From a virus: a DNA stretch of 31,510 bases. The stretch covers positions 1 to 31,510 of the IMG/VR virus record IMGVR_UViG_3300030098_000955; one strand, 5' to 3'. The notes under the pieces were generated by a model. That model searched no databases, was not told the origin of the DNA, and saw only the letters and a program-made list of their open reading frames with translations. Made by a program: the position numbers and the translations under genes. Positions 1 through 31,510 of this stretch are shown in pieces (position 1 is the first letter of the stretch; the number at the start of each line of letters is the position of its first letter).

Positions 1-20
1 TCTGCTAAATATATTTTCAT
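1..20 (-). CDS. dpdA: 5' end of dpdA, cut by the left edge
   Basis: The minus strand from base 20 reads ATG followed by codons for K-I-Y-L-A, which is the N-terminus of the complete dpdA at 30688-31431. This copy is the overlap of the circular assembly, not a second gene. It starts one base after the stop of the ParB-like gene (22-549), so on the circle the ParB-like gene and dpdA are adjacent in one operon. Base 1 would change codon 7 from Gly to Asp or Glu, which may be strain variation or a contig-end error. Confidence 0.85.
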
Positions 21-99
21 TCTATATATCTAAAGAGGTTATGAAGATAGTTTCTGCATCTCTTCCGTCTAGTTTTATTTTATCTTGAATCTTTTTATA
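2..99. repeat. Direct terminal repeat, left copy
   Basis: Bases 2-99 are identical to bases 31413-31510 (98 bp, constant offset 31,411). Base 1 (T) differs from its counterpart at 31412 (C). This is the pattern of an assembled circular or circularly permuted molecule that was not trimmed. It contains the first codons of dpdA (minus strand, ATG at 18-20) and the 3' end of the ParB-like gene. Confidence 0.97.
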
Positions 100-549
100 T
101 GTTTCTTCGTTGTATTTAAGCACTATGGTATTATAAATGTCTTGTATTGATTCTTCTCTATCTTCAAAAAACTCATCTAAATTTATATCCTCAGGTTGCC
201 AAACATCCATTCCCCATTGTTTTAGGACAACCTCATCCCATTGGTTTGCTAAAATATCCCATTCCCACTCTCCGAAACCTACATTGTCTTTAATGATAAA
301 TTCTTGTTTCTGTTCTTCTGTTAATCCTTTCGCAATTTTTATAGGTACTTCTTGTAGTCCTGCTTCTGTACAGGCTCTAAAACGCATATTCCCTCCAAGT
401 ATAACCATTTCTTCGTCTACGACTATTGGTCTTAGTTCTAACATTTCAGGAAAATCTTTAATACTTTGTACTAGTTTTTTAAACTTTGGTTCTTTGATAA
501 CTCTTGGATTATCTGTATTTGGTTTTAGTTTTGATATTTTTATTTTCAT
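22..549 (-). CDS. ParB/sulfiredoxin-like domain protein
   Basis: This 175-residue protein has the ParB N-terminal fold signature: an N-P-R motif at about residues 14-16, a buried strand pair ending in a Gly-Gly-Asn-Met-Arg loop (52-56; the family has G-x-x-R or G-E-R-R here), then an amphipathic helix. In phages such stand-alone domains often sit beside DNA methylases or other DNA-modification genes and may bind or nick DNA or act as NTP switches. There is no separate helix-turn-helix, so it is not a full plasmid-type ParB. It is preceded by a copy of the late-type promoter motif and stops one base before dpdA on the circle, suggesting a role with the 7-deazaguanine cassette. The domain call is fairly sure; the function is open. 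Confidence 0.75.
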   Translation of the reverse strand: MKIKISKLKPNTDNPRVIKEPKFKKLVQSIKDFPEMLELRPIVVDEEMVILGGNMRFRACTEAGLQEVPIKIAKGLTEEQKQEFIIKDNVGFGEWEWDILANQWDEVVLKQWGMDVWQPEDINLDEFFEDREESIQDIYNTIVLKYNEETYKKIQDKIKLDGRDAETIFITSLDI

Positions 550-551
550 AT

Positions 552-581
552 TATATAATAGAATTGTTTAACATTCGTTTG
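552..581 (-). promoter_or_regulatory. Late-type promoter candidate (copy a)
   Basis: The minus strand reads CAAA (581-578), 14 bases, then TTCTATTATATA (563-552), two bases, and the ATG of the ParB-like gene. The same bipartite arrangement occurs at 13537-13566, 15947-15976 and, in variant form, 16594-16623. A -10-like element this close to the ATG would give an almost leaderless mRNA. Confidence 0.55.
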
Positions 582-813
582 GTAGCTGAAGTCTTATACC
601 TAGTTCGTGCATAGACCATATTCTTATTTCTTCGCAATACTGTTGAAATTCTTTTATTGTTAATTCTTTGCTTTTATCTGCTATAAATTTATGCTTCAGG
701 ACTTCGTGCATTTCGTATTTATGATAACCAAGTTCTTGTCCTAACGGCAAGACAATACATTTAAAATAATATCTATTCTGTTTATCACTCCTGACCATAT
801 CGTTCACGTTCAA
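568..813 (-). CDS. NinB-like phage recombination-associated protein (tentative)
   Basis: This 81-residue protein begins (from Met6) with R-S-D-K-Q-N-R-Y-Y-F, has a Y-x-x-x-E-M-H-E-x-L-K-H-K-F block near the middle, and ends in a L-Q-L-P-N-E tail. This pattern is common in small proteins of Gram-positive and Bacteroidetes phages that resemble the NinB/recombination-mediator group; I recognise it from the pattern only. It overlaps the upstream gene (785-1009) by 29 bases, so Met6 (base 798) is a possible alternative start. With the NinG-type gene at 2731-3144 it could form a recombination module. Confidence in coding is high, in function low. Confidence 0.6.
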   Translation of the reverse strand: MNVNDMVRSDKQNRYYFKCIVLPLGQELGYHKYEMHEVLKHKFIADKSKELTIKEFQQYCEEIRIWSMHELGIRLQLPNEC

Positions 814-1009
814 AATACCATTGTGTAAATGTTTTCATTTCTGAAACAGGTATATTAATATCTCTATACATTCTAAAAGTATATAAGGCATACTGTTGCG
901 CAAGTTCTTCTATGTAATCAAATAATATATTCTTTACATATCCTTCTTTGTCTACGTGTTCTGCGTCTGCTATTATTAGCTTTGCTATTGACCTATCTAT
1001 ATTATCCAT
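785..1009 (-). CDS. Small hypothetical protein
   Basis: This 74-residue protein of predicted helical character is rich in Asp/Glu and Tyr, with an aromatic C-terminal part containing Trp-Tyr-Phe-Glu. I see no recognised motif and no membrane segment. It sits in a run of overlapping early genes, overlapping its upstream neighbour by 8 bases and its downstream neighbour by 29 bases, as expected of a translationally coupled phage operon. I do not recognise the family. Confidence 0.6.
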   Translation of the reverse strand: MDNIDRSIAKLIIADAEHVDKEGYVKNILFDYIEELAQQYALYTFRMYRDINIPVSEMKTFTQWYFERERYGQE

Positions 1010-1232
1010 TGTTCGCTTTTATTAATCTTTTTGTAGTTTTTTTCCACGCTTTGTTTAAGTCGTTTTCGTTTCTTATTATCGTAGGCATACCCTGACCTTT
1101 AGGTACTTGTACTTTCATATATTCACCGCAGTCGCATAACGCTTCTATTGTAACTATCTTACCTTCTACTTCTTTAAGTGTTGCTTTTACAATCTGTTTG
1201 GTCTTTTGACATTTTTCGCACTTGTAAATCAT
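1002..1232 (-). CDS. Small zinc-ribbon protein
   Basis: This 76-residue protein has C-x-x-C at residues 5-8 and a second pair C-D-C-G near residues 33-36, separated by two beta-strand-like stretches: a minimal zinc ribbon. The C-terminal half is basic (K-K-T-T-K-R-L-I-K), compatible with nucleic-acid binding. Similar two-knuckle proteins are common in Bacteroidetes phage early regions without assigned function. Its 5' end overlaps the 1174-1416 gene by 59 bases in another frame. The overlap is long, but the N-terminal Cys pair supports the start at base 1232. Confidence 0.65.
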   Translation of the reverse strand: MIYKCEKCQKTKQIVKATLKEVEGKIVTIEALCDCGEYMKVQVPKGQGMPTIIRNENDLNKAWKKTTKRLIKANNG

Positions 1233-1416
1233 TTTCTAGTTTTTCTATTAGTTCTTCTTTCGTTAATAATTCCCTTCTATTCTTTACTGTTTTGTAATCT
1301 TCAGGGTCAAACACTTGTTTTACTTCTCGTATTAATCCTTTGCTATCTAATTTAATAAACCACCTTTCGTTAGGGTCTATGTTTGCTCTTTTAATAAATG
1401 ATAAATATGAAGTCAT
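1174..1416 (-). CDS. Small charged hypothetical protein
   Basis: This 80-residue protein is rich in Lys, Glu and Asp, with a likely helical C-terminal half (repeated E-L-I-E-K-L-E type pattern). The ATG at 1416 overlaps the stop of the 131-residue zinc protein (1413) by four bases (ATGA), supporting the start. The 3' 59 bases overlap the zinc-ribbon gene. I see no family signature. Possible roles as a DNA-binding accessory or host-takeover protein would be guesses. Confidence 0.6.
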   Translation of the reverse strand: MTSYLSFIKRANIDPNERWFIKLDSKGLIREVKQVFDPEDYKTVKNRRELLTKEELIEKLENDLQVRKMSKDQTDCKSNT

Positions 1417-1808
1417 AGTTTTTCGTATATAGTTTTTATTCCTCTTAATATGCTATGTAAACAACTTCCACAACTTGTTTTAGGATTATAGTTTGTGTTG
1501 TATATAGTATTATGTAATTCAACTAATTGTTTTGTTGTTTCTACACTATCAGCTACTCCGTTTTTTACTTTAGGATAGATGTCTTTTATTTCTTGTATTA
1601 AGTGTTCAGGTATTGCTGAGGGGGGTTCTATTTTATTTGTTTTTAGCCAATATTTCTTAGGACATTCTTGAAAAGATATACTTGCTTTTACTCGCATAAA
1701 ACAACCGCATATTTTACAATTTCCTGTCAGCTTGAAATAATATTCGCAAGACCTACAAATATTAAGTCGTTCTTTATACGTTTCTTTATTTACTAAGAAT
1801 TTAGTCAT
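1413..1808 (-). CDS. Zinc-binding protein with Cys-rich N-terminus (DUF6171-like, tentative)
   Basis: In this 131-residue protein, residues 18-50 carry R-S-C-x-x-Y, N-C-K-I-C-G-C-F-M-x-x-K and a later E-C-P motif, an arrangement of about six cysteines typical of a compact zinc knuckle found in many phage proteins annotated as DUF6171 or 'zinc finger'. The C-terminal part (about 60-131) is helical with one more Cys pair (C-G-S-C). It overlaps the sigma-like gene by 8 bases. The zinc site is visible; the cellular role is not. Confidence 0.65.
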   Translation of the reverse strand: MTKFLVNKETYKERLNICRSCEYYFKLTGNCKICGCFMRVKASISFQECPKKYWLKTNKIEPPSAIPEHLIQEIKDIYPKVKNGVADSVETTKQLVELHNTIYNTNYNPKTSCGSCLHSILRGIKTIYEKL

Positions 1809-2358
1809 TCAATATCTTTTTTAATTCTTTACGTACTTTGTCTATTGTAGTAAATACACTATTGCGACTGATACCTGTCTTTTCTGCTAGGCTATCTAAA
1901 GTGTTTCCTTCATAATAATACAACTTAAACAATTCCCTATCGTACCAATACTCAAGTTTGTCAAGTTCTTTATCTATTAATTCTAATTTCTTATAGTTTT
2001 GTTTTTCTATTTCTTGTGGTATATTTTCTAGTTTATATTTATGTATAGATTTGTTGTCTATTGTTGAGTTAGAACCATATATACTGTTTATTCTTGTATA
2101 GTATTTATTATATTTATAATAAAAAGGACTTCGCACACTTGTTAAAGACCTACGTAATACTACAGCTCCATATTTAATAAGACCCTTTTTTCCGTCTTTG
2201 TTATATATATCTTTTAAAGTCTGTTTATTCATTTGTAAAAAATAAAGCATAAGTTCCTGAACTGCGTTGTCTATTTCGTTCTTGTCTTTACATATACCAA
2301 AAGACATTTCGTAAAACTTCTTTCTTAGACCTGCAATTATTTTATAAATCTTATTCAC
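1801..2358 (-). CDS. Sigma-70-like (ECF-like) transcription factor
   Basis: This 185-residue protein has the size and layout of a short sigma factor. An N-terminal helical part (about 1-100) resembles region 2. The C-terminal 55 residues look like region 4, with the helix-turn-helix L-D-S-L-A-E-K-T-G-I-S-R-N-S-V followed by I-D-K-V-R-K-E-L. The region 2 match is weak. Phages use such proteins to direct middle or late transcription, and this genome has a repeated promoter-like motif in front of the modification and structural modules only, which makes it the natural candidate regulator. A terminase-like or general DNA-binding HTH role is the alternative. Confidence 0.6.
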   Translation of the reverse strand: MNKIYKIIAGLRKKFYEMSFGICKDKNEIDNAVQELMLYFLQMNKQTLKDIYNKDGKKGLIKYGAVVLRRSLTSVRSPFYYKYNKYYTRINSIYGSNSTIDNKSIHKYKLENIPQEIEKQNYKKLELIDKELDKLEYWYDRELFKLYYYEGNTLDSLAEKTGISRNSVFTTIDKVRKELKKILND

Positions 2359-2707
2359 TTTGTATTTGTATGTATTCTATTTTCTCTATTACTCTTTGTG
2401 TCTTTTCGTTTATTAAGTATTGATACCCTCGCAATTTACCTCTATTTCTTTTTGTTTCTAGTGCTGCTAAATATCCATTAGTCATAACAGATACTTGCAA
2501 AGGCAGTATCATCATAAAGTCGTAGAAGTTACCTTTCGTAGTTCCTTTTTTGTAATTGTTATGGTATTCAATTACAATATCTAGTACGTCTTTGTAGCTT
2601 TGAAATCTAATATCAGTTGATAGGTCTTCTATTAATTGAAGTACGAAGTTTAAATATTCTCTTAGTATAGTTTTGTGTTCTAAACTTACATAATCAAACT
2701 TCTTCAT
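2351..2707 (-). CDS. Hypothetical protein, early region
   Basis: This 118-residue protein is predicted mostly helical and begins M-K-K-F-D-Y. It has no Cys motifs and no clear membrane span, although residues 60-80 are fairly hydrophobic. It overlaps the sigma-like gene by 8 bases. An A/T-rich inverted repeat (ATTAGAA / TTCTAAT, 2719-2740) lies just upstream, across the end of the NinG-type gene. I do not recognise the family. Confidence 0.55.
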   Translation of the reverse strand: MKKFDYVSLEHKTILREYLNFVLQLIEDLSTDIRFQSYKDVLDIVIEYHNNYKKGTTKGNFYDFMMILPLQVSVMTNGYLAALETKRNRGKLRGYQYLINEKTQRVIEKIEYIQIQSE

Positions 2708-2730
2708 TTGACTAAATTATTAGAATTTTT

Positions 2731-3144
2731 TTATTCTAATCCTTTCTCTTTTTTTAAGTTATTAACAATTGCTTTGTAATAACGTATGTTTTCTTCGTAT
2801 TCTACACGTGTAAATTTGAATCTTTGATTTGCTATAAATTCTAGTTCGTGTGCTGTTCCTGCTCCGTATTCTACATTTAATTTAGTACCGAATTTGAACT
2901 GTTCGCCTGAACCTGAAAACATATTACAACGGACACACTGTACTTGACAATTTTGTTCGTTCCAACGTGTGTTGTGTTTACGTCTGCTTTGAAAGTGTCC
3001 ACATTGTAATTTTTTGTAGTGGTCTAATTTACCGCAAGTATAACATTCAGCTATTCCTGTTGGTGTTGCTTTTCTTAATCTAATATAAAGGCTAAACCAT
3101 TTATCAAGTTCTTTTTTTAACTTACTAATAGGTTTTTTTACCAT
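2731..3144 (-). CDS. ninG: NinG/Rap-type recombination protein
   Basis: This 137-residue protein has the lambda NinG (Rap) layout: a basic N-terminal helix (about 1-25), then a zinc-binding block with C34-x-x-C37, C48-G-H50-F-Q-S-R-R, N65-C66 and C70-V-R-C73-N, and an aromatic/charged C-terminal helix. NinG family proteins act in phage recombination as structure-selective endonucleases on branched DNA. The C-G-H-F and Q-C-x-x-C-N motifs are well kept. It overlaps the winged-helix gene upstream by 7 bases. With the NinB-like gene it suggests recombination-dependent replication. Confidence 0.85.
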   Translation of the reverse strand: MVKKPISKLKKELDKWFSLYIRLRKATPTGIAECYTCGKLDHYKKLQCGHFQSRRKHNTRWNEQNCQVQCVRCNMFSGSGEQFKFGTKLNVEYGAGTAHELEFIANQRFKFTRVEYEENIRYYKAIVNNLKKEKGLE

Positions 3145-3413
3145 AAAGTATTCTGTATAAATTCTTCAGGCGGTGCTACATAAGAGTATTTAGCAATTTT
3201 AGTTTTTCTTCCGAATCTAGTTTCTCTTTCTATTGGTGTGCTATCAATAAAGTATCCTTCTTTTCTATGGTTAAATATAATTGCTGATAGTCTTGTTGCT
3301 CCATACTCTTTAATAGCTTCCCAACTAGTTATACTTTTGTAATTTTTTAAATGCCAAAGTACCGCGTCAGATTGTGTCTTTACTTCGTTTCTTTTTATTG
3401 TTATTTTCTTCAT
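3138..3413 (-). CDS. Helix-turn-helix protein (HTH_39-like)
   Basis: This 91-residue protein matches the small winged-helix pattern seen in Pfam HTH_39: Q-S-D-A-V-L-W-H-L-K, then S-I-T-S-W-E-A-I-K-E-Y-G-A-T-R-L-S-A-I-I-F, then a wing with R-K-E-G-Y. These proteins are frequent in phage early regions and probably bind DNA or regulate transcription. The 5' part is overlapped in another frame by a 45-residue membrane peptide gene (3367-3504). The N-terminal Lys/Arg cluster fits DNA binding. Confidence 0.7.
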   Translation of the reverse strand: MKKITIKRNEVKTQSDAVLWHLKNYKSITSWEAIKEYGATRLSAIIFNHRKEGYFIDSTPIERETRFGRKTKIAKYSYVAPPEEFIQNTLW

Positions 3414-3504
3414 GATTTTTAAAGTTTGGCGGATATACTTCAGAAGTTATTGCTTCTAAAATACATACCACGATTAATAATACCCATACTATATAAAATT
3501 CCAT
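3367..3504 (-). CDS. Small single-pass membrane protein, 45 aa
   Basis: The minus-strand ORF from ATG 3504 to TGA 3367 encodes 45 residues. Residues 3-20 form a hydrophobic span (F-Y-I-V-W-V-L-L-I-V-V-C-I-L), followed by a polar tail ending in a Lys/Arg/Asn-rich stretch. It starts four bases after the stop of the 26-residue membrane peptide and overlaps the HTH gene by 47 bases. The tandem placement of two membrane peptides in a space otherwise empty supports both. Topology is N-out or N-in with a basic cytoplasmic tail. Function unknown; host membrane interference or an inner-membrane accessory are possibilities. Confidence 0.55.
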   Translation of the reverse strand: MEFYIVWVLLIVVCILEAITSEVYPPNFKNHEENNNKKKRSKDTI

Positions 3505-3508
3505 AATG

Positions 3509-3589
3509 TTATTTGTCTATGTATTCGTAATCTCTAAACTTACTATAAAGCCAAAGTACGAATCCTATTAATATTGCCCAAGCTATCAT
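3509..3589 (-). CDS. Membrane micropeptide, 26 aa
   Basis: The minus-strand ORF from ATG 3589 to TAA 3509 encodes 26 residues. The ATG overlaps the TGA of the 121-residue gene upstream (ATGA, 3586-3589), a strong sign of coupled translation. Residues 2-15 are hydrophobic (I-A-W-A-I-L-I-G-F-V-L-W-L-Y), followed by a short charged end (K-F-R-D-Y-E-Y-I-D-K). It is probably a single-pass membrane peptide. No family recognised. Confidence 0.5.
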   Translation of the reverse strand: MIAWAILIGFVLWLYSKFRDYEYIDK

Positions 3590-3951
3590 TTGAGTAGTTT
3601 TTGTTTTCTATAATATAATTCTTTTGTTTCGTCTGCACCGCAAGTTTCTACATTATATATTGCGTTATCTATTCTTTTTTTATGTGCTAATAACCACCTG
3701 TAAAAAGTGCTTATGTTTAAGAACTGTTGTTGTTCACTATAACGAACTCCTATTCTAAAGGATTCTTTTACATCTTGAAAATATAAATTTTGAAATCTAG
3801 TTTCTAATTGTAAATCTTTTGCAAATATTTTACTAAGAGCAGCCATAGTCTTGCCGTCTGTTTTATGTCCTAGTTCTATTGAAGTTTGTGCAATTAAGTC
3901 GTATACGTCTTCTGTTAAAAAGCATAACTCATATTGTTTTATTAATTTCAT
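3586..3951 (-). CDS. Hypothetical protein next to replication gene
   Basis: This 121-residue protein is mainly helical, with a basic C-terminal end. It has no Walker or zinc motif. It overlaps the replication protein gene by four bases at its start (ATGA) and couples to the 26-residue membrane peptide at its end. The position directly after the winged-helix replication gene, and its size, are where a helicase loader might be found, but no AAA+ motif is visible, so I leave it unassigned. Confidence 0.55.
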   Translation of the reverse strand: MKLIKQYELCFLTEDVYDLIAQTSIELGHKTDGKTMAALSKIFAKDLQLETRFQNLYFQDVKESFRIGVRYSEQQQFLNISTFYRWLLAHKKRIDNAIYNVETCGADETKELYYRKQKLLK

Positions 3952-4583
3952 AATAGTTCTTTGCCTTTTAGGTATTCGTTTAATTGTGTGTCTATTTTAG
4001 ACGTTTTATTATCATATTGTTTACTTCGCTTAGACCAAGTTTTTAATCTGCGTTTTGTACACCAAGTTTTTTGCATATCTTTTCGCAACTTACCACGTTT
4101 AGAAGGTTCAGTCCAATAATCATAAAAATCTTCTAACATTTCTTTTGGATAATCATAACTAAAAACTTCTTCTTTAAAAGTAATATTATTATTTATTATT
4201 ATTTCTTTATTATTATTAATAGTTTTACATTTTTCAAACCTCTTGTTGTTAATAAACTTAATAACTTGTTCTTCATTTATTTTAAAGTGTTGTTTTGCAG
4301 GTATTCCTTTTCTTTTAACTTCTAGAATACCTAGATTTTTTAGTTTCTCAACTGCTTTTCTAATTTGATAAGGACTTAATGTAGTATCTTTTTCTATATT
4401 CTTTTCGGTATTAAAAAACCACCCTTTGTCTGTAGATACAATTTCTGTAATTTGTTGGTTTTTAATAAAGTATTCTTCTTTTGATATAAGGTCTGCAAGT
4501 AATACAGTTTCTTTAAGACCTATTAATTTTGCTAATTCTTTATTAACTATTAAAAAAGCTGTACTACTTAACAAATGTTTCAT
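3948..4583 (-). CDS. Phage replication initiation-type protein (winged helix, DnaD-like layout)
   Basis: This 211-residue protein has an N-terminal winged-helix domain (about 15-105) with the phage replication-protein pattern: L-I-G-L-K-E-T-V-L-L-A-D-L, then W-F-F-N-T-E, then L-S-P-Y-Q-I-R-K-A-V-E-K-L-K-N-L-G-I-L-E-V and a wing ending in H-F-K-I. A low-complexity Asn/Ile linker (about 115-135) follows. The C-terminus has F-Y-D-Y-W-T-E-P with many Lys/Arg, as in DnaD-like and 'replisome organizer' proteins. It would bind the origin and recruit the host replicative helicase. It overlaps its upstream neighbour by 4 bases. Confidence 0.75.
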   Translation of the reverse strand: MKHLLSSTAFLIVNKELAKLIGLKETVLLADLISKEEYFIKNQQITEIVSTDKGWFFNTEKNIEKDTTLSPYQIRKAVEKLKNLGILEVKRKGIPAKQHFKINEEQVIKFINNKRFEKCKTINNNKEIIINNNITFKEEVFSYDYPKEMLEDFYDYWTEPSKRGKLRKDMQKTWCTKRRLKTWSKRSKQYDNKTSKIDTQLNEYLKGKELL

Positions 4584-5023
4584 AATAAATCTAAGTCTAA
4601 ATTATGTTTATAATTTTTTAAAAGTAACCTTATATTTTTTTCTATGCTACTTATATTATTTGAATTTGTATGAATTGTCGCAACCATAGTTTTTAAATTG
4701 TTACTCATATTATTTTCAACTGCAGCAAAAACCTTATTAAAAGTATTACGATATAATGCCCAAGTTTTATATAGAACTTCGTGTTGTTTTTCATAATGAT
4801 ATATAGAACTTCTATCTCTATTTAATTCATTTGAAATACAATTATAATGTATACCTTTTTTAACTCTAGCAATATTACTAGCAACCATTCTAGGTATATG
4901 AACAGCTTGTTCTCTTGTTTTATGTCTTAAACTATTTTTAGGTAGCTTACATACCTGCGTAGTCATTACGCAGATATGTTCTACCATACTTTTATCGGCT
5001 AAAGGAATTATTATTTTAGGCAT
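4580..5023 (-). CDS. DnaA domain IV-like DNA-binding protein
   Basis: This is a 147-residue protein, taking the ATG at 5023 (M-P-K-I-I-I-P). The frame is open to 5083, but that extension would overlap the preceding gene, whereas 5023 begins one base after its stop and has an AAAGGA about a dozen bases upstream. Residues around 30-85 match the DnaA C-terminal DNA-binding domain: R-x-Q-A-V-H-I-P-R-M-V-A (DnaA: A-R-Q-I-A-M-Y), G-I-H-Y-N-C-I-S-N-E-L, then N-R-D-R-S-S-I-Y-H-Y (DnaA signature G-R-D-H-T-T-V-x-H). There is no AAA+ ATPase domain. It is probably an origin- or DnaA-box-binding protein acting with the neighbouring initiator. Confidence 0.75.
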   Translation of the reverse strand: MPKIIIPLADKSMVEHICVMTTQVCKLPKNSLRHKTREQAVHIPRMVASNIARVKKGIHYNCISNELNRDRSSIYHYEKQHEVLYKTWALYRNTFNKVFAAVENNMSNNLKTMVATIHTNSNNISSIEKNIRLLLKNYKHNLDLDLL

Positions 5024-5024
5024 A

Positions 5025-5399
5025 TTAAAATGGTCCTTTATTAGAACCCTTTTCCATAATATAATCGTACCACTTTGTAGCAAGTGTTGTTACATCTTCA
5101 CTTGTGCCGTTTTTAGCAATTACAAAATCTACTGCACACTTTAAGGTGCTTTGCTTGACTATCATTTTTTGTACGTTATCGTCTTTCTTATAACCACCAC
5201 CACCTTGATAATCTGTTTGGATTTTAATAGAACCTTTGTCGTTCATAGTGTATTTAATTAATTCACCTTCTTTTAACTTAGGGTCTTCTGTTTTGCGATA
5301 TATTTTACCTACATCACCATTTTGCATTTCAACTTCAAAAACGTATAATTCTTTAAACATTCCTGAACCTTGAACTGAACTTACATTACTTTCTTTCAT
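5025..5399 (-). CDS. Putative single-stranded DNA-binding (OB-like) protein
   Basis: This 124-residue protein has an N-terminal half with an alternating strand pattern (F-E-V-E-M, G-D-V-G-K-I-Y, L-I-K-Y-T) followed by a Gly-rich turn (Q-G-G-G-G-Y), compatible with an OB fold. The C-terminal half has the pattern V-K-Q-S-T-L-K-C-A-V-D-F and then A-T-K-W-Y-D-Y-I, seen in phage-encoded proteins annotated as ssDNA-binding. It heads the replication gene set, one base before the DnaA-like gene. The assignment rests on pattern and context; homologous-recombination accessory is an alternative. Confidence 0.5.
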   Translation of the reverse strand: MKESNVSSVQGSGMFKELYVFEVEMQNGDVGKIYRKTEDPKLKEGELIKYTMNDKGSIKIQTDYQGGGGYKKDDNVQKMIVKQSTLKCAVDFVIAKNGTSEDVTTLATKWYDYIMEKGSNKGPF

Positions 5400-5472
5400 A
5401 TTTCTTTTTTTAAAGTTTGCCTACTATTAAGGAGTTCGGCTTTTCCTATTCTTAAATATAAGAAATTTAAAA

Positions 5473-5775
5473 TTAAAATTGTTGTATTATAAAAGATTCT
5501 CCATTTTTAAAAGCCCAATAGAATGTAGCGTCCATTATTGATTGTTCATCAGGATAATCTTCTTTATTATAATCTTTCCAAAATTCTTCCATATCTTCAT
5601 ATTCTGTATATTCACAAGAGAAGGCAATAGGGTCAAATTCTATTTCTTCACCTGTATTTTCTTCGTAACTTGTTAGCATTTCAAACAACTCTAATCTACC
5701 TATTGGGCTAAAATCGTTTGGTCTATGTTCTGCAAACCAACTTGCAAATTCATATATATTTATATTGTTTTTCAT
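5473..5775 (-). CDS. Conserved acidic phage protein
   Basis: This 100-residue, strongly acidic protein belongs by pattern to a widespread phage hypothetical family: an N-terminal F-x-x-W-F block, E-L-F-E-M-L-x-x-Y-E-E-x-T-G-E-E-I-E-F-D-x-I-A-F, then C-E-Y-T-E-Y, and the terminal F-I-I-Q-Q-F. The family occurs in phages of Gram-positive and Bacteroidetes hosts with no proven role; DNA mimicry has been a natural guess given the acidity, but I see nothing that proves it. It overlaps the upstream 65-residue gene by 4 bases (ATGA). Confidence 0.7.
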   Translation of the reverse strand: MKNNINIYEFASWFAEHRPNDFSPIGRLELFEMLTSYEENTGEEIEFDPIAFSCEYTEYEDMEEFWKDYNKEDYPDEQSIMDATFYWAFKNGESFIIQQF

Positions 5776-5969
5776 AATTTCTTAATATGTTTAATTAATT
5801 GTTTTTTAATATATTCAACCTGCTCTTTATTTATACAATTTATAAAATCGTATGCGTCAAAAGTAACGCTAAATTCAATTCCTTTTTCGTCAGTTCCTGC
5901 TATATGTACTTCACCTTCAAAAGAATGAAATGTATGTATATCGTTTAGTCTTTTATGTATTTCTTCCAT
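5772..5969 (-). CDS. Small hypothetical protein
   Basis: This 65-residue protein has a central strand-rich part (G-E-V-H-I-A-G, G-I-E-F-S-V-T-F) and ends in a basic helix (I-K-K-Q-L-I-K-H-I-K-K-L). There are no motifs I recognise. Its stop overlaps the start of the acidic protein gene (ATGA). It lies directly after a 130-base gap holding an inverted-repeat structure. Confidence 0.55.
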   Translation of the reverse strand: MEEIHKRLNDIHTFHSFEGEVHIAGTDEKGIEFSVTFDAYDFINCINKEQVEYIKKQLIKHIKKL

Positions 5970-6037
5970 ATCTATTTATTTAATTATTAAAAAAATAAGG
6001 CAAGAGTTTGGTATCGCAACTGATTTTATCTCTTATT

Positions 6038-6095
6038 AAGTGTGTTTGAGGACTCTAGATTTATTACAGCAATAACCTCAACCAATACACACCTT
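6038..6095 (-). other. Imperfect hairpin element in intergenic gap
   Basis: In the 131-base gap 5970-6100, the arms CCTCAA (6076-6081) and TTGAGG (6046-6051) pair. The pairing continues, after a five-base bulge, with ACACA/TGTGT and, after a one-base bulge, CTT/AAG. A second small hairpin (TTATT, 6061-6065, with AATAA, 6071-6075) sits inside. The T-run on the minus strand lies some 45 bases further on, so this is not a plain terminator. It could be an mRNA leader element for 5772-5969. Confidence 0.35.
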
Positions 6096-6100
6096 ATTAT

Positions 6101-6403
6101 TTATATATTTATTTCTAAGTCAATATTATATTCTTCTGTATATTCTTCTAAAACTGAACTTGCGTTTTCTTTACATCTTGAACACCTTTTATCTTCAGTC
6201 AAAGTAGCTTCACAACAATGAGATACTTCGTTACAATCGCAGTCTTCTCTTTCGTTACATACTATACAACATTGATGTTTTTCGCAGTGGTCGTCAAAGT
6301 CTTCTGCTTCATTACTACATAATAGACAAGATTTGTTATTTGAGCAATCTCTAGGGTCATTATAAAGTCCGTGCGTTGCTTTTATCCATTTATTTTCTTC
6401 CAT
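6101..6403 (-). CDS. Cysteine-rich zinc-binding protein
   Basis: This 100-residue acidic protein has a dense set of metal-type motifs: S-C-L-L-C, H-x-C-x-x-H-Q-C-C-I-V-C, D-C-D-C, H-C-C and C-S-R-C between residues 20 and 78. This would hold two or three zinc ions in ribbon or treble-clef folds. The end is acidic (E-E-Y-T-E-E-Y). It resembles small zinc proteins that phages use as transcription or degradation modulators, but no named family is evident. It starts three bases after the stop of the 58-residue coiled-coil gene. Confidence 0.65.
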   Translation of the reverse strand: MEENKWIKATHGLYNDPRDCSNNKSCLLCSNEAEDFDDHCEKHQCCIVCNEREDCDCNEVSHCCEATLTEDKRCSRCKENASSVLEEYTEEYNIDLEINI

Positions 6404-6405
6404 AA

Positions 6406-6582
6406 TTATTTATTTTCTATCCAACTTATTTGTTCTTTCATTATCTTTATCTCCATTTGGTAGTTTTTTACCCAATAGTTATGCATAACTTTCTTATAAC
6501 CTTTTCTCATTCTTGCAATTCTTTTTTCAAGAACTTCTATCTTCATTTTTAAGTTTTTTACTATTTGATATTGTGTTTTCAT
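6406..6582 (-). CDS. Small basic coiled-coil protein, 58 aa
   Basis: The minus-strand ORF from ATG 6582 to TAA 6406 encodes 58 residues, very rich in Lys, Met, Ile and Glu, with a heptad-like pattern (L-K-M-K-I-E-V-L-E-K-R-I) and a second helix ending in Q-I-S-W-I-E-N-K. It fills exactly the space between the 123-residue gene (stop 6588) and the Cys-rich gene (start 6403), with 3-6 base gaps. I read it as a real small gene. Function unknown. Confidence 0.6.
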   Translation of the reverse strand: MKTQYQIVKNLKMKIEVLEKRIARMRKGYKKVMHNYWVKNYQMEIKIMKEQISWIENK

Positions 6583-6587
6583 AGTTA

Positions 6588-6959
6588 TTAATCTCTTATT
6601 TGTTTAATGAATTTGTGCATAGCGTTTCGCCACTCGTCTTTTGTAACTTGTATATTGTCTTTATTAAATACAGAATCAATAGTTACAAAGCTATATGCTA
6701 TTCCGTCTATATTTTCTTGTAATACGTCTGCTGTTAGTTTACCTTCTTTTACTCTTGCTCTGTAGTACCAATTTGTGTGTTCTACATTCCATTTAAAATA
6801 AACAGGTAAATCAGAATGTTTGTATTCTTTAATTGTAGATACTTGCTGAGTTACTTTAAACGTCTTTTCTTTTGCAGCAACTTTGTTAGAAGTTTCTAAG
6901 TCTTCTTGTCTTAGTTCTTCTATTTGATTTTTTAATTCATAAAATCTTTCTTTTGTCAT
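6588..6959 (-). CDS. Hypothetical early protein
   Basis: This 123-residue protein has an N-terminal helix (E-L-K-N-Q-I-E-E-L-R-Q-E-D), a central strand-rich part with several Trp/Tyr (W-N-V-E-H-T-N-W-Y-Y-R-A-R-V) and a C-terminal helix with W-R-N-A-M-H-K-F-I. I recognise no family. Upstream lies one copy of the TATAAACTAAAA leader repeat (6968-6979) and the A-rich sequence ATTAAGAAAATG, which the 6995-7192 gene also has at its start. Confidence 0.55.
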   Translation of the reverse strand: MTKERFYELKNQIEELRQEDLETSNKVAAKEKTFKVTQQVSTIKEYKHSDLPVYFKWNVEHTNWYYRARVKEGKLTADVLQENIDGIAYSFVTIDSVFNKDNIQVTKDEWRNAMHKFIKQIRD

Positions 6960-6967
6960 TTTCTTAA

Positions 6968-6979
6968 TTTTAGTTTATA
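6968..6979 (-). repeat. TATAAACTAAAA leader repeat (copy 2)
   Basis: The minus strand reads TATAAACTAAAA nine bases before the ATG at 6959. The identical 12-mer occurs at 7478-7489 and 26065-26076, each shortly before a start codon. This copy and the one at 7478 share a preceding G (13-mer). It may be a promoter element or a translation-enhancing leader. Confidence 0.45.
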
Positions 6980-6994
6980 CTTTGTTTTTAGTTG

Positions 6995-7192
6995 TTAAAT
7001 TATATTGTATAATTTCAATTTATTTTCTTCTACCTTTTTTTGATAAGCACTTGAAGTTTGTATCATATACTGACTTTCATAGTTATCATATTTGTCTACA
7101 TACTTTTTTATCATTCTGTAAAGGTTTTCAAATTGCATATTCTTTTTGTCTTTTAAGAATTTTCTGCATTCTGTAATTGATAATTTTTTCAT
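6995..7192 (-). CDS. Small basic protein behind a hammerhead ribozyme
   Basis: This 65-residue basic protein is probably all-helical (T-E-C-R-K-F-L-K-D-K-K, then Y-R-M-I-K-K-Y-V-D-K-Y). It has no recognised domain. If the hammerhead at 7205-7254 cleaves, the mRNA for this gene would begin with a 5'-hydroxyl at base 7210, leaving an 18-base leader with the A-rich ATTAAGAAA before the ATG at 7192. Confidence 0.55.
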   Translation of the reverse strand: MKKLSITECRKFLKDKKNMQFENLYRMIKKYVDKYDNYESQYMIQTSSAYQKKVEENKLKLYNII

Positions 7193-7204
7193 TTTCTTAA
7201 TATT

Positions 7205-7254
7205 GGTTAAGACGCCTCTCGGCGTTTCGCTTATTTAAAGCTCGTCAGCTAACC
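7205..7254 (-). ncRNA. Type I hammerhead ribozyme
   Basis: The minus strand (7254 to 7205) reads stem I GGTTAG, core CTGACGA, stem II GCTT-TAAAT-AAGC, core GAAA, stem III CGCC-GAGA-GGCG, then TC and the other strand of stem I TTAACC. All invariant core bases are present: C3 U4 G5 A6 N7 G8 A9, G12 A13 A14, the A15.1-U16.1 pair, and C17 at the cleavage site. Cleavage is predicted between 7211 (C) and 7210 (U). Stems II (4 bp, 5-base loop) and III (4 bp plus A-U, GNRA loop) are closed; stem I is open, hence type I. Hammerheads are known in phage genomes. Activity, and the stem I-loop II contact, cannot be judged from this sequence alone. Confidence 0.9.
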
Positions 7255-7268
7255 TATCTTTTGTATTT

Positions 7269-7466
7269 TTATAATATCTCCCAATCAACTACTTCTGTTG
7301 TCCAAGGGTTGTGACCAAATTGTTCCGCACATAAGTCAGTTGCCTTCATTTTTGCTTCCCATTCTGACCTTGCTTCTACTGTGTAATCAATACAAGTTAA
7401 TTTATCTGATTTGCTTGGGTTTTCTTTAACCTCTACTTCTACTGTGTATTCAAATTTATTTTCCAT
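7269..7466 (-). CDS. Small hypothetical protein, first gene of the early region
   Basis: This 65-residue acidic protein has a beta-strand pattern in the first half (F-E-Y-T-V-E-V-E-V, then I-D-Y-T-V-E-A-R-S) followed by a helix (W-E-A-K-M-K-A-T-D-L-C-A-E-Q-F) and a Trp-rich end. The shape suggests a compact alpha/beta fold; no family recognised. It is the first coding region after the structured RNA candidate. A TATAAACTAAAA repeat lies 12 bases before its ATG. The hammerhead lies just behind its stop codon. Confidence 0.6.
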   Translation of the reverse strand: MENKFEYTVEVEVKENPSKSDKLTCIDYTVEARSEWEAKMKATDLCAEQFGHNPWTTEVVDWEIL

Positions 7467-7477
7467 TATTTTCTTCT

Positions 7478-7489
7478 TTTTAGTTTATA
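7478..7489 (-). repeat. TATAAACTAAAA leader repeat (copy 1)
   Basis: This exact 12-mer on the minus strand lies in the leader of the 7269-7466 gene, downstream of the structured RNA. It is preceded by G, as at 6968-6979. Confidence 0.45.
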
Positions 7490-7540
7490 CTTTTGCTCCG
7501 TTTGGTAAGGTGGTTGCTTCTGCCTTTATTTTTATATTTT

Positions 7541-7762
7541 AAAAAAGGAGTAAAGCAATTATTTGTTTACTTTGAATTGTGTTTAATATCTTAATAAAAC
7601 CTGTTCGCAATAGAACTCTCCATATTCTGACCTTACAGCTGTTCTCACAAGGCGTGATGGCGGTTGACACTTTATAAAGCTTGGCTTTATACATTAAGTA
7701 ATTGAGTTCTCGTTGGCTTGCCTTTACTTAACGCTCATTTGACTCGTTTGCTTTACTCCTTT
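7541..7762 (-). ncRNA. Candidate structured non-coding RNA with pseudoknot
   Basis: On the minus strand, AAAGGAGTAAAGCAA (7762-7748) pairs perfectly with TTGCTTTACTCCTTT (7558-7544), followed by a U-run ending at 7541. Inside, CGTTAAGTAA (7733-7724) pairs with TTACTTAATG (7701-7692). Directly abutting it is a hairpin TATAAAGC/GCTTTATA (7691-7684 with 7680-7673, three-base loop). AGAACTC in the first hairpin loop (7710-7704) is complementary to GAGTTCT (7618-7612), a pseudoknot. CCTTGT/GTAAGG (7652-7647 with 7636-7631) adds a fourth helix. Two helices close only with G-U wobbles on the minus strand and would have A-C mismatches on the plus strand. No known RNA family is recognised. Confidence 0.6.
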
Positions 7763-7937
7763 AATATTTCAATGAACTAATTATGAGGTAAATATAATAA
7801 GAAGATATATATAAACCAAGTAAAAGTGTTAAAAACTTATTAACAATTGTAATGTGAATAAGATTATTACGTATAAGACGTTCTAATACGTTTCGGATAT
7901 AATATATATAAAAATAAAAAGAATCGCTTAAAACGCT
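7763..7937. other. A/T-rich non-coding segment, possible origin/control region
   Basis: With the RNA at 7541-7762, this segment makes up the only long gene-free stretch (7467-7937). It contains the promoter candidate and a 23-bp imperfect palindrome ACGTAT...ATACGT (7869-7891) with an ACGTT centre. It also contains alternating A/T runs and, at 7925-7954, three similar decamers (CGCTTAAAA, CGCTTTAAAA, AAGCTTAAAA), the last two overlapping the 24-residue ORF. Long A/T stretches plus short repeats would suit a replication origin or operator, but no DnaA box is obvious. Confidence 0.35.
7789..7819 (-). promoter_or_regulatory. Bacteroidetes-type promoter candidate for the early transcript
   Basis: The minus strand has TTG (7819-7817), 20 bases, then TATATTTA (7796-7789). 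This is one base off the Bacteroidetes -7 element TAnnTTTG, at a normal distance from the -33 TTG. Transcription would start near 7780-7785, about 20 bases before the structured RNA's closing stem, and run left into the early genes. Confidence 0.45.
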
Positions 7938-8012
7938 TTAAAACAAGCTTAAAAGTAACATTATAGCAATTATACTTAGGTACACTAAGAATATCTTGGT
8001 ATTATCTTTCAT
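7938..8012 (-). CDS. Membrane micropeptide, 24 aa
   Basis: The minus-strand ORF from ATG 8012 to TAA 7938 encodes 24 residues: a short charged N-terminus (M-K-D-N-T-K) and one hydrophobic span (I-F-L-V-Y-L-S-I-I-A-I-M-L-L-L-S-L-F) to the end. Its ATG overlaps the TGA of the metallophosphoesterase gene (ATGA, 8009-8012), the same coupling seen elsewhere in this genome. It closes the late transcription unit after the lysis genes. A pinholin-like or other membrane role is possible but unproven. Confidence 0.5.
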   Translation of the reverse strand: MKDNTKIFLVYLSIIAIMLLLSLF

Positions 8013-8752
8013 AAAGGCATTAGTAAATTAATAGGTATTGTTCCGTTTTCTAAAACAACAGTACAGCCAATAGCAGGTTTCTTGCCGTATTTTGCATAAG
8101 CCATAGCGTAACTTTCGTGGTTTATACCACAACCGACTTGAGTTCCAAAGACCCTAAACTTCATTCCAACGTACCATTCTGTATAACATTGTGTATGTAA
8201 ATGACCCTGTACTGTATTCATCATATCTGCACGACACTTAGTCCTCGCAGTTCCACCTTCTCCGTGTATGTATTGTACGTTGTCTTGTTCGTATCGTTCT
8301 AAGAAATCCCAATTTGGTACTTCTAAAACTTCTTTATACGACTTAATCCATTTAGAAGGTATTGCACTTGTTTGTGCTTTTCGCATAATCATTCTATCGT
8401 GATTGCCTATTATAACCTTAGCAATAGGAAACGCTTTATACCAACGTGCTATACGTTTAATAGAAAGTTCTAATTCGTCTGCTCCACCCATTCCGTCTGC
8501 AGAAGTTTCGTGATAACTAGAATAATGATTATCCACTATATCACCAATAAATATAACATCTGATATATTATACTTATTGTATTGTTCCAAACAGAAGTCC
8601 AAGTATGCGTCTAAACAAAAAGGTTCGTGTAAATCGCCTACGACTAAGACATTACGTACTTTGTCTTTACGCATACGTTGGATAACTTCTATTTCGTTTG
8701 GTTTAAGTCTGTATCTATTACTTCTTTCCACTATCAGCAATACCTTGACCAA
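8009..8752 (-). CDS. Calcineurin-like metallophosphoesterase
   Basis: This 247-residue protein has all metal-binding motifs of the family in order: G-D-L-H (39-42), G-D-I-V-D-N (70-75), G-N-H-D-R (116-120), H-G-E (163-165) and G-H-L-H (183-186). These coordinate two metal ions and hydrolyse phosphomono- or diesters. Phage members include nucleases and nucleotide phosphatases; no extra domain indicates the substrate. The first 27 residues are outside the fold, and Met28 is an alternative start that would avoid most of the overlap with the holin-like gene. It lies at the end of the lysis region, so its timing is probably late. Confidence 0.88.
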   Translation of the reverse strand: MVKVLLIVERSNRYRLKPNEIEVIQRMRKDKVRNVLVVGDLHEPFCLDAYLDFCLEQYNKYNISDVIFIGDIVDNHYSSYHETSADGMGGADELELSIKRIARWYKAFPIAKVIIGNHDRMIMRKAQTSAIPSKWIKSYKEVLEVPNWDFLERYEQDNVQYIHGEGGTARTKCRADMMNTVQGHLHTQCYTEWYVGMKFRVFGTQVGCGINHESYAMAYAKYGKKPAIGCTVVLENGTIPINLLMPL

Positions 8753-8900
8753 TTACAAGTGATACTCCTGCGTAGAAAATTGTCTGTGCAGTTTCTGCGT
8801 CTACACCTAAATACTTTACTATCAAAGGAATTACGATACTACCTATTGCGTACCAAAATTTCTTTGATTTGAACATCGTTAATAAAAGCCAATTTTTCAT
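8718..8900 (-). CDS. Small holin-like membrane protein
   Basis: This 60-residue protein has two hydrophobic spans: about 16-30 (W-Y-A-I-G-S-I-V-I-P-L-I-V) and about 40-54 (I-F-Y-A-G-V-S-L-V-I-G), with a basic N-terminus and a charged end (D-S-G-K-K). It lies directly behind the M15 endolysin gene. Size, two spans and position fit a small holin. Proteins of this shape in Bacteroidetes phages are usually annotated only as hypothetical or holin. The 53-residue membrane protein at 9395-9556 is the competing holin or an antiholin partner. Confidence 0.6.
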   Translation of the reverse strand: MKNWLLLTMFKSKKFWYAIGSIVIPLIVKYLGVDAETAQTIFYAGVSLVIGQGIADSGKK

Positions 8901-8923
8901 AGTTAAAATTTTTAGTTAATAAA

Positions 8924-9292
8924 TTAGTTATAAGTCCATATAACGTTTTGGTCTTTGCTAGGGTCTACGTCACAATGAATAAATTTAGACTTAGCGTTTA
9001 TTCCTATCCTGTTTATTCCTACTTTCATTAGAGCGTTTACTATTAAATATAATTGCCTACTTCCTTTATATGCAATATCAACTGCTAGACCTTTTAAATG
9101 TGCAGAATTAAAAACGCCACCCACCCTACGATTTGTCGCTTCTGAACGCCAACCTGATGTAATAACAAAAGGAGTATCTGCTTCTTGACGTGCTTGGTCA
9201 AGCAATTCAACAAAATGTTTATTCATATTGAATCCTGAATTTGGTATAGATTTGTCTGCAAATTCTGATATATCAAAGTAATTAAAAGCCAT
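8924..9292 (-). CDS. Endolysin, peptidase M15 (D-Ala-D-Ala / L-Ala-D-Glu type)
   Basis: This 122-residue protein is the compact M15A catalytic domain with no signal peptide or cell-wall-binding domain. The zinc and catalytic residues are visible: S-x-H65-L-K-G-L-A-V-D72 and F-I-H106-C-D, with the substrate-loop V-I-T-S-G-W-R at 43-49. It would cleave peptidoglycan cross-links or stems in the periplasm after release by a holin. Neighbours on both sides are membrane peptides, as in a lysis cassette. Its start is preceded by GTGCA-N8-TGCAC, a small inverted repeat, and by TATTATTTA, a loose match to the late motif. Confidence 0.9.
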   Translation of the reverse strand: MAFNYFDISEFADKSIPNSGFNMNKHFVELLDQARQEADTPFVITSGWRSEATNRRVGGVFNSAHLKGLAVDIAYKGSRQLYLIVNALMKVGINRIGINAKSKFIHCDVDPSKDQNVIWTYN

Positions 9293-9394
9293 TATAAATA
9301 ATATAGTGCATATATTTTTGCACCTTTTACTTCTTTAATAAGTTTTTTTCTTACCTTTTTTTCTTCCTTTTTTTCCCACTTTGGATTTTTTGAA

Positions 9395-9556
9395 TTAAGT
9401 TTTCTTCTTTTCAAATTTTATAAATTTATAAATCGTGAACGTAATAGCCAACACTAAAGAAACTAGCGTTAGAATTTCGTTGCAATCTGTGATACTAAAT
9501 CCTATTGCCGAGCCGTTTGCTACGGCTACCTGTATGCTGTCCTTCATTTCTTTCAT
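9395..9556 (-). CDS. Single-span membrane protein, 53 aa (holin candidate)
   Basis: The minus-strand ORF from ATG 9556 to TAA 9395 encodes 53 residues. An amphipathic start (K-E-M-K-D-S-I-Q-V-A-V-A) is followed by one strong span at about 28-45 (I-L-T-L-V-S-L-V-L-A-I-T-F-T-I-Y) and a Lys-rich tail (F-E-K-K-K-T). Position before the M15 endolysin gene and the layout (one span plus basic tail) suit a class III-like holin or holin partner. Its 5' end overlaps a 44-codon ORF. About 100 bases of A-rich sequence separate it from the endolysin gene; nothing else is seen there. Confidence 0.55.
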   Translation of the reverse strand: MKEMKDSIQVAVANGSAIGFSITDCNEILTLVSLVLAITFTIYKFIKFEKKKT

Positions 9557-9629
9557 TTGTTTGTTTTTGCAAATATCCTTTCAATGCAGTTTCGTTTTTT
9601 ATTTTCGGTTTATAATGTCCTCGTTTCAT
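9495..9629 (-). CDS. Small basic protein, 44 aa
   Basis: The minus-strand ORF from ATG 9629 to TAG 9495 encodes 44 residues, strongly basic (M-K-R-G-H-Y-K-P-K-I-K-N at the start; S-R-S-K-R-L-G-N-R-I at the end). The ATG shares a base with the stop of the adaptor gene (TAATG at 9627-9631), typical of coupling. It overlaps the 53-residue membrane protein gene by 62 bases. No family is recognised; the overlap makes either ORF alone less certain. Confidence 0.4.
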   Translation of the reverse strand: MKRGHYKPKIKNETALKGYLQKQTNERNEGQHTGSRSKRLGNRI

Positions 9630-10195
9630 TATTTTAAATCAGAAGTTAAAAAATCATCTAAAGTTATTTTACCACCTTTATTTCTTTGTTGCTCTAAGTT
9701 CATACCTGAGTAGAAAGCGTTAGTATCAGGGTCTACGTCAGCACCTGTGTTGGTTGAGTATTCAGGATAGGAAGAAGTATTATGTCTTATATAAGTAATC
9801 ATTCGTTCAGTATAGAACTCAGCCGTGTTTCTGATTTCTTCACGTAATCCCTGTGCTTCTGATTCACTTATAGGAGTGGAATTTTCTGCAGTTTTAGTAA
9901 CTACGTTGTTATTCATTACTTTGAACCTTAGAAAAGGTAACGCTTCGTAAAAACTCCAATGAACCAAAGCGTCTGAAATATAATCTTCTACTAAAGTTTG
10001 GTAAACACCTGCTAAAGAACCACCTGAAATATCTGACTGAAGTTTAGCAAAAAGGTCTGTACCTAACTTTGTTTCAATATACTTCTTTTGTGCGACTTTT
10101 ATATAAGGTAAAATATATTCTACGTCTACTGAATTTCCTATTGCAGTAGAATCTTTTAATTTGTTTTCTGATATGAATAATATATAGTTCGCCAT
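9629..10195 (-). CDS. Head-tail adaptor (DUF6712-like)
   Basis: This 188-residue protein matches the Bacteroidetes phage adaptor pattern: a V-D-V-E-Y-I-L-P-Y-I-K-V-A-Q-K-K-Y-I-E motif near residues 23-41, a helical core (Q-T-L-V-E-D-Y-I-S-D-A-L-V-H-W), an R-F-K-V-M-N-N-N-V-V segment and a disordered C-terminus. Such DUF6712-type proteins correspond functionally to gp6-like connectors stacked on the portal. It directly follows the portal gene with a 3-base gap, as expected. Confidence 0.75.
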   Translation of the reverse strand: MANYILFISENKLKDSTAIGNSVDVEYILPYIKVAQKKYIETKLGTDLFAKLQSDISGGSLAGVYQTLVEDYISDALVHWSFYEALPFLRFKVMNNNVVTKTAENSTPISESEAQGLREEIRNTAEFYTERMITYIRHNTSSYPEYSTNTGADVDPDTNAFYSGMNLEQQRNKGGKITLDDFLTSDLK

Positions 10196-10198
10196 TTC

Positions 10199-12055
10199 TT
10201 ATTTATTTATAAATCCTTTTTTGGGCATACGTTTAGGTGCGTTAGCAACTTCTGAATCGTTTGGTGTTGGATAAAACCCTTCACTTCTTGCCTTTGCAGT
10301 AGAAATAAGCATATCATCATCTAAAGGTCTTTTCATACCTCTACCTAAAGCTGTCTTAAAAATTCTACGAATCCACCTATGGTGACAATTACCACCGCCT
10401 TTGTAAAGCCATATACTATACTCTTTTGTTCCTTTCTCTCCCCAACCCGGATTCACTTTTAAACTGTTCATTTGTAAAATATCTTCCTTACGATACATCT
10501 TTTTAGCTGACATCATTTTTCTGCAAAATTCTCTAGATGTACCTGTCTTTCTGCTTAACCCTGAATCTTCGTCATATACGTATCTTACCCTATAATATTT
10601 GTCATACGTCTTAGGGTTTAATCTGTCTTGCTCACTTGTTGCGTTTGGTCTAGCTGTTCCTGTCGTAGCAAGTTCAATATGTGATAGTTCGTTAAGATTA
10701 GATTCAAAATCAAATTCAGCGTGTTCACCTTCTGCGTCTTCTTCGTGTACTAGTTCCCAATCTTCAGGAATATCTTCGCCAAATTCTTGTATAAATTTAT
10801 CTAGTTCTGTAACTTCTTCTGACATATTATATCTGTCTTCGTCATCTGCAGTTATTTCATCATTCTCTAATGGAGGTAATCCTAGTTCTTCTCTTATTTC
10901 GTCTTGCGTCATAACCTCTTTCATATCTTCAACAGTAAACTTACTTGTGATAGGTTTAAATTGTTGTATAGAAATAGGTAAGTTAATATCGTTTATATCT
11001 AGAATCTTTTTAAAGCAATTAAGTAAGTGTTCTTGAAAAGGTTTAACTACTGCGTTAGAATATATTTCGTATGCTTCCGTCATTTCTTGTGCGTTATTAC
11101 CAAGACCTGAATCACTACGTATACCCATAAGCATAGGACTAGTAACTCTATGTGAGGTAAGTATGTTTTGAACGAGTAATTCTTGTAATGCGAGGTACTG
11201 TTTATCTGCGTTGCTTACTGCTATTGGTGTTATTTCAGGTGTTCTAGTTTTATCATCTGAGAATGTTAATACAAACTTACCACTAGCTTTGGCGCCTGTA
11301 AACTTAGACGCTAAACTATGTTCTATCTGCATTCTTTCTTCCTGCGTAGGTACACCATTCGCGAAGGAAATAAAATACGACCCTGAGAATCCGTTTTGTA
11401 TATTGCTTAAATGGAACTCGGCTACCTTTTGGTCTATCATAGCCCAATTACACCCTGAAACGTAGTCAGGGGTCTTGTAAAGGTGCATAGAAGGACTATA
11501 AAGTCCGTCATATATTATCTGACTTGCGTCTGCTCTATTATTCATATTAAAAGCAGGTACAGGTAATGGAGGATTCTTTCTAATATTAGTCCAATCTGCA
11601 CTAACGTAATACGTATCTATTTGTCCTCTTTCGTTTGGTAATCCAATTCGTATTTTTTCAACAGGTATATGATGCACCTCAGCGATTCGTGTTTTATCCT
11701 TTGACCAAATTATGTTAATAGCATACGCACCTTGTAGTTTAAAATCAAAAGCACACTTCTTAAATACTTCGTGCATAGTTTCACTAGAGTTTGCACCTGA
11801 TAAGAATTTTTTAAGTCTTACATAAGCGTCTAGATTTTCGCTATCTTCTACTATAAAACCTTCACCTGCTATCATATCACTTGTAGCATTTACAATAGCT
11901 GCGTGTGTACTTGAATTGTAGTAAAGGTCTATAAGAAATTGAGGATACAAGTTAGCCCAATCTTCTGTACCGTACTCTATCCAATCTTTACCCATAGCCT
12001 CACGTATTATCGGTGCTGTTTGAGTTTCTAGGTTTATATTTAATATATTTTCCAT
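10199..12055 (-). CDS. Portal protein with C-terminal extension
   Basis: This 618-residue protein has a portal region of roughly 30-400: T-H-A-A-I-V-N-A-T-S-D-M-I-A-G-E-G near the start, D-F-K-L-Q-G-A-Y-A-I-N clip/wing sequences, and L-L-V-Q-N-I-L-T-S-H-R-V-T-S-P-M-L-M-G-I plus an E-x-Y-S-N-A-V-V-x-P-F-Q motif in the stem/crown. An acidic linker follows (E-D-I-P-E-D-W-E, 430-460). The last about 120 residues form a separate basic domain with F-C-R-K-M-M, Y-R-K-E-D-I and G-G-G-N-C-H-H-R-W motifs, seen fused or separate in Bacteroidetes phages and resembling head-maturation modules. The portal forms the dodecameric DNA gate. Its position late in the structural block, after the tail tube, is unusual. 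Confidence 0.85.
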   Translation of the reverse strand: MENILNINLETQTAPIIREAMGKDWIEYGTEDWANLYPQFLIDLYYNSSTHAAIVNATSDMIAGEGFIVEDSENLDAYVRLKKFLSGANSSETMHEVFKKCAFDFKLQGAYAINIIWSKDKTRIAEVHHIPVEKIRIGLPNERGQIDTYYVSADWTNIRKNPPLPVPAFNMNNRADASQIIYDGLYSPSMHLYKTPDYVSGCNWAMIDQKVAEFHLSNIQNGFSGSYFISFANGVPTQEERMQIEHSLASKFTGAKASGKFVLTFSDDKTRTPEITPIAVSNADKQYLALQELLVQNILTSHRVTSPMLMGIRSDSGLGNNAQEMTEAYEIYSNAVVKPFQEHLLNCFKKILDINDINLPISIQQFKPITSKFTVEDMKEVMTQDEIREELGLPPLENDEITADDEDRYNMSEEVTELDKFIQEFGEDIPEDWELVHEEDAEGEHAEFDFESNLNELSHIELATTGTARPNATSEQDRLNPKTYDKYYRVRYVYDEDSGLSRKTGTSREFCRKMMSAKKMYRKEDILQMNSLKVNPGWGEKGTKEYSIWLYKGGGNCHHRWIRRIFKTALGRGMKRPLDDDMLISTAKARSEGFYPTPNDSEVANAPKRMPKKGFINK

Positions 12056-12744
12056 TATGAACTGTAATTATTTAAGTATGTATTTAGGTCAGCTCTTTCA
12101 AATGTTGTTAAACTAGCACCTTTTACTATTATTAATTGAGTAACATTAGCATTTAACCCCCCTTTTAGTCTATTAATAAGCATATTGCCTGAAGACGTTA
12201 CGTTTGTTGTTGAAGATTCAGTTCCGTCTAAATAAGTCCGTACTGCTGTTCCTGTTCTTTCTATTCCTATATTGTGATAAGCTGAAGTACCTATTGTAGC
12301 ACCAATAGTCCAATCTAAAGCACCACCACCCATTTTTGCCTTAAACGCACCTGAATTTTGTACCCTAAAGAATTGAACATTAACACCGTCTTTATTTGTT
12401 AGTACGTCATTTGAATTAATAGTCGTACCAAATTTAATCCTTATATATACTGCGAAATCTCCGTCTAATGTTATTTCAGAAGTCGTCAGCATATCTTTAT
12501 TTTCATCAGCAAAAAATATAGAATTATCACTTCCAACCCATACAGGGTTGTCTTCTTCTGATACTAAATGATTTGTGCCTTTACTATCACTCCATTGTGT
12601 AACATCATCTTCATCATCTGCTGCACTTGAATCTGATTCTAATACATTTGTATTGTATTTATACCAATGCTCTAAATTAGCTAATAGAGTGGGTGTAAAA
12701 TGCGTAGTCTGAGGTGCTAAAGTATTTTTAATTGCTAATCTCAT
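12055..12744 (-). CDS. LamG / concanavalin A-like lectin-fold virion protein
   Basis: This 229-residue protein has a laminin-G-like layout: an N-terminal H-W-Y-K-Y segment, then V-T-Q-W-S-D-S-K-G, the first sheet (D-G-D-F-A-V-Y-I-R-I-K-F-G), the middle H-N-I-G-I-E-R-T-G-T-A-V-R-T-Y-L-D-G signature and a final L-I-I-V-K-G strand. Such jellyroll modules bind glycans, so it may decorate the capsid or tail for host adsorption. It is coupled to the portal gene by an overlap at base 12055 and to the 94-residue gene by the overlap at 12744. Confidence 0.65.
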   Translation of the reverse strand: MRLAIKNTLAPQTTHFTPTLLANLEHWYKYNTNVLESDSSAADDEDDVTQWSDSKGTNHLVSEEDNPVWVGSDNSIFFADENKDMLTTSEITLDGDFAVYIRIKFGTTINSNDVLTNKDGVNVQFFRVQNSGAFKAKMGGGALDWTIGATIGTSAYHNIGIERTGTAVRTYLDGTESSTTNVTSSGNMLINRLKGGLNANVTQLIIVKGASLTTFERADLNTYLNNYSS

Positions 12745-13028
12745 TATAGAGTGTCGTTCTTATATACTAAAGCTAAACCACTTCCTAGAGTGATAGCAGT
12801 AAAATTAAGAAATAATACTGTTCCTGCAGGATAAGTTTGGTGTAAATCAGCGTCTGTTGCGGTTACATCAGAACCTGTATCTAAATTAGTTACTTGTGTT
12901 TCAAGGGGAAAATGAACTGCGTAATAACTAACATCTGTTGCTGTTGCTATTGCGTCTGTTCCTTCTAATACTGTTACTTTTCCTTTTCCTAATTGTTCAC
13001 CTAATAATTCATTTGTTGAATCTGCCAT
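12744..13028 (-). CDS. Small structural-type protein
   Basis: This 94-residue protein is Thr/Val/Ala/Asp-rich with a beta-strand pattern and no Cys, typical of small decoration or head-fibre proteins. The segment V-S-Y-Y-A-V-H-F-P-L-E-T near the centre is the most distinctive. Position between a predicted surface protein (13040-13534) and a LamG protein supports a virion surface role. No named family recognised. Confidence 0.55.
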   Translation of the reverse strand: MADSTNELLGEQLGKGKVTVLEGTDAIATATDVSYYAVHFPLETQVTNLDTGSDVTATDADLHQTYPAGTVLFLNFTAITLGSGLALVYKNDTL

Positions 13029-13039
13029 TGTTTTTTATT

Positions 13040-13534
13040 TTAATTTGTGTATAAATAATTCGTTGTTGTTTCTGTATGTGTTGTATATCTCACTTGTTCG
13101 CTTCCTGAAGTTTCTGTTACATATAGTTTACCTGATTCTACTTCACCTTTTAAAGTTCCGTGCGTACTTCCTGTATCTACTGCTGCTGTTGTTTCTGTTG
13201 CAGGTGAATTATCTGCGTTCAAAGTTCCTGGCACAGCACCATTATAACTAACTTCGTATATTTTATAATGCCAAAATCCATACGGCTTAAAATTAATATT
13301 ACCTGTATATCTATTTTCAGATGTATTGTGTGATATTTCTACTTTTTGATACCTATTGTAAATAGTATCAGGATAAGTAGGACTATTTCCATAGCAATAT
13401 TTTACTGTACCTGTCATATCATTTGTAAACTTAAATAATAAACGTATTCTACTATTAGCAACTGAAGTGTCTATTCTTTTTTCTTCAGTAGTTACGTAAA
13501 AGTCTGCGTCAGAACCGTATGTTATATGTAGCAT
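13040..13534 (-). CDS. Predicted virion surface protein
   Basis: This 164-residue beta-rich protein has an N-terminal F-Y-V-T-T-E-E-K-R-I-D strand set, a middle F-W-H-Y-K-I-Y-E-V motif and a Thr/Ser-rich end (Q-V-R-Y-T-T-H-T-E-T-T-T). This resembles Bacteroidetes phage proteins annotated only as 'structural'. It is the first gene after the terminator at 13572-13602 and has its own late-type promoter motif ending two bases before its ATG, so it probably heads the unit that includes the portal and lysis genes. Confidence 0.6.
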   Translation of the reverse strand: MLHITYGSDADFYVTTEEKRIDTSVANSRIRLLFKFTNDMTGTVKYCYGNSPTYPDTIYNRYQKVEISHNTSENRYTGNINFKPYGFWHYKIYEVSYNGAVPGTLNADNSPATETTAAVDTGSTHGTLKGEVESGKLYVTETSGSEQVRYTTHTETTTNYLYTN

Positions 13535-13536
13535 AT

Positions 13537-13566
13537 TATATAATAGAAAAACATATAAAATATTTG
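13537..13566 (-). promoter_or_regulatory. Late-type promoter candidate (copy b)
   Basis: The minus strand reads CAAA (13566-13563), 14 bases, then TTCTATTATATA (13548-13537), then AT and the ATG at 13534. It lies directly behind a terminator, where a fresh promoter would be needed to express the portal and lysis genes. This supports a promoter reading over a translation signal. Confidence 0.6.
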
Positions 13567-13571
13567 ATAAT

Positions 13572-13602
13572 AAAAAAAGGGGTGAATTAACACCCCCTTT
13601 TT
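13572..13602 (-). terminator. Rho-independent terminator after tail tube gene
   Basis: On the minus strand, GGGGTG (with one extra G) and CACCCC pair around a TTAATT loop, followed by seven T's. A-tracts before the stem can extend the pairing. A second hairpin, TTGGGT/ACCCAA (13619-13635), lies between it and the tail tube stop. It would end the capsid/tail-tube transcript. Confidence 0.8.
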
Positions 13603-13644
13603 AAAAGAAATATATAAATTGGGTTTTGCACCCAAGAAAGATTA

Positions 13645-14235
13645 TTAGCTTACATCAAGCGATACTGTAAACGCAGTATTGTCAAATGGATTATCAGTAT
13701 AATCTGCTAACGTTGCTGCAGGGAAACTTTCTTGACTTGTGAAAGTAAGGTCGTAACCTGACATATCACCAAAAGCCACTCCTGACGCACCTGTACCTGT
13801 ATTAAGCTCCATACCATTGTCTAGTCCGCAAACCATTATTAAACGCTTACCTGTAGACCTTATTTGATTGAGTTCAACGAATACTACTAATCTGTTACGA
13901 GCTAGTAATTTAATTTCGTTTCTATCTACTAATGAAAGTTTGTGTAACTTAATGTTAATACTTTGGTCGTAGAAAATAGTACCATTTTCTGTACTTCCTG
14001 TAATAGTTTCAGTAAAAGAACCTGTACCACGTACTAAGTTATATTTAAAAAGCTGACTACCTGTACCACTACCTGTTAAATCTACGTCATTTACTTCACC
14101 TGAACTTGGTTCAATACTTGCACCTGCACCACCACCAATATTTACGCTATCGTGTTGTGCTAAATAAATAGCTTTCACACCGCCGACAGTATCTCTACAA
14201 TCTAATGCTCTTCCTGTTGTTAATTCACACGCCAT
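13645..14235 (-). CDS. Major tail tube protein
   Basis: This 196-residue protein begins M-A-C-E-L-T-T-G-R-A-L-D-C-R-D, a start common to Bacteroidetes phage tail tube proteins. It continues with a Gly/Ser/Thr-rich beta pattern and the F-T-S-Q-E-S-F-P-A block near residue 170. It would polymerise into the tail tube around the tape measure. The gene lies after the major capsid gene and before a strong terminator, consistent with very high expression. A hairpin (GAAGGGGT/ACCCCTTC) sits between it and the capsid gene. Confidence 0.7.
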   Translation of the reverse strand: MACELTTGRALDCRDTVGGVKAIYLAQHDSVNIGGGAGASIEPSSGEVNDVDLTGSGTGSQLFKYNLVRGTGSFTETITGSTENGTIFYDQSINIKLHKLSLVDRNEIKLLARNRLVVFVELNQIRSTGKRLIMVCGLDNGMELNTGTGASGVAFGDMSGYDLTFTSQESFPAATLADYTDNPFDNTAFTVSLDVS

Positions 14236-14260
14236 ATTATTAAGGTTTTAAAAGCATTTT

Positions 14261-14282
14261 GAAGGGGTTTTTACACCCCTTC
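14261..14282 (-). other. Hairpin between capsid and tail tube genes
   Basis: GAAGGGGT and ACCCCTTC (14261-14268 and 14275-14282) pair perfectly around a six-base loop. On the minus strand no T-run follows, so it is not a standard terminator. It may protect or process the mRNA between two highly expressed genes. Confidence 0.6.
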
Positions 14283-14299
14283 TTGTGCTAGGTTATTTA

Positions 14300-15220
14300 T
14301 TAGTCTTGTCTTACAATATCACCACCCTGTCCGTGTTGAACTCCTGCAGTAAATTTAGCTACTACTCGTAAATTGTCTGAGCCGTCTAAAGCACCCATAT
14401 CAAGCATACGGATTTCTGTAGTATCACTTAAAAGGTCGGTTCCGAAGAACATGTTTGACTTTTGAGCTGCTACCATTTTGTTAGCAGGAAATCCTGGACA
14501 CATAGCAATTTTTGTTCCATTATACATAGGAACAAAAGCGTCATTCATAGAGTATAATTGTTGGTATCCTGCGTTAGCTTGATTTTCTAAGTAAAGTCTG
14601 TAAGCTGCAGAACCCATATAAATATAAAGGTCTTCTTTTCCGTAAACTGTAATAGGTACAGAAGCCATAAGTAATCCTAAGTTTTCGTCTATGTTTGTTG
14701 CTGAATGAGCAGTACCTGCACCACCTGAATTGTCTGCTTCTACAACGGCAGTATCAGCGTCTATAGTACCTACACCACCTGCAGTCATCCAACCTGTTAC
14801 TGAGCCAGGGTCTGAATCGTTTCCTGTCCATATAACTTGTTCAACCCAATCAGATATAGTACCTGCTAAATGAGCCATTATAAATGCTGCAAAGTCATCA
14901 CCAAGCCCTCTATTGTGAGCACCTGCTGAAGTTTGAGTAACTTGCCAATCTGCAAGAACGTCTTTTTTACATAAATCTACGTTTATTTGAAGTTCTTTTG
15001 GATTAAGAACTCTCTCTGTTAAAGTAATTGTTCCTGCGTCAGTAAAGTCGCAAGTAGCGTCTTTGATTAAAGAAGCCGTAGCCACCTTAGTAATGTTTCT
15101 TTTGTATTTTACATTTTCTAAGACTGTTACGTTTTCTAATGTTTTCGCACTACGTAGAGCTGCACCTATATATTGTCCTGCGTGGTCACCTGCGTAGTTA
15201 CTAGTAATTGAAAATCCCAT
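14300..15220 (-). CDS. Major capsid protein
   Basis: This 306-residue protein starts near the mature form (G-F-S-I-T-S-N-Y-A-G-D-H-A-G). It has the HK97-like spine and loop pattern of Bacteroidetes phages: L-E-N-V-T-V-L-E-N-V-K-Y-K, then L-T-E-R-V-L-N-P-K-E-L-Q-I-N-V-D-L-C-K-K-D, then A-F-I-M-A-H-L-A-G-T-I-S-D-W-V-E-Q, and F-V-P-M-Y-N-G-T-K-I-A-M-C-P-G-F-P near the end. It sits directly behind the scaffold gene and before the tail tube gene. No delta domain is visible in the protein itself; the separate coiled-coil gene upstream supplies scaffolding. Confidence 0.85.
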   Translation of the reverse strand: MGFSITSNYAGDHAGQYIGAALRSAKTLENVTVLENVKYKRNITKVATASLIKDATCDFTDAGTITLTERVLNPKELQINVDLCKKDVLADWQVTQTSAGAHNRGLGDDFAAFIMAHLAGTISDWVEQVIWTGNDSDPGSVTGWMTAGGVGTIDADTAVVEADNSGGAGTAHSATNIDENLGLLMASVPITVYGKEDLYIYMGSAAYRLYLENQANAGYQQLYSMNDAFVPMYNGTKIAMCPGFPANKMVAAQKSNMFFGTDLLSDTTEIRMLDMGALDGSDNLRVVAKFTAGVQHGQGGDIVRQD

Positions 15221-15243
15221 AATTTTGTAATTTTAATTGTTTG

Positions 15244-15909
15244 TTATTTGTTTAAATTGTATATGTATCTTTCTTTAGTAGACATTTGAGAATAATGCTT
15301 TTCTTTTACTTTTCCTGTCTTATTAAATTTAGATACTTTGATTGGTTTTTCAGCAGGTTCTTTAGACAAGTCTTTTACTTGACTTTCTAATTCTGCTTTT
15401 TCAGTTTCTAAGGTGCTTGCTAAATCTTGTAAATCATCATTATTACCTTTCATTTCGTCAAGTTCAGACGATAATCTAGCAATATCCGATTTTACTTCAT
15501 TAAGTAGTTCTTTTATAACTGCACCTATTTCGTTGATAAGACCTTCTTTGTCAAATTCAACTTCTTTTGTTTCTTTAATTTTCTTTGGTTGTCTTTCTTC
15601 TTCTGTCATTTCTTCTTCTTCAACCACTTCTTCAGTTTCTTCAGTTTCTTCTTCTTCGTATATCTCTGCAATTATTCCTTCTTCTTCAACTGAGAATCCT
15701 ACTCCGTCTTCTGTTTCATATTTCCCTGCAGGTAACGGCATTGTAGTTCCGTCTTCTGTAAGTATTGATACGTCTACTCCTGCTTCTAATGAATCTGCAG
15801 AAGAAACGATAATAGTACCGTCAGTCAGTTTAGCTTGAGTTTCAAATTTAACTTCTTCTTCTTTGTTCAAACCTAATGCTGACAATATTTGTAGTTTTAA
15901 GTCTTCCAT
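15244..15909 (-). CDS. Scaffold-type acidic coiled-coil protein
   Basis: In this 221-residue protein, residues 80-110 are almost pure Glu/Thr/Val, and residues 125-180 form a heptad-pattern coiled coil (L-S-S-E-L-D-E-M-K, L-E-S-Q-V-K-D-L). The end is basic (K-V-S-K-F-N-K-T-G-K-V-K-E-K-H). An acidic rod with a basic capsid-binding tail directly before the major capsid gene is the usual scaffold layout. The XkdF-type protease gene upstream would degrade it during maturation. The leader carries late-promoter copy c. Confidence 0.75.
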   Translation of the reverse strand: MEDLKLQILSALGLNKEEEVKFETQAKLTDGTIIVSSADSLEAGVDVSILTEDGTTMPLPAGKYETEDGVGFSVEEEGIIAEIYEEEETEETEEVVEEEEMTEEERQPKKIKETKEVEFDKEGLINEIGAVIKELLNEVKSDIARLSSELDEMKGNNDDLQDLASTLETEKAELESQVKDLSKEPAEKPIKVSKFNKTGKVKEKHYSQMSTKERYIYNLNK

Positions 15910-15946
15910 AATTAAATATTTAATTTGTTTTAATAAAATTTTATAC

Positions 15947-15976
15947 TATATAATAGAACGTCTATTACTTTGTTTG
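15947..15976 (-). promoter_or_regulatory. Late-type promoter candidate (copy c)
   Basis: The minus strand reads CAAA (15976-15973), 14 bases, then TTCTATTATATA (15958-15947). The next ATG (scaffold gene, 15909) is about 38 bases away. Because the motif-to-start distance differs from the other copies while the CAAA spacing is kept, a promoter is more likely than a ribosome-binding signal. Confidence 0.6.
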
Positions 15977-16591
15977 ATTTTCGGATATTATTTCTGAAAG
16001 TGTAGTTAATATATCTTCGTCTGAATATACAGGTCTTGACATTTCTTGCATTTTGTCTACAAAATATCCTTCTATACTTAAACCTTTTAGTTCACCTTCT
16101 TTAATTCTTGACCATAAATCCTCGTTTTCTATTTTCATTTTTACAAACCACGTTCCAATAGGTAAATCAAATCCATACATTTTTGACTTGTCTTGTTCAC
16201 CTTCTTTAATCCAACTTTCAACTGTTAAAACACCTGCTACTCTTTGTTCGTGTTGGTATGTAGCTTTGTGGTGATTATTGTGTTTTAGATAGAGTTCACT
16301 TGCTTTACGTACTGTCGCTTTTGAAAAGTAAACGTAATATTCTGAATCTGTATTTGGGTCGTATCTAAATATTTGCTTGTTCGGTATCAAGGCAGGACTA
16401 ACTAACATTCTTTTTTCCTCGTCTACTTTAGCAAATGTTAAGTTATTCTTTTCTTTTCCGAAATATACAAAATCAACTTCTATCGCAGGTTGTGATACCA
16501 ACGATATTGCGTCAATAGATAGTTCTTCGTTTTCGTCTGAGATAACTAACTCAGTAATCTTAGTTAGTTTCTTTTTTAGTTTTTTATCCAT
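15965..16591 (-). CDS. XkdF-type prohead protease
   Basis: This 208-residue protein carries the Phage_XkdF signature: D-A-I-S-L-V-S-Q-P-A-I near residues 26-36, then V-S-P-A-L-I-P-N-K-x-I-x-R, Y-V-Y-F-S-K-A-T-V, N-N-H-H-K-A-T-Y-Q-H-E, V-E-S-W-I, and W-F-V-K-M-K-I then I-K-E-G-E-L-K-G-L-S-I-E-G-Y-F. The family is a predicted serine protease of the prohead protease group that processes scaffold and capsid. The order protease, scaffold, capsid is standard and confirms the call. Confidence 0.85.
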   Translation of the reverse strand: MDKKLKKKLTKITELVISDENEELSIDAISLVSQPAIEVDFVYFGKEKNNLTFAKVDEEKRMLVSPALIPNKQIFRYDPNTDSEYYVYFSKATVRKASELYLKHNNHHKATYQHEQRVAGVLTVESWIKEGEQDKSKMYGFDLPIGTWFVKMKIENEDLWSRIKEGELKGLSIEGYFVDKMQEMSRPVYSDEDILTTLSEIISENQTK

Positions 16592-16593
16592 AA

Positions 16594-16623
16594 TATATAA
16601 TATATTTATAAGTTCTTTATTTG
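16594..16623 (-). promoter_or_regulatory. Late-type promoter candidate (copy e, variant)
   Basis: The minus strand reads CAAA (16623-16620), exactly 14 bases, then ATATATTATATA (16605-16594; last nine bases identical to the other copies), then TT and the ATG of the XkdF-type protease at 16591. Confidence 0.5.
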
Positions 16624-16626
16624 ATT

Positions 16627-18345
16627 TTAAATCGTTGCTCTACGTCTTATTGTAGCATCTTTGTCTTGTTGGTCTGTTATTTCGTCACTAACAACATACG
16701 CTTTTACAGGGTCGTTAGGGTCAGGTATTTCACCACCACCTCCAATAGTAAATGCTCCACTTAGAGCTTTAGGTGCAGGTGGAGTACCTCCACGACTAGG
16801 CATAGAACCACCTCCTGGCGCTCCTCCACTTGAACCTGGATTTGTAGCATATATTGCTTTTACATTATTCATACCTGAAACAACTGCTGCTGCTGCTGCA
16901 ATACCACCTAAAGCAGGACCTACAATAGGAATACCTGATAAAGATTTATAAGATTCTACTGCTGACTGATATGTAGCGATAATCGTACTTGCTGCTGCAA
17001 ACGCCTTTCCTGCTTTGCTTTCTTTACCCATTATAGTAGATAGATGACCAAAGGTATCTTGTGTAATTTTTAACTTAGTCTTCATTTCCATTTCATTCCA
17101 CGTCTTCTGTTTTTGGAATGTTTGTTCTGCTATTAAATCAAACTTCTGTGCAGTCAATTCTCTTAGAGCAACTTTATTGGATTCAGAAATCTCCATTGCA
17201 TTTATTTCATTCATAGCCATAGTTTCCTGAAATTCTAATCGTAATCTCTCTTTCTCAACTAAGTCTTCTTCTTCTAATATTTTTATCTCTTCTTCTAAAC
17301 TGAAAAACTTATCAGCGAAAGCCATTGCTTGGTCTAACTGTTTTTGTGCAGCTTCTAATCTTTTTTGAGCTAACTCATCTTCTGCTTCTTTTTGTTTTGC
17401 AATAGCTTCTAACCTCTTGTTTTCGTGTTCGGTCTTTATAGCGTTAATCTTGTTGTTAAGCTCTATCTGTTTAGTCGTACTTTCTCCTCTTATATTTGCT
17501 AACTCAATTTCTTTCTCAGCTAAAGCGTCTAGGTCTTCTGCAGTAGATTCACTCATAGCATTTTGTTCTCTTTGAATCCTTACAGCTTCTTCTGCGTTTT
17601 CTAGTCTTTTATCTAATAACTCTTGCTCCATAGCAAAGGCTTCTTTTGCTGCGTTTAAACGTTCTTCTGTAGACTTAGTAACATCTTCAGCTATTAACTT
17701 TAACTGCTCAATATCAGAACGTCTTTGTGCCGTTTCTACATTAAGTTCTCTTTCGTTATCTCTTAATCTTTGAAAAGCTCTTGTTAAATTATCTGCTAAT
17801 TCTATATCGTTTTTAATCTCATCACCAATTCCTTTAAAACTTTCTTTCATTCCCTTCCACGCTGCTTTAGGGTCTGTAAATATTTTAGTTAATGAACCTC
17901 CAAACTTAGATATTCGGTCTGTAATAACTTTAACTGTTGCACCAATTTTAGAGAATATTCTTTCTAACGCTTCAGCACCTACTTTTGTGTTTTTAAACCA
18001 TACTGCTAAAGAGCCAAACGCTACAAGTAAAAGCCCTATTCCTGTTGCTGCTATTCCTGTTTTTATTGCTGAAAATAAAACCTTAGCACCTGTAATCACC
18101 TTACCGCTAAACATCATCTTAAAGCCTTGACCTGCTAATTTTGCTTGGATTACTATTTCTTTTAATCCGCTCTGCATAATCTTACGCATTTCGCCAAACT
18201 TGTTTTTTACATCTCCTATCGTTACTCCAAACAATCCAAAATTATCTTTAAGAGTTTGCGTTTCTTTTTGTGTATCTTTTAGGTCTTTTTTTAGACCATC
18301 AATTTTTGCTTTTATTTCAAATACGTATTGTTCTCTATTTGCCAT
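16627..18345 (-). CDS. Tail tape measure protein
   Basis: This 572-residue protein starts with an alpha-helical K-I-D-G-L-K-K-D-L-K-D-T-Q region. Hydrophobic segments at about 80-112 (I-A-A-T-G-I-G-L-L-L-V-A-F-G) and again near 455-495 (I-P-I-V-G-P-A-L-G-G-I-A-A-A-A-A) flank a long coiled coil (190-400). The tail is Gly/Pro-rich. The last 26 residues (V-K-A-Y-V-V-S-D-E-I-T-D-Q-Q-...-I-R-R-R-A) are the hallmark C-terminus of tape measure proteins in Bacteroidetes phages. It sets tail length and helps DNA entry. The short length suggests a short non-contractile tail. Confidence 0.85.
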   Translation of the reverse strand: MANREQYVFEIKAKIDGLKKDLKDTQKETQTLKDNFGLFGVTIGDVKNKFGEMRKIMQSGLKEIVIQAKLAGQGFKMMFSGKVITGAKVLFSAIKTGIAATGIGLLLVAFGSLAVWFKNTKVGAEALERIFSKIGATVKVITDRISKFGGSLTKIFTDPKAAWKGMKESFKGIGDEIKNDIELADNLTRAFQRLRDNERELNVETAQRRSDIEQLKLIAEDVTKSTEERLNAAKEAFAMEQELLDKRLENAEEAVRIQREQNAMSESTAEDLDALAEKEIELANIRGESTTKQIELNNKINAIKTEHENKRLEAIAKQKEAEDELAQKRLEAAQKQLDQAMAFADKFFSLEEEIKILEEEDLVEKERLRLEFQETMAMNEINAMEISESNKVALRELTAQKFDLIAEQTFQKQKTWNEMEMKTKLKITQDTFGHLSTIMGKESKAGKAFAAASTIIATYQSAVESYKSLSGIPIVGPALGGIAAAAAVVSGMNNVKAIYATNPGSSGGAPGGGSMPSRGGTPPAPKALSGAFTIGGGGEIPDPNDPVKAYVVSDEITDQQDKDATIRRRATI

Positions 18346-18348
18346 ATC

Positions 18349-19215
18349 TTAGAATGTTACTGTTGCTAATTTATTTTCTGTTATAATAATACTTGCTGAC
18401 CATTGTACGTTTGTGCTTGCCGTACCTACTACTGTTAATGTTACATCATCACCTGTATTTCCTAAAGTCGTAGCAGTACCACCTACTGTTCCGTTGCTTT
18501 TTACTGTTGTTGTTGTTTGATTGTAAGTTCTTGTTCCGCTATTATTTACCAATACAGTACCTACTATTTTTTCATATCTATAATGCCCTGCAGTTCCGTC
18601 ATCACCACCTGTCACTAAAGCGTTTACGTGGCATTCAAAAGCTAACAAGCTATTCGTTTGTACGGTAATATAACTACTTCCGTCACCTTGTATACTTAAA
18701 TTAGTATCTGACGCATTTGTTGTAGTTCCTGATAATAAAATAGTAGACATTTGTGTTAATCCTGCAGTTCCTAAAGCCGTAGATGTATCATAAAAACCTC
18801 CACCACCTATTACTACTTCTCCTCTACGTAATACTTTTCCAAAGTTTCCTCCTATTAAAGAACTGTCTTGCATATTAAGACCGACTTCGTGAAAAGAACC
18901 TGATATTAACAGATTATTATTACCTCCTCCTGTTTTGTTGTTACTACCTGATATAAGAGAATTAGTCGTACTTCTTATTTTATTTCCTTCTCCGAAATCT
19001 TTTGCTTTCCCTTTAGTGTTTAATCTACTTTTAATATCTCTACTTATAGGATAAGCATAACATTTACCTGTTTTTTTATTATAGTGATAGCCGTATTCTA
19101 AACAACACCTTTCGTTTGCGAACATTTCACGAGTTCCGTCAGTAAAAATAACAAGTCCGTCCTCATAATGGTCTATCCTTTTTGGTTTTATTTTATATCC
19201 TTTTTTAAAATCCAT
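18349..19215 (-). CDS. Tail fibre / adhesin-like protein
   Basis: This 288-residue protein begins with a small N-terminal attachment part holding three Cys (C-C-L-E-Y-G and G-K-C-Y-A-Y, about 37-53). Then come repeated short strands of the type S-L-I-S-G-S-N-N and L-L-I-S-G-S (85-130), like the YadA-type or beta-helix stacks of trimeric fibres. The C-terminal beta region ends in S-A-S-I-I-I-T-E-N. It is probably a receptor-binding fibre or tip component. It is linked to the large tail protein gene by the overlap at base 19215. Confidence 0.6.
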   Translation of the reverse strand: MDFKKGYKIKPKRIDHYEDGLVIFTDGTREMFANERCCLEYGYHYNKKTGKCYAYPISRDIKSRLNTKGKAKDFGEGNKIRSTTNSLISGSNNKTGGGNNNLLISGSFHEVGLNMQDSSLIGGNFGKVLRRGEVVIGGGGFYDTSTALGTAGLTQMSTILLSGTTTNASDTNLSIQGDGSSYITVQTNSLLAFECHVNALVTGGDDGTAGHYRYEKIVGTVLVNNSGTRTYNQTTTTVKSNGTVGGTATTLGNTGDDVTLTVVGTASTNVQWSASIIITENKLATVTF

Positions 19216-22196
19216 TATCCTATTAATATAAGTTCTACTCTAGATAAAGCTGTTGGATTATATTGTATCTTATTTACTCTATAATGTTTGTTCTTTATAA
19301 AGACTAATTCGTTGAAATTAAACTGACTAATATCTGCAGCATTTAAGTTTATTTTTATCTCTAATATTCTTGTATCAGGGTCGTATAATTCGTGAAAATA
19401 AGAAGCATAATAAACATTGTATAGATTATTCACCGTACTTCCTGGTATATTTATTAAAGGACAAGCACCCCAATTCATATCCACAGTAGTAGACGAAAAA
19501 GGAAACTCTTTGAAATGAGTAAATAAAAGATAATCCTTTTCCCCTAAAAACCTTGTACCTCCTGTACCTTCAGGAAACGTTCTATAATTACAATCATTTG
19601 CACCTAAAGTTCTTACTCCATTATCATATAAAATTCTTGGAGCATTTTCTCCGTCTGAAAATTCTGTGTTGTCATCATTTGCAGAACAAAGTGTAGGAAT
19701 AATCATAGGTCCACAAGGTCCATATATAACAGTATTAATATTAGGGTCAAATATTGGTTTTATAATAGTAGCTGCAAAAGGTTCATTTGTTATCTTTTCT
19801 TTTCCTGTTAATAAACTATGCGTTGTACCATAATCCCTGTCGTAATCTCCATAGCTTCTAGGAACAGTAGGAGCTGCTGTATATTGTTTACTTGCTGAAT
19901 CCTCTGCTTTAGCATATCTAAATTCTACTAATTTCTTTAAGTCTAGTGGTTTTAATGTTACTTCTGACATATCTACTTTATCAGTCCAATCGTGTATAAT
20001 ACTTCTGTCCTCTAATGTTGTTCCTGATGTATTACTGATGAATAAATCATTATAAGGTTCTATTTTTAAAGTATTAGCTTCAGTCTTGCTTTGTAATACA
20101 ACTAAATTAAAACTCTTAATCAATCCATTCACAAATTCCCATTGATTCATCTCTCCTCTTAATCCATTTAATAAAGAAACTGCGTCGACATCTTCTCCTA
20201 CTGTTTCCCATTGCACATAAGTGTGATAATTAGGGTCTCCTGCTATATATAAGCCTGCTGCTTCATCTAATATCTTTATGTTTGTAGAAGGAGCTTGTAC
20301 CTCAACTCTGAAAATATCCCCCACTGCTATGTCTTCTCCTGATACATCAGCAAAAACAGTCATTCCTCTTAAAGAACCATTACCTGCTGCTGTTGCAGAA
20401 TATTGGCTTGCACCTGCATTATCGTGTAAATAAAAAGTTTGTTCGTCATAAACAGCTTTCCCTGACATTGTACTGTCGTATTGTTTTATCCTAATTTTTA
20501 CATTAGCATAACCTATGCTAGAGTGAGAATTGTAAAAAACAACAGTTCCCCCAAACCATAATTGACCACCTGCTGCAATAGTTGTGAATCTATGGGTACC
20601 ACTATTATATATTTGATTTGCTTCAGAACAGAAATTTACACCATGAGGAGTAAAATCACATCTTGAAGTATCTACAGGCGCCCAACTTGATGTTACTGAT
20701 TCACTAGAACCGACAGGAGGAGCAACGGTGAACTTTAAGTTACTTCCTGATATAGGACCTGCTCCTGTTCCCCAATTAAAATCCATATACAACTTTGTAA
20801 AGTCTGTTGTATTTAGAAAAGAAGATTCGTAATAATAACCTGCTTCGTCCATAATTCTGTCTAATAAATATTTGCAATTTATCCAAGGTCTAAAAGCGTC
20901 TCTTAATTGGAAAACATTTATTGAAGGAGTTTCAAGAAGACCTGTGTTGGCGTTTATATGTCCGTTGTATGTAAACTGTCCTGACCAATCACAAAAAGGA
21001 TATTTTAATACATCTGTTGTAGTAGCACCAGTACTCCCTGCAAAGCTACCACTCACTAAAGCATTTTCTAGGTCTAAAATACCTGTCCAACTTTTCTCTA
21101 TATTTGCTGCAGTATATTCGTGAGCTAATTCGCTAAAATCTATATCTTGAAAAGTTTTATTTGATATAACATCTTTTAAACTCTGTACGTCAGAAAACAA
21201 ATTTACGTTATATGAAATCTGTCCTTTCTTTTCTTTTATATCTACCAACTTTAAATTTCCTTCAAAAATAGTAAAGCTATCTTCTTTGAGTATTGCTTTT
21301 GTTCTAACATAAGGATTAAAAGAATATATATCATCTGCTATTGAAGTTTGAGTATCAAATAAATTAGAAAAGATTTGATTATTTCTTTTCGTTGCAGGTA
21401 AATCAAAAGACTTAGAAAAACTACTTACTCTTTCTGCTACATTTTTAAAATTATCTATACTTAGGTTTAAAGGTATACTCGCTTCTTCGTATAAATCACA
21501 AATAACTTGTCCGTCTTCTAAGTTTATATGGTCTAATATCCCCATAGCTTTGATACTTATACTATTTATAGTTACTGTTGCTCCATTATCCCCATAATAA
21601 TCTAAATGGAAAACTTCCTCAGTAGCTAAAGCGTAAAAATCCCACACTACTGTTGTTGTAAAAACAGGATAGCAATATCCTTGTCCCCCTCCTAATCCAT
21701 TTATACTAACACTATCAATAGGTGAAGTCCAACCTGACGGAGTTACTGACCAACAATTCTTGTCCTTTTGAAATCCTAAATTATCAAAAGCTCCTGTAGT
21801 TCCTGAAACAGTTATTTCCACTTTTACTTCATACTGTTGTGCAACGCTTAATCCTTGTACCCTTTGAGCAATACCTACTACGCTTCCTATTCCTGAACTA
21901 ACGTTTGCGCTTGGTAAAACTAAGTTCCCTCCACTTCTTGTAATAGCTGTTGTAGTAGCATAGGTGCTAGAGGTTCCTGTACCTGTTGAATGATAAGAAG
22001 ACCAACCTCCAATCGCTGCTCCTGTAGCTTGTAAAAAATTATGTATAGGCATAGTTCCGTTTTGAGCTGCTGAACTTGCTGAACTATAACTATTAAATTG
22101 CTGACCGTCTGTAACCATTTCTGCAGCATTATTTACAGTATCAGAAGTATATTGTCCGTTATAAGTCTGAGGATATAAAATTAATTGAACTGCCAT
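19215..22196 (-). CDS. Large tail tip / fibre protein
   Basis: This 993-residue protein has an N-terminal 200 residues that are Thr/Ser/Gly-rich with strand pattern, as in carbohydrate-binding modules. Residues 250-360 hold a conserved core of Bacteroidetes phage tail proteins (F-S-K-S-F-D-L-P-A-T-K-R-N, N-P-Y-V-R-T-K-A, F-E-G-N-L-K-L). A further region has W-E-F-V-N-G-L-I-K-S-F-N-L-V (about 690). The C-terminus ends in H-Y-R-V-N-K-I-Q-Y-N. The position before the tape measure in this genome, and the size, suggest a tip or baseplate hub protein that also bears surface domains. Exact role not provable here. Confidence 0.65.
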   Translation of the reverse strand: MAVQLILYPQTYNGQYTSDTVNNAAEMVTDGQQFNSYSSASSAAQNGTMPIHNFLQATGAAIGGWSSYHSTGTGTSSTYATTTAITRSGGNLVLPSANVSSGIGSVVGIAQRVQGLSVAQQYEVKVEITVSGTTGAFDNLGFQKDKNCWSVTPSGWTSPIDSVSINGLGGGQGYCYPVFTTTVVWDFYALATEEVFHLDYYGDNGATVTINSISIKAMGILDHINLEDGQVICDLYEEASIPLNLSIDNFKNVAERVSSFSKSFDLPATKRNNQIFSNLFDTQTSIADDIYSFNPYVRTKAILKEDSFTIFEGNLKLVDIKEKKGQISYNVNLFSDVQSLKDVISNKTFQDIDFSELAHEYTAANIEKSWTGILDLENALVSGSFAGSTGATTTDVLKYPFCDWSGQFTYNGHINANTGLLETPSINVFQLRDAFRPWINCKYLLDRIMDEAGYYYESSFLNTTDFTKLYMDFNWGTGAGPISGSNLKFTVAPPVGSSESVTSSWAPVDTSRCDFTPHGVNFCSEANQIYNSGTHRFTTIAAGGQLWFGGTVVFYNSHSSIGYANVKIRIKQYDSTMSGKAVYDEQTFYLHDNAGASQYSATAAGNGSLRGMTVFADVSGEDIAVGDIFRVEVQAPSTNIKILDEAAGLYIAGDPNYHTYVQWETVGEDVDAVSLLNGLRGEMNQWEFVNGLIKSFNLVVLQSKTEANTLKIEPYNDLFISNTSGTTLEDRSIIHDWTDKVDMSEVTLKPLDLKKLVEFRYAKAEDSASKQYTAAPTVPRSYGDYDRDYGTTHSLLTGKEKITNEPFAATIIKPIFDPNINTVIYGPCGPMIIPTLCSANDDNTEFSDGENAPRILYDNGVRTLGANDCNYRTFPEGTGGTRFLGEKDYLLFTHFKEFPFSSTTVDMNWGACPLINIPGSTVNNLYNVYYASYFHELYDPDTRILEIKINLNAADISQFNFNELVFIKNKHYRVNKIQYNPTALSRVELILIG

Positions 22197-22197
22197 A

Positions 22198-23679
22198 TTA
22201 TGCTCTTTGTGAATTTACAGTTTTACTTCTTTCTAATTCTATTGTGTATTGTATTAATTTATCATTAGCTTTAGTCATTCTAGTATGATTAGAATTAGTT
22301 ACAATTACAGGTTCTATATATTTATGTACCACTCCTTCATCTGCACTAAATACAGTTCTCTCTTGTTTTAATATAAACACGTCAGGACTTGTCATTAATT
22401 CCTCTATCCAAATACCCTCTTCTTCAGTCAAGAAATCTGTATTTATTGTTATATTTTCAATAGTATCGTTTGAGTATACTTTTTGACCACCTCTATATCC
22501 GTGTGTGTAATATTTCTCCTGATTCCAAACCCCTTTTAATTGTTGGTATCTTATTTTTTTAGTTTTTAAAGACCTTATAGATTTCTTAGTGAAATTATAG
22601 TAATCCCAAGTTCCGTGTCTATTTAGCCAAGTCAAGCGTATGGTTTCAAATCCTTTACAGTCATCATCTTGAATATTAAAAGTATATGTTTGTGATATAT
22701 CATTATTATCATCATCTCTAAATTTTACAGTATAATAGGATACATTTGCTTTGTGTGTATTCCAATTATTATATGCTGAATCACTCCCTGTAACTGCTCC
22801 GTCAAAATTAGCAGGACCACAACCGAAATAGTGTATTCTTGTACTTGCTCTTGAACTTATTTGAAAACTACCTCCTCTAGATGTTGAATCCTGTATGTTA
22901 AAATTAGCTAAATTAGAACCTCCACTATCATATAACTGTACTCGTGCTTGTCTTACTGCTTCTACTGTTGCTGAACTATCTCCTGTCGTCCAAGTTAAAT
23001 TATCTGTATTCGCAATAAATGGAATAGTAGCATAATCATTGAATCTTATATATTGAGTAGCAGGAGCATTAGTTAGAGCTTTGTCTGTATCGGTATTTAA
23101 TACAAATCCTCTACGATTCAAATTAAATCCTATCCCTGCGTCTCCTGTCGCAATATCTAAAATATCTGTTTCTTGTATTACTCCATTATACATAAGAAAT
23201 ATACTTGAACCTATTATCGGAGAATTTTGATGTAGGCTTACAGGGTCTGTAGCAGTATCTCCGTATTCTATATTGAACCATACTTGTAACCATTTCGCAT
23301 TATTACGAGCCGTTGAATAGCTATCTATCAAATGAATAGGGTGTGGTGTTGTATCGCTATAATCTACACCTTTTGATGTTGAAAAATCAGACGAACCGTC
23401 ATATACAGCCCCTCCTTCATAATCAGGTTTTACATAATTCTCTAATACACTTCTCATATCAAATATTCCTTGTCCTGTATTGTTTGGAGTTACTTTTAAA
23501 GTAGCTACATTATAAGTAGACCATTGTAAGTTAGTTAAGTGAGGTGCTATCCTTACGTATGCTATGAATTTTACATTAAATTTGTTCGCTACTATATTAT
23601 TATAAGAAGCTGTAAATACTGTAGGTTGTCCTACAGGCATTATTAAGTATCTTGGTTCTTGTGTTATTAATAAACTCAT
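22198..23679 (-). CDS. Tail-associated structural protein
   Basis: This 493-residue protein starts M-S-L-L-I-T-Q-E-P-R-Y-L and is beta-rich throughout, with a F-N-I-Q-D-D-D-C-K-G-F-E-T-I-R-L-T-W-L-N-R-H-G central signature (about 335-358) and an end rich in I-E-L-E-R-S. Proteins of this type sit next to the tail tip protein in Bacteroidetes siphoviruses, often annotated as distal tail or minor tail. It is separated from the large tail gene by one base and overlaps the completion protein gene by four bases (ATGA). Confidence 0.6.
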   Translation of the reverse strand: MSLLITQEPRYLIMPVGQPTVFTASYNNIVANKFNVKFIAYVRIAPHLTNLQWSTYNVATLKVTPNNTGQGIFDMRSVLENYVKPDYEGGAVYDGSSDFSTSKGVDYSDTTPHPIHLIDSYSTARNNAKWLQVWFNIEYGDTATDPVSLHQNSPIIGSSIFLMYNGVIQETDILDIATGDAGIGFNLNRRGFVLNTDTDKALTNAPATQYIRFNDYATIPFIANTDNLTWTTGDSSATVEAVRQARVQLYDSGGSNLANFNIQDSTSRGGSFQISSRASTRIHYFGCGPANFDGAVTGSDSAYNNWNTHKANVSYYTVKFRDDDNNDISQTYTFNIQDDDCKGFETIRLTWLNRHGTWDYYNFTKKSIRSLKTKKIRYQQLKGVWNQEKYYTHGYRGGQKVYSNDTIENITINTDFLTEEEGIWIEELMTSPDVFILKQERTVFSADEGVVHKYIEPVIVTNSNHTRMTKANDKLIQYTIELERSKTVNSQRA

Positions 23680-24200
23680 TTCTTTATTATTTCTGTTATG
23701 TTCTCTTTAAATTCTTGCATCATATATTGGAATATATCGTATGGTACATCTCCTAAGTGTTCTCCTAATGGTTTTGTAAAAAAGCTAATCCCCTGTATTC
23801 CTTTAAAATATATACTTCGTGCTATTAAAAATTGTAATGATTTTCTTGGTATAAATTGTCCTTTCTCATTCCTCACCCCCTCTAATCCTTTTCTTACTAT
23901 CCATTTATCTAAAGCACTTGGGGGTGGCATTTTATTAGTATATCCTGACATTTGTTTTTTGCTCCCTGAAAGGTCTGTATAGAATCTTGCTACTTTCTTA
24001 CCACTTACTCCTTTGTCTATATATTCTCCGTGTTCAGCCATTGTAAACATTAAAGAATATCCTTCTTCTTTTTTAACTACATTATAGCCAATACTTTCTC
24101 TTAAAGAACCTGAAGAACTTTTATTACTTAGGTTTGCCTTAGCGTCTTTTACTACTTTTGCTCCTACTGAGTTTAGATATTTGAATACCTTTCTACTCAT
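23676..24200 (-). CDS. HK97 gp10-like tail completion protein
   Basis: This 174-residue protein has the gp10-like core: V-K-D-A-K-A-N-L-S near the start, L-R-E-S-I-G-Y-N-V, E-H-G-E-Y-I-D-K-G-V-S-G and R-K-S-L-Q-F-L-I-A-R-S, with helices at both ends. Such proteins join the tail to the connector or cap the tail tube. The preceding genes (tail terminator-like and chaperones) agree. The length is slightly above the usual 120-160 residues. Confidence 0.65.
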   Translation of the reverse strand: MSRKVFKYLNSVGAKVVKDAKANLSNKSSSGSLRESIGYNVVKKEEGYSLMFTMAEHGEYIDKGVSGKKVARFYTDLSGSKKQMSGYTNKMPPPSALDKWIVRKGLEGVRNEKGQFIPRKSLQFLIARSIYFKGIQGISFFTKPLGEHLGDVPYDIFQYMMQEFKENITEIIKK

Positions 24201-24670
24201 TACGCACTAGCTACAAATAATTCTACTTTAACCGCTTGGTCTGCACTATCTACAATAATACTTTCTAAGTCGTGCATAGATGTATTAATTGTGGCATTTG
24301 CGTCAGACACGGCAATAGCATCGTGAGGTGTACCCATTACAAAAGAATGTCCTGCAGGTAATGATATTGTTGCGCTTTCATCTGCTGCACTATCGTCATT
24401 TCCTGAATCAATTTGTAAAGATAAGTTTACATTATTTGAACTATCTAAATTAGTTATTCTAATATACTTAGTATCTTGTATGTCTACTGCACCGTCTGAA
24501 CCTGATACTGCGTCTTTTGCTAATAATACAGTAGTATCTGCATTTGCAGGTATAGTAACTACTCTTTCAAAAGTATGCTCTATTCCTGTTATTGTTAAAC
24601 TGTTAGTAGAACCTCTGACTGCTCCATTTATTAAGACACTTTCAGTAATTGTTGTTGTTAATGTTGCCAT
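24200..24670 (-). CDS. Small virion protein, beta-rich
   Basis: This 156-residue protein is Thr/Ser/Asp/Ala-rich with an immunoglobulin-like alternating strand pattern (T-L-T-T-T-I-T-E-S-V-L, R-I-T-N-L-D-S-S-N-N-V-N-L-S-L). It has no Cys and no aromatic clusters, typical of decoration or minor tail proteins. It overlaps the gp10-like gene by one base. No family recognised. Confidence 0.55.
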   Translation of the reverse strand: MATLTTTITESVLINGAVRGSTNSLTITGIEHTFERVVTIPANADTTVLLAKDAVSGSDGAVDIQDTKYIRITNLDSSNNVNLSLQIDSGNDDSAADESATISLPAGHSFVMGTPHDAIAVSDANATINTSMHDLESIIVDSADQAVKVELFVASA

Positions 24671-24677
24671 ATTTATT

Positions 24678-24755
24678 TTATAATTTTATTGTTATTTTAA
24701 AGGGTTTTATTTCTATTCTGTACTTTCCTATTTTTATATTCCAAGTCCATTTCAT
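24678..24755 (-). CDS. Tiny basic ORF, 25 aa
   Basis: The minus-strand ORF from ATG 24755 to TAA 24678 encodes 25 residues rich in Lys and Ile with two Trp (M-K-W-T-W-N-I-K-I-G-K-Y). The ATG shares a base with the upstream stop (TAATG), as in other coupled genes here. It fills the 84-base gap between two structural genes. Strand-like and basic; function unknown, and a non-coding gap is the alternative. Confidence 0.35.
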   Translation of the reverse strand: MKWTWNIKIGKYRIEIKPFKITIKL

Positions 24756-25258
24756 TATTTTATAATTGAAGTCGTTGGTTGAGGTATAAAGCAACTATCA
24801 TAAGGTTGTTCAATAATGATAGGTAAATTAAATACAAACCCTGTTACTGAATTATCAAATCGTTCTGTAAAAGGGTCTAAGGTAAAATCATCATCTACAA
24901 AATATCTTGCTTCTTCTCCGTGTGTTGTATTATACAGGTAAAGACTTTCGCCTGACTTGAAAGTAGCTATTATATCAGTACATATTTGTAACGTATCACT
25001 TAGTACGTCTTGTTCGTTGCTTTCATCTTCTTCTACTAAGTCCATAACGAATACCTGAAAGTTATATATCATTTGACTTTTACTAGCTTCTACGTTTACA
25101 AAGTTTATATGCATAACAGGAAACATAGTATTCTTGTTTAAATCTAGTTCCCAAATATCGCCTTTTGTAACTGTTTTAATTTGATAGTGATTCGTACCTA
25201 ATTGTGCTAACGTATCTATTACGTTATTATATGTTTTAAATCTAGTGCTTTCCGCCAT
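24755..25258 (-). CDS. Tail terminator-like protein
   Basis: This 167-residue protein begins with a helical start (N-N-V-I-D-T-L-A-Q-L). Strands follow around M-H-I-N-F-V-N-V-E and Y-N-F-Q-V-F-V-M-D-L-V-E-E-D, then a helix with T-L-Q-I-C-T-D-I-I-A, and a last strand F-V-F-N-L-P-I-I-I-E-Q-P-Y-D. This alpha/beta order matches tail terminator (gpU/gp9-like) proteins as they occur in Bacteroidetes phages. Position between the gp10-like gene and the tail chaperone pair fits. It overlaps the chaperone extension frame by 17 bases. Confidence 0.6.
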   Translation of the reverse strand: MAESTRFKTYNNVIDTLAQLGTNHYQIKTVTKGDIWELDLNKNTMFPVMHINFVNVEASKSQMIYNFQVFVMDLVEEDESNEQDVLSDTLQICTDIIATFKSGESLYLYNTTHGEEARYFVDDDFTLDPFTERFDNSVTGFVFNLPIIIEQPYDSCFIPQPTTSIIK

Positions 25259-25517
25259 AATTTACTTTTGTTGTTTCGTTTAAATCTATTTCGTAACTCA
25301 ACCAAGTTAAGCAAGTAAAAAGACTTAATTTTGTTATACTTTCTAAATTATTTATCTTTTCATTTGCTAACCTATACATAACTCCAAACCAACCCCACTT
25401 CTCTGCAAAGGCATTTCCTGATTCTTTTATTTCCACCTCTTCGTCTGTACCTTCGTCTGTGTAGGAATTGTCAAAGACGATTGCAAAGTTTTCAAGAAGC
25501 TGTTTACGAAAGTCCAA
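25242..25517 (-). CDS. -1 frameshift extension of the tail assembly chaperone (T part)
   Basis: This frame has no ATG start; its first codon is TTG directly after the T9 run at 25516-25524, and it lies in the -1 frame of the 204-residue gene 25427-26041. After slippage on T-TTT-TTT (codons ending at 25517) translation would continue L-D-F-R-K-Q-L-L-E-N-F and end at 25242, giving a fusion of about 266 residues. The extension has W-G-W-F-G-V-M-Y-R-L-A and F-T-C-L-T-W-L-S-Y-E, typical of the downstream half of G/GT-like chaperones in Bacteroidetes phages. It should be annotated as part of one gene with ribosomal frameshifting, not as an independent gene. Confidence 0.85.
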   Translation of the reverse strand: MDFRKQLLENFAIVFDNSYTDEGTDEEVEIKESGNAFAEKWGWFGVMYRLANEKINNLESITKLSLFTCLTWLSYEIDLNETTKVNYGGKH

Positions 25518-26041
25518 AAAAAAACCAGTGCTTCTTGTACTTGTTGAGCATTCATTTTTTTAAATTTTTCTGCTCGTACCTTCATATCTGTTTCTCCATA
25601 CGCTTCTATTGAGTATGTTTCGCCTTCTTGTTCTACAATAGGTCTATACAATACAGCCATTATATTATGTAAATTCTTTTCTACTCCTAAAGTCATAAAT
25701 TGTTCTATGTCTGCGTATTCGCCTAATGTAATTTCATCTAGGTTAGGAATAAATCCATACTCTTTTTTATCTACTTTTATTTTCTTTACTAATTCATTTA
25801 CTTCTGTAACCTGCATTTCAGACATCTTCTTAAATACTTTCGCTGCGTCTTTAAGAGATAAAGACTTATATAAATCAATAGGCATATCAGACATAGCTTT
25901 TACTGTTGCTAGTGCCTTTTCAATTACGCTTTTATCTTCATTCCCTCCTATAAGGTGTAGCCACTTGTCAAGCGTTACGTCGTCCCAATTATTTATCGTA
26001 TAATCTTTTGCTTCTCCTTTGTTGTTGATTTTAAGTTTCAT
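25427..26041 (-). CDS. Tail assembly chaperone (G-like, zero frame)
   Basis: This 204-residue protein has an N-terminus with the W-D-D-V-T-L-D-K-W-L-H-L signature common to these proteins, a helical body, and I-T-L-G-E-Y-A-D-I-E-Q-F. Residues 170-175 (L-V-F-F region) fall on a run of nine T's. Most ribosomes would finish the 204-residue form; a minority would shift -1 into the 25242-25517 frame. Such G and GT products bind the tape measure during tail assembly. Late-motif copy d and a TATAAACTAAAA repeat lie directly upstream. The last about 29 residues after the slip site would be unique to the short form. Confidence 0.8.
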   Translation of the reverse strand: MKLKINNKGEAKDYTINNWDDVTLDKWLHLIGGNEDKSVIEKALATVKAMSDMPIDLYKSLSLKDAAKVFKKMSEMQVTEVNELVKKIKVDKKEYGFIPNLDEITLGEYADIEQFMTLGVEKNLHNIMAVLYRPIVEQEGETYSIEAYGETDMKVRAEKFKKMNAQQVQEALVFFWTFVNSFLKTLQSSLTIPTQTKVQTKRWK

Positions 26042-26043
26042 AA

Positions 26044-26055
26044 TATATAATAGAA
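26044..26055 (-). promoter_or_regulatory. Late-type promoter candidate (copy d)
   Basis: The minus strand has the exact 12-mer TTCTATTATATA two bases before the ATG at 26041. The CAAA box is not at the usual distance here (AAAC instead), but a TATAAACTAAAA repeat lies 10 bases upstream. It would start the tail transcript. Confidence 0.45.
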
Positions 26056-26064
26056 TTTGTTTGT

Positions 26065-26076
26065 TTTTAGTTTATA
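26065..26076 (-). repeat. TATAAACTAAAA leader repeat (copy 3)
   Basis: This is the third exact copy of the 12-mer found in the leaders of the 6588-6959 and 7269-7466 genes. It is the only copy outside the early region and lies next to late-motif copy d. Confidence 0.45.
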
Positions 26077-26152
26077 TTTTTTATATTTGACACTTCTTAA
26101 TACTTGTTTATACTTTATAGGTTCGGTAGCCACTTGTATATTATACTTGGGA

Positions 26153-26215
26153 GGCTAGGGTAAAAGCTGAATCAACAGCGTGTCCTATATAGACTAGCCG
26201 TACTTTGTTACGGCT
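26153..26215. other. Structured intergenic element behind terL
   Basis: The 177-base gap between terL and the tail chaperone gene has no ORF. It contains a strong hairpin AGCCGTA/TACGGCT (26196-26202 and 26209-26215, loop CTTTGT), which is followed by T's only on the plus strand. A competing pairing GGCTAG/CTAGCC (26153-26158 with 26194-26199) would enclose GCTG/CAGC (26166-26169, 26076+100 to 26079+100, that is 26176-26179) and a short GTC/GAC hairpin (26182-26184, 26192-26194, sharing base 26194). It may be a switchable RNA, an mRNA stabiliser or a terminator; I could not fold it as a tRNA. Confidence 0.4.
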
Positions 26216-26218
26216 TTT

Positions 26219-27547
26219 CTATTGTACGTAATACTTACCAAAATTAGTATCTATTTCATAAAACATTCTCATAGCCATAGCGTCTGAATAATCAGGTGAA
26301 CGACCTATAATATCACTGACTTGTTCTTTAGGTATTATTCTTAGCTTTGTATCTTTGTCTGCGTCTTTCATTCTTACTTGCTCTAGTTCTTCTATTATGT
26401 AATTCTTAACTGTTATGTCTTTACAAGTAATTCCTATTTGCCCTTTGTTTATTAAGTCAGCTAATTTATAATAACATTGTGTTTTTAAGTTTTGATAGTT
26501 TTCGTTTTTTAATGGTCTTGAGTTATTAACAAATCCTTTACAACGCATATAATCTTTAACACCACCACCTACTCCGTCTTCGTCTACAATTATATTATTA
26601 AGACTTACTGCTTCTTGTTGTTGTAAATTCCTTATTTGTTCTACTACTTCATTTATAGCCGATTTAAGCACACTTACTATCTTTCTAATATGTAACCCTT
26701 CCCAAAGTATAATAACGGTTCTATCGCTCCCAAAACGTGCTACATCACAAGTTATATATTTAGTACCTTCAATACCTTTGATTTCAAAAAGATTAAGTAT
26801 AGCATCATACTGAATCAAAGAATCTTTTGTTGCGTCATATTCCCAATTACCAAATAATAGACGCTGTTTGCTTAATTCGTCTAATGTTTCTAATTGTGTT
26901 TTATAGTATTTAGAAATATATTGATTATCGTCTACAAGACTTTGTATAAACTTTCTATATGGCTTTTGTGTTCCGTCTTTTGATGGTCTATAATATTGAG
27001 TGTAAACCCAATTCTTAGAAGGGTTACAAGTCATTAATAATTTAGGAATAAGATTATATTCATCTAATCTATAACGCAATCTTGAAGCAACTATATTTTT
27101 TGCCTTTTCTGTTATTTGATTACACTCATCTATGAAAGCTCCTGTTAATTCAAGTGAACCAAGATTATCAAAATTTCTATCTGAAGGATATAAGAATAAA
27201 TCCTTAAGCATTATTTCTGACTTATTATAAAATGTAATAATATTTGAACCTCCATTAAAATGATAATGCTGACCTGACTTCGCTCCGTATGTTTCGCATA
27301 CTTCAAAAAATGTATTTAATGTAGTTTTCTTTAATGAATCTAATTTAGACCTTCCCATTAACCATCTTGTCTTAGGATATTTAATACACATCAATATAAG
27401 CCACGCACACCCAACCCACGACTTGCCCCCACCTGCTGCTCCTCCGAATAGAACTTCTGTGGTTTCATTGTCATATAAATATTCTATTGCTAATTCTTGT
27501 TTTTGCGTAAATTTAATTAACGTATAATCTTTGTTAGTGTTCAACAC
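26219..27547 (-). CDS. terL: Terminase large subunit
   Basis: This 442-residue protein has ATPase motifs Walker A G-G-A-A-G-G-G-K-S (35-43), Walker B A-F-I-D-E (137-141) and a coupling motif M-T-C-N-P-S (172-177). The RNase H-like nuclease has its first acid in I-T-C-D-V-A-R-F-G-S-D (265-275), a second in I-V-D-E-D-G-V-G-G-G-V (320-330), and a last in S-P-D-Y-S-D-A near residue 420. It packages DNA through the portal and cuts it at the ends. Its start overlaps the small subunit gene by 14 bases. The sequence resembles the Terminase_3/6 type of Bacteroidetes siphoviruses. Confidence 0.95.
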   Translation of the reverse strand: MLNTNKDYTLIKFTQKQELAIEYLYDNETTEVLFGGAAGGGKSWVGCAWLILMCIKYPKTRWLMGRSKLDSLKKTTLNTFFEVCETYGAKSGQHYHFNGGSNIITFYNKSEIMLKDLFLYPSDRNFDNLGSLELTGAFIDECNQITEKAKNIVASRLRYRLDEYNLIPKLLMTCNPSKNWVYTQYYRPSKDGTQKPYRKFIQSLVDDNQYISKYYKTQLETLDELSKQRLLFGNWEYDATKDSLIQYDAILNLFEIKGIEGTKYITCDVARFGSDRTVIILWEGLHIRKIVSVLKSAINEVVEQIRNLQQQEAVSLNNIIVDEDGVGGGVKDYMRCKGFVNNSRPLKNENYQNLKTQCYYKLADLINKGQIGITCKDITVKNYIIEELEQVRMKDADKDTKLRIIPKEQVSDIIGRSPDYSDAMAMRMFYEIDTNFGKYYVQ

Positions 27548-27884
27548 CTTTTATATTTACTTTTAATTTAATTGGTTCTGATGAAGATAAATCTAATTCA
27601 CTCCTTTCTATATATCCTCTTTTCTTTCCTTTTGTTTTTAAATAGAAGATTGTAGCTGAAGTATTACCGTCTTTCATTTGTGTATGTAATTGACTTTCTG
27701 CAAAGTCAAGGGCTATGTTTTCTATTTCTTTAACATTCTTAGCAAATTCTTTGTCTTCTTTTAACCATTTATAATATGTACTTCTTGGAGTGTTAGTTTG
27801 TTTACAGGCAACAGTTACTACTCCTAAACTTTGTTCTAGTGCTTTTAATAGTGTTTCTTTTTTTATGTGTCTACTTTTGTCCAT
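27534..27884 (-). CDS. terS: Terminase small subunit-like HTH protein
   Basis: In this 116-residue protein, residues 10-45 form a helix-turn-helix ([21 protein letters not shown]), followed by helices and the typical [12 protein letters not shown] block, as in terminase small subunits that bind the packaging site. The C-terminus is a short strand. It overlaps folE by 14 bases and terL by 14 bases, so packaging genes are translated together with the DNA-modification genes. Confidence 0.8.
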
Positions 27885-28434
27885 TGTTTATTAAATTTAA
27901 AAATTCTTCTCTAGCTTTTGCGTCTTCTTTAAATACTCCTAACATTTTAGAAGTCGTTGTCCAAGTATTATGTTTTTTTACTCCCCTCATATTCATACAT
28001 AAATGTTGTGCTTTTAAAGTAACTGCAACTCCTAAAGGGTTTAATTCTTTTTCTATTCTTTCTGCTATTTGAGTAGTAATACGTTCTTGGTTTTGTAACC
28101 TATTAGCGTATAAATCAACAGTTCTAGCAAGTTTACTTAATCCTACAATCTTACCTTTTGGTATATAAGCTACATTTGCAACTCCAAAGAATGGTGCTAT
28201 ATGATGTTCGCATAAGCTATAGAAAGGAATATTTGTTTGTACTATCATTTCATCAGTTCCTTCTGCGTCAAAACACGTAAATTTAAACTCTTTTGGTTTA
28301 AGAAATTCCTTCATAAATTTAATATACCTTTTAGGTGTTTCTTTTAGTCCTTCTCTATTTGAGTTTTCTCCTAAAAATTCTAGTAACTCTTTTATATTAT
28401 TTTCAATTTCTATACTCCTGTTGTTTGATTCCAT
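27871..28434 (-). CDS. folE: GTP cyclohydrolase I
   Basis: This 187-residue protein, close to the usual length of the type I enzyme, converts GTP to dihydroneopterin triphosphate, the first step towards 7-deazaguanines. Key residues are C75-E-H-H78 and C146 for zinc, the [12 protein letters not shown][12 protein letters not shown] core (81-104) and [11 protein letters not shown] (114-124). The N-terminus has the E-T-P-K-R-Y motif. It overlaps queE by 25 bases. In a host that already has folE, a phage copy signals a high demand for the modified base. Confidence 0.95.
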
Positions 28435-29123
28435 AGTTCTATTTGTAATCTGCTACTATAATTGTAACAGTGATTAATACATAATTTTGAAACATATTCG
28501 CTATTCTCTCGTAACATATCTTGGTCATCTGCTGCAGGCATTAACCAAATCTTTTCTGTTTTTATATTCATACTATCAATATACATAGATTTTAATTCTT
28601 CCCAATCATCTTTATTTGCTATCACAAATTTGAATATGCTATTTTCTATTTCATTAAATCTTTCTATTGCTTGTGGTTTATATCTTCTTTTGATATTCAT
28701 TCCTGCGCTTGATAACTTTGGACTTACATTAAACAAATCAACATACTTACATAATTCATCACCTGCATATTGAGTACAATTAGTTTCAATTTCAATATAT
28801 GGTAAATATGAAAATCTTTCTTTATATTGTTTTAAAAATTCTACTATATTATGTTGCTGTAATAATGGTTCGCCTCCTGTTATAATTAAATGTGCTCCTT
28901 GTTTTAATCTTTCTGTATAGTTATTTTCTTTAAACATATCTAAAGTTTCTTCTATACTATAATGATTCCCTTTTATCCAAACCTCTATTGTGTCGCAAGT
29001 CCATTTCTCATCACACATAAGATTGCAGGATTGTAGTCTTAGAAATACACTTGGTATTCCCATTGTTTTGCCTTCGCCCTGTAAAGAATAAAAGTGTTCG
29101 CTAATGTTTAATCCTTTCTTCAT
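28410..29123 (-). CDS. queE: 7-carboxy-7-deazaguanine synthase (radical SAM)
   Basis: This 237-residue protein carries the QueE pattern: F-Y-S-L-Q-G-E-G (11-18), the cluster ligands C33-N-L-M-C37 and C43 (C-x3-C-x5-C, a wider spacing than the usual C-x3-C-x2-C, but as found in several phage and Bacteroidetes QueE forms), I-T-G-G-E-P-L-L (81-88), and later E-I-E-T-N-C and N-V-S-P-K-L. It turns 6-carboxytetrahydropterin into CDG. It overlaps queD by 23 bases and folE by 25 bases. Confidence 0.93.
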
Positions 29124-29511
29124 TGTATATAATTTTTGATGTTTTTGTTTCTCCTAATTGTATTTCAATAATAGGTAGCTTTGTTTTTATTTGATTGTAT
29201 ATCCAAATAGCCATATTCTCTGCTGAAGTTTCAAATGGTAATTCTATATAAGGTTCGTTTGCTAATTCTAATAACTCGCATAAAGGGTCATCACGAAATA
29301 GTAAAAAGTAATGGTCGTATTGTTTTATAATAGGTTCTACGATTTTATCTATATCTGAAAATAACATTGTTACTCCATTATTCATTTCGTTGAATTTAAA
29401 AATACATTTTATATTATATGTATGTCCGTGTATTCTTCCACATTTTTCTCCTGCTTCTTTATTTCTATGTGCTGCGTAAAAGTGATATTTTTTTTCTATT
29501 TTAATTTCCAT
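29101..29511 (-). CDS. queD: 6-carboxy-tetrahydropterin synthase
   Basis: This 136-residue protein has zinc ligands H15 (A-A-H-R) and H28-x-H30 (R-I-H-G-H-T-Y), with the catalytic Cys24 just before, then Y-D-H67-Y-F-L-L, P-F-E-T-S-A-E-N-M-A (92-101) and G-E121-T-K-T-S. It makes 6-carboxytetrahydropterin from dihydroneopterin triphosphate, the step between FolE and QueE. Complete length and all active-site residues are present. It overlaps the gat-queC gene by 11 bases. Confidence 0.95.
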   Translation of the reverse strand: MEIKIEKKYHFYAAHRNKEAGEKCGRIHGHTYNIKCIFKFNEMNNGVTMLFSDIDKIVEPIIKQYDHYFLLFRDDPLCELLELANEPYIELPFETSAENMAIWIYNQIKTKLPIIEIQLGETKTSKIIYNEERIKH

Positions 29512-30688
29512 ATATTGTTTTATCTTTAACCTTAGCTCTGCTGAATGCTTTTTTCCTCATATAACAAGGACCACATTTTCCACAATGGTTCTCTAAATTA
29601 TTATAACAACTCCAAGACAAGTGAATTGGTGAATCGTGTTCTACTCCAAATGTTACAATCTCTTTCTTCATTAATCCTCCTAATGGTGTTATTAGTTCAA
29701 CCTTATAGCCATTATTAACTGCTCCATATAAAAGACTATTAAAGTCAATCATAAACTGTTCCTCGTTATCAGGATACGCTCCGCTTTCTTCTAGGTTGCT
29801 ACCTAAATAAATATATCCAAATTGATTAGCTTCAGCATAAGCCGTGGCGACAGATAACATAACTAGGTTTCTTGCATAAACCCAATCTAAAGCGTACTCT
29901 ACACCATTTTTTCCTGTTTCTATTACTCCTTCTTGAAACAGGGTGCTTGTTCCTTTAAATTTAGTATAATCAAGATTTAAAACTTCATATTCTATATTAA
30001 AATATTCTGCGATTGATTGAATAGAATTTATCTCTTTTTCTGTTGCTTTACACCCATAATCAAAATGAACCAATTTCATTTCTTTATGTTTTTTAAAAGC
30101 GTAACCTGTAACTGCCGTACTGTCAAGACCACCACTACATACTATTAACGCTCTGTCAGGTTGGTTTCTATCTATTTCTACTGATTCTTCTGTCTTTAAA
30201 TTCATTACCGAGTATGGTTTTACTCTGATAGCATTTTTACCCAAATGTTCTTTTAAAGAACTAAAATATATTTCCCCCTTTCTTTTAAGATAAAAGATAG
30301 GTTTATAGTTACAAGCTAAAATGATTTCATTATCTTTAAGTATTGCAATAGAAAAACTTCCTTGAATTTTTTTTAAAGTTTCTTTAATTGTATAAATATT
30401 TTCAACATCTAAAACATTTGCAAAAGCTTTGCTGTCTAATTCGTTTTCTAAAACATCACACTCTTTATCATTAGAAACTGTTCCGTTATGAACTATCTTA
30501 TAATCTATACCAAAAGGTTGGTTTTGAAGTGGGTTTAATTTTTCATTGGTAGGTGTAGCTCTATGATTACATATCCAAAGTCCATTCTGTTCTACTAGAG
30601 AAGTAAAATCTCTACCTCTATCTTTAGCTTTATGATATATCTTAAGCCCAAACTCATCAAGTTTTGTTCCTCCTAGTATTGAACACAT
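29501..30688 (-). CDS. gat-queC: Gat-QueC fusion: glutamine amidotransferase class II + preQ0 synthase-like
   Basis: This 395-residue protein has two domains. Residues 1-170 form a class II (Ntn) glutamine amidotransferase: Cys2 as nucleophile after Met removal, N-H-R-A-T-P (41-46), V-H-N-G-T (66-70) and G-S-F-S-I-A. Residues 178-395 form QueC: P-loop S-G-G-L-D-S-T (185-191), H-F-D-Y-G (208-212), L-D-W-V-Y-A-R-N, and the zinc site C361, C369, C372, C375. Gat-QueC is the crenarchaeal and phage (9g-type) enzyme linked to archaeosine-type G+ bases, where the amidotransferase delivers ammonia to the nitrile. This points to a dG+-type base, not dPreQ0. It ends one base into dpdA's stop region. Confidence 0.93.
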   Translation of the reverse strand: MCSILGGTKLDEFGLKIYHKAKDRGRDFTSLVEQNGLWICNHRATPTNEKLNPLQNQPFGIDYKIVHNGTVSNDKECDVLENELDSKAFANVLDVENIYTIKETLKKIQGSFSIAILKDNEIILACNYKPIFYLKRKGEIYFSSLKEHLGKNAIRVKPYSVMNLKTEESVEIDRNQPDRALIVCSGGLDSTAVTGYAFKKHKEMKLVHFDYGCKATEKEINSIQSIAEYFNIEYEVLNLDYTKFKGTSTLFQEGVIETGKNGVEYALDWVYARNLVMLSVATAYAEANQFGYIYLGSNLEESGAYPDNEEQFMIDFNSLLYGAVNNGYKVELITPLGGLMKKEIVTFGVEHDSPIHLSWSCYNNLENHCGKCGPCYMRKKAFSRAKVKDKTIYGN

Positions 30689-31431
30689 TAGGCGTTTATT
30701 TTATCTTCCATATATTCACTAAATTTTTTCCATTGGTTAAAATTATGCAACGCTAATTCTAAGTGATTTTTTATTCTTTTATTCTCTAAGTTTAAATGAT
30801 TTTGAGCTTTACAACTATTCCCATTGAAATGAAATAAAGTTTTATATCTATTCCCTGCCGTCCAAGAAGAAGAATCTACCGAGTAGAATGGTACCTTCTG
30901 TAAACTGTTCATTCCTGTTATTCCTAAACCGTGAACCTTACAATTATACTCCTTCGCACTCATTACAAATTTATAAAACGCTTTCCAATCTCCCCAAGAC
31001 ACATCTTTACCTGCTATTCCTAAAGCAATATAATCATAATCTTTGCACATAGCAATCCAATCGTCTTTCCCTCTATTCGTGTGAAAGACAGGTATTGATT
31101 GTTTCTGTGTTTTACTTTCTATTTTTTTTCTTAGCTGTTTTACTTTTTCATACCCAAAAACTTTATCTACATCCATCTCAAAAAATAAATCTATTTCATT
31201 GTTTTTAATGTATTCAATATATCTATCCGTGAAGTCATCAATATCAATTTTAACTTTTTTCTTACTCATAATAAAAGTAAACGCTCCTGAATCTAACATA
31301 TATCTTTTATATTTTTTAATATCTTTAACTGTCTTCTTGGTTACATAATAAAAGGATTCTAACCTATTAAAATCATAATTAAAATTTGAAAAAATATCTC
31401 TTATTTCTGAACCTGCTAAATATATTTTCAT
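30688..31431 (-). CDS. dpdA: 7-deazaguanine DNA transglycosylase, phage DpdA type
   Basis: This 247-residue protein is a short TGT-like enzyme. Blocks recognisable from phage DpdA are M-L-D-S-G-A-F-T-F (45-53), F-F-E-M-D-V-D (83-89), I-P-V-F-H (113-117), Y-I-A-L-G-I-A-G (134-141), K-V-H-G-L-G-I-T-G (165-173) and Y-S-V-D-S-S-S-W (183-190); the last Asp is a candidate nucleophile by analogy to TGT. It would swap guanine in DNA for the 7-deazaguanine made by the genes downstream. It is about half as long as bacterial Dpd-cluster DpdA. It begins the cassette, one base behind the ParB-like gene across the circular junction. Confidence 0.9.
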   Translation of the reverse strand: MKIYLAGSEIRDIFSNFNYDFNRLESFYYVTKKTVKDIKKYKRYMLDSGAFTFIMSKKKVKIDIDDFTDRYIEYIKNNEIDLFFEMDVDKVFGYEKVKQLRKKIESKTQKQSIPVFHTNRGKDDWIAMCKDYDYIALGIAGKDVSWGDWKAFYKFVMSAKEYNCKVHGLGITGMNSLQKVPFYSVDSSSWTAGNRYKTLFHFNGNSCKAQNHLNLENKRIKNHLELALHNFNQWKKFSEYMEDKINA

Positions 31432-31510
31432 TCTATATATCTAAAGAGGTTATGAAGATAGTTTCTGCATCTCTTCCGTCTAGTTTTATTTTATCTTGAA
31501 TCTTTTTATA
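31413..31510. repeat. Direct terminal repeat, right copy
   Basis: This is identical to bases 2-99. It carries the first 19 bases of dpdA and the last part of the ParB-like gene, so the right end runs into the left end of the window. Confidence 0.97.

Follow-up and report, generated by a model that had tools for sequence, protein, structure and literature searches.

What kind of element opens the early gene cluster of a marine phage, and does its RNA serve the operon behind it or something else? The question is raised by 222 nt on the minus strand (7541-7762) of the viral record IMGVR_UViG_3300030098_000955, of which a stretch of 31,510 nt, here called the window, was analysed. The types of promoter and of boxA found there suggest that this marine phage infects Bacteroidota. 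Without great assurance, we lean towards an accessory phage gene for a non-coding RNA that is laid out like a pre-rRNA, with a boxA followed by a leader-trailer helix, that would be transcribed with the help of Nus-type antitermination and whose core would act in trans.

Results

Promoter, boxA and fold of the window RNA

The Bacteroidetes-type promoter candidate that the initial annotation had placed upstream of the element was found as a TTG and a second box separated by 20 nt (Table 1), and related phages carry TAnnTTTG where the window has this promoter candidate. Directly after it, no more than ~20 nt from the presumed transcript start (~7780-7783, placed from the sequence only), stands a motif that lies outside 7541-7762 and had been missed; the coordinates of the element should rather extend to ~7783, taking in this boxA. 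The motif matches once in the window at ≤1 mismatch (0.09 expected) and is identical over AGTTCATTGAAATA to the boxA that Maribacter zhoushanensis (L190) has in its 16S leader. Four more flavobacterial genomes (L191, L192, L193, L195) match it at 12-13 of 14 bases in their rrn leaders or spacers, where AGTTCATTGACATA or close variants stand in the 16S leader or in the 16S-23S spacer. It is common to the window and ten other phage leaders; as judged from these matches, the shared motif is the boxA of host rRNA operons, and by its resemblance the window copy is a putative NusB-binding site.

Table 1. Positions of the features of the minus-strand RNA and of its surroundings in the window
Feature	Position	Strand	Remarks
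Promoter candidate, Bacteroidota type	7789-7819	minus	TTG (7817-7819), 20-nt spacer, TATATTTA (7789-7796); read directly
boxA, AGUUCAUUGAAAUA	7765-7778	minus	rrn boxA identity; 2 nt upstream of P1
P1, 5' arm of closing (leader-trailer-like) helix	7748-7762	minus	perfect 15-bp inverted repeat
P1, 3' arm	7544-7558	minus	pairs with 7748-7762
Hairpin P3	7691-7734	minus	arms 7724-7734 / 7691-7701; single-sequence prediction, pair probability 0.48
Pseudoknot, 5' side	7704-7710	minus	in P3 loop; proposed
Pseudoknot, 3' side (GAGUUCU)	7612-7618	minus	compatible, not beyond chance
Hairpin P4	7673-7691	minus	8 bp, loop CAA; arms 7684-7691 / 7673-7680; pair probability 0.91
U-run at 3' end of P1	7541-7546	minus	read directly
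Conserved unstructured 3' tail, GGCAGAAGCAACCACCUUACCAAACGGAGCAAAAGU	7489-7524	minus	common to window and L122
First protein gene of operon	7269-7466	minus	65 aa; relatives in L082-L085, 67-80% identity

The perfect closing stem described earlier is present as P1, followed by the U-run, and is clearly beyond chance, being the sole perfect 15-bp inverted repeat in the window with arms ≤300 nt apart. The RNA closed by P1 folds better than shuffled sequence (z = -2.56 to -2.68), as does the P3-P4 segment (z = -2.1), and the interior without P1 folds no better than shuffles (z = +0.5). The better-than-shuffle folding of the whole RNA is thus due to the closing stem, and chance could give the interior fold as well as its 7-bp pseudoknot. 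Both annotated hairpins exist on this strand, the second as P4 with its 8 bp and the first as P3, which with its G-U pairs counts 11 pairs rather than the 10 reported. The 7-bp pairing between the P3 loop and a downstream segment can be formed, so that a pseudoknot is possible and compatible with the sequence; the pairing is not more than chance would give, and in the minimum-energy fold the downstream segment is paired in a nested way.

The 222 bases had been said to contain no convincing gene, and indeed IMG/VR contains no relative of their longest internal frame (51 codons). An untranslated, stem-closed RNA heading the minus-strand operon is supported, gene order suggesting its place at the start of the early transcript. 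The first protein gene shows no promoter of its own; RNA and mRNA are therefore probably transcribed together, and the RNA may never exist as a separate molecule.

Downstream, on the same strand and in the same transcription unit, the first gene is followed by a predicted hammerhead ribozyme (7205-7254). It scores 21.5 against the Rfam threshold of 34 bits, with a complete core and compensated stems, and would cut 18 nt ahead of the next start codon. Diverged counterparts occur in L067 (~2131-2185), L082 (~3201-3265) and L085 (~2406-2460); all four copies keep the core CUGAYGAG, CGAAAC and GUC with compensated stems and sit in gaps between the small genes that open the early operon, each a short way ahead of the following start codon. 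Hairpins of the form GGGGGYG..CCCCC recur between small early-operon genes in L065, L070, L084, L100, L112 and others. At 27871-30688, also on the minus strand, lie genes that, by their translations, we take to resemble folE, queE, queD and queC, suggesting 7-deazaguanine DNA modification in this phage.

Searches for homologues

The core of the RNA had no homologue by blastn in INPHARED phages and PLSDB plasmids, none by frame-based patterns in IMG/VR, and none among ~105 related viral records, which gave short chance-level matches only. A 17-base core pattern found three matches in IMG/VR, all in sequence unlike the window, and the window itself holds no second copy of the element. In line with the earlier statement that it matches no nameable RNA class, the minus strand of 7541-7762 matched no Rfam family up to E = 5, and ARAGORN found no tRNA or tmRNA in the window. 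The boxA head gave 62 matches in GTDB genomes, none of them seen as a promoter-boxA-RNA arrangement, and thus no prophage was found. Chryseobacterium phage MA9V-2 and phage PAU, which were similar in short blastn matches, were rejected as they proved on reading to contain no boxA. A limited literature search found no paper on boxA in Bacteroidota phages. No evidence was found for an origin transcript, a role that the initial annotation had offered, or for a ligand switch.

Related phages and other RNAs behind the same boxA

The relatives considered here are metagenomic contigs. The closest ones, L094 and L097, are without the element despite 86-95% identical flanking genes, and the element thus appears to be accessory. 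These two are also without boxA, as is L112 when compared with L116. Moreover, about 50 related phages with leaders of 4-70 nt, collected by anchoring on the metallophosphatase gene with a simple promoter and gene-start rule that makes a few calls rough, have no boxA at ≤3 mismatches; the one exception, L107 (3 mismatches), is likely a chance match. As these short-leader relatives are without it, boxA thus accompanies the untranslated RNA and not the operon as such. Not every such leader requires it, since several long untranslated leaders after the metallophosphatase gene (L007, L038, L054, L066/L073, L103) have none. Among these, L038 and L054 have the pieces GGAA.TCT, TCAATGTTA and GGTGACAAATC in common, and a G-run/C-run stem closes the leader in L007 and in L066.

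Relatives L108 and L109 share 35 nt with the window at the promoter and transcript start. The exact head, AATTAGTTCATTGAAATA, was found at 12 loci in IMG/VR; TTTG stands 3-25 nt upstream in 11 of them, and the majority stand before a stem-closed leader that is not translated. The leaders behind this common head fall into unrelated groups, namely the classes A, B and C, the leader of the window and, in L127, a tRNA region, although class counts are small and include near-duplicate loci (L116/L123, L117/L120/L125). Any likeness of the cores to rRNA or to one another was rejected, the matches being short and at chance level. Class A (L116, L118, L126) has 90 consensus pairs as predicted, with both-sided, compensatory changes at 7 of the 90 among its three sequences and a few pairs broken; its core is absent from 50 other phage records. 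Class B (L117, L120, L125) contains a tandem repeat and gives z = -3.6. In class C (L119, L122, L222), a helix formed by AAGAUUGGU and ACCAAUCUU in L122 reads AAAAUUAGU and GCUAAUUUU in L222, which amounts to two double changes. Taken singly, L118, L126, L119, L122 and L127 are unremarkable by shuffling (z from -0.5 to -2.1).

In classes A and B and in L222, the closing helix covers boxA itself (AUGAACUA against UAGUUCAU), and the finished RNA would therefore hide it. In the window, boxA is left free of the closing helix, and the 3' side carries the tail shared with L122, which has this same tail but a different core and a different first gene. The window leader sits after the metallophosphatase gene, in the same slot, 100-260 nt behind that gene, that is shared by five other leaders (L116, L118, L122, L123, L222).

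A relaxed scan that allowed an rrn-like variant found the promoter and boxA directly before phage tRNA clusters in L198, L203, L207 and L212, the last with 22 tRNAs behind it. More widely, an rrn-like boxA (ATTAGTTCATTGACATATTGG or ATTAGTTCTTTGACATATTGG) heads or lies inside phage tRNA clusters in L198, L203, L204, L207, L212, L214, L215 and L218, and in L202, L206 and L219. In L217 (~6019), a promoter and boxA stand directly before what by eye looks like an IS605-type transposase gene.

Discussion

Read as an accessory RNA gene, the element has the layout of a miniature pre-rRNA: a promoter, boxA within ~20 nt of the start, the long P1 helix and a structured core. The emerging boxA would be bound by host NusB-S10 with NusA and NusG, and the bound complex would convert RNA polymerase to its rrn-type antitermination form, so that transcription of the untranslated RNA, and possibly of the operon that follows, could proceed without premature termination. 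The trailer would then pair with the leader and close the RNA; the core would be a replaceable cargo that affects the host in trans, e.g. as a decoy or regulator. Several parts of this picture are seen directly. The boxA sequence is identical with that of flavobacterial rrn and follows the promoter, closing stems are present, cores are exchanged behind a shared 5' end and within a shared slot, and in other phages tRNA clusters stand behind the same boxA. That Nus factors bind, that termination is suppressed, that a discrete RNA is released and that it acts in trans is what we infer.

The main rival, which we consider rather unlikely, is a cis-acting site for processive antitermination of the early operon, like lambda nut or HK022 put, through which polymerase would pass downstream terminators and which would act on its own transcript only. 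The location at the very start of the operon, the presence of a boxA and the succession of boxA and structure, which is the layout of nut (PMC10250234), would all suit such a site, and the downstream operon of the relatives contains intercistronic hairpins. Yet ~50 related phages start the same operon directly with a gene, with neither boxA nor RNA; this speaks against a general need for a cis antiterminator in the operon, and not against its use in this phage. Moreover, the cores behind boxA are mutually unrelated, unlike what a site for one dedicated factor would show, and tRNA clusters are headed by the same boxA.

Less probable again is a leader that regulates the first gene as an attenuator or ligand switch, with the closing stem and U-run as a conditional terminator or with a sensing core. 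A stem and U-run do lie before the first gene in a 5' untranslated location, but 189 nt separate the arms of P1, a poor spacing for an intrinsic terminator, the vicinity of the start codon shows no expression platform, the 3' tail recurs in L122 ahead of a different first gene, and Rfam offers no match. The least probable reading is a DNA element, that is, a recombination cassette or a small insertion of the MITE kind, with terminal inverted repeats that are read as a stem: the 222-nt unit has perfect terminal repeats and is missing from close relatives, and classes A and B have conserved ends, differing interiors and ATAATT on both sides, but the position is constant and always after the promoter, an rrn boxA forms the 5' end, compensatory changes occur in class A, and no second copy was found in the window or any in phages or plasmids.

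Returning to the accessory RNA gene, a broader view may be put forward with some hesitation. Bacteroidota phages might possess a general accessory site at the start of the early operon from which exchangeable structured RNAs are made via rRNA antitermination, each a stand-alone, stem-closed particle acting on the host, e.g. against defence or ribosome function, with the window core as a class not seen elsewhere. Outside rRNA, Nus-dependent antitermination has been described in lambdoid phages and for a small number of bacterial genes, chiefly among proteobacteria. If boxA is indeed a mark of non-coding RNAs in Bacteroidota phages, of tRNA clusters as well as of several novel structured RNAs, Nus antitermination would be extended to another phylum and another purpose. 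Promoter, boxA and closing stem together would then provide a short searchable tag for phage RNAs without sequence homologues, which covariance searches miss.

Among known systems, GOLLD and ROOL are likewise structured phage RNAs of unknown function; they are much larger and have Rfam families, in contrast to the window RNA, which matches none. Lambda nut and HK022 put resemble the window RNA in being phage early-operon leaders with a boxA (nut) or a structured RNA (put), but by eye no boxB-like hairpin as in nut lies between the window boxA and P1, which are 2 nt apart, and the window-type cores are diverse and missing from most sister phages. The suhB mRNA and a ParE-like toxin gene show that boxA also serves bacterial genes outside rrn, there as a functional Nus site (PMC5725501). 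These are mRNA leaders of gamma-proteobacteria, unlike the window RNA, and the same study states that non-coding RNAs were not considered (PMC5725501). The rrn leader itself differs in that the window RNA encloses no rRNA and is phage-borne, ahead of protein genes. Its helix begins 2 nt after boxA, whereas 18-19 nt separate boxA from boxC in Enterobacteriaceae (PMC10250234). In E. coli rrn, boxA is necessary and sufficient for recruitment of Nus factors, and the leader-trailer helix comes after it (PMC10250234). The window has the same order, with a boxA equal to that of a flavobacterial 16S leader near the transcript start and then a long helix closing an untranslated structured RNA.
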